DNA from: Pelolinea sp. | GTDB taxonomy: Bacteria > Chloroflexota > Anaerolineae > Anaerolineales > Anaerolineaceae | Length of the DNA stretch: 64,000 nucleotides | Direction of reading: 5' to 3' | NCBI GenBank assembly: GCA_012797975.1 | Contig: JAAZOD010000012.1 | Span: 62,001 to 126,000 of the forward strand | Part shown: in pieces, positions 1 to 64,000 of the stretch | How positions within the stretch are numbered: position 1 is the stretch's first letter | Layout of the letters: each line of letters begins with the position of its first letter | The notes under the pieces: generated by a model | Seen by the model: only the letters and a program-made list of their open reading frames with translations | What the model was told of the DNA's origin: nothing | Database searches by the model: none | Translations under genes and position numbers: made by a program

Positions 1-2
1 AC

Positions 3-950
3 TGGACTGAAGCCTTAAAAGCAATCTTTACTTTGACATTGCTCACTTCCACGGTTCGCGTCAGCATCTCGATTGTGCTGGCTGGCATGGGTGAAATGCT
101 CACGGAGCGGTCGGGAGTGCTTAATATTGGCGTGGAAGGCACGATGCTGGTGGGAGCATTGGCGGGCGCTTTGGGTTCCTATTTTTCGGGCAGCCCATGG
201 ATCGGCTTGCTGGCAGCAGGATTATCGGGCATGTTGATCGGTTTACTTTTTTCTTTCATCGCGATCTCCCTGCGCAGCAATCAATCCATTACCGGCTTGG
301 CGATCTATCTGTTATGCGTAGGTCTTACAGGGTATTTGCTGCAGATCATCTTTGAACATGGTGGTAACTCACCCATGGTGGATACACTGCCCACCCTGCA
401 TATGAAATTCCTTGAAAATGTTCCTGTCTTGGGTCCCATTTTCAACGACCAATCCATTATCACCATTCCTGTGTTGCTCCTGCCTGTGCTTTTTTATATT
501 ATTTTCTACCGAACCCCATGGGGCTCATGGTTGCGAGCAGCCGGTGAAAACCCCAAGGCATTGGCGGTGGTCGGGAAGAACCCTGTGCGGATCCGATATG
601 TGGCCACGCTGTGCGGCTCCTTCCTGGCAGGAATTGGCGGAGCATACCTTTCTATTTCACAGACCTCCCTCTTCTCGGAGAATATGGTTGCCGGACGTGG
701 CTTCATTGCCCTATCGGCGGTCATTTTCGGTGGTGTGCAGCCATTTGGCGTGTTCCTGGCCTGTATCTTCTTCGGATTCATGGATGCGTTGCAAAAAACA
801 CTGCAAACCGTCATCCCCGATACGCTCATCCCGCGCGAATTGTTCATGTCGCTGCCATACGTTCTTACCTTGCTGGTACTGGCGGGATTCATTAAAAAGA
901 GTGGTGGCCCGGCTGATATTGGAAATCCATACCTGAAGGAATCTCGATAA
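3..950 (+). CDS. ABC transporter permease, nucleoside/simple-sugar (BmpA-associated) type, 5' partial
   Basis: Integral membrane permease of the branched-chain/simple-sugar ABC class, expected to move nucleosides or similar solutes with a BmpA-type binding protein and an ATPase lying upstream of the window. The reading frame is open to the left edge: codons WTEALKAIF precede the TTG at 33, so the true start is outside and the TTG is internal. The GVLNIGVEG motif after the first membrane segment, and the roughly eight hydrophobic segments, are typical of the YufQ/NupQ branch. The next gene is a nucleoside hydrolase, which supports nucleoside uptake, but a hairpin terminator separates them. Family assignment is firm; the exact substrate is inferred. 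Confidence 0.88.
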   Translation, partial: WTEALKAIFTLTLLTSTVRVSISIVLAGMGEMLTERSGVLNIGVEGTMLVGALAGALGSYFSGSPWIGLLAAGLSGMLIGLLFSFIAISLRSNQSITGLAIYLLCVGLTGYLLQIIFEHGGNSPMVDTLPTLHMKFLENVPVLGPIFNDQSIITIPVLLLPVLFYIIFYRTPWGSWLRAAGENPKALAVVGKNPVRIRYVATLCGSFLAGIGGAYLSISQTSLFSENMVAGRGFIALSAVIFGGVQPFGVFLACIFFGFMDALQKTLQTVIPDTLIPRELFMSLPYVLTLLVLAGFIKKSGGPADIGNPYLKESR

Positions 951-976
951 GCAGCAACACCCTTATTTTTGGAAAG

Positions 977-1022
977 AGCCCTACAAGATTTTTTCTCTCC
1001 TCCTCTCTTGTGGGGCTTTTTT
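977..1022 (+). terminator. Rho-independent terminator after the permease
   Basis: Arms AGCCCTACAAG (977-987) and CTTGTGGGGCT (1007-1017) pair over 11 positions with one G-U, followed by six T. It lies between the permease stop and the nucleoside hydrolase start, so the hydrolase is either expressed by read-through or from its own unseen promoter. Confidence 0.8.
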
Positions 1023-1039
1023 ATGGGAGAAAGAAGAGA

Positions 1040-1975
1040 ATGAAACGTTTTATTTTAGACACGGACCCCGGGATTGATGATGCTCTTACCATCCTGTATG
1101 CACTGGCATCCCCGGAAGTGAAAATGGAGGCAATTACCGTAGTGAACGGTAACTGCCCGATGGAACAAGGAGTGATCAACGCATTGAGCGTGCTTGAATT
1201 GGCGGGCGCGGTGCATATTCCGGTAGCCAAGGGCATGGACAAACCGTTGTTGCTCCCGGTGGTCAACGCGGAAGTGACACACGGGAAAAACGGACTGGGA
1301 TATGCGGAACTGCCTGTGCCCCGAACCAGCCCGGTAAAGGAACATGCTGTGGAATTGATCCATGAACTGGTGATGCAAGACCCCGGTCAGATCAATATTG
1401 TTGCGATCGGACCGCTAACCAATATCGCCATGGCGGTTCGTCTGTATCCGCAGATCGTGGGAGCGGTGGAACACATCTACATCATGGGAGGAGCCATCAA
1501 TCACTGTGGAAATATGACCCCGTTGGCAGAGTTCAACATCTATTGTGATCCGCATGCCGCTTCCATCGTCTTTCACTCCGGCATTCCTTTCACACTAGTG
1601 CCGCTGGATGTCACTTATCAAACATTGATGACAGCGGAAGATCTGCGCCGATTCGAGGCAATCAAAACACCCCTCAGTGATTTTATTGTAAAAGCTTCCC
1701 GCTACGTGATGGAGTACTTATCGGAATCGCAAGAGATCATGGGTTGTGCTCTCAACGATCCATTAGCTCTGGCGGCGTTGTTTAAGAAAGACCTGCTGGA
1801 GATATCCCCTCTGGTATTGGACGTTGACACAAACTATGGAGTGAGCATGGGAAAGACTTTTGCTGACTTCTATAATTATGAGCAGAAACCTGCCAATGGC
1901 GATGCTGCTCTGGATGTAAAGGCCCGTGATTTTGTGGACCATTTCTTGGAACGAATGATTAAATTATCACAATAA
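1040..1975 (+). CDS. Nucleoside hydrolase (IUNH family)
   Basis: Cytoplasmic purine/pyrimidine ribonucleoside hydrolase, cleaving the N-glycosidic bond to free base and ribose. The N-terminal DTDPGIDDA motif (residues 7-15) is the calcium- and ribose-binding signature. The ATG at 1040 was chosen because it follows GGGAGAAAGAAGAG and places the signature at the usual distance from the N terminus; an in-frame start at 1010 lies inside the preceding terminator. Length, 311 residues, is normal. One oddity is that the C-terminal H-D-P motif of many members reads NDP here (in CALNDPLALA), so base preference may differ. The adjacent permease suggests nucleoside salvage. Confidence 0.9.
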   Translation: MKRFILDTDPGIDDALTILYALASPEVKMEAITVVNGNCPMEQGVINALSVLELAGAVHIPVAKGMDKPLLLPVVNAEVTHGKNGLGYAELPVPRTSPVKEHAVELIHELVMQDPGQINIVAIGPLTNIAMAVRLYPQIVGAVEHIYIMGGAINHCGNMTPLAEFNIYCDPHAASIVFHSGIPFTLVPLDVTYQTLMTAEDLRRFEAIKTPLSDFIVKASRYVMEYLSESQEIMGCALNDPLALAALFKKDLLEISPLVLDVDTNYGVSMGKTFADFYNYEQKPANGDAALDVKARDFVDHFLERMIKLSQ

Positions 1976-1976
1976 C

Positions 1977-2003
1977 GAATGTCATATTAAGCGCATGACA
2001 TTC
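1977..2003 (+). repeat. Perfect inverted repeat upstream of the importer promoter
   Basis: GAATGTCAT (1977-1985) and ATGACATTC (1995-2003) are exact complements around a 9-base loop. No T-run follows, so it is a poor intrinsic terminator. It ends 11 bases before the -35 box at 2014 and could be a regulator site, or a weak transcript end for the hydrolase gene. Confidence 0.45.
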
Positions 2004-2013
2004 ATACTGAACC

Positions 2014-2042
2014 TTGACAAAAACTTTTTTCTTTAGTATATT
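2014..2042 (+). promoter_or_regulatory. Sigma-70-type promoter for the amino-acid importer
   Basis: TTGACA at 2014-2019 and TATATT at 2037-2042 are separated by 17 bases. A start near 2049 would give a leader of about 218 bases before the lipoprotein start at 2267. Confidence 0.75.
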
Positions 2043-2048
2043 TGCGCC

Positions 2049-2187
2049 CAATATGCAACATCATAACCATGAAAAACGACCGAATATCTTTTATGACTCC
2101 CTGATTGGAGGAGCTATTCTCGTCATGGTTGGATGTTGATGATCATTGCTGGTAAAGAGAGGCTTTCCAAGAAGGAAGGCCTTTTTT
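2049..2187 (+). promoter_or_regulatory. Structured leader ending in an attenuator-like terminator
   Basis: CAACATC plus AACCATGA (2056-2072) pair with TCATGGTT plus GATGTTG (2123-2138) to form a long stem with a small internal loop. The enclosed segment has a further CTCC/GGAG hairpin. Downstream, AGGCTTTCC (2160-2168) pairs with GGAAGGCCT (2174-2182) and runs into six T, well upstream of the first gene. This arrangement is typical of transcription attenuation. A short frame reading MKNDRISFMTP lies inside but shows no run of regulatory codons. I do not recognise a known riboswitch or T-box; the T-box AGGGTGG core is absent. Confidence 0.5.
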
Positions 2188-2266
2188 GTTATCAGCTAAC
2201 AGGAGGTGTCCCGGAGAGAGGAACAGTCTTGAAAAGATGTATGTAAAAATGCCAAAGGAGAAAGAA

Positions 2267-3148
2267 ATGAAGAAAAAAATTAGTTTTATGATGGTTATTG
2301 TGATTATTACTGCTTTATTGCTCGCTTCTTGTTCATCGGGAGGGACGGAAGAGAGTTCCAGTGAAGAAGTAAAAAGTGGTATGGAAAATCAGGTGTATGA
2401 ATGTTTGGGAACGGCGGAAGATGCGCTGGTCGACCTGGATTGTCGGGAAGTGACCGTTGCAGTTGAAAATGCATATTTGCCCTTCAACTACATTTCATCC
2501 GATACCGGTGAGGCTGGTGGCTGGGATTATGAAGTCTGGCCTGCCATTTGCGAATTGCTGCACTGCAAACCGGTATTTGTCGAAACATCCTGGGAAGCCA
2601 TGATCCAATCCGTGCAGGATGGGCTGGTTGATACTGCCGGAGATGGCGTGACCATCCTTCCTGAACGCCTGGAGCGGGTTGATTTTTCGGATGGGTATGT
2701 CAATGTGGAACAGCGCTTGCTGGTTCGCAAAGGCGAGAATCGGTTTGCCAGCATAGAAGACATTGCGGCTAATCCTGAATTTGTTGTTGGCACCCAAGCA
2801 CAAACTTCCAACTACGAAACAGCCAAGAAATATTTGCCCGAAGAACGCATCCAGGCCTTTGAACAATTCCCCTTCGCGGTGCAGGCGTTGATCGCCGGTG
2901 ACGTGGATGCAGTCGTCATTGACGAAACCGCAGGCCTTGGATATCAGGGTGAGAATGCGGATGGGCTGGAGCTGATCGGTCCCTCGATCTCAAGCGATCA
3001 ACTGGCGTTCCCCTTCCAAAAGGGCAGCGACCTCATCGGGCCGGTAAATCTTGCCATCCAGGCGCTGAAGGATAATGGAAAATTGGCCGAAATCAATTTG
3101 AAATATTTTGGTCCTGACTTCGACGTTACCTACGACGATATTCAATAA
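2267..3148 (+). CDS. Amino-acid ABC transporter substrate-binding lipoprotein (family 3)
   Basis: Extracytoplasmic solute-binding protein for a polar amino acid or related compound. The ATG at 2267 follows AAAGGAG with good spacing and gives a lipoprotein signal peptide with LLASC, Cys22 being the likely lipid anchor; longer in-frame starts would bury the signal. After a Ser/Glu/Gly linker comes the SBP_bac_3 fold, with typical LPFNYIS and GDGVTILPERLERVDFS segments. The mature length is normal at about 270 residues. It heads a three-gene importer operon with the permease and ATPase downstream. A hairpin after its stop probably raises its mRNA relative to the membrane parts. Substrate is not determined. 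Confidence 0.9.
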   Translation: MKKKISFMMVIVIITALLLASCSSGGTEESSSEEVKSGMENQVYECLGTAEDALVDLDCREVTVAVENAYLPFNYISSDTGEAGGWDYEVWPAICELLHCKPVFVETSWEAMIQSVQDGLVDTAGDGVTILPERLERVDFSDGYVNVEQRLLVRKGENRFASIEDIAANPEFVVGTQAQTSNYETAKKYLPEERIQAFEQFPFAVQALIAGDVDAVVIDETAGLGYQGENADGLELIGPSISSDQLAFPFQKGSDLIGPVNLAIQALKDNGKLAEINLKYFGPDFDVTYDDIQ

Positions 3149-3162
3149 GCTGGAAAAAATAC

Positions 3163-3194
3163 TTTCCGTCAGGTCAATCTAGACCTGACGGAAA
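3163..3194 (+). other. Intercistronic hairpin without a T-tract
   Basis: TTTCCGTCAGGTC (3163-3175) and GACCTGACGGAAA (3182-3194) form a perfect 13-bp stem with a 6-base loop and no poly-T. It sits between the binding protein and permease genes, the usual place for a 3' stabiliser or partial stop that gives excess binding protein. Confidence 0.7.
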
Positions 3195-3210
3195 ATCTCA
3201 CTGGGAGCTG

Positions 3211-4092
3211 ATGATGGCTGTAAATGATCGATTGGTAACACCGAAAAACAAAAATGGGCTGCAATCTGCTGATGAGATGCAGCTGACGAAAAAAGATTTT
3301 CCATGGTGGATGGTTGCGATCGGCGTCATCATCGCAGCCACCTTCTGGCTGATCCAGGTTAGCCCTGATTTCAAGGATGCTTTTGAGATTATCCGCGCCG
3401 GTCTGGGGGTTACCATCACAACCACCATCTGCGCATACTCCATTGCAGTCTTGATCGGGCTGGTGGTTGGTTTGGGACGCGTGTCGGAGAGCGTTGTATG
3501 GAGAAATATTTCCACAATCTATGTTGAGGTCATTCGTGGAATACCACTGCTGGTGCTCATTTTCTTCATTGCGTTGGTTTTGATACCCGGCTTGACCACG
3601 GCACTCAGCGCCCTGGGATCGCTGCTGACCGACATCGGGTTAGAAGGGATTGGGGCGAAATTAGCCGCCATCGAAAACAAATCAATCCCCATGAACGCGC
3701 GTGCAATTATTTCCTTGGCCATCACGTATGGGGCATTTTCAGCAGAGATCTTTCGCGCTGGTATTCAATCTGTCAGCAAAGGTCAGATGGAAGCAGCTCG
3801 TTCTCAGGGGATGAGCCACTGGCAGGCCATGCGCCATGTGATTCTTCCACAGGCAATCCGGAATGTTTTACCTGCCCTTGGAAATGATCTTATTTCCATG
3901 TTGAAAGATTCATCCCTTGTTTCCATTTTGGCAGTGCGTGATATTACTCAAATCGCACGGTTGTATGCAGGGCACTCCTTCAGATTTGCACAAGCCTATT
4001 CGATCCTTTGTGTGTTGTATTTAACCCTCACACTGGTACTTTCATTAATAGTGAAACTGATTGAAAGGAAAATGAGCAATGAACGAAAATAA
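3211..4092 (+). CDS. Amino-acid ABC transporter permease (HisM/GlnP type)
   Basis: Membrane subunit of the polar amino-acid importer. After an N-terminal cytoplasmic stretch of about 30 residues there are about five hydrophobic segments. The EAA loop that docks the ATPase is clear ([19 protein letters not shown], then G), followed by [16 protein letters not shown]. The start is ATG 3211 or the next codon, after TGGGAG. At 293 residues it is longer than the common 220-residue members owing to an inserted segment after the second membrane helix (residues about 125-165). It overlaps the ATPase gene by 14 bases, implying translational coupling. Confidence 0.9.
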
Positions 4093-4828
4093 TGCACCCA
4101 TGATCGAAGTGAAAAATCTTTCCAAGAGTTTTGGTACCCTGGAAGCGGTGCATGGGATCAGTCTGAAAGTATTCCCGAAACAGGTCCTGGTGATCATTGG
4201 ACCCAGTGGATCGGGAAAATCAACCTTGCTGCGTACCATGAACTGGCTTGAGCAACCCACCGAAGGGGAAGTGTTTGTGGATGGAATTTCTCTCTGGGAA
4301 AATCAATATCGCATCAATGACATCCGCTCCAACATCGGCATGGTTTTTCAGAATTTCAACTTGTACGGCCATTTAACCGTGACAGAGAACATCACTCTGG
4401 CACTGCGCATTGTAAAGAAAATCAAAAAAGAAGATGCCCAACGGATTGCCATGCAGCAGCTTATGAAAGTGGGCATCGCTGATAAGGCGGATTATTATCC
4501 TTCCCAATTATCCGGCGGGCAACAGCAACGCGTGGCGATCGCACGGGCTCTGGCAATGGAACCTAAAGTGATGCTTTTTGACGAACCCACCAGCGCGCTG
4601 GACCCTGAAATGATCAAGGAAGTGCTGGATGTCATGCAGTTGCTTGTCAAAGAAGGGATGACCATGGTGATCGTTACGCACGAAATGGGTTTTGCCAAAG
4701 CAGCGGCGGATGAGATCATTTTCATGGACATGGGGAAAATTGTGGAACGTGCGGCGCCGGAAGTATTCTTTGAACATCCTGCCTGCGAACGGACCCAGCA
4801 GTTTCTCTCACAAATTTTGAAACATTAG
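4079..4828 (+). CDS. Amino-acid ABC transporter ATPase (GlnQ/HisP type)
   Basis: Cytoplasmic ATPase that powers the importer. Walker A is GPSGSGKST (residues 41-49), the signature is LSGGQQQR, Walker B is [12 protein letters not shown], and the switch histidine lies in VTHEMGFA. Length, 249 residues, matches the family. It overlaps the permease gene by 14 bases and ends the operon; a fresh promoter follows at 4842. Confidence 0.95.
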
Positions 4829-4841
4829 TACAGGATGAGTA

Positions 4842-4870
4842 TTGACCAATGAGATTTTCTTTACTATAAT
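4842..4870 (+). promoter_or_regulatory. Sigma-70-type promoter for the HPr-kinase-like gene
   Basis: TTGACC (4842-4847) and TATAAT (4865-4870) with a 17-base spacer. The expected start is near 4877, directly before the palindrome at 4884. Confidence 0.85.
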
Positions 4871-4883
4871 ACGCCATTCAATA

Positions 4884-4911
4884 TTAGGACAATGTCCTAA
4901 AATGTAGGACA
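4884..4911 (+). promoter_or_regulatory. Palindromic operator with an extra half-site
   Basis: TTAGGACA (4884-4891), one base, then TGTCCTAA (4893-4900) is a perfect palindrome just downstream of the expected transcription start. A third TAGGACA lies at 4905-4911, exactly 20 bases from the first, about two helical turns. This is the geometry of a repressor site. The cognate regulator is not recognisable. Confidence 0.65.
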
Positions 4912-4922
4912 GCGAGAATAAA

Positions 4923-6683
4923 ATGCAAAACGGATCATTTCACTTCTACGATGAAAAAATTGTTCTGCGAGTGCGGAACCGTGTCTGCAATAATTCTGAA
5001 GAATTGATACAAAGCGAATTGTTCGCAAAAGTGCTGCGGCGTTTTATTGAAAATCTTGAAAATCACCAATCGCCGTTGTTGGCAATCTTTCCTGATTCGC
5101 AGGTCAATGATCAGTCCATCGACACACTGGTGGACGTTTTGTTCTATCTCTCACGTCTGCCCGCTGAAAAAGTGTTGAAAATTGTGGATGGCTCAGCAAG
5201 CTTTCTCAAAAATCCATTCCTGTTCAACGAGTTCGTGGAGCAGTTCTATAATTACTGGCGTTCGTTGCACCGGCTTATCATTTGCGATTCTGTGTTCGAC
5301 CGCTTTGATCAAAAACCTTACCGTACCTTTAACGATCTTGTGGAAAGTCTTATGCACATTATTCGTTCCACCTACCGCACCATTCAAGAAAATACCACCG
5401 GCAAGCATCCTAAGATTTATCGTCAGGTGAGCGCTGGAGCGGAAATCGGAGCGATCACCTTGCCCTATCATATTCAATATCCCGAGGGGTTTTATGATGC
5501 GCTGCAAGATATTTTCGTCATCCGGCAAGCGTTGATCTATCCCCCCATGATCTTCAAAACACCCATGAACAAACGCACCGGGCAGTTTGAGAGGGTGGAA
5601 GAGAACCCATTGAACAATCTGAAACTGCAACCCAATGAATGGTTATGCTATCCGGCCAAGGTGGGAACCTTGCTGGTCATGGTTTATTTTCCGCTGGATC
5701 TCTTTGAATTGGGCTTTTCCCTTTGCAATCTTTTTGAACTCGCTGAAGAAGAAGATCTGAAACGAAAACCAGACGCGGTATTCATTTACGGCGTTCCCCC
5801 AACATTTGCCCTGCAGAAGAACGGCAACGAGACCATTTTTTACGAGGACGTGGAAAATGATCTCTTGATCGGAGCGATCCCGGACAAGGCCGAGTTCAGC
5901 TACTTTGGATACTTGAAGAAGATGATCCTGACACTGCATAACATCAAAAGAATGAAAAGCGGGTTTTTACCTTTTCACGGGGCTATGATGCGCATCACCC
6001 TGAAAAATGGCGCTCCCTGTACGCTGGTGATCATGGGTGATTCCGGAGCAGGAAAATCGGAGACGATCGAAGCACTGCGCCGCATCCGCTCGGAAGATAT
6101 CCAGGAGATCTTGATCGTGGCGGATGATATGGGCTCGTTTGTTTTACGATCGGATGGCACAATCGCAGGATATGGCACAGAGATGGGTGCTTTTGTGCGC
6201 TTGGATGACCTGCAAACTGGCTATGCCTTTGGTCAAATGGACCGTACGATCATCATGAACCCTGATCAGGTGAATGCACGGGTAGTCCTGCCGATCACAC
6301 GGTATGAATATTTGATTGAAGGGATCCGAGTGGATGCAGTTCTGTATGCCAACAACTATGAGGTGGTCAATGGTGATCAACCAGCCATTGAGCAATTCAA
6401 GAGCCCGGCTGAGGCACTGAATGTTTTCAGGCGGGGGGCTGTGATGAGCAAAGGCACTACCACATCCACCGGCATTGTTGAAAACTATTTTGCGAACATT
6501 TTTGGGCCGGTACAATATCAGTCATTGCATGACGAAATTGCACAACAATATTTCGATGTATTCTTTGATGCGGGCCTGTATGTCGGCCAGTTGCGCACCA
6601 TGCTGGGAATTCCAGGGCAGGAACAAAGAGGCCCTGAAGGCGCTGCGCTGGCGTTGCTGGATCTGATTCGTAGCCGTTCCTGA
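4923..6683 (+). CDS. HPr-kinase/PEPCK-like P-loop protein with a large N-terminal region
   Basis: The C-terminal third carries HPr kinase/phosphorylase-like landmarks in the right order: FHGAMMRI with His352, P-loop GDSGAGKSE (372-380), and VADD (399-402). HPr kinases have HGV, G-x-SG-x-GKSE and VADD at matching spacing. The first 340 residues are not recognised. At 586 residues it is about twice the length of HPr kinase, and it resembles proteins often labelled phosphoenolpyruvate carboxykinase-like. No HPr or enzyme I gene lies in the window, though a PTS operon does (32.8-35 kb). It stands alone behind its own promoter and operator. A nucleotide-dependent kinase is likely; the substrate is unknown. 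Confidence 0.6.
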   Translation: MQNGSFHFYDEKIVLRVRNRVCNNSEELIQSELFAKVLRRFIENLENHQSPLLAIFPDSQVNDQSIDTLVDVLFYLSRLPAEKVLKIVDGSASFLKNPFLFNEFVEQFYNYWRSLHRLIICDSVFDRFDQKPYRTFNDLVESLMHIIRSTYRTIQENTTGKHPKIYRQVSAGAEIGAITLPYHIQYPEGFYDALQDIFVIRQALIYPPMIFKTPMNKRTGQFERVEENPLNNLKLQPNEWLCYPAKVGTLLVMVYFPLDLFELGFSLCNLFELAEEEDLKRKPDAVFIYGVPPTFALQKNGNETIFYEDVENDLLIGAIPDKAEFSYFGYLKKMILTLHNIKRMKSGFLPFHGAMMRITLKNGAPCTLVIMGDSGAGKSETIEALRRIRSEDIQEILIVADDMGSFVLRSDGTIAGYGTEMGAFVRLDDLQTGYAFGQMDRTIIMNPDQVNARVVLPITRYEYLIEGIRVDAVLYANNYEVVNGDQPAIEQFKSPAEALNVFRRGAVMSKGTTTSTGIVENYFANIFGPVQYQSLHDEIAQQYFDVFFDAGLYVGQLRTMLGIPGQEQRGPEGAALALLDLIRSRS

Positions 6684-6759
6684 TGCCATAGATCGAAATC
6701 TCCCCGGAGAAAGAGAAAGGTACACCGTATAATGGTCTCATCCATGAAGGATGCAAACG

Positions 6760-7530
6760 ATGAATACGGCCACCTTCCGGTTTTATGCAGAACTAAACGA
6801 TTTTCTCCAGCCACAATGGAAATTCGGTGATTTCAACATATCCTTTCCAACCGGTCAAACCGTAAAACACCTGATCGAATCCTGCGGCATACCGCACACG
6901 GAAGTGGACCTAATTTTGGTCAACGGTATTTCAATACCTTTTTCTCATCAACTGCAGGATGGCGATCGGGTCAGCGTATTCCCCATCTTTGAGACCATCG
7001 ATATCTCGGATGTGACCATGTTGCGTTCCAACCCACTGCGAGAAATGAAATTTGTACTTGATTGCCATCTGGGAAGATTGGCGGTTTATTTGCGCATCCT
7101 GGGTTTCGATACGCGCTATGAGAATGATTTTGGAGACCAGGAATTGGCTGAGATCTCGGAAAAAGAAAATCGCATTTGCCTGACGCGCGATCGCGGATTG
7201 CTAAAAAGGAACCAAATCGAGCATGGCTACCTGGTCAGAGCACTGGATTCCAGAGAACAGATGATGGAAGTGGTACGCAGGTTTCAATTGGCAAAACAGA
7301 TCAGACCTTTCACCCGCTGCACACGGTGCAATGGATTCCTTCAACCTGCAAGGGAAGAAGATGTGGCGGATCGCTTATTGGCCGGTACGCGGGAACATTT
7401 TCACGAATTTTCTTGCTGCGCAGATTGTGGTTGGGTTTATTGGCAAGGGGCTCAGTATGAACGACTGTGCCAGATTGTAAGTCATGTTCAGGATGAAACA
7501 TGGATGGAAGAAAAAGATTGCACAAGCTGA
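6760..7530 (+). CDS. Mut7-C RNase domain protein with N-terminal ubiquitin-like domain
   Basis: Two-domain protein: residues 1-85 match the Mut7-C-associated ubiquitin-like fold, ending in DGDRVSVFPIFE as in ThiS/MoaD-like domains. The rest is the Mut7-C PIN-like RNase domain, with acidic residues in FVLDCHLGRLA and TRDRGLL and a C-terminal zinc ribbon formed by CTRC and CADC pairs. The ATG at 6760 is preferred over 6751 because GAAGG at 6746-6750 then has 9-base spacing. The architecture is known in bacteria, with RNA cleavage or toxin-like roles proposed but no firm function. It appears monocistronic. Confidence 0.85.
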   Translation: MNTATFRFYAELNDFLQPQWKFGDFNISFPTGQTVKHLIESCGIPHTEVDLILVNGISIPFSHQLQDGDRVSVFPIFETIDISDVTMLRSNPLREMKFVLDCHLGRLAVYLRILGFDTRYENDFGDQELAEISEKENRICLTRDRGLLKRNQIEHGYLVRALDSREQMMEVVRRFQLAKQIRPFTRCTRCNGFLQPAREEDVADRLLAGTREHFHEFSCCADCGWVYWQGAQYERLCQIVSHVQDETWMEEKDCTS

Positions 7531-7688
7531 ATTGAAATCAATCTTTCGACGTATGGAGTAGCAGGACAGGCAAACGGTCAGGATCGAAACCATCTTGTTA
7601 TTTTAGAAATCCGTAGTATCATTTTTCCCTTCGGTAAAAATCCATTATCCAATTATCAGAAAGAATGTAATATCATAGTAAGGAAGAT

Positions 7689-10544
7689 GTGAACGCCATA
7701 AATATTGATCGTACTAAGCTTGCAACGATTCAAGCGAAAGATGCCTATGCATTTTTGGAATCTTCAACCGGTGGGTTGAAGAACGAGGAAGTGCTTTCTC
7801 GCCAGAAACGGTTTGGATTAAATTTGCTGCAAAGCGAGAAAAAGACCCCCTTGATGGTAAAGTTTTTGGCAAATTTTACCCATCTCATGGCAATATTGCT
7901 CTGGGTAAGCGGTATCGCGGCGATTTTTGCCAGAATGCCTCAACTGGCGATTGCAGTATGGATGGTCAACATCATCAATGGTGTGTTTAGCTTTTGGCAG
8001 GAATTTCGGGCCGAAAAAGCATCAGAAGAGCTGCGTAAACTGCTTCCCACTTATACTCGCGTGCTGCGAGAGGGTAAAGAGGAAAAAATCCTGGCAGAGG
8101 AATTGATACCGGGTGATGTGGTATTGTTTGCGGAAGGTGAAAAGATCTCAGCCGATTGCCGGCTGGTGGAGCAAGCCGCTTTCCGGGTTGAACAATCCAC
8201 ACTGACCGGTGAATCGCGGCCGGTTGGAAAAAGCTCCGAAGCTTCGGATCTGGAAAATATCTCCTTGACCGAACAACCCAATCTGGTGTTTGCGGGTACC
8301 AGTGTGGCAGCCGGTACTGCAAAGGGTATTGTCTATGCCACCGGCATGGATACCGAATTCGGAAAGATTGCACATTTAACCCAGAGCATGAAAGAAGAAT
8401 TAAGCCCGCTGCAGGTCGAGATGAAATCGATCACTAAAATTGTCACGTTGATCGCGGTTTTGATTGGGGTCGTGTTCTTTGTGCTGGCCTGGCTCATGGC
8501 GAAAATCACCCTGCTTGAAAGTTTCATCTTTGGAATCGGCATGGTGGTTGCTTTTGTTCCAGAGGGGTTGCTGCCAACCGTGACCCTTGCTCTGGCCATG
8601 GGCACCCAGCGTATGGCGAAACGAAATGCATTGGTTAAAAAGTTATCTGCCGTTGAAACCTTGGGCTGTACCACGGTGATTTGCACCGATAAAACCGGTA
8701 CCTTAACGCAAAATGAAATGACGGTGCGTCGGATATGGATTCCACGCCCTGTCACTGATCATGATTTTCTGTTGAATGGCAGAGTTGAGGTCAATGGAAT
8801 TGGATACAATCCGACCGGCAATTTTGTGTGGAAGAACAGATCGGGTGCAACGGTACAACCTGCAGACCTGCAGGGAATCTTGCGCGCAATTTTGTTATGC
8901 AATAACTCGCGCTTGATTATCCCACAGGGTGAAGAAACCACATGGAAAATTTTAGGCGACCCGACCGAGGCTGCCTTAAAAGTTGCTTCGGTAAAGGGCA
9001 ATTTAAATGAAGAAGACGAGCTGCGCAGCTATCCGCGCATCATCGAGATCCCTTTTGATTCGCGGCGCAAACGCATGTCTACCATTCATTTAGAACAATC
9101 ACAGGGTCTGCGCGGCACTTCCTTCACGCAAACACCCCGTGTTGCCTTTGTCAAAGGTGCCCCTAAAGAACTGCTGGACCTCTGCACAAACATCTCCATC
9201 TCTGGAGAAGTTCATCCCTTATCAGAGGAATGGAAACAAGCGGCCATGGAAGAGAATGATGCCATGGCAAGGGATGGACTGCGCGTTCTGGCGGTGGCCT
9301 ACCGTAGATTACCGAAAGACCTTATATCCCAGACCGCGGAGGATGTGGAGCATGATCTGACGTTCCTGGGATTGGTTGCCATGATGGACCCACCCCGTGC
9401 AGAGATCAGCGCGGCCGTGGAGAAGTGTCATCAAGCGGGTATCCGCGTGATCATGATCACCGGCGATTACGGTTTGACCGCAGAGAGCATAGCCCGCCGT
9501 GTGGGCATCATCACCTCGGCGAACCCGCGCATCATCACTGGCTTCGAACTGGACAAGATCAGTGATGATGACTTGAAACAGGCCTTTCAGGGAGAAGTGA
9601 TCTTTGCGCGCGTTTCTCCGGAGCATAAATTGCGTGTGGTTATGGCGTTGCAGGACCTTGGACATATCGTCGCGGTTACCGGAGATGGCGTGAACGATGC
9701 GCCGGCTCTGAAACGGGCCAATATCGGGGTTGCTATGGGAATCACCGGCAGTGATGTTGCCAAAGAAGCGGCCAGCATGATCCTGCTGGATGATAATTTT
9801 GCATCCATTGTCAATGCGGTGGAGGAAGGCCGCGCCGTGTATTCGAATATCAAAAAATTCACCACCTATATTTTCACAAGCAATGCGCCGGAAGCAGTTC
9901 CCTTCATCCTGTATGCGTTTACTGCTGCGCGTATCCCTTTGGCATTGAATGTGATGCATGTGTTGTCGATCGATTTGGGAACCGACCTGGTACCCGCCCT
10001 GGCATTGGGTGCCGAACCTCCAGAACCCGGCATTATGCAGCAACCACCCCGTAACCTGAGCGAACATGTGGTTACTCCAAAACTCCTTACTCGCGCCTAC
10101 CTCATTCTTGGACCACTCCAAGGAGTTGCTTCTATGGCAGCTTTCTATTATTACTATTGGACGAACGGTTTTGCAGGTCAATGGCTTGATTTACCCGGCA
10201 GCGGTGATCTTTACCGCTCCGCAACGGCCATGGCTCTGGCGGCAGTGGTGGTCACCCAGGTCGGCAACCTTTTCGCCCAACGCACTGAAACGAGATCCAT
10301 TTTCAGAATTCCGTTGTTTAATAATAAGATGCTTTGGGTCGGCATTCTTTCTGAATTGACGGTAATAGCTGCTATTGTGTATGTGCCGTTCTTCCATCAA
10401 TTTATCGGTACTTATAGTTTCCCGTTGAAATATTGGCTGTTCCTGTTTGCTTGGACACCATTATTGATAATTGCTGATGAAATAAGAAAATGGATCGAAA
10501 GGAAAAGGTCTCTAAAGGGAGCGAGCAAAGGAGGTGTACGGTGA
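7689..10544 (+). CDS. P2C-type cation ATPase, Na+/K+-ATPase-like
   Basis: Ion-pumping P-type ATPase of 951 residues in the cytoplasmic membrane. TGES, DKTGTLT (phosphorylated Asp334), MITGDYGLTA and TGDGVNDAP are present. The ion-site helices follow animal Na+/K+-ATPase rather than the calcium pump: PEGLL in M4, TSNAPE in M5, IDLGTDLVPA in M6 with both aspartates. The serine of TSN, which marks Na+/K+ pumps against H+/K+ pumps, is kept. No beta subunit is seen. The GTG start at 7689 follows AAGGAAG. The stop overlaps the next gene, a TrkA-type K+ regulator, by 4 bases, pointing to Na+/K+ homeostasis. Substrate is inferred from the motifs. Confidence 0.88.
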   Translation: MNAINIDRTKLATIQAKDAYAFLESSTGGLKNEEVLSRQKRFGLNLLQSEKKTPLMVKFLANFTHLMAILLWVSGIAAIFARMPQLAIAVWMVNIINGVFSFWQEFRAEKASEELRKLLPTYTRVLREGKEEKILAEELIPGDVVLFAEGEKISADCRLVEQAAFRVEQSTLTGESRPVGKSSEASDLENISLTEQPNLVFAGTSVAAGTAKGIVYATGMDTEFGKIAHLTQSMKEELSPLQVEMKSITKIVTLIAVLIGVVFFVLAWLMAKITLLESFIFGIGMVVAFVPEGLLPTVTLALAMGTQRMAKRNALVKKLSAVETLGCTTVICTDKTGTLTQNEMTVRRIWIPRPVTDHDFLLNGRVEVNGIGYNPTGNFVWKNRSGATVQPADLQGILRAILLCNNSRLIIPQGEETTWKILGDPTEAALKVASVKGNLNEEDELRSYPRIIEIPFDSRRKRMSTIHLEQSQGLRGTSFTQTPRVAFVKGAPKELLDLCTNISISGEVHPLSEEWKQAAMEENDAMARDGLRVLAVAYRRLPKDLISQTAEDVEHDLTFLGLVAMMDPPRAEISAAVEKCHQAGIRVIMITGDYGLTAESIARRVGIITSANPRIITGFELDKISDDDLKQAFQGEVIFARVSPEHKLRVVMALQDLGHIVAVTGDGVNDAPALKRANIGVAMGITGSDVAKEAASMILLDDNFASIVNAVEEGRAVYSNIKKFTTYIFTSNAPEAVPFILYAFTAARIPLALNVMHVLSIDLGTDLVPALALGAEPPEPGIMQQPPRNLSEHVVTPKLLTRAYLILGPLQGVASMAAFYYYYWTNGFAGQWLDLPGSGDLYRSATAMALAAVVVTQVGNLFAQRTETRSIFRIPLFNNKMLWVGILSELTVIAAIVYVPFFHQFIGTYSFPLKYWLFLFAWTPLLIIADEIRKWIERKRSLKGASKGGVR

Positions 10545-11185
10545 AAGTGATAATCATTGGCTGTGGCAGATTGGGAATCAATATTGCACGCGAGATGGAT
10601 CAACGCGGTAGTGAAGTGGTGGTGATCGATAAAGATGCTCTGACGTTTGAAAACTTGGGAAAATCTTTCCACGGTACTACCATCGTCGGAATCGGTTTCG
10701 ACCGGGATATTCTCACCCAAGCCGGCATCAATATGGCAGATGCCCTGGTTGCCGTGACTTCCAGTGATGAGGCAAATGTGGTGGCTGCCCGGATCGCGAA
10801 GTTCGTTTTTCGTGTACCCAAAGTGGTGGCACGCGTCTATGACCCACGCAAAGCAGAAATTTATAAAAGATTGGGAATTCCTACCATTTCTCCCGTGGCC
10901 ATGGCCGGTGAAAGGATATCTGAAATTCTTTCCTTCTCCCATCTGAAAACCGTCTTGACCATTGGCTCTGGAGAAGTGCTGATCACCGAAGTGGAAATGA
11001 CCACAGCCTTTGAAGGGAAAAAGATGGAGCAACTCGAAATACCCAATGTCGCACATCCCATCTCGCTGACCCGCAATGGGAAGACCATGATCGCGACTCC
11101 CAATCAGCAGCTCGAAATGGGCGATGTGGTTCATCTGGCGGTTGTGGCAAGCATGACCGACCGTGTCAAAGAAATGTTGAAATAA
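10541..11185 (+). CDS. TrkA/KtrA-type RCK potassium regulator, copy 1
   Basis: Cytoplasmic NAD(H)/nucleotide-binding gating subunit. An N-terminal TrkA-N Rossmann domain begins KVIIIGCGRLGINIA (glycine-rich loop GCGRLG), and a C-terminal TrkA-C domain follows from about residue 140. The GTG at 10541 follows AGGAGGTG and overlaps the pump stop as GTGA, so it is translationally coupled; the longer in-frame start at 10490 lies within the ATPase gene. Length 214 residues. No TrkH or KtrB channel gene is present in the window, so the partner is either remote or the upstream pump. Confidence 0.88.
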   Translation: MKVIIIGCGRLGINIAREMDQRGSEVVVIDKDALTFENLGKSFHGTTIVGIGFDRDILTQAGINMADALVAVTSSDEANVVAARIAKFVFRVPKVVARVYDPRKAEIYKRLGIPTISPVAMAGERISEILSFSHLKTVLTIGSGEVLITEVEMTTAFEGKKMEQLEIPNVAHPISLTRNGKTMIATPNQQLEMGDVVHLAVVASMTDRVKEMLK

Positions 11186-11200
11186 AGCTGGAGGAAAGCC

Positions 11201-11863
11201 ATGAAAGTATTGATCATTGGTGGTGGAAAAGTCGGTACCTATCTTGCCTCTCATCTTTTAGCAGACAAGCATGAGATCATGGTCATCGAACAACGTCGCG
11301 AAGAATTGGAACGCTTGCAGCGTGAGTTGGGTGCGGAACATGTGATGTTGGGAAATGGCACCGACCCGGTTGTGCTGGAGTCGGCCGGTATCCGTACCAT
11401 GCAGGTCATTGCAGCAGTCACAGGCAGCGATGAGACCAACCTGGTTGTAACAAACCTTTCCCGCTTTGAATTCAATGTCCCCCGCACCATTGCCCGCATC
11501 AATAATCCGAAAAATGATTGGATGTTCACTGCGGATATGGGTGTGGATGTGGCATTGAATCAGGCAGATCTCATGGTACACCTGATCCTGGAAGAAATGT
11601 CAATGGGCGACATGATGACCCTGCTGAAACTTCGCCGTGGAAAGTTCTCCATTATTGAAGAAAAACTGGCGCCACAATCGAGCATGGTCGGCATTCGGTT
11701 GGAACAGGCCAAATTGCCCAGCGATAGTGTGATCCTGGCGGTCATGCGCAAGGATGATATTCTGATCCCGCATGGAAGTCTGGAATTGAAAGCCGGCGAT
11801 GAGCTCATCATTTTGGTCCACAGTGCGCAGTTGGATCAATTGAAAAAATTGCTGATCTCCTGA
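11201..11863 (+). CDS. TrkA/KtrA-type RCK potassium regulator, copy 2
   Basis: Second RCK protein, 220 residues, starting MKVLIIGGGKVGTYLA with the GGGKVG nucleotide loop. The N-terminal Rossmann domain is followed by a TrkA-C domain ending ELIILVHSAQLDQL. ATG 11201 follows GGAGG. It lies 15 bases after copy 1, with which it shares only family-level likeness, so the pair may form a hetero-ring or serve two channels. A strong terminator follows at 11885. Confidence 0.88.
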   Translation: MKVLIIGGGKVGTYLASHLLADKHEIMVIEQRREELERLQRELGAEHVMLGNGTDPVVLESAGIRTMQVIAAVTGSDETNLVVTNLSRFEFNVPRTIARINNPKNDWMFTADMGVDVALNQADLMVHLILEEMSMGDMMTLLKLRRGKFSIIEEKLAPQSSMVGIRLEQAKLPSDSVILAVMRKDDILIPHGSLELKAGDELIILVHSAQLDQLKKLLIS

Positions 11864-11884
11864 TCCTGTTGCAGATAAAACATG

Positions 11885-11919
11885 AAAGAATATCCTTTTT
11901 CAAAAAGGATATTCTTTTT
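11885..11919 (+). terminator. Rho-independent terminator of the pump-TrkA operon
   Basis: AAAGAATATCCTTTTT and AAAAAGGATATTCTTT form a long stem around a minimal loop, closing in a T-run (11915-11919). Confidence 0.85.
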
Positions 11920-12029
11920 AATAATGGAAATCATACCTAAGTCTTATATCCTTTGAAAATGATTACGATATGATAGATGCCAGAGATTCTAAAATTTTGG
12001 TAAGTTAAAAATGAAAGGTGGTATCGGCA

Positions 12030-13190
12030 ATGAATAATTCAAGTCGAATCGGAACTATCATTCTCATCATTGTCGTCGCTGCATTCAGTGGTCTATTCGG
12101 CGCATGGATTGGTGGAAGCATGGTCACGCAGAAGCTGAGCTCAATGCCCACAGAACAGCTTGCAGCCACTCCAACCGTCGATGTCAGCCAAGCACAGGTT
12201 GTCAATACTACGATCACGGTCAACAGTTCCAACATCGATTCGGTGATTACCGATGTGGTTGAACAGATCGAACCGGCTGTCGTAACCGTGGTGGGCACCA
12301 TTCCCGGCGCACAGACCTTCTTTGGCCGAACTGCCGATTCTCAGGTGAGCGGCAGTGGTTTCATTATTTCAACCGATGGCTATATTGTGACAAACAATCA
12401 TGTGGTCGAAGACGCCACTGATCTATATGTTGTTCTTAGTGACGGGACAGAGCTGAATGCACAGATCGTCAGTCGTGATGTCTATGCTGATCTGGCTGTT
12501 TTGAAAGTTGACGGGAACATGCCTGCGGTGGCAAAATTGGGAAGCTCGGAGGATCTAAAGCCCGGCGAAACCGTGATCGCAATTGGTTCACCATTGGGTA
12601 CTTTTCGCAACAGTGTGACAGTAGGGGTGATCAGTGCAACGGGGCGCACTCTGGATACCGGCGAGGGTTATAACATGGAAAATCTGATCCAAACCGATGC
12701 GGCCATCAACAGCGGTAATTCGGGCGGACCTCTGGTAAATCTTGCCGGAGAGGTGATTGGCGTCAATGCTGTGGTGGTGCGTGGAAGTTCAAGCAGTAGC
12801 AGTGCCTCTGCCGAAGGACTTGGCTTTGCCATTCCTTCCGATACCGTAAAAGTGATCAGCGAACAGATCATTCAAAAGGGTTATTTTGCGCGACCTTATT
12901 TTGGTGTTGGTGTGCAGAATGTCACCGAATCGATTGCGAAGCGGTATAATTTACCCGTTGACTGGGGCGGGTATGTCACCGAGGTGATCTCCGGCAGTCC
13001 CGCTGCCAAAGCAGGCCTACGGGTCAATGATATTATCACGCAGCTCGGAGATATCACTATCACGGAAGAAACCACCTATCTCAATGCGCTTTTCCAGTGC
13101 CAACCCGGTGAAGAGATCGCAGTGGAGTTCTATCGTGGTAATCAAAAGATGACCGTGCAGGTGACACTGGCAGAAACGACCGCCCAATAG
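12030..13190 (+). CDS. HtrA/DegP-family trypsin-like serine protease with PDZ domain
   Basis: Membrane-anchored envelope protease of 386 residues. One N-terminal hydrophobic helix (about 8-28) is followed by a linker and a trypsin-like domain with His124 in NNHVVE, Asp154 in YADLAV and Ser231 in GNSGGP. One PDZ domain follows (about 285-380, GGYVTEV, SPAAKAGL). ATG 12030 follows AAAGGTGG; an in-frame GTG at 12018 is within that site. It fits the HhoA/DegS type with a single PDZ. It degrades or signals on misfolded envelope proteins. No operon partner; the terminator at 11885 lies upstream. Confidence 0.93.
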   Translation: MNNSSRIGTIILIIVVAAFSGLFGAWIGGSMVTQKLSSMPTEQLAATPTVDVSQAQVVNTTITVNSSNIDSVITDVVEQIEPAVVTVVGTIPGAQTFFGRTADSQVSGSGFIISTDGYIVTNNHVVEDATDLYVVLSDGTELNAQIVSRDVYADLAVLKVDGNMPAVAKLGSSEDLKPGETVIAIGSPLGTFRNSVTVGVISATGRTLDTGEGYNMENLIQTDAAINSGNSGGPLVNLAGEVIGVNAVVVRGSSSSSSASAEGLGFAIPSDTVKVISEQIIQKGYFARPYFGVGVQNVTESIAKRYNLPVDWGGYVTEVISGSPAAKAGLRVNDIITQLGDITITEETTYLNALFQCQPGEEIAVEFYRGNQKMTVQVTLAETTAQ

Positions 13191-13216
13191 ACTACATTTA
13201 ACATCAAGGAACACCA

Positions 13217-14041
13217 TTGACTTTACCTTCTATTGACCAAATTCGACTGATTTGTTCTGATGTCGACCATACTTTGTTGTCTGACGACCAACAGCTTCTT
13301 CCGATGACGGAAGAGACATTACGCAAATTGCAGAGTCGAGGGATCAAGGTTATTCTGGCAACCGGCAAAAATCTGGGAGCGACCCGTGCTATTGTCGATC
13401 AACTGCAGTTGAATGACCCGTTGATCTTTGCCAATGGCAGTCTGATCCAATACCGGACTGGTAAGGTGTTTTGCCAGAGAGAGATAGCACCCGAACGAAC
13501 ACGGCAAATCATCAGGCTGGGGGAACAGCATGGTATGGATATGATGTTGTATTTGACCAATGAAACGATCATTAAAACAGGTGGCAAATTTTCTCATGCT
13601 TTGGATAAGTACGGCGGTCCCCGATCAAAAGAGGTGAGGCAATGGCAAGATGTGGGCAGTGATCTTGACCATATCCTGAAAATTGTCTTTATCGATGAAG
13701 ATTTTCAAAGATTGGCAAGCATGGGTAAAGTGTTGGAAAAAAATATTCCCAATGGAATCGAGACCTGTTTTTCGTTACCAATTTTGCTTGAAGTGGCGCC
13801 GAGCGGGGTGAGCAAGGGCACGGCATTGGAAGAAGTCGCACGGTTTTTAAAATTGCCCCGTGAAGCGCTGATCGCTTTTGGGGATGGAAACAATGATATT
13901 GAGATGATTCGGTTCGCGGGCATTGGAGTGGCATTGGAAAATGCCACTCCAGGATTGAAAAACGTAGCGGATTATATTGTCCCTTCGAATAATGAAGAAG
14001 GTCCTGCGCAGTTCTTGAGGCAAATTTTCAATTTGCAGTGA
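13217..14041 (+). CDS. HAD-superfamily Cof-type phosphatase
   Basis: Cytoplasmic sugar-phosphate or nucleotide-type phosphatase of the Cof/YbiV group, 274 residues. Motif I is DVDHTLL near residue 15 (His in place of the usual Gly), motif II is in LATGKN, and motif IV is GDGNNDIEM. A type-C2 cap domain lies between. The start is TTG at 13217 after AAGGAA; no closer ATG fits motif I. It begins 26 bases after the HtrA stop and may be co-transcribed. Its end overlaps the convergent CPBP gene by 14 bases. Substrate unknown. Confidence 0.85.
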   Translation: MTLPSIDQIRLICSDVDHTLLSDDQQLLPMTEETLRKLQSRGIKVILATGKNLGATRAIVDQLQLNDPLIFANGSLIQYRTGKVFCQREIAPERTRQIIRLGEQHGMDMMLYLTNETIIKTGGKFSHALDKYGGPRSKEVRQWQDVGSDLDHILKIVFIDEDFQRLASMGKVLEKNIPNGIETCFSLPILLEVAPSGVSKGTALEEVARFLKLPREALIAFGDGNNDIEMIRFAGIGVALENATPGLKNVADYIVPSNNEEGPAQFLRQIFNLQ

Positions 14042-14960
14042 TCACCTCATCCGTTTTTTCTTTTGGGAATGCAAAGATCAAGATGAGAATTCCAACGATC
14101 AGGAAGGGCAGACCTCCGATCACGCCGGTTGGATAAGGTCCCAACAGGACCGGCGGGTTTTTCACGAGGAACAGCACACCAATGGAAGCGATGCCATTGA
14201 GAGCGCCGTGGGCGATGGCTGCCGGCCAAACGCTTTCTGATTTTAATGAAACCCAGGCGATGAAGATTCCCAGACTTACGGTGAACAGGACCATGGCAAG
14301 CGGACCCAACCAAGGGTATCCGGGATAATCGAAACCATAGTTATATCCCATCAAGATCACCGGCCAGTGCCAGATGCCCCAGATTACGCCCGTCAAAAGT
14401 ATCGCTTTTCTCTTTCCAAGCGGTAGAAGTTTTGGAAGCAGGTACCCTCGCCAACCGAACTCTTCTCCAAAGGTGCTGATGATATTGAGGATGGGGGAGA
14501 TCAAAGCAGCATACGCAATTTGCATGACAATGAATTGGTACAGGTAGGATGTGCTGGTTTCGCTGCCATAAGCTGCGAATTGTGAAGAAAGCATCGATAG
14601 GCCGGTGTCGAAATAGCTTGGGAAAAGCACAAAGAACAAGGCTGTGCCAAGCAGAACGAGCAGCGGTGTGCCCAGCCAGGCGATCCAGATATAACGCCAA
14701 TGGTTGCGGAAATTCAATTTCAGCAACAGGTTATCTTTTCCTTCCTTGGTGACAACGCGCGTTAAGATATTGGCGATGGCCGGCCCCCACATATAGGCGC
14801 TTGCCAGCAGGATATACGCCAGGGTGATGCTGCCATTCTCAATGATGATCGGGCTGTTTGTCAATCCGCCGGTCAGATAAATGACCAGTGCCGTTGCCCA
14901 TGAAATTCCGAAAGCGAAAATGAGGAACAATCTGGTTCTTTTCTTATTTAGGGTGTCCAT
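14028..14960 (-). CDS. CPBP-family (CAAX/Abi) intramembrane metalloprotease
   Basis: Polytopic membrane protein, 310 residues with about eight hydrophobic helices. The three family motifs are present: EEFGWRG (EExxxR), GIWHWP (His of the second motif) and HGALN (HxxxN). Homologues include type II CAAX prenyl proteases and bacteriocin self-immunity proteins; the bacterial substrate is unknown. ATG 14960 follows AAAGGA on the minus strand; an in-frame start at 15026 would add a hydrophilic stretch. The 3' ends of this gene and the Cof gene overlap tail to tail. Confidence 0.85.
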   Translation of the reverse strand: MDTLNKKRTRLFLIFAFGISWATALVIYLTGGLTNSPIIIENGSITLAYILLASAYMWGPAIANILTRVVTKEGKDNLLLKLNFRNHWRYIWIAWLGTPLLVLLGTALFFVLFPSYFDTGLSMLSSQFAAYGSETSTSYLYQFIVMQIAYAALISPILNIISTFGEEFGWRGYLLPKLLPLGKRKAILLTGVIWGIWHWPVILMGYNYGFDYPGYPWLGPLAMVLFTVSLGIFIAWVSLKSESVWPAAIAHGALNGIASIGVLFLVKNPPVLLGPYPTGVIGGLPFLIVGILILIFAFPKEKTDEVITAN

Positions 14961-15057
14961 AATAAATCCTTTACAAATATTGTATCCATTGATTCCGACC
15001 ACCTGGTATATCCGGTGTTTGTCCAAAGATTGAATAAGTACCGCTCCCGACTGATCA

Positions 15058-15082
15058 AGCTCCTTTTCAAGGAGCGCTTTTT
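15058..15082 (+). terminator. Orphan rightward terminator-like hairpin
   Basis: GCTCCTT (15059-15065) pairs with AAGGAGC (15069-15075), followed by five T. An earlier CGCTCC at 15042-15047 can pair with GGAGCG at 15071-15076 instead, an antiterminator-like alternative. No rightward gene precedes it, so it would end a short non-coding transcript. Confidence 0.45.
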
Positions 15083-15205
15083 GAATTGAGCATAATTGTA
15101 CCCTGTCTTCGGAAAATTCCTATCTTGTAATTTTTTGAAAATTCTATGTACTTATATTGCCGCTGCAGACATAGTATTGAAGGCTATGATCTAAAATTTA
15201 TAATT

Positions 15206-15299
15206 GGTCGCTTAGAGGGCACTGAACTCACATCAAACTAAACCCCAATAGATTTTAGGGAGCCAATAGCGAAACCGGTCAATTGAAGGCCGGTTTTTT
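15206..15299 (+). ncRNA. Structured RNA element A (same family as 27060-27147) with terminator
   Basis: Shares with element B the ordered blocks GGTCGCTT, GAGGGC, TGA, GGGAGC, AATAGCGAAACCGGTC and a terminator hairpin. GGTCGCT (15206-15212) can pair with AGCGAAACC (15268-15276) with two bulged A, closing a multibranch fold. The final ACC is also the start of the terminator arm ACCGGTC (15274-15280), which pairs with GGCCGGT (15288-15294) before six T. The two pairings exclude each other, as in a transcription-terminating riboswitch. It lies 31 bases before the surface-protein start. I cannot match it to a known riboswitch class. Confidence 0.6.
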
Positions 15300-15330
15300 C
15301 TATTAATAAGGAGGAAGACGGAGGGCCAAT

Positions 15331-17673
15331 ATGAAAAAAACAATTTTTTCGAAAGGGTTAAGAATTATCGCGGTTCTTTCATTGACCACATCACTGGTGT
15401 TCTTTGGACTGGGAAATTCAAAGATCGTCTACGCACATGGTGGGGGAGGTGCAGTGTGCGGAAATGGAGTGAAAGAAGGGGGCGAGCAATGTGATGATGG
15501 GAATACGGCCAACGGTGATGGCTGTAGTTCAAGCTGTACCATAGAACCATCGGATGTTTGTTCCAATATCGATGGAGTACAGACTTCCTATCCAAGCAAC
15601 ACGGTAAACAGCGCAGGGGCTTGTGTTTGCAAAACCTTCTACACCTGGAAAGATGGGGTTCCCAGTGAAAGTGGCTGTGAGAAATGCCAGGTTGTTCCGG
15701 AAAGCGTTGGCTTATGCCACTTTTCCCCTGGTCATGGCTGGAATTCCCAAAATCCCAGCGTCGACTCGGCGGATGTTGCCGGCCATAACGGCCACGGCTG
15801 GGATATCATCCCTGTTTTCACCGTGAAGGATGAATGCGGTAATACGGTGGTTACCTATCCCGGCAAGAATCTGGGCATGTCCTTTAGTGGCGTTACAGGG
15901 GCGCAGATTCTGGCAAATGGTTGTAAGGTGCCGGTTTGCGGTGATGGCGTAAAGGATAACAATGAACAATGCGATGACGGCAACACGGTGAACTCCGATG
16001 GCTGTACCAACTCCTGCACCTGCGGGGTTTGTGGCTGTGGAGTACCGGAGACCGATTCGGATGGTGATGGTACGCCAGACTGCCAGGATAGCTGTCCGGC
16101 CGATCCTCTGAAGACTGCTGCTGGAGTTTGTGGATGCGGCGTTGCGGAGACAGGCGATTCGGATGGTGACGGAAAATTGGATTGCATTGATGGCTGTCCG
16201 ACAGATCCCGCCAAGATTTCCCCCGGAGCCTGTGGATGCGGTAACCTGGAGACCGATTCGGATGGTGATGGCACCCCAGACTGCGTTGATGGTTGTCCGT
16301 TAGACTCTGGAAAAATTGGAGAAGGTACCTGCGGATGTGGAGTGCCGGATACTGATTCGGACGGTGATGGCTATCCAGATTGTGTCGATGGATGTCCGTC
16401 AGATTCCGGAAAGTTTGCAGAGGGAATTTGCGGATGTGGAATCCCGGATACTGATTCGGACGGCGACGGAACGGCGGATTGCCAGGATGGTTGCCCTGCT
16501 GACAGCAGCAAAACCAGCGGTGGCGTTTGCGGGTGCGGAACCCCCGATACTGATTCGGATGGCGATGGAGTTCCGGATTGCACCGACCTCTGCCCATTGA
16601 ATGGATCAAAGAACGTTCCAGGAGCATGCGGATGTGATACTCCCGATACCGATTCGGATGGCGATGGAGTTCCGGATTGTTTGGATGGCTGTGCAGATGA
16701 TGGCTCCAAGACGGAAGCCGGTATCTGCGGCTGCGGTGTGCCGGATATTGACACCGATGGCGATACGATTTTGGATTGTAATGAAGACTGCCCGCTGGAT
16801 CCGAACAAGACCGAACCCGGACTTTGCGGTTGTGGCGTGGCGGATGCGGATCTGGATGGTGATGGAACCATTGACTGCCTCGATCTCTGCCCGACCGATT
16901 ACACCAAGACCGCACCCGGACAGTGCGGCTGCGGTGTGCCGGATACCGATTCGGATGACGATACCATTGCGGACTGCAATGACAACTGCACCACAACGGC
17001 GAACGGCGATCAGGCCGATATCGATCTGGACGGAATTGGCGACCTGTGCGATATCTGCCCCTCCATTTCGAACCCTGGGCAGGAAGATAGCGACGGGGAT
17101 GGCGTTGGGGATGCCTGTGATAACTGTTCAACTTTAGCAAATCCCGATCAAGCGGATGAAAACGGCAATGGAATCGGAGACGCCTGCGAAAGTGCCGATG
17201 ATTTCAGTCTGGGTGTCGACCCGTACTGCCTAGCAGACAACAGTCTGCAGTGGTCGGTGAGCAATGGCAACGGTTTCTCCGTTCCGAATTTCACCTGGAA
17301 ACTGGATGGTGGAACATATGGAAATGGTGGACCGACCACGATCGCTCCCGGAACGATGCTGGTTGGAACGACCCCTGAAGGTACACACACCCTTAGCATC
17401 AGTTGGAACACTGGAAGCACCAGCTTCACTTTCTCGAAGACCTGCACTCCAGTCACTCCTCCTCCCGTTACTCCACCAGCTGTTGTACCGCCCTTGATCC
17501 CTGTCACCGCAGAGGAAGAAGTACTGATCCCTGTGACCGGTATTGACCTGGCTTCTCAAGTGCAGAGCAATTACTTGCAGATCGCAAAGATCAGCATGTT
17601 CGTTGGGCTGGGTTGCCTGGGGATCTCGCTAGGGATTGACGGATTCCCTCGAAAGAAGAAAGAAGATAAATAA
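15331..17673 (+). CDS. Large cysteine-rich repeat surface protein with calcium-binding-type repeats
   Basis: Exported protein of 780 residues. A signal peptide (about 1-36, ending VYAHG) is followed by two Myxococcus-type Cys-rich motifs ([19 protein letters not shown] and [15 protein letters not shown]). Ten 33-residue repeats follow, patterned CGCG[19 protein letters not shown], then two thrombospondin-type-3-like units and a beta-rich region (about 630-710). The end is a proline-rich spacer, LIPVTG, a hydrophobic stretch and RKKK. This tail resembles a sortase or other C-terminal sorting signal. DSDGDG loops normally bind calcium. ATG 15331 follows AAGGAGGAAG. Likely structural or adhesive, next to the exopolysaccharide operon; function is inferred. 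Confidence 0.8.
16030..17015 (+). repeat. Ten tandem coding repeats, about 99 bp each
   Basis: The CGCG-to-CGCG period is 33 codons (34 in the second unit) from 16030 to the tenth unit at 16924. Units differ at many silent and some coding positions, so the array is old rather than a recent expansion. It is entirely within the surface-protein gene. Confidence 0.9.
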
Positions 17674-17688
17674 AAAAATCTGTAATGA

Positions 17689-17720
17689 AAAAAGAGCCCA
17701 CCATTTGGTGGGCTCTTTTC
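17689..17720 (+). terminator. Rho-independent terminator after the surface-protein gene
   Basis: AAAAGAGCCCACCA and TGGTGGGCTCTTTT form a 14-bp stem with a two-base loop and T-rich end. It separates the surface protein from the exopolysaccharide operon. Confidence 0.9.
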
Positions 17721-17931
17721 TTATCATTGATTCATGGATCTGTAAAAAACATGACTGCAATCGTTAAGAATTAATGAAATTGTCATCTTAATAGGTATAA
17801 TTAAAAAAATTCCGGAAACCCTATTGAAAACGAACAAGCCATTGATATTTTCTATTTCAAAACAGGGCAGGAGAAGAAGATAGGTTTTTAGTGTTAAAAA
17901 GTAAAGAGTATAAAAGCCGAGACAGAGAAAA

Positions 17932-18213
17932 ATGCAATTAAAAAATCGCACCTGGTTAATGATCGTTGTGATTTGCAGGGTGCTTCTCACGCTGGGGATC
18001 ATGATGACGTTGTTTCTTGGGATGTGGATCGGATATTTCACGATCCTGATCATTTTGATCGGTGCTTTTTCTTTGATTTTGGCGATCTCGGATATCGGTA
18101 TTCTTTTTTCATTGAAGAAAAGGAAGAAGATTAATGGTGATGATCTTTCACTGAGCGATCAGTATGAAGATCAGAAGAACGAATCAATTAACAGTATCCA
18201 TGATGAGTATTAG
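17932..18213 (+). CDS. Small two-helix membrane protein heading the exopolysaccharide operon
   Basis: Unrecognised 93-residue protein with two hydrophobic helices (about 8-32 and 34-57), a basic KKRKK stretch, then an acidic, polar tail. No clear Shine-Dalgarno site precedes ATG 17932. A TATAAT at 17796-17801 without a good -35 could start a leader of about 130 bases. Its last codons overlap the start of the synthase gene by 14 bases, so the two are probably coupled. A role as a small accessory subunit of the polysaccharide synthase is inferred only from position. Confidence 0.6.
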   Translation: MQLKNRTWLMIVVICRVLLTLGIMMTLFLGMWIGYFTILIILIGAFSLILAISDIGILFSLKKRKKINGDDLSLSDQYEDQKNESINSIHDEY

Positions 18214-21200
18214 TAGCGGATTCTATTTACAGCTTTCATCGCATTATACGCCACAGAATATCTACCCGGGTATTCCGAAAGATATTTCCAAGCAATATGA
18301 TGTGGTCCCACTATGGTCTGGGAAAGACGAATATTCTATTGGCACTGCCGAGCCCGATTTTCGAGGAACCGAAGAAATGGAAAGAATCGTAAAGAAACCG
18401 GTCATTCCTTACCTATTAACTTACGCGCAGATTCAAACGCTTCAGGCTCAAATTTATAATGAAGACCAGCCACTAACGCCGGAGATAGATCTTCGTGAAA
18501 TCAATACGGTTCTCCATGGTGGAGAAAAAGAATTCTTCACCGCGGTCGATGACCGGATCAGCTCTCCGGATGGAAAACAAAAAATCCAAAAACTGGATTT
18601 GCACGAGCGTGCATATCTGGAATCGCTCGGTGTGCGCTACCAAATTCCACACATTGATCTGAATATGGTGGCTCTTGGAAAAAACCTGGCTGGTCTTATT
18701 CCTTTGCAGGAAGCAAATATGCTCCAGGTTATCCCATTATGGTGGATGGGGAATTGTCTATACCTGGGCTGTAACGCCGGCAAACTACCTGCGGATCTTG
18801 CTTCTCTTTCGAAATTTTTCCCTTTCACTGTCAAGCTGGTTTTATGTGATGAAAAACAATGGAAGGCGGCTTTTCGGACGATCTATTTGGAGCAGGAAAA
18901 ACCGAGACAGATATCCCTTGAAGAACGGCTGAAAGTTCTGCGAGAAAAATATTCTCTGGATCCGGCAGATCTGCAGCGTGCCAGAATCTACAGTTCTCAA
19001 TACAATTCCGATCTGCTCACTGCTTTATTAGAATTGAAAATAGTCACTGCGGAAATGCTGCTTGAAGTGGACTCGCAGTTGACTGGAGTGCCTATTCTTG
19101 AGGGCGGATTTCAACCTCACCAAGATTGGGCTGATCGTTTGCCTGCGGACATCGGCAGACGGCTTGAGATCATTGCGTTCGACGAAAGCGATACAACCAT
19201 TTCCATCGCTGCAAACCAGATTACCCGTGCAAAGATTGACCTGGTTCAATCTATCGGCCAAAAGAAAGTACTCCCGTTTCTCATCGATCTGCGAAGGTTA
19301 CAATCCTGGATGGAGATCGTTTATTCAACGGATGTCTTCACTTTCAACAAACCTCATTTGCTTTCCTTGAAAGATACCGTATTGACGATAGGATTTGTAT
19401 CTCAAGAACAAATGCGGGAAGTGATGGAATTTGAAGAATTGGACGACCATCAATTGGGTGAAGTCCTTAAAGATCAGAATTTCCTGGATGATATTGATCT
19501 GGCGGTCGCACTCAGTATCCAAACTGGTCTTCCTTTCGTCTTACTGGAACATGCGAACCTGCCGCAAGACTTCGGAGCAGGTTTTCCCGCCGACCTGGCT
19601 GAAAAATTCAAGCTTCTTCCCTTATTTCAACAGGAAAATACCATCTGGGTCGCCTCTCATGATCCGTTCAATGGAAAGGGATTTCATGAACTAAAAAAGC
19701 GGATGAATAAGCACATCGTACCGATCCTTGCCCCACAAAAGGTACTTATCGCCATCCTGGAACAGAAATGGGGAAGGGGACGTCCTGAAGTTTCTGGAGA
19801 AGCGCATCCGTATATTCAAAAGTTGATCCAAGCTGATTTTCTTACTCAATCTCAGGCATTTCACATGCTGCAGCTCATTGATGAGCAGGGATTGCCCTTT
19901 GATCAAGCGTTCTTGCAAGCCAGTTATTTTGATGTGCAGAAGGCGAATCAGGTTTTATCTTCTATTTTTTCAGTGCCGGTAATCGATGTGAATTTGGTGG
20001 AAGAGCAAACAGAACAGATCGATGGGCTTGGCAATAAAGTCACCAAACCTGTCTACCATGATCCGGTAGCTTTGAGTGCCGCCAGCATGATCGCTCTCAC
20101 AACCGCCAATCAATATTGTTTGCTCCCTGTTCGTAAAGAAGGGCAGCATATCCTGGTTGCTTTTGCGGACCCTGTGCAAACCCAAAATCTTGAATTGCTG
20201 AAAGGCCTTTTTTCTTTACCCATCCTGCCGGCGCTTGCCATTCGGTCGGATTTGGAAGATGCAATTGCCCGAAATCTCGGTCGAAAGAACATCGGCACTT
20301 ATTTGTTGGAAAACAGCTATATTACCCGTCGACAACTGAATGATGCTTTGGAACTCTCGAAGAAGACAGGGGTACGGCTCGGACAGGCGCTTTTGATCAA
20401 GCAGTACATTCAAGAAAAACAAATGTATGAAATTCTGGCGAAACAAGCGGAATTGCCGTTTGTTGATTTGAACAATGTTTCTATTCCGAAGGAGACTGCC
20501 CGCTTAATTGACGCAGAGGTTGAGCGCGAATATGGCATCATGCCTATCAAGGTGACCAAGAACGAACTGACATTAGCAATCGTGGACCCTTTCGACCAAA
20601 AGGCGGTCGATCTGGCGCATGAATTGACCGGCAAAAAGATAAAGCCGGTGGTTGTCACGGATGCGAATCTGGAGCAGATACTGGAAAATATTTATCATGG
20701 TGATTACACGACCATCAGCACCTCCAATTTGTTGATCCGTTCTCCTCGCGAATCCGCTTTTCATGTCTTGAGCACCGGTCAAACCATTTTCTTTTTGATA
20801 CTCTTGTTCCTTTCCATTATGATGGCGATCTTGGATTTCACCTCTTTCATGATTGTCGTCAACGAGTTGATCACGATCTTTTATATTGGATTCTCTGCCT
20901 ACAAGTTTTATCTTGTTTACAATGCTATGAACCATGACTGTGAGGTCCCCGTGTCGAAAGAAGAGATCGATGCGCTCGACCCAAGGGAACTGCCAGTCTA
21001 TACATTGCTGATCCCTGTTTATAAAGAGGCGAGCGTTTTGCCCGATCTGATGAAATCGTTGAGCCGCCTGGATTATCCAAGCACCAAGTTGGATATTAAG
21101 ATCCTGTTGGAAGCGGATGATCAGGAAACGATCCAAAGTTTTTATGACATGCATTTGCCGCCGCACTTTCGGGCTACCATTGTGCCCGGTTCACTTCCAA

Positions 21201-22153
21201 AAACAAAGCCAAAAGCTTGCAATTATGGGCTGATCCACGCGCGGGGTGAATATATCGTCATCTTTGATGCGGAAGACCGTCCGGACCCCGACCAGTTAAA
21301 AAAAGCAGTGGTCGCTTTTCAAAAATCGAGCCCCAATGTGGTCTGCATTCAGGCAAAATTGAATTACTACAACCGCCGGCAGAATTTGTTAACCCAATGG
21401 TTCACCTCGGAATATTCGATGTGGTTCGACCTGTTCTTACCCGGTTTGGACGCATCCAATGCTCCCATTCCTTTGGGTGGTACCTCGAACCATTTTAAGC
21501 GGCGTGCGCTGGCGGAGGTGGGGGCGTGGGACCCACATAATGTGACTGAAGACGCTGATCTGGGCATGCGGCTTTATAAACGCGGGTATCACACTCGTAC
21601 CATCGATTCCACCACGTATGAAGAAGCAAACAGTCGGCTCAACAACTGGTTGCGCCAGCGTTCACGCTGGATCAAGGGCTATATTCAAACCTGGCTGGTG
21701 CACATGCGCAACCCTGTCCAGTTAATGAAAGAAGTGGGGTTAAACGGATTCATCAGCTTCCAGTTTGTCACCGGTGGAACCTTCTTCGCAGCTCTGGTAA
21801 ATCCGATCTTGTGGACGATCACCACAGTCTGGTATTTAACCAAATGGCAGTTCATTCAAGAAACATTTCCAGGTTTTATCTATTACCTGAGTTCGCTCAG
21901 TTTGTATTTGGGCAATTTTGTGTTTACTTATATGAATGTGGCCGGCGCCATGCGACGCAGGCATTATGATAATGTGCGTTTTGCACTGCTCAGCCCTGTT
22001 TATTGGGGACTCATGAGCGTTGGTGCCTGGAAAGGTTTTGTTCAATTGATCACCAAACCACATTATTGGGAGAAGACAATCCACGGGTTCAGCCAGGATT
22101 ATGAAGATGAAACCCAAACAGAACCGGGGGAGGGGGAAGACCATGTTGCATAA
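18200..22153 (+). CDS. Processive GT2 polysaccharide synthase fused to about six MshEN-like modules
   Basis: 1317-residue membrane enzyme. Residues 1-840 hold about six GspE-N/MshEN-like modules, each ending in a segment like KYxVVPL (around residues 30, 165, 315, 475, 645 and 780). The last keeps both motif halves (KNIGTYLL and VRLGQALL), as in c-di-GMP-binding MshEN; earlier ones are degenerate. Two membrane helices (860-910) precede a GT2 domain (930-1167) with EADD, DAED, TEDAD and QRSRW, the D,D,D,QxxRW set of cellulose-type synthases, then further helices. There is no C-terminal PilZ region. NfrB-like proteins also join GT2 and GspE-N domains. The start is ATG 18200 or 18203, inside the previous gene's end. 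Product sugar unknown. Confidence 0.85.
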   Translation: MMSISSGFYLQLSSHYTPQNIYPGIPKDISKQYDVVPLWSGKDEYSIGTAEPDFRGTEEMERIVKKPVIPYLLTYAQIQTLQAQIYNEDQPLTPEIDLREINTVLHGGEKEFFTAVDDRISSPDGKQKIQKLDLHERAYLESLGVRYQIPHIDLNMVALGKNLAGLIPLQEANMLQVIPLWWMGNCLYLGCNAGKLPADLASLSKFFPFTVKLVLCDEKQWKAAFRTIYLEQEKPRQISLEERLKVLREKYSLDPADLQRARIYSSQYNSDLLTALLELKIVTAEMLLEVDSQLTGVPILEGGFQPHQDWADRLPADIGRRLEIIAFDESDTTISIAANQITRAKIDLVQSIGQKKVLPFLIDLRRLQSWMEIVYSTDVFTFNKPHLLSLKDTVLTIGFVSQEQMREVMEFEELDDHQLGEVLKDQNFLDDIDLAVALSIQTGLPFVLLEHANLPQDFGAGFPADLAEKFKLLPLFQQENTIWVASHDPFNGKGFHELKKRMNKHIVPILAPQKVLIAILEQKWGRGRPEVSGEAHPYIQKLIQADFLTQSQAFHMLQLIDEQGLPFDQAFLQASYFDVQKANQVLSSIFSVPVIDVNLVEEQTEQIDGLGNKVTKPVYHDPVALSAASMIALTTANQYCLLPVRKEGQHILVAFADPVQTQNLELLKGLFSLPILPALAIRSDLEDAIARNLGRKNIGTYLLENSYITRRQLNDALELSKKTGVRLGQALLIKQYIQEKQMYEILAKQAELPFVDLNNVSIPKETARLIDAEVEREYGIMPIKVTKNELTLAIVDPFDQKAVDLAHELTGKKIKPVVVTDANLEQILENIYHGDYTTISTSNLLIRSPRESAFHVLSTGQTIFFLILLFLSIMMAILDFTSFMIVVNELITIFYIGFSAYKFYLVYNAMNHDCEVPVSKEEIDALDPRELPVYTLLIPVYKEASVLPDLMKSLSRLDYPSTKLDIKILLEADDQETIQSFYDMHLPPHFRATIVPGSLPKTKPKACNYGLIHARGEYIVIFDAEDRPDPDQLKKAVVAFQKSSPNVVCIQAKLNYYNRRQNLLTQWFTSEYSMWFDLFLPGLDASNAPIPLGGTSNHFKRRALAEVGAWDPHNVTEDADLGMRLYKRGYHTRTIDSTTYEEANSRLNNWLRQRSRWIKGYIQTWLVHMRNPVQLMKEVGLNGFISFQFVTGGTFFAALVNPILWTITTVWYLTKWQFIQETFPGFIYYLSSLSLYLGNFVFTYMNVAGAMRRRHYDNVRFALLSPVYWGLMSVGAWKGFVQLITKPHYWEKTIHGFSQDYEDETQTEPGEGEDHVA

Positions 22154-23837
22154 TGCAAACCCAGCTCCCGCTGTTCCGGCTAATGCGCCTGCCTATATTC
22201 CCGAAACGAAAAGAACGCTTCGCATAGGAAAGAGTCTCTTAAGACTCCTGAAACACCCTTCCACCCATCTCTTTCTCGTTGCATTTGCATTCTATGCGAT
22301 CATCGGCATCTTCGGGAACCGTGTCTACGACATGGCAGATTATGAAGGTTTATCGCGCGTTTCGCAAGCCTTTTCTGCCGTATTCGGACGCAATCCGCAC
22401 CTCTCCGCAATCGGTTTTATTTGGCCGCCGTTGCCGGCTGTTTCTGATATTCCTTTCATCATCCTGCTGCGCCCATTTCATTTGGAAATATTGGGCGGCA
22501 CTTTCATGAGTGCCCTGTATGCCGGTTTCACGATGGTCCAGTTGAACAACATATTGAAGCGTTTTAAAGTAGAAACCGGCTGGCGTTATATCTGGCTGGC
22601 CTTGTTTGGCTTGCAGCCTCTGATCTTGCACAATGCTTCGTTGGGCATGTCAGAAACACCCTTCATCGGGTTTTTGCTGTTTTCACTCAACGGGTATTTG
22701 ACCTGGCGACAGGAGAGAAAAGATTCCGGTATTATGATGGCGGGAATGGGTGCCTGGCTGGCGCTATACTGCCGTTATGAAGCGCTGGCATGGGCCGCGA
22801 TCATGGCGGTCTGTATCTGTTGGAACTGGCTTTTCCGGACGGGCAAGACCTCGCCCGAAAAATTGGAAGCGGAGCTCTTATCTTACCTGGTCCCCCCTGC
22901 TTATGGATTCATTTTTTGGGTTTTCCTGAACTGGACGATCATGGGTGATCCGCTCTACTTTCTGACCGGACCAGGGGCAACCTCCAATACCCCGGATACG
23001 GCGCAAACGTATGGCCCCAATCATCTGTGGTACTATGCCATGGATTCCATCGGTGGTACATTGAAACTTTTGACTGAAGAAGTATCCTTTGTTGGGCCAC
23101 TGCTGGTGGTTGCATCCATTGCTCTGCTGTTATTCATCGTTTTCAAGAAACGCTGGATTGATTTCGATTTTATCTTGCTGGGCTGGTCGATTGTTCTGTT
23201 CACCTGCATGATCGGATACCGGGGCTATCTCCCTGCCTTCAGCCGTTATTTCATCTGGCTGATCCCGGGTGGATTGATCGTAACGGGAGCGGTCTATTCC
23301 TCCTGTGAGAAGAAATGGATGCGATTGGCCGTGAACTTTTCATTGATCGTATTAATGGTGTTTCCGATCATCCATGAGGTGGGCAAGAAATGGGACCTCA
23401 TCGAAGAGCCAATGCCGCAAAAGCTCCTGTTATCCTGGATCATTGCCGGGGAACAACAGTCTGTTTCGTATGAGAATGATTCGTTGGGTGAAATGCAGAT
23501 GATCGCGGATTATCTGAATGCACAACCCGATGATACGATCACCATCGTGGACCATTCCATTTCTATGTCTTTGGCACTGATGGTTGATCATCCCAAGAAC
23601 CTTGTAATGACCACCGATATGGATTTCTTCGATATTTTGGAAAATCCTATCGGGAGGGCTGATCAGATCCTGGTTCCTTATCCATCTTTTGATGCCCGTG
23701 GAAGATCGCAGGTGTTGAAATACTATCCGGGAATTTATGAAGGATTTGAAACATGGACGACCTTCGCTCATGAATTTTCCTCCCCGTTACCATGGAGATT
23801 GTTTACTATTAACCAAACCACCCAAATTGGAAATTAA
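22143..23837 (+). CDS. Polytopic GT-C-like membrane glycosyltransferase
   Basis: 564-residue protein with roughly ten hydrophobic helices and a soluble C-terminal domain from about residue 430. The early loop with NRVYDMADYEG and the GFIWPPLPA motif resemble GT-C enzymes that use polyprenyl-phosphate sugars. ATG 22143 follows GGGGGAGGGGG and overlaps the synthase stop by 11 bases; an earlier in-frame start at 22101 lies inside the synthase. It could decorate the polymer or supply an outer-leaflet sugar; the family match is by motif and topology only. Confidence 0.6.
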   Translation: MLHNANPAPAVPANAPAYIPETKRTLRIGKSLLRLLKHPSTHLFLVAFAFYAIIGIFGNRVYDMADYEGLSRVSQAFSAVFGRNPHLSAIGFIWPPLPAVSDIPFIILLRPFHLEILGGTFMSALYAGFTMVQLNNILKRFKVETGWRYIWLALFGLQPLILHNASLGMSETPFIGFLLFSLNGYLTWRQERKDSGIMMAGMGAWLALYCRYEALAWAAIMAVCICWNWLFRTGKTSPEKLEAELLSYLVPPAYGFIFWVFLNWTIMGDPLYFLTGPGATSNTPDTAQTYGPNHLWYYAMDSIGGTLKLLTEEVSFVGPLLVVASIALLLFIVFKKRWIDFDFILLGWSIVLFTCMIGYRGYLPAFSRYFIWLIPGGLIVTGAVYSSCEKKWMRLAVNFSLIVLMVFPIIHEVGKKWDLIEEPMPQKLLLSWIIAGEQQSVSYENDSLGEMQMIADYLNAQPDDTITIVDHSISMSLALMVDHPKNLVMTTDMDFFDILENPIGRADQILVPYPSFDARGRSQVLKYYPGIYEGFETWTTFAHEFSSPLPWRLFTINQTTQIGN

Positions 23838-23847
23838 GGAGTGACCA

Positions 23848-26037
23848 ATGAAGTACTCAATTGAAAAAAATCTTATCAGTATTTTGATCGTTCTAACATT
23901 CCTGGCCAGTACGGCAGCCATCCCTGTTGGTAAGTTTGCCCAAGAACAAAGCAATGTCTACACTTTTCAAGAGCTGGGTATTCTATCCGGGGATGATTCA
24001 TTTAAAGGGATCAACACGGTCAAGGAGTACGGTTTTCAGTGGCCATCCATATGGGAACCGTTGGGAAGTAGCACACTCACATTGAAATTTAGCCATGCGA
24101 AAGCACTCAGCGAAAGATCTTCCATCGCAGTGGAAGTGAACGGAACCCTACTAACCAGCGTCGAACTTACCAGTGCCAATAGCGACACTGGCGAGATGAC
24201 GGTCGAAATTCCAAAAGAATTGCTGGTTGCAGGATATAATCGAGTGCGGCTGTCTCTCTACCTTGGATACGAGAGTTTTGACTGCATGGATCTGGATGAT
24301 GACCTGCTGTGGTTCACAGTTCATGCCGGCTCTTTTTTCTCCTTTCAATACCAGGTTAAGGATGCGACCCCGTTGCTTCATGAATTTCCCCAATCCTTTG
24401 TCAGCAATTCGGGAATCATCAAGAATTCGGTGACATTTATACTCCCCATCGATCCTACCTCTGCAGAGGTTAATGCGGCCGCCCTGATCAGTGCCAAACT
24501 TGGCCAATATGCAAACTGGCGTACGGTGGATATCCATTTTGCGTCCGAAGCAGATGTGCAGCTCAATGCCAATGCCATTCAGGGCAACATCATCCTGGTT
24601 GGACGTGCGGATCATCTGGTTTTGTTGAACAATTTAAATGCTCCATGGACCTTGGAAGATGGAAAATTGAAAGAAAAGGATGGAACTGCATTTCCGGAAA
24701 ATAGCGGGGTGTTGTGGAGTGGACAGTTCTATGCGGATGCCAAGCGAGCCATTTTGGTCGTCACTGGCGATAGCGATGCTGCAGTGGTGAAAGCAGCCAA
24801 AGCGCTCACCCGCGATTCCATTTTGGCTCAACTTCCCGATACCCTTGCTGTGGTCGGTCAGGTGCCCGAATCGGTCTCGGAGCAGGAAACATTCACAGCT
24901 ACTTTTACATTGGAGAAATACAGCTATCGAGATGTGACCGCCTGGGGTACATCGGAACAGTCCATCACGTATGCTTTGCCATTTGCGTCGTCATGGAAGG
25001 TCATGGATGATGTCAGCATGCGGCTGCATTTTGCCCATACTGATTTCTCTAATTTGGACGAGTCCTATGTGACGGTGGAAGTGAATGGCACTCCCGCTGG
25101 CACGATTGCACTGAGCTCTAAAAATGCCAATGATGCCTGGGTCGACCTTGTGCTGCCTGCGCGCCTGTTCGACTTTGGCGATAATACCATTACCATTCTC
25201 AGCAATATTAATTTACCCGATGCTTACCTCGACAGCCGTTATGATTGTCTGGAAGACAATACCACCGCTGCCTGGCTGGTGATCTATGCAGATACCGAGT
25301 TCACTGTACCGCTCGGACCGTCAACCGACGTGCTTTCCATCAATGAATTTCCCTATGCCTTTATCGGAAGTTCCGACCTTTCAGATTTCGGAGTGGTCCT
25401 TCCGGATCAACCGAATGTTTCCATCAATGAATTGGTGATCCGGCTCAGTGAGTTCCTAGGTCATTATCTAAACAGCGAGGGGATCGGATTACGAATTTAC
25501 AACTCTGCAGAATTGGCTTCGCTCTCTGAGAAGCCCTCTCATCTGATGTTGATCGGTATACCGACTCAAAACTCTGAGATCGCGAAGATCAATGACCGTC
25601 TGCCCCAATCTTTTGAAGCAGGCACCAACAACCCCGTGGCGCAGGAGGGAATTGTTCAAACCGATACAAAAAATGCGGATATCGGATACCTGGAAGCTTT
25701 GCTCGATGTGAATGGGAATCCGATATTGGTTGCTACCGGGACGACGGATCAGGGTATTATCTGGGCAGTGAACGCCTTGATGGATACCACGAATATCAAG
25801 AATCTTTATGGCGATCTGGCTCTCACCCGTGCAGAAGGATCCATTTCCTCTGCAATGATCCAGGATACAGAAAAATTGATCCCTGTATCCGATGAAAAAC
25901 CCATTCAGCCGCAAGTTGAAAAGAATGAACTTGCTTTGTGGATCGGCATTGTATTTGCAGTGATTACTTTTGCAGTTGTGGTTGGAAAAGCTATCGATGA
26001 GACTGTAAAAAAGAATAAGGCGAGGAAACATGGCTAA
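23848..26037 (+). CDS. BcsB-like cellulose-synthase co-subunit
   Basis: 729-residue envelope protein with an N-terminal signal or anchor, a large exported part and one C-terminal helix (about 695-713) followed by basic residues. The exported part is a duplicated unit: a jelly-roll segment with VEVNGTLLTSVEL and YESFDCMDLDD, then a flavodoxin-like segment; the second copy has VEVNGTPAGTIAL and SRYDCLEDN. Two carbohydrate-binding plus flavodoxin-like pairs and a C-terminal anchor are the BcsB layout. BcsB guides the glucan from BcsA and its anchor is needed for synthesis. ATG 23848 follows AAGGAG. It lies 10 bases after the GT-C gene and overlaps the next gene by 8. Confidence 0.85.
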   Translation: MKYSIEKNLISILIVLTFLASTAAIPVGKFAQEQSNVYTFQELGILSGDDSFKGINTVKEYGFQWPSIWEPLGSSTLTLKFSHAKALSERSSIAVEVNGTLLTSVELTSANSDTGEMTVEIPKELLVAGYNRVRLSLYLGYESFDCMDLDDDLLWFTVHAGSFFSFQYQVKDATPLLHEFPQSFVSNSGIIKNSVTFILPIDPTSAEVNAAALISAKLGQYANWRTVDIHFASEADVQLNANAIQGNIILVGRADHLVLLNNLNAPWTLEDGKLKEKDGTAFPENSGVLWSGQFYADAKRAILVVTGDSDAAVVKAAKALTRDSILAQLPDTLAVVGQVPESVSEQETFTATFTLEKYSYRDVTAWGTSEQSITYALPFASSWKVMDDVSMRLHFAHTDFSNLDESYVTVEVNGTPAGTIALSSKNANDAWVDLVLPARLFDFGDNTITILSNINLPDAYLDSRYDCLEDNTTAAWLVIYADTEFTVPLGPSTDVLSINEFPYAFIGSSDLSDFGVVLPDQPNVSINELVIRLSEFLGHYLNSEGIGLRIYNSAELASLSEKPSHLMLIGIPTQNSEIAKINDRLPQSFEAGTNNPVAQEGIVQTDTKNADIGYLEALLDVNGNPILVATGTTDQGIIWAVNALMDTTNIKNLYGDLALTRAEGSISSAMIQDTEKLIPVSDEKPIQPQVEKNELALWIGIVFAVITFAVVVGKAIDETVKKNKARKHG

Positions 26038-26914
26038 TAAAAGAATCTCTCAGGGCAATTTATTGATCTATGTGGCAATCTTGGCCGTCGGTTTGGTCAT
26101 CAGCTCAGGAATGATCGTTTTTGGGGGTGAACAGACCATTTTTCTTGGTCTTTCCTTGCTGGCTTTTGTATCGGTGTTGACGATCCTGCACTTTAATGGG
26201 TGGTTGGAATGGACAGCATGCGGAATCAGTATCTTAACCTATGCATATGTGCAATATTCCCTCCCGGGGCAGTTGATGCAGGTACTTTTCCGCACAGGTA
26301 TCTTTGCTGCTGCGTTGTTGCTTTCTTTTGTTCTATCTCGGGTGATGCGAAAGAAGGTCGATTATTCCGTGAATCAATATGCTTCCAATAATGTTCTGAT
26401 CGAAGAGCTTACCCTGCATGATTCCATGGGCCTTCTAAAATGGAAACCATTTCAGCAAAAGTTGGATGAGGAATTCCTGCGCAGCCGCAGAACGAAAAAG
26501 CCTGTCAGCGTGATGTTGTTGCGTGTTTTCAAGGTTAAGGAACTGACCAATGCAGGCAGCCCGGAAAGAGCGGAAGAGTTGATGAAAGCAACGGCTGCTG
26601 TTTGTAAGAAAGTATTGCGCACCCTGGATGTGGTTTCGCGTTACGATCGAGAAACATTGAGCATGATTTTGCCGGAAACCTCGGATGAGGAAGCCAAGGT
26701 CGCTGCTGGGCGTTTGATACAAGGAGTTACACAGCAGGTGAATACTGCAGTGTATGCCGGTATCGCCAGCTTTCCGAATGATGCAGTGTCTGTTGACAAG
26801 ATCACCGCTCGCGCACAAGCAGCGCTTGATTATGCTGTGAATTCTGAAAAAGAGATGGTTTCTTTCGCACAGATGAATGCGGGAAATGAAAAAGAAAAAA
26901 GAAAAAAGGAATGA
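26030..26914 (+). CDS. Membrane GGDEF protein, degenerate active site with conserved I-site
   Basis: 294-residue protein with about four membrane helices (8-112) and a C-terminal GGDEF domain (about 130-282). The catalytic GGDEF reads DRETL (206-210), so cyclase activity is unlikely. The inhibitory-site motif RxxD is intact as RTLD (197-200), at the same spacing to the signature as in PleD. Such domains, for example PelD, act as c-di-GMP receptors. It overlaps the BcsB-like gene by 8 bases and ends the operon. Its likely role is to sense c-di-GMP for the synthase complex. Loss of catalysis is seen directly; receptor function is inferred. Confidence 0.82.
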   Translation: MANKRISQGNLLIYVAILAVGLVISSGMIVFGGEQTIFLGLSLLAFVSVLTILHFNGWLEWTACGISILTYAYVQYSLPGQLMQVLFRTGIFAAALLLSFVLSRVMRKKVDYSVNQYASNNVLIEELTLHDSMGLLKWKPFQQKLDEEFLRSRRTKKPVSVMLLRVFKVKELTNAGSPERAEELMKATAAVCKKVLRTLDVVSRYDRETLSMILPETSDEEAKVAAGRLIQGVTQQVNTAVYAGIASFPNDAVSVDKITARAQAALDYAVNSEKEMVSFAQMNAGNEKEKRKKE

Positions 26915-26934
26915 CCGTCCTGCAGCTTGGAATG

Positions 26935-26974
26935 AATCACAGGGATGGTTTTTCTGGCCATCCCTGTGATTTCT
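26935..26974 (+). terminator. Terminator of the exopolysaccharide operon
   Basis: AATCACAGGGATGG (26935-26948) and CCATCCCTGTGATT (26958-26971) form a perfect 14-bp stem, followed by a short T-rich end. Confidence 0.8.
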
Positions 26975-27059
26975 AAAATGGTGAAAAGATTGGAAAGAGT
27001 GATACAATATTAAAGTAGTCGAAAAAATTATTGAATGCAATGAACTGAGGTTTGAACTT

Positions 27060-27147
27060 GGTCGCTTTGGGAGGGCTGAGAGATCGCCCTTCGCAACAAT
27101 CTCAGGGAGCAAATAGCGAAACCGGTCATCAAAGACCGGTTTTTTTA
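27060..27147 (+). ncRNA. Structured RNA element B (same family as 15206-15299) with terminator
   Basis: GGTCGCT (27060-27066) can pair with AGCGAAACC (27115-27123) with an AA bulge. The overlapping ACCGGTC (27121-27127) pairs with GACCGGT (27134-27140) and runs into seven T. Inside, AGGGC/GCCCT and CTGAG/CTCAG hairpins are possible. The ordered conserved blocks match element A, while the linkers differ. The next gene, proB, lies 170 bases on, behind another terminator, so element B may be a stand-alone small RNA or a distant leader. Confidence 0.6.
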
Positions 27148-27197
27148 TTGGTAGTTGCACAAAAATACAAAGCAATCTTCGACAAACGCCGCCTTAA

Positions 27198-27226
27198 GAG
27201 CCACCTATTTAATGGGTGGCTTTTTT
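27198..27226 (+). terminator. Second terminator before proB
   Basis: AGCCACC (27199-27205) pairs with GGTGGCT (27215-27221) and is followed by six T (27221-27226). It insulates proB from element B. Confidence 0.75.
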
Positions 27227-27318
27227 AGACCGATTTTCTGATGTCAAAAGAACGTGTTTTTATGCTCTATCCTTATGCTGTATTTTGATATACTTGGGGG
27301 AATTATCGGGAGGACGAT

Positions 27319-28452
27319 ATGCAGTATCACTGTATGGTGGTTAAGATTGGCACGTCCACGCTTACCCACGGTACGCATGCGATTCAGTATCCCTGCATCG
27401 TGGAACTTGCCAGACAGATCTGTGCCATTCAGAAAGAACATTGCCAGGTCGTGCTAGTTTCGTCCGGCGCGATCACTGCCGGAAAAGAAATGCTGGGTCA
27501 TTCCAATTTGGCAAAGCATATGCCAGCAAAACAGATGCTGGCTGCAGTCGGGCAGCCGCGCCTGATGGCGATCTACGAACAAGTATTTTCCATGTATGGT
27601 ATCAAAGTGGGGCAGGTTCTACTGACCCGTACCGATATTACCAATCGCAAAAGCTACATCAATGCGCGCGGTACGCTGGAATCTATGCTGACAAATCAAA
27701 TTCTGCCGATCATCAATGAAAATGACACGATTGCCACGGATGAAATCGGTATTGGAGATAATGATAATCTTTCTGCTATGGTTGCCACGATGTTGGAAGC
27801 GGATTTGTTGGTCCTGCTGACCGACATTGACGGCATTTATGACGGCGATCCTGCCAGCGGCGAATCTCAATTGATCCGCGAGATACGTTCTGCGGGGATC
27901 CCGCAATCGATCTGGAATGCTGTGGGAGGGTCCGTTTCTGGTCTTGGAAGGGGCGGAATGTTAACGAAGGTCCAAGCTGCTGAGATCGCCCGCCGCAGCG
28001 GTACCACCGTTGCCATTGCAAAAGGCGAGGACAATATCCTGTATCAAATTGCCGCAGGAGAAAAACCTGGCACCTGGATCTATCCAACGCTCGATGCGTT
28101 GGAGAGCCGGAAACGCTATCTGCTGGCGAGCGCTATTAAAGAGAGTGGAGTGCAGATCGATGTGGGAGCACAGAAAGCATTATTAAAGGGAGGGAGCTTA
28201 CTGCCAGTAGGGGTGGTGAGGGTGCAGGGAAATTTCCAAAGGGGAGATGTTATTTCCGTTTTTGACTCCCATGGAAAATCTTGCGCGTTAGGTCGCTGTG
28301 CGTATGCTTCGGATGAGATCGATCGTATAAAAGGACTGCATACCGATCAGATCGAAGAAAAACTTGGATATCTCTATGCCGATGAAATGATCCACCATGA
28401 CGATCTGGTTTTGCTGCAGGGCAGAGGAGGTGAGCATGAAAGCGGTGCTTGA
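27319..28452 (+). CDS. proB: Glutamate 5-kinase
   Basis: First step of proline synthesis: ATP-dependent phosphorylation of L-glutamate. The amino-acid-kinase domain shows KIGTSTLTHG, SSGAIT, NENDTIA and DNDNLSA-type segments (GDNDNLSAMVA), with LTDIDGIYDGDP near residue 170. A C-terminal PUA domain occupies about 280-365 (KGGSLLPVGV). Length, 377 residues, is normal. ATG 27319 follows GGGAGG. It overlaps proA by 17 bases. Confidence 0.96.
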   Translation: MQYHCMVVKIGTSTLTHGTHAIQYPCIVELARQICAIQKEHCQVVLVSSGAITAGKEMLGHSNLAKHMPAKQMLAAVGQPRLMAIYEQVFSMYGIKVGQVLLTRTDITNRKSYINARGTLESMLTNQILPIINENDTIATDEIGIGDNDNLSAMVATMLEADLLVLLTDIDGIYDGDPASGESQLIREIRSAGIPQSIWNAVGGSVSGLGRGGMLTKVQAAEIARRSGTTVAIAKGEDNILYQIAAGEKPGTWIYPTLDALESRKRYLLASAIKESGVQIDVGAQKALLKGGSLLPVGVVRVQGNFQRGDVISVFDSHGKSCALGRCAYASDEIDRIKGLHTDQIEEKLGYLYADEMIHHDDLVLLQGRGGEHESGA

Positions 28453-29698
28453 ACTATGCAGCCAGGCGAAAACCGCCTTTCGCTCTCTGCCTTTCTTTTC
28501 TGCAAAACAGCGAACCATGCTTCTGATAAGTTTGGCTGATATTCTAGTGGAACGCTGCGATCTGATCGAAAAGGAGAATCGGAAAGATGTTGACGAGGCA
28601 CAAGCAACAGGCCTGAGCGGGGCCATGCTGGAACGGCTTTTGTTGGACCATGAACGGATCGTGAGCATGGCAAACGGAGTGCGTTCCGTCGCAATTTTGC
28701 CTGATCCGCTCGATCAGATTTTTGACGAACGGATATTGCCAAACGGGCTGCATGTCCAGAAACAGCGCGTGCCATTGGGAGTGCTGGCAGTGATCTATGA
28801 ATCACGCCCCAATGTGACCATCGACGTGGCAGCATTGGCGTTGAAATCAGGAAATGCTGTCATTTTGCGCGGAGGAAAGGAGAGTTTGCACACCAATGCA
28901 GCTCTGGCCTCCTGCGTCCATGAGGCATTGGCAACCTGCAGCATGCCCGTTGGAGCGGTGCAATTTCTGGATGATCCGGACCGCAAAAGGGTGGATGAAC
29001 TGTTGAGCATGGACCACTATGTGGATATGCTCATTCCCCGCGGAGGAGCGGAGTTGCACACTTACTGCCGGAAAAACAGCCGTATTCCCGTCATCACCGG
29101 CGGGATCGGGATTTGCCATCTGTTTGTGGATGAGTCGGCAAACCTTGAGAAGGCGTTGGAAGTGATCGTCAATGCCAAGGTACAGCGTCCAACCGTCTGC
29201 AACGCATTGGATACCGTGCTACTGCATGAAAGGATTGCATCATCCTTTTTGCCGGTGCTGTTAAAGCGAATGCAGCAGGAAAAGGTAGTCGTTCACATCC
29301 CAGAACCGCAGATCAAAAAATTCTCCCTTCACTGCAGTGAATTCGTTAGAAGTATGAAGGAAGGAGATTGGGATCGGGAATGGCTTTCGTTAAATTTGAA
29401 TATCACCATCGTCTCCGACCTGGCGGAAGCCGTAGATTTCATTCGAGAACATTCCACCGCTCATTCAGACGGCATTCTCACCGAGGATGAGCAGAATGCC
29501 AACCAATTCCTCAAAGCGGTGGATTCGGCTGTGGTGTATGTGAATGCCAGCACCCGCTTTACCGACGGCGCCGAATTGGGGCTGGGAGCAGAAGTGGCCA
29601 TTTCCACGCAGCGCCTGCATGCGCGCGGGCCAATGGGTTTGCAGGAATTGACCACCTATAAATGGGTGGTGCGGGGAAATTATCTTATTCGCGAATAA
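28436..29698 (+). CDS. proA: Gamma-glutamyl phosphate reductase
   Basis: Second enzyme of proline synthesis: NADPH reduction of glutamyl-5-phosphate to the semialdehyde. Catalytic Cys255 lies in RPTVCNALDT, and the cofactor region includes GNAVILRGGKES. ATG 28436 follows GAGGTGAGC; an in-frame start at 28397 lies deeper in proB. Length, 420 residues, is normal. The proBA overlap keeps kinase and reductase production linked, matching the labile shared intermediate. A terminator follows. Confidence 0.96.
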   Translation: MKAVLELCSQAKTAFRSLPFFSAKQRTMLLISLADILVERCDLIEKENRKDVDEAQATGLSGAMLERLLLDHERIVSMANGVRSVAILPDPLDQIFDERILPNGLHVQKQRVPLGVLAVIYESRPNVTIDVAALALKSGNAVILRGGKESLHTNAALASCVHEALATCSMPVGAVQFLDDPDRKRVDELLSMDHYVDMLIPRGGAELHTYCRKNSRIPVITGGIGICHLFVDESANLEKALEVIVNAKVQRPTVCNALDTVLLHERIASSFLPVLLKRMQQEKVVVHIPEPQIKKFSLHCSEFVRSMKEGDWDREWLSLNLNITIVSDLAEAVDFIREHSTAHSDGILTEDEQNANQFLKAVDSAVVYVNASTRFTDGAELGLGAEVAISTQRLHARGPMGLQELTTYKWVVRGNYLIRE

Positions 29699-29702
29699 AA
29701 AG

Positions 29703-29731
29703 AAAGCCACTGCAGTCGCAGTGGCTTTTTC
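29703..29731 (+). terminator. Terminator of proBA
   Basis: AAAGCCACTGC and GCAGTGGCTTT form an 11-bp stem with a 4-base loop (29714-29717), then T. Confidence 0.9.
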
Positions 29732-29766
29732 TGTATAATAATAAAAAAATGCTTCAATGAATGGGC

Positions 29767-29937
29767 TTAGAAACCTTTCAATACGTTTCCAAGCCATAGC
29801 AGGACGAATCCTGCGGCTACCAACCAGAAATTGTAGCTGCTTACAAAGGGGATGGCGATGAATTTACCAAGGATCCCCAAGACAGCTAAAGCGGTTGAGA
29901 GCCAAAAAACTAATTTGGTTGGAGTGCTGAGTTTCAT
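29767..29937 (-). CDS. 56-residue two-helix membrane protein
   Basis: Small protein beginning MKLSTPTKLVFW, with two hydrophobic helices separated by a short loop (PFVSSYNF) and ending GNVLKGF. ATG 29937 has GAAAGGAG six bases upstream, a strong site that supports real translation. It resembles short predicted membrane proteins common in Chloroflexota in form only; no function is known. The minus-strand genes at 30050-30659 lie upstream and may be co-transcribed, with a gap of 112 bases. Confidence 0.7.
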   Translation of the reverse strand: MKLSTPTKLVFWLSTALAVLGILGKFIAIPFVSSYNFWLVAAGFVLLWLGNVLKGF

Positions 29938-30049
29938 ATCAATCTCCTTTCTTTAGTTTTCCTACATTAAGTATAACGAAAAAAAAGGCAAAAAGTTGCG
30001 TGAAGGAGATTGATTAATGTTGGATTTAAATCACCAATTTCGATGAATA

Positions 30050-30199
30050 CTAGCTCTTGATCTTGATCTCGACCTCTTTCACTTCTTCAACGCCTTTGAG
30101 CGCTTTCAACATTCCCAGAATGGTCTGCATGATGATATCGGCCGGAAATTGAGTGAGCGGGATTTCCTTCCCATTAACTTTCAAGACAATCGATTGCAT
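30050..30199 (-). CDS. 49-residue conserved-looking small protein
   Basis: Short soluble protein beginning MQSIVLKVNGKEIPL, with a charged, likely helical end (KGVEEVKEVEIKIKS). ATG 30199 follows AGGAGG, and the gene starts 16 bases after the stop of the MobB-like NTPase, so it is likely the second gene of that operon. No family recognised. Confidence 0.7.
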   Translation of the reverse strand: MQSIVLKVNGKEIPLTQFPADIIMQTILGMLKALKGVEEVKEVEIKIKS

Positions 30200-30215
30200 C
30201 GTGTCCTCCTAACTT

Positions 30216-30659
30216 TTATAGACTGTGATTTCTGATCTGAGCGATGAGCGCTTCGTAGTTTCCGTCATAGGTAAACAATGTATTCTCGCGCAGCGCCATA
30301 TCCCCCAAACGAATTTTGGGGATCCAATCTTCCAGAGCGCCTTCAATGAAGATGAAATCATATTCTTCATTTTCCGAAAGGAACTGCACAATTTTGCTGG
30401 TGGGCAGGGGCTGCTTGACCAGGAAGGTGGTTTCGCTGGCTGAAGAAAAGACCACGGTTTCAGCCCCGGCTTGCCCATAGAGATAAGTATCCTTTCCTTC
30501 TGTGTCAATGCTGACGGCCTTATCGGAGACTTTGATGACGGCTGCATGAAACCCTTCGCTGATCAATTGCGCGACGATCTTTTTGACCAGATAAGTTTTG
30601 CCGATGCCCGATTGTCCGTAAAAGCCAAGGATGGTTGGGGTTTGTTGTTTTTTTGTCAT
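30216..30659 (-). CDS. MobB-like P-loop NTPase
   Basis: 147-residue cytoplasmic NTPase. Walker A is GQSGIGKT (residues 15-22), followed by an AAVIKVSDK strand. The segment ending QAGAETVVFSS matches the HHD-to-AGA region of the molybdopterin-guanine dinucleotide protein MobB. The acidic FIFIEGALE is Walker-B-like. The usual MobB His-His-Asp is not kept, so a role in molybdopterin cofactor is uncertain. It is followed by the 49-residue gene. TTCAAT and TACAAT, 16 bases apart, lie just upstream as a weak promoter. Confidence 0.7.
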   Translation of the reverse strand: MTKKQQTPTILGFYGQSGIGKTYLVKKIVAQLISEGFHAAVIKVSDKAVSIDTEGKDTYLYGQAGAETVVFSSASETTFLVKQPLPTSKIVQFLSENEEYDFIFIEGALEDWIPKIRLGDMALRENTLFTYDGNYEALIAQIRNHSL

Positions 30660-30755
30660 TCCTTATATTGTAGCGGAGAAATACCGATATTGAATTAAAA
30701 AGCAACGCATGGTCGAATCGCCCCTGTTTGATAGACAAAAGTCAAGTGGAGAGGG

Positions 30756-30794
30756 AGGACTGAGTTTTGTTCAATTTGGAACCCAGTCCTTTTT
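30756..30794 (+). terminator. Hairpin downstream of the SIS gene, T-tract on the plus strand
   Basis: AGGACTG (30756-30762) pairs with CAGTCCT (30784-30790), extended by GTT/AAC past one mismatch. Five T follow on the plus strand, although the flanking genes are on the minus strand. It may act weakly as the end of the nagA-SIS transcript. Confidence 0.45.
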
Positions 30795-30850
30795 GGTTGG
30801 CCTTGATCCTACGATTGTTTATTGTAATAAGCCATATCCTTGAACAGCTT

Positions 30851-31597
30851 TTATATGTAAAAGATTCGATCGCGGTACTGCTCAAGAAGTTTTTGGTTGT
30901 GTTCCGCTCCGCCATCCACATTGGCTGCCATGAAAACAGGGGGTGTGATGCCCCTCGCCAGCAGTTCTTCGATGGTGGCGGCTGACAGACAGTGCATGAT
31001 GGCGCTGCTGGTAATTCCCGAAGCGGATGCAAACTTGGTGTCGAGGCCTTCGAGCGACAACAAGGCATCACCCTTTTCTGCTTTGTTATCAATCACCAGG
31101 TCGGCGAAATCATGCATCTTCTTTCCAGATGGGTGTCGTGAGGTTACACCATCGGAATACTTTCGAGATGTAATGCCGATCACCGTGATCCCGCGCTCCT
31201 GGGCGATCTTTGCCATTTCAATCGGCACTGCATTGCGACCTGAAACGGAAATGACGATGAGGATATCTCCCTTCTGAATGGGCTGGTTATCCAGGATAAC
31301 CTGCGCATATCCGCTTAATTTTTCGATCCCGGAGGTCATGGTAGTGGGGTGGATATCCAGATGGGCGATGCCCGGTGCATAAATGGGGTTGATCAACATG
31401 AGGCCCCCTGCGCGGTATACCACTTCTTGAATGGGCAGGCAGGAATGGGTGCAGCCAAATGCAAAAATACGATTTCCGTTTTGAATGGCGTCTGCCATCA
31501 ATGTGGCAGCTCGATCCATTACGCCCTCTTCCTCAACAGCCACTTTCTGAAGAAGAGCGATGACGGCATCGACATATTCATGCGTTAATTTAGACAT
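30851..31597 (-). CDS. SIS-domain phosphosugar-binding protein (UPF0309-like)
   Basis: 248-residue sugar-isomerase-fold protein. FGCTHSCLPIQEV and VISVSGRNAVPIEMAK are the two phosphosugar-binding serine/threonine loops, and GITSSAIMHCLS lies in the helix after the second half. It resembles the uncharacterised UPF0309 group. ATG 31597 follows GGAG inside the end of nagA, 3 bases after its stop. It probably isomerises or senses an amino-sugar phosphate made by the locus; the reaction is not known. Confidence 0.8.
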   Translation of the reverse strand: MSKLTHEYVDAVIALLQKVAVEEEGVMDRAATLMADAIQNGNRIFAFGCTHSCLPIQEVVYRAGGLMLINPIYAPGIAHLDIHPTTMTSGIEKLSGYAQVILDNQPIQKGDILIVISVSGRNAVPIEMAKIAQERGITVIGITSRKYSDGVTSRHPSGKKMHDFADLVIDNKAEKGDALLSLEGLDTKFASASGITSSAIMHCLSAATIEELLARGITPPVFMAANVDGGAEHNQKLLEQYRDRIFYI

Positions 31598-31600
31598 TTT

Positions 31601-32761
31601 TTACTCCATTGTTTTTTGGCGATAAATTTGAGAACCACTCACGATCGTTGAAATAACCTGAAAATCATTGTCAAAAATCGTAAGGTCGGCATCATATCCG
31701 GTACGGATATAGCCTTTGTTTTGAGAAAAATGCATGGCTTGCGCAGGTACCCGGGTAGCCATGGGTAGAACTTGTTCAATCTTTAATCCGGTAAATTGCA
31801 TGACATTGCGTAAAGCAACATCCAGGGTGAGCGTAGACCCGGCAAGACTGCCGTTGGCGATCCTGGCGGCTCCATCGGTCACCGTTACTTCCTGACCTCC
31901 CAGATCATATTGACCATTTGACAGCCCGGTAGCGCGCATCGCATCGGAAATTAAAATGGTATGGTCGATCCCTTTGCAGGCCAGGATGAGTTTCACAATG
32001 GTGGGGTGAAGATGGATCCCGTCGACAATGATCTGCGCAGCAATACGCTCATCGGCCAGGATCCCGCCCACTGTTCCCGGTTCGCGATGATGCAATCCGC
32101 GCATGCCGTTGAACAGATGAGTCGCCTGACGAACACCCAGGTCTGCCGCATGTCTCACCTGGTCAGAAGATGCGCTGCTGTGACCGATGGAAAGTTCAAT
32201 GTGATGGTCAAGGCAGGCCCGAATAAATTCATCCATCCCCGGCAATTCAGGGGCAATGGTGATTAGTTTGACCAGCTCGTTGGCAAACCAAGTTTCGTAC
32301 TCGCTTTGTAGGGGAGGGCGGAAGAACGCAGGGTTCTGTGCGCCCTTGAATTCGATATTGATATAGGGGCCTTCCACATGTGCCCCCAGCAGATGAGCGC
32401 CATCCAGGTGGGAGTGATGCTGGGTAATATTCTCCAGAGCAGTTGCGATGTTTTCCTGGCTGTTTGTAAGGGTGGTGGCGAAGAAGGACGTTACCCCATG
32501 AGCCGCCAAAAAGGTGCTCATGGTATTCAGCGCATTGCGCGATGCATCCATCGTGTCGCATCCCATGCAGCCGTGTATATGGATATCCATTAATCCCGGC
32601 GTGACAATGCATCCTTTGGCGTCGATGCTTGAATGGGAAGCTGCCTCTGCAATCGGTGTTGGGTAAATGCCCTGGATGATGCCATTTTCTATTTCGATGG
32701 TGTGGTCTGACAGCAATTCATCAGGGGTGTAGATGTTTGCGTGGATAATTTTCTTGATCAT
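31601..32761 (-). CDS. nagA: N-acetylglucosamine/galactosamine-6-phosphate deacetylase
   Basis: Amidohydrolase that removes acetate from GlcNAc-6-P or GalNAc-6-P. Metal-site motifs are MDIHIHG, HVEGPY, GHSSASS and ATHLFNGM, with the catalytic Asp in ILISDAMRATG. The 386-residue length is normal. ATG 32761 is the start that aligns with the family; it lacks a good Shine-Dalgarno site, and a TATAAT lies only eight bases upstream, so a leaderless transcript is possible. Its place beside AgaS-like and LacD-like genes suggests it works as AgaA on GalNAc-6-P, but either substrate is possible. Confidence 0.9.
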   Translation of the reverse strand: MIKKIIHANIYTPDELLSDHTIEIENGIIQGIYPTPIAEAASHSSIDAKGCIVTPGLMDIHIHGCMGCDTMDASRNALNTMSTFLAAHGVTSFFATTLTNSQENIATALENITQHHSHLDGAHLLGAHVEGPYINIEFKGAQNPAFFRPPLQSEYETWFANELVKLITIAPELPGMDEFIRACLDHHIELSIGHSSASSDQVRHAADLGVRQATHLFNGMRGLHHREPGTVGGILADERIAAQIIVDGIHLHPTIVKLILACKGIDHTILISDAMRATGLSNGQYDLGGQEVTVTDGAARIANGSLAGSTLTLDVALRNVMQFTGLKIEQVLPMATRVPAQAMHFSQNKGYIRTGYDADLTIFDNDFQVISTIVSGSQIYRQKTME

Positions 32762-32776
32762 GGTGGAATTATACAA

Positions 32777-32812
32777 AAGAAAAGAGAGGAGAAGTGGTAT
32801 TCTCCTCTCTTT
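32777..32812 (-). terminator. Terminator after the PTS IIC gene
   Basis: AAAGAGAGGAGAA (32781-32793) and TTCTCCTCTCTTT (32800-32812) form a perfect 13-bp stem, followed on the minus strand by TTCTTTTG. It divides the PTS genes from nagA. Confidence 0.8.
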
Positions 32813-32824
32813 CTTATACCAATA

Positions 32825-34141
32825 TTAGATACCGAATAATTTGGCGATAGCCCAGATGACGATACCGGGGACGATCGCATCGGGAACAGTGAATCCAAGA
32901 CTGACTGCGCCTAATGCAGAAAGATCACCAAATACCTGGAATTTATAGGCAAAGCTGATCAGCAGCCAGCCGACAAAACCCCACAGGAAACCGCCCAACC
33001 AGGCGCCTTTGCGTCCACCGGTAGCATTGCCAAAAATGGCGCCGGCACCGCTGGCAAAGAATGCTGCGATCATGCTGGGCAGCGGAACAGGCCAGCGCAT
33101 CAATGCTAAGACGATCATGCCTACCACCTGTCCGATGGTGCCGGAGATCAAACCAAAGATCAGGGCATTGGGAGCATACGGATAAATGACGGGGCAATCC
33201 AATGCAGGTTTTGCACCGGGGATGAGTTTCTCTGCGATACCTTTGAAGGCGGGTGTGATCTCAGCGATCAACATGCGCACCCCTTGCAGCAAGACCAGAA
33301 CGCCAGCAGTGAAATTCAACGCGATCAAGAGAGTGTAGACGAACCAGTTCTGCCCACCGCTGATCTGCTCTTCAAATGCAGCCACACCGATTTGATTGAT
33401 GGCAAGGCCTGCACCGATGAATGCAACCAGCAGCATGATGATGGAAATAGAAACGGACATATCGCGCAGGAAATTGAACGATTCTTTGATCTTGACGTTC
33501 TCGGTAGAATCTTCGGGTTTGCCAACCAGCTTGCCAGCCCAGGCACCCAACATATTCAATAATGTTTGTCCATGGCCAAAGGCAATATCATCCGTACCTG
33601 TGATCTTGCGCATAACCGGTTGGGCCAGGGCAGGAGCAAGGGTCATATAGAAACCATCTACGATGGATGCCAGAGCGACCACTGCCCAGGTGGAAAGACC
33701 GAAAGAGTGGAACAGGATGGCGAAAGCGCCGGCATGTACCCAGATCATGTGCCCGGTCAGATAGATATAGTGATGTTTTGAGAATTTAGAGACCAGGATA
33801 TGGACCACGTAGCCAAACAGCATGGTCCAGGCGATCTCGGCGCCGATGTTCGCCAGGTTTGCGTTCTGCACCGCGCCGACCACCGCTTCATCGTAGGTTA
33901 CAAAGGTTTCAAAACCGCTGGCGGGGATCCCTTTTTCGAAGAATACCTGGATCGGTGACAGGGCTGTGATCAAAGCGCTGGTTCCAACGCCGATGATCAA
34001 CTGCCCGAGAGTTGTCTTGAGTGTTCCTTTAAACACATCGCCCGCAGATTTTTTCTGAATGATGAGACCGATCATGGCGATGAAGCCCAGAACGATCGCA
34101 GGTAAAGTGATTAAAGAGAGTATTGCATTAAATACTGCCAT
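32825..34141 (-). CDS. PTS EIIC, ascorbate (UlaA/SgaT) family
   Basis: 438-residue membrane channel that imports a sugar during phosphorylation. About eleven hydrophobic helices are present. TGHIMWVHAG, LLQGVRMLIAE, FKGIAEKLIPGA, DCPVIYPYAPNA and GTIGQ match the UlaA type closely. ATG 34141 follows TAGGAGG. UlaA proteins carry ascorbate, but this gene sits with AgaS-, NagA- and LacD-like genes, so an amino sugar or similar compound is more likely. The 83-base gap to EIIB is the only wide one in the operon. Confidence 0.88.
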   Translation of the reverse strand: MAVFNAILSLITLPAIVLGFIAMIGLIIQKKSAGDVFKGTLKTTLGQLIIGVGTSALITALSPIQVFFEKGIPASGFETFVTYDEAVVGAVQNANLANIGAEIAWTMLFGYVVHILVSKFSKHHYIYLTGHMIWVHAGAFAILFHSFGLSTWAVVALASIVDGFYMTLAPALAQPVMRKITGTDDIAFGHGQTLLNMLGAWAGKLVGKPEDSTENVKIKESFNFLRDMSVSISIIMLLVAFIGAGLAINQIGVAAFEEQISGGQNWFVYTLLIALNFTAGVLVLLQGVRMLIAEITPAFKGIAEKLIPGAKPALDCPVIYPYAPNALIFGLISGTIGQVVGMIVLALMRWPVPLPSMIAAFFASGAGAIFGNATGGRKGAWLGGFLWGFVGWLLISFAYKFQVFGDLSALGAVSLGFTVPDAIVPGIVIWAIAKLFGI

Positions 34142-34224
34142 TTCATCCTCCTAAAATTTTTAGTAGTTGTGGTACAAATATAAAAAATAGTGATCCAAAA
34201 ACCTCCTTTCCAAAAAGTAAAAAG

Positions 34225-34500
34225 TTATGAGAGCTCTCGAATTGCCTTGAGAATTTTTTCTTTTATTTCTGCTTTATCGACCAGGTTTTTTATGAGAACG
34301 ATTTTTGCAGGATAATCGCGGAGGTGTGGCTCCATATCAACAGGGGCAACCACAATATCTGCCTTATTCCCTTTGAAGGAACCCAGGTCCCATGGACTGG
34401 TCTCGGCTTTGATCCCTTCCGCTTTTAGAATGTCGTCGATGTACAGTTTGAGCATCATACTGGTTCCAAAACCCATTCCACACAATGTTGCGATGACCAT
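34225..34500 (-). CDS. PTS EIIB, ascorbate/galactitol-type
   Basis: 91-residue phosphocarrier that passes phosphate from EIIA to the incoming sugar. Cys7 in TLCGMGFGTSMML is the phosphorylated residue, and GxGxGTS-like loops follow as in UlaB/GatB. ATG 34500 is chosen because it puts the cysteine at the usual position; longer in-frame starts overlap the EIIA gene. The gap to EIIA is seven bases. Confidence 0.88.
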   Translation of the reverse strand: MVIATLCGMGFGTSMMLKLYIDDILKAEGIKAETSPWDLGSFKGNKADIVVAPVDMEPHLRDYPAKIVLIKNLVDKAEIKEKILKAIRELS

Positions 34501-34507
34501 TTTGTCT

Positions 34508-34969
34508 CTACTTTCTTGATTTGATGTAATCAAAGATTGCTTTTTGCAGTGCTTGAGAATTTTCACAAGCACGGATCATTTGAAGAAATTTTTCTTTCGA
34601 TAGATAACCAGCCAACTCGGCAAGCGCTTCAATATGTCCCTGTTTGTCTTTTGCCCCAAGGGTGAAGACGATATCCACCGGATCGTTGGTGGAATGGCCA
34701 AATTTCACCGGGTATTGCAGCGTGATCAACGAAAGGCAGGCCTGTTTCACGCCATCTTCAGGACGTGCGTGCAGAAGCGCGATGCCGGGCGCAATGACGC
34801 AATAGGGCCCTAGTTCGTCCAAGACCCTTTTCATTGCCTGGATATAGCGAGGTTCGACCATATCCGCTTCCACCAGCAGTTCACCTGCTTTTTGGATGAT
34901 CTCTTCTCTCGTGCTGAGCAGCAATCTGGCCGCGATGGTATTTTTGATCAATAGATCTTCGAGTTGCAT
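34508..34969 (-). CDS. PTS EIIA, mannitol/fructose-type (UlaC-like)
   Basis: 153-residue cytoplasmic phosphocarrier. His67 in PGIALLHARPEDG is the phosphorylated residue. ATG 34969 is preferred over the in-frame TTG at 34978. It accepts phosphate from HPr, whose gene is not in this window, and donates to EIIB. It lies 12 bases after the AgaS-like gene. Confidence 0.88.
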   Translation of the reverse strand: MQLEDLLIKNTIAARLLLSTREEIIQKAGELLVEADMVEPRYIQAMKRVLDELGPYCVIAPGIALLHARPEDGVKQACLSLITLQYPVKFGHSTNDPVDIVFTLGAKDKQGHIEALAELAGYLSKEKFLQMIRACENSQALQKAIFDYIKSRK

Positions 34970-34981
34970 TTTTTCCAACTT

Positions 34982-36019
34982 CTACAGTTCAACAACCGCA
35001 GTAAGGTTCTCCGGTCTATCCGGGTTTAATCCTTTGCTCATGCTTCTTTCGTATGCCAGCAATTGAATGAGAGGCAGATAAAAGGGAAAAGACCAATTTG
35101 AGGGCACGTTCTTCCCAATATCAAAGAGGTAATCAATGCCTTGCGGTTTTTCAGAGATTTTTCCCACCGCCAGGGTTCGCCCTCCCAGTTTCTGCATATC
35201 GCGGAAAACTGGAAGTTCATAGGAATAGGATTTGTCATTTGTGAACCCTATGATCAGCGATTGAGGATTCACCATGGACATAGGACCATGTCTGAATTCA
35301 AGGAAATGGAATGCCTCAGAGTAACTTAAGGACATTTCTTTCATTTTCAACATGACCTCCTGCGCAAGGCCAAAGAGCGGACCGTTGCCAAGGAAGAAGA
35401 ACCGGTCGATGGTGAGATCGCTGCCGATCTGGCGTGCAGTGTCTTGATATTGAGAAAGATAGGCCTTTGCGGCAGAATGGACGGCGGAAATGGTATTTTT
35501 AGGAATCTCGCGTTCGCCCAACAGGATGATCGGCCACATCATATTGCTGAAAGAACGGGTTTGTGCCACACTCTGTTCCATTCCGGATATGGTGGTAATG
35601 GCTAGAGGGGACATTTTTGCCAGCGAACTATCTTTGTAGCAAGTGATCGCCAAGGCATCTGTTGAGCCGGTTTTTAGAAAGCTGTCCAATGCGTGCAGTG
35701 TCTCGGTCGTTTGGCCTGAACGGGAAATGGCTATAAAAAGAACTTTTTTAAAGGGTTTTAACCATGTATCTCCCGAATACCACAATTCCGAACTGGGCAG
35801 TGCGATCGTGGGAACTCCACTGCTGTTGTGTAAGAAACGAGCTGCCCAAATGGAAAGATAGTAAGTTGATCCGCACCCCGTAATAACGATTTGGTCATAA
35901 TGCTTGGGATCCGGCAACTTATCACTCCAATCGGACCGCAAATACTGTAAGGTCTCTTTCCAGGTTTCTGGTTGTGAGAGTATCTCTGTTTTTGTGAACG
36001 TACCTCTTGTTTCTGGCAT
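34982..36019 (-). CDS. SIS-domain aldose-ketose isomerase/deaminase, AgaS-like
   Basis: 345-residue double-SIS protein related to AgaS, FrlB and the isomerase half of GlmS. Phosphosugar loops are TGCGSTYYLS and ISRSGQTTET, and the catalytic region contains FLEFRHGPMSMV. In the Aga pathway AgaS converts galactosamine-6-phosphate to tagatose-6-phosphate and ammonia. The neighbouring PTS, NagA and LacD-like genes fit that role. FrlB-like deglycase is the main alternative. ATG 36019 follows GGAGAG. Confidence 0.8.
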   Translation of the reverse strand: MPETRGTFTKTEILSQPETWKETLQYLRSDWSDKLPDPKHYDQIVITGCGSTYYLSIWAARFLHNSSGVPTIALPSSELWYSGDTWLKPFKKVLFIAISRSGQTTETLHALDSFLKTGSTDALAITCYKDSSLAKMSPLAITTISGMEQSVAQTRSFSNMMWPIILLGEREIPKNTISAVHSAAKAYLSQYQDTARQIGSDLTIDRFFFLGNGPLFGLAQEVMLKMKEMSLSYSEAFHFLEFRHGPMSMVNPQSLIIGFTNDKSYSYELPVFRDMQKLGGRTLAVGKISEKPQGIDYLFDIGKNVPSNWSFPFYLPLIQLLAYERSMSKGLNPDRPENLTAVVEL

Positions 36020-36043
36020 GAAAAATCAAACTCTCCTTAACTA

Positions 36044-36811
36044 TTAAACTTGTATTACTTCCACTCCTTGTTCGCGGATGGCGCGAACCAGATCACCCTG
36101 TGCTTCGGTGGTGGTGATGATCGTTTTTGCGGCCGTGATCGGAGCCGTGCGGCTGGTCGAAACGTACCCGATCTTGGTATGATCGGCGACGATGATAACG
36201 TTGTCGCTGATACCGAGGATCTTGCGATCGGTCATCAGTTCCTGCGGGTCTTCACTGGTCAGCCCGAACCGTGGATGAACACCGCGCATTCCAACGATCA
36301 CCTTCTCAACCCGCAAATCTTCAATGACCCTTTCTGCAAAATGGCCGATCATGGATTGTTCTTCGCGACGCAGAAAGCCGCCAATTCCGATGATGGGCAT
36401 TTTTCCGTTGGTGCTTAATTCATTGATGATGGTGATGGCATTGCTCAACACAGTGATGTCATTTCTCTCATAAAGCTCTTTTGCCACATATAATGTTGTG
36501 GTTCCCGATCCGAGAAAAATGACCTCTTTTTCACCGATCAATGCTGCAACGGCTTTCGCGATGCGGATCTTTTCATCTTTTAAAAGTTCCATGCGCTTGA
36601 TGGTGGGGGGTTCGCTGTAGTTGGGTGATTTGGACGGTAAAACCGCCCCACCGTGCGTTCTTTTTAGCTGACTGTTCTTTTCGATCTCGAGAAGATCTCT
36701 GCGGATGGTCATGCGTGATACATGGAAATGTTCTGCCAGTTCACTTACTGCAACGCTGCCGTTTCGATCCAGTTCGCGAATGATCGCTTGTTGCCTTTCT
36801 TCTTTCAACAT
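36044..36811 (-). CDS. DeoR-family transcriptional repressor (AgaR-like)
   Basis: 255 residues. An N-terminal winged helix (VSELAEHFHVSRMTIRRDL) is followed by the DeoR effector domain, with GSGTTTLYVAKEL and ADHTKIG typical of phosphosugar binding. ATG 36811 follows AAAGGAG. It is first in the minus-strand PTS operon and divergent from the aldolase genes, with a likely operator at 36869. It probably represses both directions until a sugar phosphate binds. Confidence 0.9.
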   Translation of the reverse strand: MLKEERQQAIIRELDRNGSVAVSELAEHFHVSRMTIRRDLLEIEKNSQLKRTHGGAVLPSKSPNYSEPPTIKRMELLKDEKIRIAKAVAALIGEKEVIFLGSGTTTLYVAKELYERNDITVLSNAITIINELSTNGKMPIIGIGGFLRREEQSMIGHFAERVIEDLRVEKVIVGMRGVHPRFGLTSEDPQELMTDRKILGISDNVIIVADHTKIGYVSTSRTAPITAAKTIITTTEAQGDLVRAIREQGVEVIQV

Positions 36812-36823
36812 AATGCTCCTTTC

Positions 36824-36853
36824 ATAATATGTTACTTAATGTTGTTATGTCAA
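36824..36853 (-). promoter_or_regulatory. Promoter of the deoR-agaS-PTS operon
   Basis: On the minus strand TTGACA (36853-36848) and TATTAT (36829-36824) are separated by 18 bases, a short distance before the regulator start. Confidence 0.7.
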
Positions 36854-36868
36854 ATAATAGCACATATA

Positions 36869-36900
36869 AGAACATTAAAAATGTTCTATTGTGAACATAT
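36869..36900 (+). promoter_or_regulatory. Likely DeoR operator between the divergent operons
   Basis: AGAACAT (36869-36875), five bases, then ATGTTCT (36881-36887) is a perfect inverted repeat. GAACATAT follows at 36893-36900, 23 bases from the first GAACAT. It lies 15 bases upstream of the minus-strand -35 box and upstream of the aldolase gene, where one repressor could control both. Confidence 0.6.
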
Positions 36901-37012
36901 TGCGACTAAAATGAGGAGAAATGAACGTAAAAAGGCAATCAAACAAAATCAAACATCCCTTAATGGCCGTCACGTGATATGATTTTTTAGTGCAACAAAG
37001 GGAGAATGGAAC

Positions 37013-37984
37013 ATGATGATGAAGTCGGTTGGAAAAATACGTGGACTGCAACAATGTGCAACGCCTGATGGAAAGTTTGCCATCCTTGCGCTCGACCATC
37101 GCAATAATCTGCGGAATTTGCTGCACATTCAGGAACAGGATCCCAATGCTGATGATCTCATGGCAGAATTTAAACAAGATGTGGTCCGCGCGCTGGCTGG
37201 CAGTTGCAGTGCATTCCTGCTTGATCCGGTTTACGGAGCGGCACAAAACATTGTTTCCCAAGCTCTGCCCGGGGCTTGTGGATTGCTGGTTGCACTGGAA
37301 GAGACGGGATATGCCGGTGATGCTGTGGCCCGGGAAAGCCAAGTGCTGCCGGATTGGAATGTTGCCAAGGCCAAACACATGGGTGCCAGCGCAGCAAAAC
37401 TGCTGGTCTATTACCATCCCGATTCTCCTACCCATACCCATATTGAAGATTTGGTCAGCCAGGTTGCTGAAGATTGCCAAAAAAACGATCTTCCACTTTT
37501 CCTTGAAGTGCTTTCCTATTCGCTGGATTCCGGACAGAAGAAGCTGGAAGGGAATGAGCGCACGGATGCGATCTTGAAATCGGCAGAAAAGTTGACCCCT
37601 CTTGGGGCAGATATATTGAAAGCGGGATTCCCGATTGATTTGAAGGTTTCTGATGATTTCAACCGTTGGGAAGCGGCTTGTAAGGAACTCACCCGACGAA
37701 GCACAATCCCCTGGATATTGCTTTCCGCCTCGGTTGATTTCGATATCTTTCTACGGCAAGTGACGGCTGCTTGTATGGCAGGCGCTTCGGGCGTGGCGGC
37801 AGGGCGTGCGGTGTGGAAAGAAGCTGCGGATGTTAAAGGAGACGATCGGCTCCAATTCCTCCATGCGACTGCCCGCGAGCGCATGCATGCTCTGACCGAA
37901 CTGGTGGATGCGCTGGCGGCTCCTTGGTTTGCCGGGCTTGAAACGTCTCCCGTTGAAAAAGATTGGTTCCGGTCATATCTTTAA
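37013..37984 (+). CDS. Tagatose-1,6-bisphosphate aldolase, class I (LacD-like)
   Basis: 323-residue Schiff-base aldolase that cleaves tagatose-1,6-bisphosphate to dihydroxyacetone phosphate and glyceraldehyde-3-phosphate. LALDHR, KLLVYYHPD and ADILKAGFP are LacD landmarks; Lys203 in the last is the expected Schiff-base lysine. Three ATG codons occur in a row at 37013; AAGGGAG precedes them. A TATGAT at 36978-36983 has no good -35. It is divergent from the PTS operon and fits the last step of galactosamine or tagatose catabolism. Confidence 0.85.
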   Translation: MMMKSVGKIRGLQQCATPDGKFAILALDHRNNLRNLLHIQEQDPNADDLMAEFKQDVVRALAGSCSAFLLDPVYGAAQNIVSQALPGACGLLVALEETGYAGDAVARESQVLPDWNVAKAKHMGASAAKLLVYYHPDSPTHTHIEDLVSQVAEDCQKNDLPLFLEVLSYSLDSGQKKLEGNERTDAILKSAEKLTPLGADILKAGFPIDLKVSDDFNRWEAACKELTRRSTIPWILLSASVDFDIFLRQVTAACMAGASGVAAGRAVWKEAADVKGDDRLQFLHATARERMHALTELVDALAAPWFAGLETSPVEKDWFRSYL

Positions 37985-37999
37985 AGTTGATAGGTTCTG

Positions 38000-39313
38000 A
38001 TGAAAAAAAAGAGTCCGTTTTCTTCCGGTGATCCACTTTGTGAAATCATCCAAGCTCACAAGCAAGGCGAGCCGGTGGGTATTTACTCCATTTGTTCCGC
38101 GAATCGCAATGTTCTGCAAGCTGCCATGCATTCTCACAGGGATCATGATGCCATCCTTCTGATCGAATCAACCTGCAATCAGGTGAACCAGGAAGGCGGC
38201 TATAGCGGCATGACGCCCGCACAGTTCACGCTCTATTTGCAGGTCATTGCGGGGGACATGAACTTCCCCATTGAACGAATTGTGCTGGGGGGCGACCACC
38301 TGGGGCCCAATCCTTGGAAAAAAGAGAAAGCATCCATCGCCATGGGAAAAGCGGAAAAATTGGTCGCAGATTCCGTGGCAGCCGGATATGTCAAGATCCA
38401 TCTTGACACATCCATGCCCTGTGGAGATGAAGCCACTTTATCTGCGGAAACGATCGCGGAACGGTCCGCACAGCTCTGCCTGCAAGCGGAAAAGACAGCC
38501 CGTGAGAATGGTCTGCCAGCCATGCCGGTCTATGTGATCGGCACGGAAGTCCCATCGCCAGGCGGGATGACCGTTGCACAATCCAAGAAGAGCCCGATCA
38601 CAAGTGTGGAATTTGCCGACCAGACGCTGCAGATCTATCGTCATGTCTTCAGCCAATATGGATTGGAAGATGCATTCCGGCGTATCATCGCGATGGTCGT
38701 TTCACCAGGAGCGGAATTCAACGATAAAGAGATTTATCCATACGATCACGAAAAAACCATGTCATTGAGCAAATTCATTGACCCCATTCCTGGTATGGTG
38801 TATGAAGCACATTCGACGGATTACCAAACTCCGCAAATACTCAAGCAGATGGTCGAAGATCATTTTGCCATTCTGAAGGTCGGACCGGCGTTAAGCTTTG
38901 CTTTCCGAGAAGCGGTTTTCCGCCTAGCGGCAATGGAAAATGAATTGATTTTCCCGGAAGACAGCCGTTCGCACATTGTGGATGTGTTGCTGGCTACCAT
39001 GCGGAAACAACCCTCTCATTGGAAATCCTACTATTCGGGGAAGAGCAAGGAAATCCGTTTTGGGTTGAAATTCGGTTACAGTGATCGCATCCGTTATTAT
39101 TGGGGATATTCGGAGGTTCAAACGGCTTACCAGAAACTGATGATCAATCTGGGTAAGAAATATCTCCCGCTTACATTAATTAGCCAGTACTTTCCTGATC
39201 TGTATCCGATGGTGCGGAACAAGACGATCGATGCTCTCCCCCTTTCTCTTGTTTTCAACAGCATTGAACGGGTCTTATTGCAGTATCAAAAAGCTTGCGG
39301 TTTGATCGAATAA
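38000..39313 (+). CDS. GatZ/KbaZ-family tagatose-bisphosphate aldolase subunit
   Basis: 437-residue cytoplasmic protein with family features GIYSICSANRNVLQAAM, STCNQVNQEGGYSGMTP, GGDHLGPNPW and HLDTSMPC. In enteric bacteria GatZ/KbaZ stabilises a class II aldolase (GatY/KbaY). No class II partner is seen here; the gene follows a class I LacD-like enzyme by 15 bases. It may therefore act on its own substrate, and a missing tagatose-6-phosphate kinase is one gap it might fill, as once proposed for AgaZ. That is inference. Confidence 0.85.
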   Translation: MKKKSPFSSGDPLCEIIQAHKQGEPVGIYSICSANRNVLQAAMHSHRDHDAILLIESTCNQVNQEGGYSGMTPAQFTLYLQVIAGDMNFPIERIVLGGDHLGPNPWKKEKASIAMGKAEKLVADSVAAGYVKIHLDTSMPCGDEATLSAETIAERSAQLCLQAEKTARENGLPAMPVYVIGTEVPSPGGMTVAQSKKSPITSVEFADQTLQIYRHVFSQYGLEDAFRRIIAMVVSPGAEFNDKEIYPYDHEKTMSLSKFIDPIPGMVYEAHSTDYQTPQILKQMVEDHFAILKVGPALSFAFREAVFRLAAMENELIFPEDSRSHIVDVLLATMRKQPSHWKSYYSGKSKEIRFGLKFGYSDRIRYYWGYSEVQTAYQKLMINLGKKYLPLTLISQYFPDLYPMVRNKTIDALPLSLVFNSIERVLLQYQKACGLIE

Positions 39314-39318
39314 AAAAA

Positions 39319-39924
39319 TCACCCATCTTTCAGGATGATATCCAAACTGTGCAGCAATGCCACCGCTTCGGGCAACGTGAATTTTGTTCGCTTCAGGAGG
39401 TTGTGGGTGGCATTGATGTCATATTGTTGGGCGTTGGTGAAATCAGCATCCGTTAAATTGGTATGGAAGAAACGAGCTTTGGAAAGATCCGAATTTTGAA
39501 AACCGCAGGTGCTCAGGTCTGCTTCGGCGAAATCCACTTCTTTCAGAGAACAATCGATGAAAGTACAGCCTTTCAATGGGCACTCGAAAAAATTTCCATA
39601 ATTGAGATTGCATTGAAGAAAGTGAAAAGCGGGCTGCAGGGTTTTCTTTTGCCATGCCAGTTTGGTCCAATCGATACCCACCATGCGCGATTTTCGAAAG
39701 GTTGTGTTTTGAAAACGGCATTGCTCGAACTTTGCCAAACTGAGATCGCATTGTTCAAAAACGCAATCGTGAAAGTGACAGAACCGGAACGATGTTTCGG
39801 TCATCGGGCAGTTGTGGAACGTGCAGTTTTCAAAGTCCTTGTTTTCAACGATCGCATGGTTGAATTCTTGACCACTTATTTTCTGATCGAGAAATTCTTC
39901 ATCATCCAGAAAGGCCTTTGCCAT
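39319..39924 (-). CDS. Pentapeptide-repeat protein
   Basis: 201 residues, mostly five-residue repeats of the A(D/N)Lxx type (FENCTFHNCP, FRFCHFHDC, LSLAKFEQCRFQNTTF, DFAEADLSTCGF). They predict a right-handed square beta-helix, interrupted about residue 85. Qnr/McbG-type members of this size mimic DNA and protect gyrase, but many have no known role. It converges with the GatZ-like gene with a 5-base gap. Confidence 0.85.
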   Translation of the reverse strand: MAKAFLDDEEFLDQKISGQEFNHAIVENKDFENCTFHNCPMTETSFRFCHFHDCVFEQCDLSLAKFEQCRFQNTTFRKSRMVGIDWTKLAWQKKTLQPAFHFLQCNLNYGNFFECPLKGCTFIDCSLKEVDFAEADLSTCGFQNSDLSKARFFHTNLTDADFTNAQQYDINATHNLLKRTKFTLPEAVALLHSLDIILKDG

Positions 39925-39972
39925 GATTGCTCCTGTGCCTTTAATTGTAATGCCGGTTTGTTCACATCCGAT

Positions 39973-40521
39973 TTATGATGATAACCTATCCTGATATTTC
40001 TTTCTGAATTTTTGCAGTTTTGGAGAGATCACGAGTTGGCAATATGGTTGTTCTTCGTTCAAAAAATAATAGTTTTCGTGGTATTTTTCTGCGGGATAGA
40101 ACTCTTTCAATGGCACGATCTCTGTGACGATGGGGGAGGGGAACACTTTTTGTTCCTTCAGTTTTTGCACCATCTTCTGCGCGATTTGCTCTTGTTCCTG
40201 ATTCATGGGTAGAACAATGGAGCGATATTGACTGCCCACGTCATTGCCCTGCCGGTTGGGTGTGGTGGGATCGTGGATCTGCCAAAAAATCTCGAGCAGA
40301 TCAGCGTAGGTGATGGTGGCCGGGTCGAATTGGATGCGTACCACTTCGGCATGGCCGGTGGTACCTGTGCAGACTTGCTGATAGGTTGGATCGGAGGTGT
40401 ACCCTCCGGCATACCCCGGGGTGACGGACTCAACTCCGCGAAGCTGACGGAAGATGGCCTCCGCACACCAGAAGCAACCGCTGCCGAACACGGCTGTTTG
40501 AGAATCACTTTTCTTGTTCAT
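39973..40521 (-). CDS. msrA: Peptide methionine-S-sulfoxide reductase A
   Basis: 182-residue repair enzyme for the S-epimer of methionine sulfoxide. Catalytic Cys16 lies in GSGCFWC, followed by GVESVTPGYAGG and the DPTTPNRQGNDVGSQYRS block. The start overlaps the end of msrB by 17 bases, so msrB and msrA form one transcript. Confidence 0.95.
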   Translation of the reverse strand: MNKKSDSQTAVFGSGCFWCAEAIFRQLRGVESVTPGYAGGYTSDPTYQQVCTGTTGHAEVVRIQFDPATITYADLLEIFWQIHDPTTPNRQGNDVGSQYRSIVLPMNQEQEQIAQKMVQKLKEQKVFPSPIVTEIVPLKEFYPAEKYHENYYFLNEEQPYCQLVISPKLQKFRKKYQDRLSS

Positions 40522-40885
40522 CGGGAATAAACCTCATGGAAATGGAATTCACGCAATGCCATGTGTTCTTTTCTGTGAATTTCTCACCTCGAAAAACGTG
40601 CCCCAAATGTGCTCCGCATGCTGCACACTGTATCTCTGTACGGTACCCATCGGCATCGGGCAGCTCGTTGACCGCACCTTCAATGGCTTCATCAAAACTT
40701 GGCCAGCCACATCCGGAACGGAATTTGCTGTCTGATTTAAATAAAGGCCTGCCACATTGTCGGCAGATATATATTCCTCGCTCGAAAAAATCATTGTATT
40801 TCCCGCTGAAAGGCGTTTCGGTTGCTTTCTGCTTGATCACTTTCTTTTCTTCGGCGGTAAGTGGTTCCATTTTGCGATCGGTCAT
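40505..40885 (-). CDS. msrB: Peptide methionine-R-sulfoxide reductase B
   Basis: 126-residue repair enzyme for the R-epimer. Zinc ligands are Cys41/Cys44 (CRQC) and Cys87/Cys90 (CAAC). Catalytic Cys111 is in WHCVNSISMRF, and SGCGWPSF is present. ATG 40885 follows AAGGAAACG. The msrBA pair suggests exposure to oxidants despite the anaerobic flavour of other genes. Confidence 0.95.
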   Translation of the reverse strand: MTDRKMEPLTAEEKKVIKQKATETPFSGKYNDFFERGIYICRQCGRPLFKSDSKFRSGCGWPSFDEAIEGAVNELPDADGYRTEIQCAACGAHLGHVFRGEKFTEKNTWHCVNSISMRFIPDEQEK

Positions 40886-41014
40886 TTTCGTTTCCTTACT
40901 GTTCGTGCTTTGATTCTACGAGATCATATCGGGGATTCTTATTAATGAAATATAAATTTCGTTGAGGTATTCTCCCTGTAAATGCGACGCTGAAATTTGC
41001 CCAAGCACTGAGTA

Positions 41015-41042
41015 TTGACAAGACAAAGAATAACGCTATACT
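41015..41042 (+). promoter_or_regulatory. Promoter of the GntR regulator gene
   Basis: TTGACA (41015-41020) and TATACT (41037-41042) with a 16-base spacer. Confidence 0.8.
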
Positions 41043-41054
41043 TGTAATAACAAG
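41041..41054 (+). promoter_or_regulatory. Possible autoregulatory operator
   Basis: CTTGT, four bases, ACAAG forms a short inverted repeat overlapping the -10 box and start point, where GntR-type repressors often bind. The arms are only five bases. Confidence 0.4.
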
Positions 41055-41091
41055 ATAACATTACTACATGTATGAATGGGAGTTCAACAGA

Positions 41092-41856
41092 ATGAATTCT
41101 TGGGATGAGAGTTTTTCCGACACAAAAATCAACTTCGATAGCCCAATTCCGTATTACATTCAAATTAAAGAAAAGATAAAAGAACAGATCGATTCCGGCT
41201 CCCTGAAATATGGCGACCAGTTACCCGGTGAGCCGGTTTTATGTAACTTGTTTGCCGTCAGTCGCACCGTGATCCGACAAGCGCTGGCTGAATTGGAACA
41301 TGAAGGGCTCGTGGCGAGGAAAAAGGGGAAGGGTACCTTCGTGAGCGAACCGGAAAGCTTTGAAAAACTATCTGGAAACCTTTCCGGTTTTTATCAGCAC
41401 ATGAAAAAACGCGGTCATCTCGCATACAGCCAGATCCTGAAACAAGAAATTGTCCATGCCGAAAAAGATATTGCTTCAAATCTAAATATTAAGCCAGGCT
41501 CCCTGGTTTTGCAACTTGATCGTTTGCGTTATATCGATAACGAACCCATCGTGCTGACAAGCACCTATATTCCAAGCCATTTTGTTCCCGGGCTTGAGAA
41601 TATGGAACTTTCGAGAGAATCTCTCTATGGTGTCTTGGAGAGAGAGTATGGGATTGTTATTTCCCGCGCATATCGAACGATTGGGGCTGTGGTGGCAAAT
41701 GAATACCATGCCGGATTATTCAAAATCAAAAAAGGCGATCCTTTCATCGTAATAAGCCAAATTGAATATTCTTCCGATGGTACTTTGTTTGCCTACTATC
41801 ATGGTCTATACCGTGGTGACAGGAATGTATTTGAAGTCGAAATGGTAAGGCAATAA
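41092..41856 (+). CDS. GntR-family (HutC/UTRA) transcriptional regulator
   Basis: 254 residues. The winged-helix domain (about 15-85) contains KYGDQLPGEPVLCNLFAVSR and VIRQALAELEHEGLV. It is followed by a UTRA ligand domain (about 100-250), which usually binds sugar phosphates or similar small molecules. ATG 41092 follows GGGAG; an in-frame ATG at 41068 is less well placed. It precedes and runs in the same direction as the importer operon from 42066 and probably controls it. Confidence 0.88.
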   Translation: MNSWDESFSDTKINFDSPIPYYIQIKEKIKEQIDSGSLKYGDQLPGEPVLCNLFAVSRTVIRQALAELEHEGLVARKKGKGTFVSEPESFEKLSGNLSGFYQHMKKRGHLAYSQILKQEIVHAEKDIASNLNIKPGSLVLQLDRLRYIDNEPIVLTSTYIPSHFVPGLENMELSRESLYGVLEREYGIVISRAYRTIGAVVANEYHAGLFKIKKGDPFIVISQIEYSSDGTLFAYYHGLYRGDRNVFEVEMVRQ

Positions 41857-42065
41857 AGCTTATTGCACAGTACCCAGAGGAAAACGAGAAGAAAACACCC
41901 GTAAATGATGAAGAAAATTGAAGGAATTATTTCTGATTCTTTTCTACTGGTTTAGATCTGATCAAGAAAGGAGGAAAAATTATCGGGTTGAGGAAATACT
42001 TGAAAGAGATTCTTTGAAAAGAGGCAGCATAAACATTTTGCAGGAAATATTAGCAAGGAGGAAAA

Positions 42066-43907
42066 ATGCATAAACAAAAACGATTTTTCTCGATACTTGT
42101 GGCAGTATTGATGATCACCGCGATGATGATCTCCTCATGCAGTACTGCAGCATCTGAAGAGAAAACGGAAGAGTCCGCAGCTGTTTCAGAAACAGGTGAA
42201 GAGGAAAAGGCGGATACGGGAACACAGCCCGGTAACTATGAGAATGCGACTCGCGAAGAGACGGTCTATTTCGATGCGTATGTTGCGCATGCTGACCACG
42301 CAAATTGGAATCCATTCATCACGGATAATTTGCGCGATGTCGGTTTACAGCAAGCTCTCATCGAGCCACTTTTCATGCTGAATTACGATACCGGGAAGAT
42401 TGATTCATGGTTAGGTCTTTCCATGGAACCCAATGAGAGTTTCGATGTCTGGACTCTTAAATTACGACCGGGTGTCAAATGGAGCGATGGCGAAGATTTC
42501 AATGCTGACGATGTTGTTTTTACCGTCAATATGTTCCTGGCCAAAGCGCCTGATCTGGGAGCCGATGTGGCAACATGGACAGCCAGCGTTGAAAAAATCG
42601 ATGATTTGACGGTTCAATTCAATCTGAAAGAACCGAATCCACGCTATCAACTCGATGTCTGGTCTTTCAAGATTTGGGGCGACCGAAATTCCATTGTCCC
42701 AGAGCATATTTGGAAAGACTATGTTGATAATCCACTGGGATTCACGAATTATGATCCTGAAAAAGGCTGGCCAGTATTTACCGGTCCCTACGTACTGTCG
42801 AAATTCACCGAAAACGAATATATCTATGTACGGAATGACGATTGGTGGGGCGTTGCAGCTGGTTTTCAGGATCTGCCCGCTCCAAAACGCTTGATCTGGA
42901 TCCAATATGGTACTGAAGAGAGCAAAGCCGCTGCGATGATCAATAATGACCTTGATGCAATGGCAAACACTTCCCTTGGCACCTTTGAATCAATGGTAGC
43001 TGAGAATCCCAACATTATTGGCTGGGAGAGCGGATTACCGTATGGAACCATCGATCCGTGCCCGCGGTATTTGAGCATCAATAACCAGCATCCGATCTGG
43101 AGTGACGGCAACTTGCGCAAAGCTGTCAATCTGGCAATTGATCGTGACCAGATTGTTTCAATCGCTTATGAAGGTGGAACAAGCGCTTCAATATCCATCT
43201 TCCCTCAGTATGGTTCAATGGACCAATATAATTCAGCTCTCGAAGAAGCCGGATTAGCTGCACCAAAGACCGCCGACGTTGAAGCTGCAAAAGCACTCAT
43301 TGAATCAAGTGGGTGGGCATTGAACGATGATGGTTTCTATGAGAAAGATGGCCAGGTATTAACCATGTCTATTCTGACCATCGAAGAATCCATGGAAACA
43401 CGCCGCATTGGCGATGTGGTGGCCGAACAGTTACGGAATATTGGCATTGATTCACAACCTCAGGTGCTTTCCTTCGGTGCATGGCTTTCTGCACAGGGTG
43501 AGGACGACAATCCTGATGATGACTTCGAAGCAGCAGTTTCCTTCTTATGTGGCGGTGTCAATGAACCGTACGTCACCTTGAACACCTTTGCGGGTGGTGC
43601 GGATGCTGTTAAGGGTGGAATGGAGCGCTGGTCTGGGGCGAACTGGGAAGCATTCCGATCTTCGGTGGCTGAATTGAAGAATCTGGCTCCCGGCGATCCT
43701 GCGGGGGTTCCGATCGTGGTGGATGCATATGAATACATTGCGGAAGATATGCCTTTCGTTACCCTCACTCAGGCCTCCATGCTTACACCGATCAATACAA
43801 CCTACTGGACGAATTGGCCGACCAGTGAGAATCCTTATACTATCCCTTCGACCTGGGTTCAGAGCACACACCTGATTATTCACAATTTACAACCTGTAGA
43901 ACAATAA
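42066..43907 (+). CDS. Family-5 ABC substrate-binding lipoprotein (oligopeptide/oligosaccharide)
   Basis: 613-residue extracytoplasmic binding protein. The signal peptide ends at lipobox ISSC (Cys25), and a Glu-rich linker follows. The SBP_bac_5 fold is shown by WTLKLRPGVKWSDGEDFNADD and NLRKAVNLAIDRDQI. ATG 42066 follows CAAGGAGG. Many family-5 proteins bind peptides; in Anaerolineae and Thermotogae several bind manno- or xylo-oligosaccharides. The downstream phosphomannose-isomerase-like, esterase and sugar-kinase genes favour a glycan here. The 209-base gap upstream shows no clear promoter. Confidence 0.9.
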   Translation: MHKQKRFFSILVAVLMITAMMISSCSTAASEEKTEESAAVSETGEEEKADTGTQPGNYENATREETVYFDAYVAHADHANWNPFITDNLRDVGLQQALIEPLFMLNYDTGKIDSWLGLSMEPNESFDVWTLKLRPGVKWSDGEDFNADDVVFTVNMFLAKAPDLGADVATWTASVEKIDDLTVQFNLKEPNPRYQLDVWSFKIWGDRNSIVPEHIWKDYVDNPLGFTNYDPEKGWPVFTGPYVLSKFTENEYIYVRNDDWWGVAAGFQDLPAPKRLIWIQYGTEESKAAAMINNDLDAMANTSLGTFESMVAENPNIIGWESGLPYGTIDPCPRYLSINNQHPIWSDGNLRKAVNLAIDRDQIVSIAYEGGTSASISIFPQYGSMDQYNSALEEAGLAAPKTADVEAAKALIESSGWALNDDGFYEKDGQVLTMSILTIEESMETRRIGDVVAEQLRNIGIDSQPQVLSFGAWLSAQGEDDNPDDDFEAAVSFLCGGVNEPYVTLNTFAGGADAVKGGMERWSGANWEAFRSSVAELKNLAPGDPAGVPIVVDAYEYIAEDMPFVTLTQASMLTPINTTYWTNWPTSENPYTIPSTWVQSTHLIIHNLQPVEQ

Positions 43908-43919
43908 CAACCTTTAAAT

Positions 43920-43950
43920 GGGCATCTGCATTCCTCAGATGCAGATGCCC
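43920..43950 (+). other. Intercistronic hairpin after the binding-protein gene
   Basis: GGGCATCTGCAT (43920-43931) and ATGCAGATGCCC (43939-43950) form a perfect 12-bp stem with a 7-base loop and no T-run. Its position repeats that of 3163-3194 in the other importer. Confidence 0.7.
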
Positions 43951-43975
43951 TAAAGAATATTCTTCGCGGTGATTT

Positions 43976-44986
43976 ATGAATGGACTTACATGGAAGTATG
44001 TGTTACGACGCGTTGGCATCTATCTGCTCACAATATTCATCAGCATCACATTGATTTTCATCATTTCCCGAGCAGTTCCCGGTGACCCGGTGGAAACAAT
44101 GTGGCGACAATTGGAAATGCAAAAAGGGCAAATTGAAGAGATCGATGTCATTATTGACCACTATAAAACCCTTTTTGGACTGAACGAGCCGATCACTGTT
44201 CAATACGGGAAATTTCTTTGGAATACAATCCATTTTGAATTCGGCGTATCTTATGCACATTATCCAACCCCTGTGTCAACCATGATTAAAAATGCACTGC
44301 CATGGACCTTGGGTTTGGGTTTGGTTACCATGTTTATTATTTTCCTTTTTGGAAATGGTATCGGCGCCATCTTTGGGTGGGAGAGGACCCCAAAATTCAT
44401 AAAAACAATCATTCCCTCCGGCCTTTTGTTTACATCGATCCCATCCGTTCTGGCGGCTCTATTTTTGCTTTCGATTTTTGCCAAGAATCTGGGTTGGTTT
44501 CCTCTTGCTGGAGCATACAGCAATGAGGTGACGCCTGGTTGGAACTGGCCTTATATTGCAAGTGTCATCAAATACGGATTCTTGCCGGCCCTGTCGATCC
44601 TTATGGTGAATATTGGTTGGACCGTTCTTGGAATGCGTGCAATGGTTGTCACAATTGGTGGGGCGGATTATGTTCGTCTGGCGGAAGCGAAAGGATTGAA
44701 ACCTTTCTATATCCTCACGCAATATACGGTGCGCAATGCTTTGCTTCCTCAGCTCACATCATTGGCATTAAGCATGGGTGGATTGATCTCAGGGCAGGTG
44801 CTGGTCGAATCGGTCTTTTCCTATCCTGGAATGGGAATGCTCATTTTCCGTGCAATACGGGAACAGGATTTTCCCGTCATTCAAGCAACCTCTTTTATGT
44901 TCATCCTGATCACAGCGACCTCGGTCTTGTTGATTGACCTGCTTTATCCCCTTATCGATCCGCGAATTACACATGGAGGGGAGTAA
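43976..44986 (+). CDS. ABC transporter permease, DppB/OppB type
   Basis: 336-residue membrane subunit with about six helices. RRVGIYLLTIFISITLIF at the N terminus and the EAA-type loop (DYVRLAEAKGLKPFYIL) are diagnostic. The end LLYPLIDPRI is also family-typical. It pairs with the DppC-like gene three bases on. Confidence 0.93.
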   Translation: MNGLTWKYVLRRVGIYLLTIFISITLIFIISRAVPGDPVETMWRQLEMQKGQIEEIDVIIDHYKTLFGLNEPITVQYGKFLWNTIHFEFGVSYAHYPTPVSTMIKNALPWTLGLGLVTMFIIFLFGNGIGAIFGWERTPKFIKTIIPSGLLFTSIPSVLAALFLLSIFAKNLGWFPLAGAYSNEVTPGWNWPYIASVIKYGFLPALSILMVNIGWTVLGMRAMVVTIGGADYVRLAEAKGLKPFYILTQYTVRNALLPQLTSLALSMGGLISGQVLVESVFSYPGMGMLIFRAIREQDFPVIQATSFMFILITATSVLLIDLLYPLIDPRITHGGE

Positions 44987-44988
44987 AA

Positions 44989-45924
44989 ATGAAAAGCAGG
45001 GTGGTTGATCGGAACAGTTCAAAATCTGAAATTGCAGAGAAAGAATGTCGGAAAAAAACTTTTAAAAGCTCACCGTGGAAGAACCCCAAACTGATCATCG
45101 GTGCAACCGTTCTGTGCGTTCTTGTGTTTTGTACGCTGATCGGGCAGTTTATTTGGGATAAGACGCTTGTCAACGTTGGCAGTTCTCCCCTCAATTTACC
45201 ACCTGTTGGATTTGAATACCGTAAGCAAATTGGAACATGGGCTCATCCCCTTGGCACTGATAATTCAGGAAGGGATCTGCTGACATTGATTCTGGTGGGA
45301 TTACCCCATTCACTTGGGATTGGTTTTGTGGCCGCTTCGATTGGGCTTGTCATTGGAATTTTGTTTGGTTTTTCAGCCGGTTATCTGGGTGGCCGGGTGG
45401 ATGATGTGATTCGTCTTTTATCTGACACTACCATGAACATTCCTGCATTATTAATCTTGATCATTGTTCAATCGGTTATTCCCAATGCTGATTTTTTCGT
45501 GATGGCTTTACTTCTTTCTTTATTTGCCTGGCAAAGCCCAACGCGCGTTCTTAGGGCGCAAATACTATCCATGAAGCACTCTGATTATGTCAAGTTGGCT
45601 CAACTTTCCGGTGCTTCGGATAATGAGATCATGTTTAAGGAGATAATGCCGAACCTGCTGCCATTTTTAATTGCACAACTGACCGCAGGAACATCCTATT
45701 CCGTCCTGGTACTGGTGGGGGTTGAGGTTTTGGGATTGGGTTCGCAAAGCAAACCTTCCTTGGGAATCACGTTGAATAATGCAATTAATTCTTCTGCGAT
45801 TTTACGCGGTATGTGGTGGTGGTGGGGAATTCCGACCATCATCTTGATTGTGGTCTTTATGAGTCTCTTGCTGATTTCTGTCGGTTTGGATGAAGTATCA
45901 AACCCACGCTTAAGAAATCAATAA
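44989..45924 (+). CDS. ABC transporter permease, DppC/OppC type
   Basis: 311-residue membrane subunit. The HPLGTDNSGRDLLTLIL segment in the first outer loop marks the DppC/OppC branch, and the EAA loop is DYVKLAQLSGASDNEIMFKE. An N-terminal basic stretch precedes the first helix. ATG 44989 follows GGAGGGGAG overlapping the previous stop. Confidence 0.93.
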   Translation: MKSRVVDRNSSKSEIAEKECRKKTFKSSPWKNPKLIIGATVLCVLVFCTLIGQFIWDKTLVNVGSSPLNLPPVGFEYRKQIGTWAHPLGTDNSGRDLLTLILVGLPHSLGIGFVAASIGLVIGILFGFSAGYLGGRVDDVIRLLSDTTMNIPALLILIIVQSVIPNADFFVMALLLSLFAWQSPTRVLRAQILSMKHSDYVKLAQLSGASDNEIMFKEIMPNLLPFLIAQLTAGTSYSVLVLVGVEVLGLGSQSKPSLGITLNNAINSSAILRGMWWWWGIPTIILIVVFMSLLLISVGLDEVSNPRLRNQ

Positions 45925-45950
45925 AGGAAAATGCTAGAAGGATCATGGAT

Positions 45951-46859
45951 ATGACTTCAAAAGTGTTGGATGTAAAAAAATTAAGCGTGGCTTATGATAC
46001 TTCTTTGAAAACCATCCAGGCAGTAAAGGGTATCAGTTTTACGATCAATCAGGGCGAAACTTTGGGACTCATTGGTGAATCTGGCTCGGGGAAAACAACC
46101 ACCGCCATGGCGATACTCCGGTTGCTTCAAAAGCCGGGTCGAATCACCAGCGGTGAAGTGATTCTGAATAACAGTACTGACCTGCTGACTTTGTCAGAAC
46201 GAGAGCTCCGTAAAGTCCGTTGGACCGAACTGGCACTGGTTACCCAGGGATCCATGAATTCATTGAATCCAACCATGCGGATCAACAAGCAGATCGCCGA
46301 TGGAATTCTGGCACATCGTGAAAAACAAAATAGGGACGAGTTGGAGGAGTATATAGGAAATCTGTTGAAAATGGTTGGTTTGCCAGAACGTGTTTTTTCT
46401 CAATATCCCCACGAGCTAAGCGGGGGTATGAAACAAAGGGTCTGCATTGCCATGGCCGCATCCTTGAATCCTTCCCTTTTAATTGCAGATGAACCGACCA
46501 GCGCATTGGATGTGATCACCCAACGCATTGTTGCACAAACCCTGATGGATATAAAAGAGCGTTTGAACATGTCATTGTTGGTGATCGGTCACGATATTGG
46601 GTTGATGGCGCAGTTAGCTGACCGAGTTGCCGTAATGATCGATGGGGTCATTGTTGAGACGGGTGCCCTGCAAGAGGTTCTGACTTCTCCGCAGCACCTT
46701 TATACGCAAATCCTTGTTGATGCGATGCCATCGATAAAAAGAAAGAAATCGCTTACATCCATCGATGAGCAAACAAGGCAAAAGATTTCTAAAAGTTTGT
46801 TAAAGCCGTTTGAAGTGAAAGAGGTCACCCAAGGGCATTGGGTTGCAATAACTCAATGA
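45951..46859 (+). CDS. ABC transporter ATPase, DppD/OppD type
   Basis: 302-residue ATPase. Walker A is GESGSGKTT, signature LSGGMKQR, Walker [13 protein letters not shown], and switch His in VIGHDIGLM. The oligopeptide-type C-terminal extension (SPQHLYTQILVDAMPS) is present. ATG 45951 is favoured because AGAAGGA then has 8-base spacing; ATG 45945 is too close. Confidence 0.93.
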   Translation: MTSKVLDVKKLSVAYDTSLKTIQAVKGISFTINQGETLGLIGESGSGKTTTAMAILRLLQKPGRITSGEVILNNSTDLLTLSERELRKVRWTELALVTQGSMNSLNPTMRINKQIADGILAHREKQNRDELEEYIGNLLKMVGLPERVFSQYPHELSGGMKQRVCIAMAASLNPSLLIADEPTSALDVITQRIVAQTLMDIKERLNMSLLVIGHDIGLMAQLADRVAVMIDGVIVETGALQEVLTSPQHLYTQILVDAMPSIKRKKSLTSIDEQTRQKISKSLLKPFEVKEVTQGHWVAITQ

Positions 46860-46865
46860 AGTTTG

Positions 46866-46908
46866 GATCGCACAACACTTTTCTTTGTGGTGATCTTGAG
46901 GTGCGATC
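46866..46908 (+). other. Intercistronic hairpin between the two ATPase genes
   Basis: GATCGCAC (46866-46873) pairs with GTGCGATC (46901-46908), with a possible inner CAC/GTG stem. No T-run follows. Confidence 0.5.
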
Positions 46909-46937
46909 AATCATTTCAGGCAGGTTAGGAGAGAGGA

Positions 46938-47855
46938 ATGGATCAACCATTATTGGAGATAAATGACCTGACCAAAATCTTTGGGAAAGGTTTGGATCAG
47001 CAGAAAAGCCAGGTTGTGGCGCTTCAACATTTTTCGGCTGAAATTGCTGGAACACCCGCAAAAATAGTGACCATTGCTGGAGAAAGCGGTAGTGGAAAAT
47101 CGACATTGGCAAATTCAATCCTGGGCTTTATGAAATGTACTTTTGGAACCATCCATTTTAAAGGTCAGGATGTCTCGAAGTTTACAAAAGAGGAGATATT
47201 CCGGTATCGACGCGAAGTACAAGCGGTTTTTCAAGATCCCTATTCGGTGTACAACCCGTTTTATTGTGTGGGGCATATTTTTGATATCGCATTCAATAAT
47301 TTTCACCTGGCAAGCAATGATCAAGACCGCCGGGATTTGACCGAAGAAGCGCTAAATCTGGTCGGATTGAAGGGTGAAGAAGTGTTGTCAAAATATCCTC
47401 ATCAGTTGAGCGGAGGGCAACTCCAACGGCTTATGATTGCACGCGCTTACATGCTTAAACCGAGTCTTATCATTGCTGATGAACCGGTTTCGATGATCGA
47501 TGTATCTCTCAGGGCAATGATTCTTGAAATTATGGTCAAACTCAAAAAAGAATATGGAATATCGTTCATATACATCACCCATGATTTCAGTACGGCTTAC
47601 CAGATCAGCGATGAAATGTATTTGCTTTATCATGGAATGACAGTAGAGAAAGGGGATACGGTAAAAATAATCAATAATCCACAACACCCATATACCAAGA
47701 AATTAATTGCATCAATTCCAACGATCGAAGAAAAATGGGAGGGAAATATTGAAATATCCGATACATCCGTGTCGGCTCAAAGCGAGTTGCTTCCTCCCCC
47801 GCTTTTTACCGAAGTGGAACCATTGCATTGGGCTGTTTTAACAGAATCAAATTGA
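46938..47855 (+). CDS. ABC transporter ATPase, DppF/OppF type
   Basis: 305-residue second ATPase of the importer. Walker A is GESGSGKST, signature LSGGQLQR, Walker B LIIADEPVSMID, and switch His in ITHDFST. The Q-loop region has VFQDPYSVYNP, as in OppF. ATG 46938 follows TTAGGAGAGAGG. Confidence 0.93.
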   Translation: MDQPLLEINDLTKIFGKGLDQQKSQVVALQHFSAEIAGTPAKIVTIAGESGSGKSTLANSILGFMKCTFGTIHFKGQDVSKFTKEEIFRYRREVQAVFQDPYSVYNPFYCVGHIFDIAFNNFHLASNDQDRRDLTEEALNLVGLKGEEVLSKYPHQLSGGQLQRLMIARAYMLKPSLIIADEPVSMIDVSLRAMILEIMVKLKKEYGISFIYITHDFSTAYQISDEMYLLYHGMTVEKGDTVKIINNPQHPYTKKLIASIPTIEEKWEGNIEISDTSVSAQSELLPPPLFTEVEPLHWAVLTESN

Positions 47856-47900
47856 TTGGAAAAGCTATTTTCGTTCACAACATATTAAAAGGAGCTTCGA

Positions 47901-49763
47901 ATGAATAACACACCTTCTGAGAATGATCTAATTTTTTTCTACAGTCATGAAAATTGTCCGGCCCGCGCTACAGCGATGCCGGTGTTAGCCTGGTTGGCTG
48001 AGAAAAAGCACGTCGATTACGATGGCTATTTTTGTGTAAGGCCAAGTCTTGCCGATATCGGCGATGCAATGCCCTATACCGGTAATAAACATGATGAAGA
48101 ATTCTATTACGTCGCGAATTTCTTCCAGCACATCTATTTCCTTGCCCTGACAGAAGAAACGCCGATCCAATTTGAGCGATTTTTGCAGGCAAGGGGCAAT
48201 TCGACGATTGTCAAAAAAGCTTCCAATAACCTGGTAGATTTCTATATAGACATCTTCCGTATTTTCGATGAGAAATTGCCCGCAGAAGCGGTAGTTTTCT
48301 CCTCAGAAAAATTCCAATTTCCTAATGAAGGTGTGGATTTTGGAAAATTTGCCATCACGGGCGAATCCCGGCTGGATACGTTCTGCTATCCAGAAGTATT
48401 TTTCCGAAAAGCGTTGGCCATCCATTACGAATTGCCCGATGATCAGATTTCACGACTTATTTCCCTCGGATTGAAAAAAGTTTATCTGTTGTTCTGCCCT
48501 GAAGAGGCGGTGAAACGCTATAAAGGTATGGGTTTGGAAGTTGAGGTGGTGGATGGAATACAGGCAGATGATTCCTACGCATCCATTACAGGCCGAATTG
48601 CCTACCGCTGGCTTGACCATGCAAAAGGTTTTTCACTTGGCAATGATCCGATCACATTACGTTGGACGCCCAAATTTTTGAGAGAAAGGATCCTCCCGAT
48701 CGCTGCGGTCAAATCATTGCATCAAGCGGTGGATCTGTTGGGTGATCTGACTGACCGTGTGGGCAACAAACTCATTTGGGGAAGCCAGATTTATGATGAT
48801 ACGATCATCAGCGATCTTTCAAAACGCGATATCATTTTCTCCCTGGTTCATGATGTTGAAGTGGGTATCACCATTAAAGATAAAATCCAGATGCCAAAAT
48901 CATGGTTGAATGATGCTCCCGATCCATGGGATTACGAGTGTAGCGATGATTATCTGAAGGAACAATTGGACGCTGATAAAATCCCTGTTTGCTTTGTCCA
49001 TTACGCTTCAGATCTTGGACACCTCCCGGTTCTTGCACGTCATCTGGATATGCATTCCATTGACGGCATTGTGGATGGTTTTGCATTTCCGGCAACCTAC
49101 TGGCAGTATGCGGAAGAGCAGCTTGAACAACTGTATATCAGTAAAGAAATGGGAGGGATTTTCCCATCCTCCGAACCGCTTCTCTCCAGTGCCGGGATGG
49201 GGGTTGCTACGGAAGCGGAAGAATATCTGAGCCATAAAGCATTGCTCAGCAATTTGCAGAAGGCAGTTCAAATCATCGAAGAACATGCCGGATCGAAACA
49301 TATACCATTGGGATATTACCCCTTCCAGGATGCCTGCCCGAAATACAAGCATGGTACAGGGGAGCCGCCCTTTGAAGTGATTGCAGACGCTGGCTTTGAA
49401 TATATGATTACCTATAAACATGAAAACAAGTTTCCAGAAATCGTGTATTCAAAAGAGAATTTCCTTGCTTTGAACCAACAGGTGGAACATTGGAGTTTTA
49501 ATCCATTAAGTGATCTTAAAAGCTGGGAAAACAAAATCATTGAATCGCAGAAAAAGGGGTGGATTATTTTAGGGTTGGACTCTCCCTTCTGGGGTATGGT
49601 GCCCTGCTATTTTGGCATCGCATCCAAAGGGATGAGTCTGCATGAACTGCAAAAAGTGATGACCTATGCCCGCGATGGCGGTGATAGCGGAAAATTATTC
49701 ATTGTAAAACCGCATGAAATAGTCCGCTTCGTCCGCTTGATGCAGAAGGAAGGGTCGGTTTAA
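47901..49763 (+). CDS. Unrecognised 620-residue cytoplasmic protein in the glycan-uptake operon
   Basis: No signal peptide or membrane helix is visible, so it is probably cytoplasmic. I do not recognise the N-terminal 350 residues. The C-terminal third (about 360-615) has features loosely like NodB/polysaccharide-deacetylase barrels: a strand with VCFVHYASDLGH, DGFAFPATY, LGYYPFQDACPKYKHG, ADAGFEYMITY, and a late KPHEIVRFVRLM helix. That likeness is weak. ATG 47901 follows AAAGGAGC, 45 bases after the importer. Position suggests it acts on the imported compound. It is not annotated further. Confidence 0.75.
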   Translation: MNNTPSENDLIFFYSHENCPARATAMPVLAWLAEKKHVDYDGYFCVRPSLADIGDAMPYTGNKHDEEFYYVANFFQHIYFLALTEETPIQFERFLQARGNSTIVKKASNNLVDFYIDIFRIFDEKLPAEAVVFSSEKFQFPNEGVDFGKFAITGESRLDTFCYPEVFFRKALAIHYELPDDQISRLISLGLKKVYLLFCPEEAVKRYKGMGLEVEVVDGIQADDSYASITGRIAYRWLDHAKGFSLGNDPITLRWTPKFLRERILPIAAVKSLHQAVDLLGDLTDRVGNKLIWGSQIYDDTIISDLSKRDIIFSLVHDVEVGITIKDKIQMPKSWLNDAPDPWDYECSDDYLKEQLDADKIPVCFVHYASDLGHLPVLARHLDMHSIDGIVDGFAFPATYWQYAEEQLEQLYISKEMGGIFPSSEPLLSSAGMGVATEAEEYLSHKALLSNLQKAVQIIEEHAGSKHIPLGYYPFQDACPKYKHGTGEPPFEVIADAGFEYMITYKHENKFPEIVYSKENFLALNQQVEHWSFNPLSDLKSWENKIIESQKKGWIILGLDSPFWGMVPCYFGIASKGMSLHELQKVMTYARDGGDSGKLFIVKPHEIVRFVRLMQKEGSV

Positions 49764-49837
49764 TAGAATGGATCAATGAGTGGTTGATGCAATCATCCCA
49801 TTTCGCAGATTCACGAACCGAACACTAAATTATCTCT

Positions 49838-51637
49838 ATGGGAAAAAATATGAAGTCGAAAAATGACACCGACGCTAAAGACCATTTAGTCAATTCAATC
49901 AATCTACCGATAAAAGAAGATGATTGCATTCTTCATGGATGGGATACGATTAATGGGTTCTTTTGTAAAAGAATCTTGGATGATGCACACCAATCTCCCC
50001 TCACGGTTGGAGTGGATGGCTATGTTGGAACGGACTGGCAGTCCATCATAAAGCAGTTGCAGGAAAACTTGGAGAGGAAAGGTGTGTCAGCGGTTTTTAT
50101 TGACCTGGAGCCATGTTTGCTTTCAGAACAAGAGATCAATGGCAAGCTTTCTTCCAGTCTGGGGACAGATCCAATTTTTGGCAAAATATACCATGGCAAT
50201 TTAATTGACTTTTTTGATCCCAATAAACTGAAACAGGTAAGAGCAGAAGTGGAGTCGGCAAAAACAAGAATTGGTTCTCGAAACAGGGGGGTAATTGTTT
50301 GTTATGGAAGCGGTGCATTGTTGAGCATCCTTAGGCCTCTCTATGACATAAGCATTTATTGTGACCTGACAAGAGAAACCGCTATTGCCCGTGACAAGAA
50401 ATGGAATCAGTTATATGGGAAGACTCAAAGCATCGGCCCTAAAAAACTCTATTATGTTGATATGCCGGTTCATGATAAACATCGTAATCGTTTGCTTGGC
50501 GGAATTGATTATTACCTGGATGGCAACAACGAAGAATCTCCCGTCTTGATTTCTGGATTAAGTTTGCAGCGAGTAACCGCTGCACTGGCCAGGATGCCTT
50601 TCCGAATGAAATATCTGTATGAGCCAGGTCCGTGGGGCGGGCAGTGGTTGAAGAAGATCCGCCACCTTCCTTCTAATTGGACCAACTGTGCCTGGAGCTA
50701 TGAAGCCATTGCGACAGAAATGAGCGTGTTGGTTCAGGCAGGGGATGTGACAATAGAACTGCCGTGGACGACATTCTTATTTCTGCAATACAACGAAATC
50801 ATGGGCGATGTTCCCAAACGTCGTTTTCATGGACAGTTCCCAATTCGATTTGATTATCTGGACACAATGGACGGAGGGGACCTCTCAATTCAGGTCCACC
50901 CCGGAACAAAATATATCGGGGAAAATTTTGGAGAACCGTACCACCAAGGAGAAATGTACTATATCGTTGAGGCACAAGAGGGTGCTTCGGTCAATTTGGG
51001 CTTGAATGAAAATGCTGATCTGAAAGAATTTAAAAAAGCTGCCCTCAGGGCGGAAAAGGAAGGGATTGGTTTCAATTATCCTGATTTCGTTAACCATGTG
51101 CCGGTGAAGAAAAATGATCTGTTGATGATTCCACCCGGAACTGTCCACGGCTCGGGGAAGGGACTGGTTGTTTTGGAGGTTAGCGCTACGACCTATCGGT
51201 ACACCTTCAAGATCTATGATCATTTACGACCTGATCTGGACGGTACCATGCGTCCCATTCATATTGAGCATGCTTTCCGGGTGATCCGCTCTTATCGACG
51301 AAGCAATTGGGTGAGGAAAAATCTCATTCAGGAACCGCGCCTGATCAGAGAAGGTCCTGGATGGAAAGAACTTTTGATCGGGGACCGGCGAGAGTTCTTT
51401 CATGTGGTTTATCGATTTGAATTTGACAAACAGATTGTGGATGATACCCAAGGCAATTTTCATATCCTGACATTGGTTGAAGGGCAAGTTGTGGAATTAT
51501 CTGCCCTTGATGACACAGACAGAAAAATAACGATGAATTACTCAGAGACTGTCATTATACCTGCCTGCCTGGGTGGATATACGATCGTGAACCAGGGAGA
51601 AGGAAAATGCAAGGTCGTTAAATCAAGATTGCGATGA
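49838..51637 (+). CDS. Phosphomannose-isomerase-like protein with N-terminal degenerate kinase-like domain
   Basis: 599 residues. The C-terminal half is a type I phosphomannose isomerase-like cupin, with SIQVHPG (Gln and His metal ligands), GEMYYIVEA (Glu) and IPPGTVHGSGKG (His). Such enzymes interconvert mannose-6-P and fructose-6-P. The N-terminal 210 residues resemble a uridine-kinase fold: a strand, then GVDGYVGTDW where Walker A should be, and later VIVCYGSGALL. The Lys-Ser/Thr of the P-loop is missing, so ATP use is doubtful. A C-terminal extra beta domain follows. Similar long fusions occur in Firmicutes as I recall them. The start is ATG 49838 or 49850. Confidence 0.78.
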   Translation: MGKNMKSKNDTDAKDHLVNSINLPIKEDDCILHGWDTINGFFCKRILDDAHQSPLTVGVDGYVGTDWQSIIKQLQENLERKGVSAVFIDLEPCLLSEQEINGKLSSSLGTDPIFGKIYHGNLIDFFDPNKLKQVRAEVESAKTRIGSRNRGVIVCYGSGALLSILRPLYDISIYCDLTRETAIARDKKWNQLYGKTQSIGPKKLYYVDMPVHDKHRNRLLGGIDYYLDGNNEESPVLISGLSLQRVTAALARMPFRMKYLYEPGPWGGQWLKKIRHLPSNWTNCAWSYEAIATEMSVLVQAGDVTIELPWTTFLFLQYNEIMGDVPKRRFHGQFPIRFDYLDTMDGGDLSIQVHPGTKYIGENFGEPYHQGEMYYIVEAQEGASVNLGLNENADLKEFKKAALRAEKEGIGFNYPDFVNHVPVKKNDLLMIPPGTVHGSGKGLVVLEVSATTYRYTFKIYDHLRPDLDGTMRPIHIEHAFRVIRSYRRSNWVRKNLIQEPRLIREGPGWKELLIGDRREFFHVVYRFEFDKQIVDDTQGNFHILTLVEGQVVELSALDDTDRKITMNYSETVIIPACLGGYTIVNQGEGKCKVVKSRLR

Positions 51638-51705
51638 ATCTCGAAAAAGAACGGTGATCCAATTCATTTCCAAGTATTTTTGTTTGATAGAAAGCGGAGG
51701 GAATA

Positions 51706-52674
51706 ATGAAATATGATTTGCCCATCGAGGAATTAAAGACCTATCTGCCGGTCCGCACAGAACCGGATGACTTTGATAATTTCTGGAAAGAGACCCTTGC
51801 TGATGCGCGTAGCTTTCCACTGAACGCCATCCATCAACCGGCGGATTATCATTTGCGTACCATTGATAGCTATGACGTAACCTTTAATGGGTATCACGGA
51901 CAACCTATTAAAGGTTGGCTGTTGCTGCCCCATGAGCGTAATGGCTCTTTGCCCTGCGTAGTGGAATACATTGGATATGGCAGCGGGCGCAGCACTCCTT
52001 ATACATGGCTTTTATGGAGCAGTCTTGGCTATGCTCATTTTGTAATGGATACTCGAGGCCAGGGCGGCACTTGGTTTCCGGGGGATACCCCTGATGTGGA
52101 GATCGATGGAGGAAACCCTCAGTACCCCGGTTTCTTAACCAGAGGGATCTTCGATCCGAAGACCTATTATTATCGCAGGGTTTTTACCGATGGTGTTCGT
52201 GCTATTGAAGCAGCGCGATCTTTTCCAGAGATCGATAAGGAGAAGATTGTTGTAGCGGGAGGAAGCCAGGGTGGGGGCATTGCGCTTGCGGTGAGCGGCT
52301 TGGTGGATACGATTGTGGCGACTATGGCGGATGTGCCGTTTCTGTGCAATTTCCGTCGGGCTGCCGAAGTCACTGATTCGATGCCTTATAATGAGCTTGC
52401 ACAATTCTGCCATGTTTATCGAGATAAACTCGATGTGGTATTTAATACACTCTCCTATTTCGATGGGATGAATTTTGCGGTTAGGGCAAAATCAAAAGCA
52501 TTGTTCTCGGTAGGTCTGATGGATACCATTTGTCCTCCTTCGACCGTTTTTTCTGCATACAACTATTATGCTGGCCCAAAACAAATGAAAGTTTGGGAAT
52601 TTAATGGTCATGAGGGGGGCGAAATTTATCAGATACCCCACAAGATCGAATTTTTAAAGGAATGTTTGGGATAG
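51706..52674 (+). CDS. CE7 acetylxylan esterase / cephalosporin-C deacetylase
   Basis: 322-residue alpha/beta-hydrolase that removes acetyl groups from oligosaccharides, usually as a cytoplasmic hexamer. RGQGGTW, nucleophile Ser187 in GGSQGGG, Asp in [10 protein letters not shown] and His in NGHEGG give the CE7 set. No signal peptide, consistent with acting on imported acetylated sugars. ATG 51706 follows AGCGGAGGG. It lies between the isomerase fusion and the sugar kinase. Confidence 0.92.
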
Positions 52675-52721
52675 ATCTATTTATCAATTGTTTGTTGCGA
52701 TTAATTATCAGGAGGTATCCT

Positions 52722-53714
52722 ATGAAAGAATGTGTTTTGGGAATTGATGGTGGTGGTACAAAGACGCGGGCAGCCATCATGGATGGCGAAGGGAATATCC
52801 TTGGAATATCCGTCGGAAAAACATCGAATTATGATGATATTGGGATTGAAGCGGCACAGGAGAATATCAAGCAGGTTGTAGAAAGCGCGCAGCAAAAGGC
52901 GGGCATTGGGAATGACCCGTTTCAGGCTGCCTTTTTGGGGATTGGAGGGGTCTGCTCAGAATCCGATCGGGCTATCGTGAAGAGAATGGCGGTGAACCTT
53001 CATCTGGCTCCCGAGAAAGAAATTGGGGTTGACCATGATATTCGCATTGCACTGGCAGGAGGTCTCTCAGGCCGTCCGGGCATTGTCCAAATTGCGGGTA
53101 CGGGATCTTCTTGTTATGGCAGAAATGCCGAAGGGAATAGTTGGCGGTCCGGTGGATGGGGGCCGCTTCTAGCTGATGAAGGAAGTGGTTACTGGTTCGG
53201 GATTGAAGCCATGAAAGCTGCCACGCGCGCCTCCGATGGTCACTCGCAGCCGACTGCGTTGTTACCTTCTGTGTTGAAATTTCTTGAGATATCGAACATC
53301 GATTCGATCATGCATCGGGTATATGTTCAAAAAATGTCACGATCAGAGATCGCATCGTTAAGCCCTCTGGTAATCAGCGCTGCCAAAGATGGAGATACAG
53401 TCAGTTTGGAAATTGTCAATAATGGAATTCAATGCATGGCAGAATGTGTTTCCATCGTTGCACAGAAACTTGATTTGATGGAGCACTGTGAACTTTCTTT
53501 GACCGGAGGAGTCTTTCAAGCGGGCGATTTCATCATCGAGCGGATGCGCACTGCTGTTCAAGAACGAATTCCTGGCTGCAAAGTGATGATGGCAGAACTG
53601 CCACCTGTGATAGGGTCGTGCCTTTTGGCCCTTCAATCCCTGAAAATTCAATTATCCGCTGTGAAAATTCAAGATCTCCAAAAAACAGCGGCAGTTTTAT
53701 GCACAGATGTCTAA
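52722..53714 (+). CDS. BadF/BadG-family sugar kinase, N-acetylglucosamine-kinase-like
   Basis: 330-residue ASKHA ATPase. DGGGTKTRAAI is the phosphate-1 loop, IAGTGSSCYG the phosphate-2 region, and SGGWGPLLADEGSGYW is typical of GlcNAc kinases. ATG 52722 follows AGGAGG; the longer in-frame start at 52662 overlaps the esterase. It would phosphorylate the hexose or amino sugar freed from the imported compound. It is the last gene of the operon. Confidence 0.88.
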   Translation: MKECVLGIDGGGTKTRAAIMDGEGNILGISVGKTSNYDDIGIEAAQENIKQVVESAQQKAGIGNDPFQAAFLGIGGVCSESDRAIVKRMAVNLHLAPEKEIGVDHDIRIALAGGLSGRPGIVQIAGTGSSCYGRNAEGNSWRSGGWGPLLADEGSGYWFGIEAMKAATRASDGHSQPTALLPSVLKFLEISNIDSIMHRVYVQKMSRSEIASLSPLVISAAKDGDTVSLEIVNNGIQCMAECVSIVAQKLDLMEHCELSLTGGVFQAGDFIIERMRTAVQERIPGCKVMMAELPPVIGSCLLALQSLKIQLSAVKIQDLQKTAAVLCTDV

Positions 53715-53792
53715 AAGTGTTGAGTCAGAGGCAAATACTCCCCCTTTTCAAACTTTACGCAATCTGATAAGATAAGCCCCGCTCTTCATGGA

Positions 53793-53824
53793 AAAACCTC
53801 GGCAAAGCAAAGCCGGGTTTTTTA
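53793..53824 (+). terminator. Terminator upstream of typA
   Basis: AACCTCGGC and GCCGGGTT pair with one bulged T around an AAAGCAAA loop, followed by T. It lies 80 bases after the kinase stop and 20 before typA, so it may end the glycan operon or attenuate typA. Confidence 0.65.
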
Positions 53825-53843
53825 ATGGAGAAAGAAGGTTTTT

Positions 53844-55706
53844 ATGGTTATTGAAAGAACCGATATACGAAATATTGCCATTATTGCCCATGTTGATCAT
53901 GGAAAAACCACCTTGGTTGATGGCTTGCTGCGGCAAGCGAACACGTTTCGTGAAAACCAACAGGTGGCAGAACGTGTCATGGATTCCAACGACCTGGAAC
54001 GTGAACGTGGAATCACCATTTTGGCGAAGAACACTGCCATCTCGGTGTATGACCCGGTTGCCAAACAGCAAGTGAAGATCAATATTGTCGATACTCCTGG
54101 ACATGCTGATTTTGGCGGAGAAGTGGAACGGGTGATGAACATGGTGGATGGCGTTCTGCTGCTGGTGGATGCAGCAGAGGGCCCCATGCCGCAAACCCGT
54201 TTCGTGTTGAAAAAGGCCCTCGAAATGGGGCACAAGGCGATCGTGGTCATCAACAAAGTGGATCGCAAGGATGCGGAACCGGAACGGGCATTGAACCAAA
54301 CCTTTGATCTTTTCATTGATCTGGGTGCGACGAATGAACAGGCAGATTTCCCGGTGATCTTCGCCAGCGCCACTTCAGCGCGGGCTGGATTGACCCCCGA
54401 ATTAGGTCCTGATCTGCAGCCATTGTTTTCCACCATTCTGCGCTATATCCCCGCACCGAAAGTGGATATCGACGCTCCGTACCGCATGCTGGTCACCAAC
54501 TTGGGTTACGATGATTACCGCGGCGTGACTGCCATGGGCCGCATTTATGCAGGTAAAATCCATGTCGGGCAATCTTTGACGAGGATCACCCTGAATGGAG
54601 AACAGATCCCTGAGACAGCCCAATACCTGTATATCCATAAAGGATTGGAACGTATTGAAGTGGAAGAAGCGGCAGCGGGTGAAATCATCACCCTGGCAGG
54701 GCTGGAGGGGATTGCCATTGGTGAAACACTGGCCGATCCTGAACACCCTGACCCGCTGCCACCCATCCGCGTGGAAGAACCCACGGTGCGCATGACCTTT
54801 GGCGTGAACACCTCCCCATTCTCCGGCAGAGAAGGGCGTTGGGGCACCTCCCGCAAATTACGGGAGCGGCTGTTCGCAGAATTGCGCATCAATGTGGCTT
54901 TGCGAGTGGAAGAAACTGAGAGCACCGATTCCTTCCTGGTCTCTGGAAGAGGTGAACTGCATCTGGCCATCTTGATCGAAACCATGCGCCGTGAGGGATA
55001 TGAATTTCAAGTGTCTCGACCCGAGGTGATTTATCACAAGGATAAAGATGGCAACCTGCTGGAACCCTATGAGGAAGTGTACATTGAAACCAGTGCCGAT
55101 ACGGTGGGCACGGTGGTTGAAATGCTGGGAAAACGGCATGGCTCCATGAAAGACATGCAGGAAAATACCGATGGAAGCGTGCGGATCGTTTATATCGTTC
55201 CAACGCGCGGATTGCTCGGTTTTCGCTACCAGTTCCTGACCGCCACGCGCGGATTGGGCGTGATGAACACTCTTTTCCACGGGTATGACGTGACCTCCGG
55301 CCCTCTGGCAACCCGCTATACCGGGTCGCTGGTGGCATGGGAGACGGGCGTTACCAGCACGTACGGATTGAAAAACGCTGAGGATCGCGGCACGCTCTTC
55401 TATGGAGCGGGAGTGGATGTCTATGAAGGTATGGTGATCGGCGAATATACCCGACCGGGTGACCTGACCATCAACGTGTGCAAGCAAAAGCACCTGACCA
55501 ATATGCGCTCTTCCAATAAAGATATCGAGATCCGGCTAACCCCGCCACGGGAGATGAGTCTGGATGAAGCGATCGAATACCTGGCAGATGATGAGCTGCT
55601 GGAGGTAACGCCGGCGGCCTATCGCATTCGTAAACGCATTCTGGATAGCGAAGAGCGGGGCAAACTGGTGAAAAACGCCAGAAAAGCGCTTGAAGAAGAA
55701 GAATAG
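53844..55706 (+). CDS. typA: Ribosome-binding translational GTPase TypA/BipA
   Basis: 620-residue EF-G-like GTPase that acts in ribosome assembly, stress and cold adaptation. G1 is [11 protein letters not shown]2 includes RERGITI, G3 [12 protein letters not shown]4 NKVD, and G5 SATSARAG. The BipA-specific C-terminal domain (about 485-605) has [21 protein letters not shown] 53844 follows GGAGAAAGAAGG. A hairpin terminator follows directly. Confidence 0.97.
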
Positions 55707-55717
55707 GAAAATGAGAA

Positions 55718-55744
55718 GAGCGGTGAATTGCACCGCTCTTTTTA
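55718..55744 (+). terminator. Terminator shared by typA and the heliorhodopsin gene
   Basis: AGAGCGGTG (55718-55726) pairs with CACCGCTCT (55732-55740), then TTTT. A-rich bases on the other side allow it to work in both directions between convergent genes. Confidence 0.8.
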
Positions 55745-55748
55745 TGGT

Positions 55749-56534
55749 TTATACAGGAGCCAGCGTTCCGGCAAAGATCTGCCAGGCCAGCGCGGTCTTG
55801 GCGACCAAACTCAGGATGATATACACACGTTCGCCGTAGAGGTAATTCTTCCAGCGCCCGACCTTTTTATATTGAAGAAGCATATTTATCGCGAAACTGT
55901 CGAAGAACACAAAGATGGTCGGTATGATGGCGTACACGAAAGCTGGCGGTTTGGCATCAGAGGATGATAGCGCACTCAAGAAATAGAGCACGATCACAAT
56001 CCAGGGAACGATACCCGCGATGCTTCCATAGACGAAAGCATGCCAGTCCGTTTTTTCGGTGGTCTGATTGTGGCGTTCCATCATGATCCCGAAGAAGTTC
56101 ATCATGGCATTGATGCCGAACATCAGGATCATACTGCCCAGGTCCCAGATCCCGACCAGCATGCCGATCAACACAATCATTAATGAGGAACTGAGAGCAT
56201 ACTCATAGAAGCGAACCGGGTTCATCCCCTTCTTGAGATTTTTGACGTATGTTGAATAGCCGACTGTTGCCAGGTAGAAATGGGCCACTGCAGAGATGAG
56301 CAGAAACACTGCCACTGCGGGTCCAAAGGGAAGCTCATACAGCAGTTTTGGGTCAGGGGTAAGAGAACGGGAGGAAAGATCGAATTTCAAAAAATTTGTA
56401 TAAATAGGATACGTTGTATCATTGCTCACCACCCACATGAACACACCTTGAATGAGGTGCAGAAAGCCCATGATGAGGTTGAACTTTCTCAAACCCCGGT
56501 AAGTCTTTTCGTCTTGTACATTCTTTTCAGACAT
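55749..56534 (-). CDS. Heliorhodopsin
   Basis: 261-residue seven-helix membrane protein. The last helix has LSLVAKTALAWQIFAGTL, with Lys246 as the expected retinal Schiff-base lysine. Helix three has RFYEYALSSS, with Glu111 the expected counterion; DLGSMILMFG and MMERHNQ are also heliorhodopsin-like. Type 1 pumps carry different motifs, so ion pumping is not expected. ATG 56534 follows AAAGGAG. Heliorhodopsins are known in Chloroflexota, for example Bellilinea. No retinal or carotenoid gene is in the window, so chromophore origin is unknown. TATAAT boxes lie upstream without a clear -35. Function in cells is unsettled. Confidence 0.92.
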   Translation of the reverse strand: MSEKNVQDEKTYRGLRKFNLIMGFLHLIQGVFMWVVSNDTTYPIYTNFLKFDLSSRSLTPDPKLLYELPFGPAVAVFLLISAVAHFYLATVGYSTYVKNLKKGMNPVRFYEYALSSSLMIVLIGMLVGIWDLGSMILMFGINAMMNFFGIMMERHNQTTEKTDWHAFVYGSIAGIVPWIVIVLYFLSALSSSDAKPPAFVYAIIPTIFVFFDSFAINMLLQYKKVGRWKNYLYGERVYIILSLVAKTALAWQIFAGTLAPV

Positions 56535-56800
56535 ATTAATTCTCCTTTCTTATTGTTCATTATACAGAATATTATAATAGGATGAATAAGCTCAAAATAA
56601 TCTGATAAATCATTAATAGAGTCATCTATCCCAAAATTGATGATGAATTTTCCATTCAAACATTGAATTTCGGGATGACCATAGTAACCACAGCCCGTTA
56701 CCAAAGTGACAGCGCTTTTGTTATTTGTTATATACCAGTTTTTTGCTTGAACGCAGTAGAATGGGTGAGTTGTAAAAACTGGATAAGGAATGAGAAGATA

Positions 56801-57661
56801 ATGAAAATCGTAACGGATTCCGGCACTGATTCGCGCTCATTGAATACGGATGGTTTTGAGATCCATGAATTATCGTTGAAGGTCAATATTGGCGAAAAGA
56901 CCTATCTCGACGGACAGGGGGTGGATCTGAATGGTTTTTACACCATGATGGATCAAAGTGAGGATTTGCCTAAAACCTCGCAACCAGCGGTGGGTGATTT
57001 TGTGGAATTGTATAAAAAACTAGCGAAAGAAGATAAGGATATTCTTTCCATTCATATTTCATCAGGCTTGAGCGGTACTGTGAACGCTGCGCGCACTGCA
57101 GCGGAAATGGTGCCCGAAGCCAATGTAACCGTGGTGGATACCAAAACGCTTTCGGTTGGTTCTGGTTGGCAGGTCATCACCGCAGCCAAAGCCGTTGCAG
57201 CTGGTTGGACAAAAGATCAAATTGTGCCCCTTCTCAACCGGATCGCAGCGTCGAGCCGAACGATCTACACCCTGCAGGAGTTGAAATATTTGATCAATGG
57301 CGGACGCATCAGCCATATGAAGGGTCTGCTGGCTTCGATCCTGAACATCAAACCCTTGATCGGAGTGGACAGGGAGAAGGGGAATTATGTGCAGGTAGGG
57401 CAGAGCCGATCGTTCAAATCTGCTTTGCAGGGCTTGGTGAACCTGATTACAAACGGTTTCAAGTCGAACGATAAAATGGTTGCCCAGGTGGTGCACGCGG
57501 CCAACCTGGAAGGTGCTGAATCGTTACAAGACCAGGTGGATGCCATCTTTAAGCCCATCTGGTACCCCATTTGCCAACTTTCCCTGGTGCTGGGAGCGCA
57601 TACCGGGTCCAGCCTGGTAGGCATTTGCTATGCACCCGCATCGGTCTTCGAAGGATTCTAA
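56801..57661 (+). CDS. DegV/FakB-family fatty-acid-binding protein
   Basis: 286 residues. The start MKIVTDSGTDS, SQPAVGDFVELY, SIHISSGLSGTVNAA and the C-terminal LVLGAHTGSSLVGI are DegV landmarks. These proteins bind a fatty acid and present it to FakA kinase or act in lipid handling. ATG 56801 is chosen because the family begins with this strand; a longer in-frame start at 56663 has no likely coding sequence. It ends in a strong terminator. Confidence 0.9.
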   Translation: MKIVTDSGTDSRSLNTDGFEIHELSLKVNIGEKTYLDGQGVDLNGFYTMMDQSEDLPKTSQPAVGDFVELYKKLAKEDKDILSIHISSGLSGTVNAARTAAEMVPEANVTVVDTKTLSVGSGWQVITAAKAVAAGWTKDQIVPLLNRIAASSRTIYTLQELKYLINGGRISHMKGLLASILNIKPLIGVDREKGNYVQVGQSRSFKSALQGLVNLITNGFKSNDKMVAQVVHAANLEGAESLQDQVDAIFKPIWYPICQLSLVLGAHTGSSLVGICYAPASVFEGF

Positions 57662-57663
57662 AA

Positions 57664-57698
57664 AATAAAGAAGAGGTTTGAAAAACCTCTTCTTTATT
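57664..57698 (+). terminator. Bidirectional terminator between degV-like and XRE genes
   Basis: AATAAAGAAGAGGTTT and AAACCTCTTCTTTATT form a perfect 16-bp stem with a 3-base loop. Confidence 0.9.
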
Positions 57699-57728
57699 AA
57701 TTTTTGACTTCGCAATCCTGTTGGGTCT

Positions 57729-57932
57729 TCATTCTTCAAGAAAAACAAACAAGTCTTCAACGGTTGTATGAAAGACATGTGCTATATCCATAGCCAGCTT
57801 CAAGGATGGGTTGTACTTGCCATTTTCCAGATATACTATGGTTTCGCGCCGCACATGGACCAGTTCGGCCAATTCACCCTGCGTCAAATCGAACTTGGCA
57901 CGGTATTCTTTCATCCTTGTTTTAATATGCAT
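57729..57932 (-). CDS. Small XRE-family helix-turn-helix regulator
   Basis: 67-residue single-domain regulator. The helix-turn-helix is [22 protein letters not shown] (given in part, residues 15-36), and [15 protein letters not shown] follows as in YozG/Rgg-like small regulators. It begins 3 bases after the stop of the upstream membrane-protein gene, so the two are translated together. Such pairs may sense membrane state; the target is unknown. Confidence 0.88.
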
Positions 57933-57935
57933 GGC

Positions 57936-58274
57936 TCATGCCCCTTTTAATTCTTTATACTCAGAGACCACCATGCGAATAATGAAAACCGCGGTCGATA
58001 TCGAAAAGCTGAGCGCAAGCCCTTTTACCAGGTATGACATGTTGTTCGTCAGTGCTGTTGTGGTTATGGTGAGAAGCTGTACAATCAAGCCAGTGAAAAA
58101 AGCGGGGGTGGCTGCTTTTTGCACATTCAACTGAAACAGTTCGTCGTACCTGACTGTAAAATAACGGAAGAACACAAAGTATGCAAAAAAAGCCAGATAA
58201 CCTTTATTCTCCGTAACGATCCCAAGGATGCCCAGCACTCCTATCAACCCTAAATAACCAAGTTTATTTTTCAT
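57936..58274 (-). CDS. Small membrane protein (DUF3796-like) paired with the XRE regulator
   Basis: 112 residues with about four hydrophobic helices and a short charged end (SEYKELKGA). The N-terminal LGYLGLIGVLGILGI segment and central FRYFTVRYDELF resemble DUF3796 proteins, which are commonly next to XRE genes. ATG 58274 has GGAG seven bases upstream and is preferred over a start at 58304. Function unknown. Confidence 0.75.
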   Translation of the reverse strand: MKNKLGYLGLIGVLGILGIVTENKGYLAFFAYFVFFRYFTVRYDELFQLNVQKAATPAFFTGLIVQLLTITTTALTNNMSYLVKGLALSFSISTAVFIIRMVVSEYKELKGA

Positions 58275-58380
58275 TTTATTTCTCCAAAGTGAACTATTTA
58301 TCATAATTAGTTAGAAATATATCACAATCAATACGAAAGTCAAGGGATGATAGGAAAAAGAACCTTCATTTGATTAAATA

Positions 58381-58414
58381 AAAAACGGATCGCTGAAATT
58401 TGCGATCCGTTTTT
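58381..58414 (-). terminator. Terminator of the MttB-Yhf operon
   Basis: AAAAACGGATCGC (58381-58393) and GCGATCCGTTTTT (58402-58414) form a 13-bp stem. On the minus strand it ends in TTTTTTATTT. Confidence 0.88.
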
Positions 58415-58430
58415 CGTCATTTTTTCGATC

Positions 58431-59066
58431 CTAGATGCTCATCAGTTCTTTGGCTTTTTCTACTGCGATCGAGGAATTCTGAGCGTATCCGTCCGCACCG
58501 ATGGTCTGAGCATATTTTTCATTCAATGGCGCACCGCCCACCATGATCTTGACCTGATCGCGCAAGCCGGCTTGTTGGATGGCATCAATGATCTCCGGCA
58601 TTTGCGGCATAGTGGTGGTGAGCAGGGAAGATAATCCCAGCAGGTCGGGCTTGTGGGTGACGATTGCGTCGAGGAAGGTCTCTTTGCTTACATCCACACC
58701 CAGATCGATGACCTCAAAGCCAGCTCCCTGCAGCATGATGGAAACCAGGTTTTTCCCAATGTCATGCAGGTCACCCTTCACGGTTCCCAGTATGACTTTG
58801 CCGGGTGATTTGATTTTTTGTGAAACCAGCAGCGGTTTGAGCAATTCCATGCCTGCCTGCATGGCTCGTGATGCAACCAGCACTTCAGGGATAAAAAGGT
58901 CTCCTGCTTTGAAATCTTTTCCTACATGGTCCATTCCCGCCATCAGCCCTTTTTCAAGGATCTCCAGCGCAGTATTTCCCTCCTCGATGGCAAGTTTGGT
59001 CTGGGCGACCACCGTGTTCTGGTCGCCATCATAAATGGCATTGGCTATGGTTGAAAAGTTGTTCAT
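58431..59066 (-). CDS. Corrinoid protein, methyltransferase partner (MttC/MtbC type)
   Basis: 211-residue cobalamin-binding shuttle. A helical cap domain (1-85) is followed by the Rossmann domain with GDLHDIG, where His101 is the lower cobalt ligand, then SSLLTTTMPQM and VGGAPL. It accepts a methyl group from the MttB-type protein encoded 16 bases upstream. The methylcobalamin:acceptor enzyme and corrinoid activase are not in the window. It is the last gene in the operon. Confidence 0.93.
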   Translation of the reverse strand: MNNFSTIANAIYDGDQNTVVAQTKLAIEEGNTALEILEKGLMAGMDHVGKDFKAGDLFIPEVLVASRAMQAGMELLKPLLVSQKIKSPGKVILGTVKGDLHDIGKNLVSIMLQGAGFEVIDLGVDVSKETFLDAIVTHKPDLLGLSSLLTTTMPQMPEIIDAIQQAGLRDQVKIMVGGAPLNEKYAQTIGADGYAQNSSIAVEKAKELMSI

Positions 59067-59082
59067 TTCTCTTCTCCTTGTT

Positions 59083-60519
59083 TTATGATTTGTGCTGTGA
59101 AATGGTCGAATTCATTTCGCGCAAGAGGGCTGCGATATTCTCTGCAATGGAATCATCCACCACGCGGGTAGTGCCTTTGGCCAGCATATTCTGCACCTGT
59201 TCATGCGCCGCATCAGTGATGGATGTGAAACCTTTTTCTATGTATTGCTGATTTCCGGACCGGTAACAGATCTTGGAGGTGTACAGTTCCTGGCGGGCAT
59301 GCATGCGCGTATGATCCTCCAGGAGATAATTCCCTCCTGGACCAACTTTCTGGATGAGGTCCAGTGCGTTGGTCTCATCGGATACATTGATTCCGCGCAT
59401 TATGCGGAAAATATTCCCCAGAATGGTGTTATCGATGACCAATTGCTCATAACTGGAAGTTAAGGCGTCTTCCATTAACCCGGCTGCGGCGATCAGATTT
59501 GCTCCAGCCAACACTGGCAAGAGACCGTTCAACGCTTTTTCGAACCCATTTTGCGGATCAAAGGCAAAAGTGCTGGTTCCCAGACCGTAGACATCCGAAC
59601 AGATGCCATATTTTTTGGCGAGCTGCACAATGGCAGTGGACATCAATCCCATTTCCACCGAACCGAATGTGGCTGTGCCGGTGCGCATATCCATGGGAAT
59701 AGGGCGGGTGGTATATTTCACCTGGCAGCCAGGATGAATGATCTGAACAAGCACCAGGCCGGTCAGGAATTCAGCGTTTTGCTGAATGAGAGTACCCGCC
59801 AAACTGACAGGGCTGGTGCCACCGCTTACCGGGCAGGGAGCGATGGCGACCGGCAATCCGATCTCTGCATATTTCATCAAGATCGCTGTTGTCGATTCGG
59901 AATAGTTCAACGGGCTGGCAGGGCAGACGCTGCCCCAAATGAATGGCTTTGCCAAAAAAGCATCATAACTGCCGCTTACCAAACTGACCAGGCGCAAAAT
60001 GGTATCAAGGTTTTTGATGCTGTAAGCTGAAACCCCGTATGGCTTGACGGTATATTGAAGCATGCAGGCGGCGGTATGGATATCCCGAATTTCGGCAGGA
60101 AATTCTTGAGGATATACCACCGGCCGGCAAACATGGATATTTTCCAGCGAATCGATTAACCCGGTCGCCAGAATGAGGTCTTGTTCGGTTGCATCCCGAG
60201 AGATCCCCAATGCATAATCGTGGATGCGCACGCAGCCGCCCACATTATGACCGTATGTTTTACCATTATTTAGGTCATAACTTTCGCTCCCTGAGCGATC
60301 CCACACGATGAACGAGTGGGAAACTTTCGATAGGGCATATTCGATCAGGTTATCAGGGATCCAGACCATTTGTGCATCATGATCGACCTTCGCTCCGGCT
60401 TTATCGAAGATCTGGAGCGCCTTGCTGTTCTTGATCTTCACACCGACCGTCGAAAGGACCTTGCGGGAATCCTGCTCGATCCTTTCCAATTCACTTTCTG
60501 ATAATAGTTCAAATTTCAT
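59083..60519 (-). CDS. MttB-superfamily methyltransferase, non-pyrrolysine
   Basis: 478-residue TIM-barrel methyltransferase of the trimethylamine methyltransferase family. The whole family length is read without an in-frame UAG, so this is not a pyrrolysine enzyme. Non-Pyl members such as MtgB and MtcB demethylate glycine betaine, carnitine or similar quaternary amines to a corrinoid protein. Visible family features include CRPVVYPQEFPAEIRD, NGLLPVLAGANLI and NYLLEDHTRMHAR. Its start overlaps the end of the YhfW-like gene by 11 bases. Substrate not determined. Confidence 0.9.
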   Translation of the reverse strand: MKFELLSESELERIEQDSRKVLSTVGVKIKNSKALQIFDKAGAKVDHDAQMVWIPDNLIEYALSKVSHSFIVWDRSGSESYDLNNGKTYGHNVGGCVRIHDYALGISRDATEQDLILATGLIDSLENIHVCRPVVYPQEFPAEIRDIHTAACMLQYTVKPYGVSAYSIKNLDTILRLVSLVSGSYDAFLAKPFIWGSVCPASPLNYSESTTAILMKYAEIGLPVAIAPCPVSGGTSPVSLAGTLIQQNAEFLTGLVLVQIIHPGCQVKYTTRPIPMDMRTGTATFGSVEMGLMSTAIVQLAKKYGICSDVYGLGTSTFAFDPQNGFEKALNGLLPVLAGANLIAAAGLMEDALTSSYEQLVIDNTILGNIFRIMRGINVSDETNALDLIQKVGPGGNYLLEDHTRMHARQELYTSKICYRSGNQQYIEKGFTSITDAAHEQVQNMLAKGTTRVVDDSIAENIAALLREMNSTISQHKS

Positions 60520-61729
60520 TTTTTCCTCTGCTTATTTCTGTGATGAATGATCTTCCATCCTGAGTTTTGGGAAGATCGAAGTATTGAACGAGGGAGGCGC
60601 CACAATCTGCCAGGCATTCCCTCATCCCCAATGACATTGCATGAAAAGAAGGTGAATAAACCAGGAGCGGGGTCATTTCCCTGGTGTGCAATCCGGTCCT
60701 TAAGCCCGGGTCGTTTCCATGGTCGGCGGTGATGATGAAGAGGTCTTCATTTTCCATCTGGGAGAGAAAAATGGTAAGGAATCGGTCCGTTGTTTCAAGG
60801 ATATCTGCAAACCGATCGGTTTCTCCGCCGTGGGCTGCCAGATCAGTTTCTTGTGCGGTTGCTGCGATCAACCCTTTTTCTATGGAATGAAACTGGGTCT
60901 GTATGCAATCCAGCAATTCTTGTGTTTCTACGATCGGATTGCGTTCCGCTTCCTCGCATTCGATCAAATCGGCCATTTTCCCATCCAGGAACACCGGGAT
61001 ATTGGCATGTGCGACGATGGATGCTGCCTGAAAGCGTGGATCAACTCCGAAGCCGATGTGTTTCACACATAGATTTTCATTGTAAACGCCAATAGCCGGG
61101 CTGTTTACACCTACCTGACCATTCTTGCGACATTCTACATGTTCCAGAATTTTTGTCAGGGTCAGGCCGGGGCCGCCAAAAACAATCACCCGGGCAACCT
61201 GAACATTTCTGCGCACAAGCATGCCTATTTCCACGGCTTTGCGAAAATCAATCAGGTCTGTGCAAACCGTGAGGTTGATGTTTTGCCCGGCATCCGCTTC
61301 CAGGTTATCGCCGATGATGATCGCCTCATTGACGCACAACAGCGGTTTCCCTGCCAACGGACGTGTGACCCGATCGGCATGTTCTGTGAGGATTTTTTCG
61401 AGTTCGTCAACTTTATCCCACATCAATGTCTTCTGCGGATCGAGCGGTATGGCACCCATGATCTCTTGATGCCCCAGGTAGCTATCTGCTCCCTGGTATG
61501 CCAGCTTGCACCAGCCCCAACTGGCTGAATTTTTCTTTGACTGCCGCTCTTTCCGATTCAGACAATCTAGTAAACCTAGATTAACCAGGGTGGGGATTTC
61601 AAGTCCCGGCCTATGCCGCAGGATGCACCCCAGAGTGTTCGCATGAACATCCTGTGGCCTGGTATTTTTTACATCAGGCATTGCTCCAATGCCCAGACCA
61701 TCCAGTACAAGTAAAACTGCGCGTTTCAT
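60509..61729 (-). CDS. YhfW-like phosphopentomutase homologue
   Basis: 406-residue alkaline-phosphatase-superfamily metalloenzyme. The start MKRAVLLVLDGLGIGAMPD and the end TADHGNDP with HTREMTPLLVY match phosphopentomutase. In DeoB the phosphorylated Thr directly precedes GHWE. Here the segment reads DSYLGHQEIMG, with Leu at that place, so ordinary phosphopentomutase activity is doubtful. E. coli YhfW has the same GHQEIMG form, as I recall it. ATG 61729 is ten bases after the YhfX-like stop. Confidence 0.8.
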   Translation of the reverse strand: MKRAVLLVLDGLGIGAMPDVKNTRPQDVHANTLGCILRHRPGLEIPTLVNLGLLDCLNRKERQSKKNSASWGWCKLAYQGADSYLGHQEIMGAIPLDPQKTLMWDKVDELEKILTEHADRVTRPLAGKPLLCVNEAIIIGDNLEADAGQNINLTVCTDLIDFRKAVEIGMLVRRNVQVARVIVFGGPGLTLTKILEHVECRKNGQVGVNSPAIGVYNENLCVKHIGFGVDPRFQAASIVAHANIPVFLDGKMADLIECEEAERNPIVETQELLDCIQTQFHSIEKGLIAATAQETDLAAHGGETDRFADILETTDRFLTIFLSQMENEDLFIITADHGNDPGLRTGLHTREMTPLLVYSPSFHAMSLGMRECLADCGASLVQYFDLPKTQDGRSFITEISRGKNEI

Positions 61730-61739
61730 TGCTTCACAC

Positions 61740-62915
61740 TTAAAAATCAATTTTCAAACCAAAGGGGTTGAAAATGCCTGCCAGTTCCGGTTTGCCCTGT
61801 TGGATCCCTTTAATGATGGCAACCGAAGAACGGGTTACAAACAACTGTGCTCTGGATGACCAGAGAACGGAATCCCCAACCTGTGCCTTTTCTTGATCAT
61901 TAAGTTTTAAACCAACGTAATAATCGATGGATGTCTTGTCTGGTGAAATGACCCTGGCTTCTCGAAGTGCTGTTGCATTGCTGCCAACCAGAGCTCTGGT
62001 AACAGTGGAACGCCGGTAAAGCCCACCGCCATAACAATAGTAGATATTTTTATACTCATGTGAAATCTCGGTGACATGAATGAGGGCAGGCTTTTCTGGT
62101 TGGCGCAAAATGGCATGCAGGGGGGTGGTACCGGTCAGCGCGTTCCCGGGTTCTGCGTGGGTTGCTCCGTATCGGCTGATGAGAGGGAATGTTTGCACAC
62201 AAGAATTTCCGGGCGCATTGATCTGCAGTTTTTCGCCGGCATATCGTTTTGCAACGATCTCCGCTGCTTTATGGATGGTCATTAAATTCTGGGTTGGGAC
62301 GTATTGATTTTTGGATGGATCAAAGACCGTACAGGGGAACGCTGTGACCCCTGCAATCTTAATATTGGGGAGAGCGCTTAAAGTGTCAAGGTTGCTTTGC
62401 AGTGCGGTTAAGGGAATACCACCGGTCTGACCGGAATAAGTGAAATCCTCCTCATCCACCACGCGCAGCAAGATATTTGCTTGAAGGCCTTCTTCCTTTG
62501 CCACCTGTGAAAGCTGGCGGGCCTTTTCAACAGAAAAAATGGTGATCACTTCGGGGCTGGCATGCAACATTTTCGCGATCATGCAAGTGGGGATTTGAAC
62601 AAGATGGCCAAGATGCCCAAGGGGGATTTCATTGCTGAGCAAACCAAGCGCCTCATTCCAATCCACTGCAACCGCTTTTTCGATCCCATTTTTACAAACT
62701 TCTTTCGCGAAAACAGGGTTAAACCCAACCTGTTTGGTGATGAAATAGAGCGAGAGCCCGTTTTCATGCGCTGCGTTGACCAAGGTTTGCGTATTTTCTG
62801 CAACCGTGTCCAGGTCAACGATAAAACAACTGGGGGGGATTTTCCCTGATTGATGGAATTGCAGTGCAATCGATAATAGATCGGGGTTGTATTTTTGGAT
62901 TTGTTCTAAGAACAT
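61740..62915 (-). CDS. YhfX-like PLP enzyme, alanine-racemase fold
   Basis: 391-residue fold-type III PLP protein. Lys61 in LYFITKQVG is the expected PLP lysine. VTAFPCTVFD, INAPGNSC and THAEPGNALTGTTPLHA complete the barrel signature, and a C-terminal beta domain follows. It matches the E. coli YhfX type rather than Alr. It would act on an amino acid or amine; the reaction is unknown. It starts 3 bases after the YhfS-like gene. Confidence 0.82.
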   Translation of the reverse strand: MFLEQIQKYNPDLLSIALQFHQSGKIPPSCFIVDLDTVAENTQTLVNAAHENGLSLYFITKQVGFNPVFAKEVCKNGIEKAVAVDWNEALGLLSNEIPLGHLGHLVQIPTCMIAKMLHASPEVITIFSVEKARQLSQVAKEEGLQANILLRVVDEEDFTYSGQTGGIPLTALQSNLDTLSALPNIKIAGVTAFPCTVFDPSKNQYVPTQNLMTIHKAAEIVAKRYAGEKLQINAPGNSCVQTFPLISRYGATHAEPGNALTGTTPLHAILRQPEKPALIHVTEISHEYKNIYYCYGGGLYRRSTVTRALVGSNATALREARVISPDKTSIDYYVGLKLNDQEKAQVGDSVLWSSRAQLFVTRSSVAIIKGIQQGKPELAGIFNPFGLKIDF

Positions 62916-62918
62916 AAT

Positions 62919-64000
62919 TCATCCTGCCTGTTCAATCGACTTTCTTAAAATACTGATAATGAGATCTGGACCGCTGCGCATGGGATTGATGCGGATCATG
63001 GTGTCTGCCAGAGATGGATTATCGAGCAAGAATGTTCCCGATACACGGTAGAACATAGGAGCGATCTCGTATCTGGATTCTGATCCAACGGGGTGGGGAG
63101 CGGCCCCTAATGTAATCGCGGTCTGCAAGACTCTTTTTGCGATCGGTTTTTCAAATTCCACCAGGATCACGCGCGATTGTGCATTGGCGATATACGCGTC
63201 GTGAATGCCCGGCATTTTTTCATTTTTAATTCGATTTACAGTCTCATCGACTACTTCTTTTTGAATGGCAAAAGCGACCGGTGCAAAGACCATGGAGCGC
63301 AGGGTATCCAATGCTTCCACTCCCTGCACCTGCGAACCTCCTGAATAGAGGTCCTTTCTGATCCCGTCGATCACTTTTTTCGAACCAAGAATGCACCCCA
63401 CCCCTTCGGGTCCAAATAGTTTGAAGGTAGAAAAGGCGGATGCATCGGCGCCCAATTCGATTCCAATCTGATCGACTTTGAAGACTAAATAATTTTCATC
63501 GGTAATAAGGTAAATGGAAGGGTTGATTTCTTTCAGGAAGGCAATCGATTCTTTCAAAGAATAGCAGTCTTCCATTTGCTGGCGTGCGTGTTGGATGATG
63601 CCCAGTTTTATTCCTGCAATGTCTGTTGTATTGATCTCCTGAGGATGGTTCAGATCAATAAAGGTTGGTTTCAAACCCATGGCGCGCATGGTGACCGCTG
63701 TGGTCGGGTAGATGGGAGCCTTATGCAGCAGGATCTCCTGGTTGGGCATGGCGACGGACATGAGCAGGGAGCGAATTGCGCCTGAGCCCGCCCCGCGCAC
63801 CAGGCAGGCCTCTTCTGCATGAAAGAACTCTGCCAGTACTTTTTCTGCTCGTACCGTGTGCAGAGGACGGCCGGTTTTCTGGTTTACCCCATAATCACCG
63901 GCGTCCAAAATGGATTCACCGTCAAAATGGTGAGAAATGCATTCGACAAGGCGAAACTGCATTTGTTTCGCCTTGTCTACTGTTATTTGGTCAATCGGGA
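62919..64000 (-). CDS. YhfS-like PLP aminotransferase-fold enzyme, 5' partial
   Basis: Fold-type I PLP protein, at least 360 residues. The frame stays open from the ATG at 63962 to the window edge (PIDQITVDKAKQ precedes it), and that segment aligns with the E. coli YhfS N terminus as I remember it, so the true start is just outside. FSTFKLFGPEGVG holds the PLP lysine, and YSGGSQVQGVEALD, IANAQSRV and FYRVSGTF are further YhfS-like landmarks. It leads the visible operon YhfS-YhfX-YhfW-MttB-corrinoid protein. Confidence 0.82.
   Translation of the reverse strand, partial: PIDQITVDKAKQMQFRLVECISHHFDGESILDAGDYGVNQKTGRPLHTVRAEKVLAEFFHAEEACLVRGAGSGAIRSLLMSVAMPNQEILLHKAPIYPTTAVTMRAMGLKPTFIDLNHPQEINTTDIAGIKLGIIQHARQQMEDCYSLKESIAFLKEINPSIYLITDENYLVFKVDQIGIELGADASAFSTFKLFGPEGVGCILGSKKVIDGIRKDLYSGGSQVQGVEALDTLRSMVFAPVAFAIQKEVVDETVNRIKNEKMPGIHDAYIANAQSRVILVEFEKPIAKRVLQTAITLGAAPHPVGSESRYEIAPMFYRVSGTFLLDNPSLADTMIRINPMRSGPDLIISILRKSIEQAG

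Follow-up and report, generated by a model that had tools for sequence, protein, structure and literature searches.

In the Pss system of Listeria (PssC, PssD and PssE) and the YdaKLMN system of Bacillus, one operon encodes a GT2 synthase, a BcsB ortholog (PssD) and a membrane protein with a degenerate GGDEF domain that carries an RxxD motif. PssE, encoded beside the BcsB ortholog, is reported to have the layout DKDDA with RxxD five residues upstream and to bind c-di-GMP with a Kd of 0.79 uM (PMC4125290), and YdaK is reported to require its own RxxD for exopolysaccharide (EPS) production (PMC5422440). PelD of the Pel system is also an EPS receptor with transmembrane helices and a degenerate GGDEF domain with RxxD (PMC8461298). 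Placing MshEN on an EPS synthase in PilZ's stead is already known from NfrB of E. coli, a c-di-GMP-activated glycosyltransferase that fuses GT2 to MshEN and binds c-di-GMP with a Kd of 1.0 uM; a BcsB homologue has been reported near nfr in Achromobacter. Tandem MshEN (GSPII) domains occur in Thermus PilF, where only two of three are reported to bind c-di-GMP and binding can proceed without the arginine (PMC11731258).

Here, we describe an operon that appears to join two of these known controls, the I-site pseudo-GGDEF protein beside BcsB and MshEN on a GT2 synthase, in one member of the Chloroflexota. It lies in the window, the whole 64,000-nucleotide stretch of Pelolinea sp. DNA that was analysed, and our best reading is of a Pss/Yda-type EPS system crossed with NfrB-type MshEN control. 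Some Chloroflexota appear to carry such a polysaccharide secretion machine, and word searches of a limited literature collection found no paper on c-di-GMP-controlled EPS in this phylum.

Five EPS genes occupy positions 17932-26914 (Table 1), in the order 93-aa protein, GT2 synthase, GT-C-fold protein, BcsB protein and GGDEF-family membrane protein. The sequence-only reading had called this an operon of overlapping or abutting genes led by a small membrane protein, and all five proved to be present, each overlapping or abutting the next. Nothing that this reading had named in advance as refuting it turned up. The locus shares with Pss and Yda the combination of GT2, BcsB and an RxxD-bearing membrane protein whose GGDEF domain is degenerate, the likeness to PssE and YdaK being one of layout. 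It differs from Pss in the six N-terminal modules and the GT-C partner; PssC is described, in the accessible text, with no mention of MshEN. PelD, unlike the protein here, includes a GAF domain, and its partner enzyme is a soluble GT4. NfrB carries its MshEN at the C terminus and has NfrA and YbcH as partners, whereas here the array is N-terminal and the partners are BcsB and the pseudo-GGDEF protein.

Table 1. Features at and around the EPS locus (positions in the window)
Feature	Position	Strand	Basis
c-di-GMP-II-GAG riboswitch aptamer 1, 5' of the gene for the 780-aa (probable surface) protein	15170..15289	+	RF03169, 44.4 bits (gathering 40)
Protein of 780 aa carrying thrombospondin type 3 repeats	15331..17673	+	Pfam TSP_3, 2.7e-13
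93-aa protein, two hydrophobic segments	17932..18213	+	ORF
GT2 synthase, 1329 aa	18164..22153	+	Pfam; likely true start 18200/18203
MshEN modules 1-5	18236..20281	+	Pfam matches (C-subdomain) covering residues 25-101, 159-245, 313-389, 455-534 and 639-706
MshEN module 6, residues 707-846	20282..20701	+	NF053729, 57.4 bits
GT2 membrane domain, residues about 870-1313	20771..22102	+	Pfam, motifs, structure alignment
Membrane protein of GT-C fold (578 aa), probably a glycosyltransferase	22101..23837	+	Predicted structure and Foldseek
Co-subunit of the BcsB family (729 aa) with hydrophobic segments at both ends	23848..26037	+	Pfam BcsB and phmmer
Membrane pseudo-GGDEF protein	26030..26914	+	Pfam GGDEF; motif inspection
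c-di-GMP-II-GAG riboswitch aptamer 2, before proB (27319)	27024..27136	+	RF03169, 42.4 bits (gathering 40)

The 93-aa protein had no match in a Pfam search, and a similar small protein lies directly 5' of the synthase in six of nine relatives compared by eye (three of the same genus, three diverged). The true start of the synthase is probably 18200/18203 rather than 18164, because the frame of the L044 ortholog opens just before the matching Met. A promoter scan did no better than chance, with 4 hits against 4.0 expected.

The synthase matches GT2 families in Pfam (best E 3.9e-28). Its GT2 domain has two hydrophobic segments followed by DAED at 1035, TED at 1128 and QRSRW at 1165, the DxD-like, TED and QxxRW motifs of processive GT2 enzymes. 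These motifs, the GT2 fold and the BcsB partner are shared with the BcsAB cellulose synthase, and among the 50 VIA-align matches listed for a predicted model, the GT part aligns to BcsA entries with Z 18.6-25.9. An archaeal mannosyltransferase (6yv7_A, Z 28.2) heads the matches listed, and this ranking above BcsA counts against our preferred reading. The NCBIfam equivalog cut-offs are far from reached for CelA (79.1 of 699.1 bits) and are also missed for NfrB (122 of 1170 bits). In contrast to BcsAB, PilZ is absent: none appears among the Pfam matches listed for the synthase at E up to 10, a range in which HMMER filters drop most matches above about E 0.1, and none was found in the genome at E 0.001. 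A PilZ domain hidden in the synthase or elsewhere in the genome was rejected on these profile searches, and the earlier description of a BcsA-like synthase lacking its C-terminal PilZ was borne out.

The 729-aa protein, likewise proposed as a BcsB-like co-subunit, belongs to the BcsB family PF03170 (E 8.3e-53; 180 bits, cut-off 21) and matches solved BcsB chains in phmmer (7l2z_B, 6.2e-08; 9b8v_G, 6.3e-08), while falling far under the BcsB equivalog cut-offs of NCBIfam (best 80 of 750 bits). For the 578-aa protein, a Pfam search gave no match and NCBIfam a weak one (30.9 of 200 bits). Its predicted structure (pLDDT 86.4) matches the GT-C enzymes OST, ALG12, PglB and ArnT in Foldseek (E 1.2e-06 to 1.8e-04, TM-score about 0.4-0.5), in agreement with the GT-C-like label it had been given; on this model it is probably a glycosyltransferase, and any role in the machine is read from the fold.

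The synthase does carry about six N-terminal MshEN-like modules, as had been noted: Pfam finds six stretches (E 2.6e-61). The Pfam model covers the C-subdomain, and the c-di-GMP motif is covered by the 53-residue model NF053729 (cut-off 38 bits), which module 6 alone passes; module 4 scored 24.0 bits, and a search of modules 1, 2, 3 and 5 gave no match. The N-subdomains of modules 1-5 are degenerate, and all six modules as c-di-GMP sites were rejected on the motif model. Thus, the idea of an MshEN array in PilZ's place stood for the array, the GT2 and the missing PilZ, and did not stand for the array as a whole being of the c-di-GMP-binding type. By its motif, module 6 is the only module that still looks able to read c-di-GMP, and modules 1-5 look like a degenerate scaffold in this organism; in some relatives (L116, L122), module 4 retains more of the motif.

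In module 6, half-site II is largely intact, with Gly47 replaced by Gln, and half-site I has Asn and Ser in place of Arg9 and Gln32 (V. cholerae MshE numbering). Among 24 proteins, G11 and G40 are kept in 24, R38 and Q61 in 23, and L25 and L29 in at least 23, with R9 in none and Q32 in one. NfrB has the same half-degenerate motif, with the same two gaps in half-site I, and it resembles the synthase further in being the only MshEN protein of its genome. Because half-site I lacks both residues, the affinity of the putative c-di-GMP site in module 6 may be low. In the synthase model, the stretch at model residues 578-715 aligns with c-di-GMP-bound MshE (5htl_B; Z 19.6, rmsd 2.2, 138 aligned), and module 6 drew MshE, PilF and PilB chains among the 50 VIA-align matches listed for a model without module 1. 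PilF of Thermus shares the tandem modules with a non-binding member; it has three modules and is a traffic ATPase, not a glycosyltransferase.

The last protein of the operon, previously noted as a GGDEF protein, is of that family (Pfam E 3.3e-13), though the label missed both its lost active site and its RxxD: the signature is replaced by DRETL, and the I-site RTLD is kept five residues upstream. In 22 aligned proteins (the window's and those of 21 loci, one truncated locus being left out and the relatives detected with an HMM built from the same family), GG[DE]EF occurs in none and RxxD in 17; in the other five, among them the Pelolinea and Flexilinea proteins, KxxD or TxxD stands in its place, a substitution that counts against our preferred reading. 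A working diguanylate cyclase was rejected, since the active-site motif is absent from all 22, the window's protein included, and judged by sequence the protein is not a cyclase. With its active site lost and its RxxD kept, it makes more sense as a second receptor for c-di-GMP than as an enzyme supplying it, and by analogy a pseudo-GGDEF protein beside BcsB, with no PilZ, is the known PssE/YdaK layout. The signal itself is probably made in this genome, to judge from its gene content: the seven strongest of ten GGDEF matches all carry GG[DE]EF, and there are two EAL matches. No MshEN was found in the genome outside the synthase.

The neighborhood survey that had been recommended used the best 80 of 363 relatives in the named-genome scan. 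In that set, all 23 uncut synthases of at least 1281 aa have six modules (counted with HMMs built and iterated on 79 ORFs at lenient E-values), all 23 are from Chloroflexota and form one clade, and BcsB and the pseudo-GGDEF protein adjoin 18 of them. Since the six-module group is one clade, this linkage is not independent evidence. Pfam at E 0.001 gave 4 to 6 MshEN matches in eleven long-form genomes (5 genomes with six, 4 with five and 2 with four). In 13 genomes that have the synthase, 11 of them in its long form and 2 in its short form, no MshEN match falls outside it, and 11 of the 13 lack PilZ. One six-module locus, L164, counts against our preferred reading: the roughly 9.9 kb to each side of it hold neither BcsB nor the pseudo-GGDEF. 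The tree leaves out 7 contig-cut ORFs of the 79, of which L121, L124 and L125 may be cut long forms (L124 and L125 from genomes labelled Dehalococcoidia and Solirubrobacteraceae, respectively), and the window's label in it was assigned by hand from Pfam; the sets A2 (49 rows) and A3 (42 rows) were hand-picked.

How might these parts work together? From the genes, predicted folds, motif states, conservation and linkage we infer, with moderate confidence, a synthase-dependent EPS machine switched post-translationally by c-di-GMP through the pseudo-GGDEF protein and MshEN module 6. The GT2 would polymerize the chain and extrude it through its own membrane part, the GT-C protein would add or start sugars from a lipid carrier, and BcsB, extracytoplasmic and anchored by its C-terminal segment, would take over the chain. 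The membrane pseudo-GGDEF protein would bind c-di-GMP at its RxxD I-site, like PssE and as proposed for YdaK. Module 6, which lies immediately ahead of the membrane part, before its first segment, would bind it as NfrB does and so relieve inhibition of the catalytic domain. Modules 1-5 would not bind it in this organism and would be a spacer or a docking scaffold for partner subunits. A secreted polymer, as had been suggested, is likely; "glucan-like" is unsupported by the tests here.

The module number is fixed at six across the clade, and most modules seem non-sensing. What, then, do MshEN folds do without ligand binding? As a long shot, they might form a docking rail: six folds, five non-sensing, would each hold one copy of a membrane partner (the pseudo-GGDEF protein, BcsB or both). 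A single synthase would in this way be the template for a six-fold crown of the BcsB type, and the assembled ring would be fired by c-di-GMP bound at module 6 and at the I-sites. E. coli BcsB is described as a hexamer (PMC8461298). If this is true, polysaccharide secretion would have a new means of fixing stoichiometry, namely a covalent array that counts. To judge from record titles, cultured carriers exist (Pelolinea submarina, Flexilinea flocculi), and the system is therefore testable.

Perhaps the pseudo-GGDEF protein is the only protein receptor and the whole array, module 6 included, is structural or for docking and does not bind. The Pss and Yda machines are described as acting through their pseudo-GGDEF proteins; the motif is lost in modules 1-5, and R9 and Q32 in module 6; and XpsE shows that MshEN can lose binding (PMC5013675). 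Against this, six motif residues of module 6 are kept in at least 23 of 24 proteins, its N-subdomain is much better conserved than those of modules 2-5 (mean majority fraction 0.62 vs 0.30-0.39), and NfrB binds despite the same two losses, so that we think this reading unlikely. The opposite view, close to the earlier idea, makes the array the main switch, reading c-di-GMP through several modules, with the pseudo-GGDEF protein as a membrane scaffold. The six Pfam matches and the fuller module 4 motif in L116 and L122 would suit it, but passage of the motif model by module 6 only in the window protein, together with the unexplained RxxD in 17 of 22 proteins, makes it quite improbable.

Control might instead lie in transcription through riboswitches, or in another ligand, with no c-di-GMP regulation at the protein level. 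A genome scan that scored 150 of 228 candidates found two c-di-GMP-II-GAG riboswitches, and these lie on either side of the locus; a scan for c-di-GMP-I riboswitches, with 150 of 215 candidates scored, found five, all of them on other contigs. With two classes present, MshEN is not the sole possible c-di-GMP receptor in the genome, a point against our preferred reading. However, a strong terminator-like hairpin (17690-17719), 3' of the 780-aa gene and 5' of the EPS genes, parts riboswitch 1 and its gene from the operon, and the motifs conserved in two subunits would need another reason; we consider this account very unlikely. Because of the same hairpin, we rejected the idea that a c-di-GMP riboswitch heads the window's EPS operon, and the 780-aa gene, which probably encodes a surface protein and is probably the riboswitch target, is not clearly part of the operon.

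The 3' P1 strand of riboswitch 1 overlaps a terminator-like hairpin (15271-15297), and riboswitch 2 has its own (27118-27143). Neither aptamer reaches the gathering score of RF01786 (c-di-GMP-II; 53.5), at 53.4 bits for the first and 48.5 for the second. Between riboswitch 2 and proB the reading frames are all short (at most 67 aa on the + strand), and this riboswitch looks like an orphan. Among relatives, a scan at gathering score found a riboswitch at one of seven loci in one set (L046) and none of seven in another; a laxer scan of L044, L045 and L046 found none in L045 and added L044 at 39.2 bits, under gathering. In L046, the riboswitch lies ~360 nt 5' of the 93-aa gene and is followed by a 22-codon frame, perhaps what is left of the surface gene.

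The exopolysaccharide (EPS) operon is built as the sequence-only reading had described it, with five genes whose ends overlap or abut, all on the + strand (see table). A Pfam profile search of the synthase P0001 finds GT2 matches and, where about six N-terminal MshEN-like modules had been proposed, six MshEN stretches. The catalytic motifs are DAED 1035, TED 1128 and QRSRW 1165, and plain text matches in 79 relatives' open reading frames, 7 of them cut by contig ends, give QxxRW in 79, DA[ED]D in 78 and TED in 71. In a structural model of residues 130-1329 (pLDDT 90.4, pTM 0.66), the glycosyltransferase (GT) part aligns with bacterial BcsA entries (Z 18.6-25.9), its top match being the archaeal mannosyltransferase 6yv7_A (Z 28.2), and module 6 aligns with c-di-GMP-bound MshE (5htl_B; Z 19.6, rmsd 2.2, 138 aligned, 27% identity). 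The expected GT-C-like protein, P0002, has a GT-C fold according to predicted structure and structure comparison, and the suspected co-subunit, P0003, is BcsB by profile and sequence search.

Coordinates of the EPS locus, its flanking elements and two intervening genes in two relatives
Feature	Position	Strand	Description
Aptamer 1	15170-15289	+	c-di-GMP-II-GAG riboswitch
TSP_3 gene	15331-17673		probable surface protein
93-aa gene	17932-18213	+	
P0001	18164-22153	+	GT2 synthase, 1329 aa
P0002	22101-23837	+	GT-C-fold protein
P0003	23848-26037	+	BcsB protein
P0004	26030-26914	+	pseudo-GGDEF membrane protein
Aptamer 2	27024-27136	+	c-di-GMP-II-GAG riboswitch
Terminator-like repeat	near 27197-27230		by eye; absent from terminator scan
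Two genes, locus L045	15445-17960		between EPS operon and proBA
Two genes, locus L046 (oriented)	15939-18469		between EPS operon and proBA

The N-terminal array had been proposed as the seat of c-di-GMP control, and this fares differently from module to module. The Pfam model covers the C-subdomain (763-846 in module 6), while a separate NCBIfam model, scanned piece by piece with a cut-off of 38 bits, describes the c-di-GMP-binding 53-residue N-subdomain. Module 6 alone passes this motif model (57.4 bits), but module 4 falls below the cut-off (24.0 bits) and modules 1, 2, 3 and 5 give no match. Among 24 six-module proteins (the window and 23 relatives), module 6 retains, in V. cholerae MshE numbering, G11 and G40 in 24 and R38, Q61, L25 and L29 in 23; R9 is found in 0 and Q32 in 1. 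E. coli NfrB carries Pro and Arg at these last two positions and is reported to bind c-di-GMP with a Kd of 1.0 uM (PMC8669469). For GSPII-B of Thermus PilF it is reported that no arginine is required, that single Gln-to-Glu changes leave a Kd of 0.46-0.95 uM, and that changing both Gln abolishes binding (PMC11731258). Because NfrB binds with gaps at the same two positions and PilF binds without the arginine, module 6 is a plausible though unproven candidate c-di-GMP site. The mean majority fraction per segment is 0.77 for the GT; for N-subdomains it is 0.62 in module 6 and 0.30-0.39 in modules 2-5, and for C-subdomains 0.51 in module 5, 0.50 in module 6 and 0.35-0.42 in the others. In two relatives (L116, L122) the c-di-GMP motif of module 4 is almost complete, so an ancestral array may have held more than one site.

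The synthase has matches at E 1e-20 in 27 of the family's 147 genomes; since 12 of these matches span the GT2 domain alone (22-30% identity), true relatives are present in 15, two being cut fragments. The phylum and class samples match at 1e-60 in 59 of 400 and 16 of 396 genomes; in most cases the matched stretch is the GT part, with or without one module. By Pfam alone (E 0.001), the family's eleven long-form genomes show 4 to 6 MshEN matches. A scan of named genomes retained the best 80 of 363 relatives. At their 79 loci, contig-cut proteins included, locally built HMMs count six modules in 23, one to four in 28 and none in 28. Among these best 80, all 23 six-module loci are titled Chloroflexota or its classes, and all 23 uncut synthases of at least 1281 aa have six modules; the next longest uncut are L179 (1164 aa, one module) and L108 (1004 aa, four). 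In the tree, the six-module rows fall inside one supported set of 25 (24 six-module rows and L108; support 99/94).

A neighbourhood survey in the same best 80 of 363 finds BcsB and pseudo-GGDEF genes together at 18 of the 23 loci with six modules. Of the five others, four have a short flank on one side; L164 is a true exception, with no such pair within 9.9 kb. The pair recurs at 2 of 28 one-to-four-module loci (L108, whose match runs upstream of its frame, and contig-cut L121) and 1 of 28 without modules (L139, also contig-cut). GT-C homologues occur at 68 of 79 loci (22/23, 25/28 and 21/28, respectively); the older core may therefore be the pair of GT2 and GT-C. The same GT2 occurs without MshEN at 25 uncut loci in the range L142 to L178 (Armatimonadota, Omnitrophota, Planctomycetota, others); most of these have a GT-C homologue close by and lack BcsB. 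Eight GT2 synthases (L141, L145, L147, L152, L153, L157, L159, L166) carry a single MshEN C-subdomain together with two or three N-subdomains in tandem, and in several of them the motifs are near-canonical; their hosts are Bacillota by title (Desulfosporosinus, Paenibacillus, Caproicibacter, Clostridium, others), with cultured strains available. Two same-genus genomes (L045, L046) carry, between the EPS operon and proBA, a putative aldehyde:ferredoxin-oxidoreductase-like gene and a putative VOC-like gene.

P0004, called a GGDEF protein in the sequence-only reading, does have a GGDEF-family domain, with three hydrophobic segments above an analyst-set threshold, but its active site is lost, a point missing from that reading: the signature is DRETL, with RTLD five residues upstream. 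None of 22 alignable P0004-type proteins (window plus 21 loci) has GG[DE]EF; 17 have RxxD and the remaining 5 KxxD or TxxD. PssE and YdaK are reported with this layout: the PssE gene adjoins a BcsB ortholog and PssE is needed for EPS (PMC4125290), and YdaK needs its RxxD (PMC5422440). The Pss (PMC4125290) and Yda (PMC5422440) machines, MshEN fused to GTs (PMC5013675) and NfrB as an MshEN glycosyltransferase are already in print; among titles listed in the MshEN literature on glycosyltransferase, BcsB and exopolysaccharide, none concerns an EPS synthase with an MshEN array at its N terminus. The locus is best read as a putative Pss/Yda-like machine with an NfrB-like MshEN switch and an enlarged, probably mostly non-sensing array.

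Profile searches of the Pelolinea sp. genome (2.57 Mb, 98.5% complete) give no PilZ match, two EAL domains and ten GGDEF matches, the seven strongest all with GG[DE]EF. The part of the first-look candidates scored includes five c-di-GMP-I and two c-di-GMP-II-GAG riboswitches, the latter both beside the EPS locus; given these, c-di-GMP receptors other than the MshEN protein are possible. Across 13 genomes with a P0001-type synthase (11 long form, 2 short form; completeness 76-99%), 11 give no PilZ match, and in all 13 every MshEN match falls inside that synthase.

Aptamer 1 ends 41 nt before the neighbouring gene. The 3' strand of the aptamer is at the same time the first arm of a terminator-like hairpin, an arrangement suggesting an ON switch, in which expression would rise when the ligand binds. 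Riboswitch and hairpin lie immediately 5' of a thrombospondin-type-3-repeat protein gene (15170-17673 in all); in L046 a 22-codon frame, perhaps a remnant, is all that follows the riboswitch. Aptamer 2, of the same build and with a terminator-like hairpin, lies 3' of the last EPS gene, followed by a second terminator-like repeat; between it and proB are short frames only (up to 67 aa on the + strand). L044 has a weaker copy of aptamer 2 at the same place.
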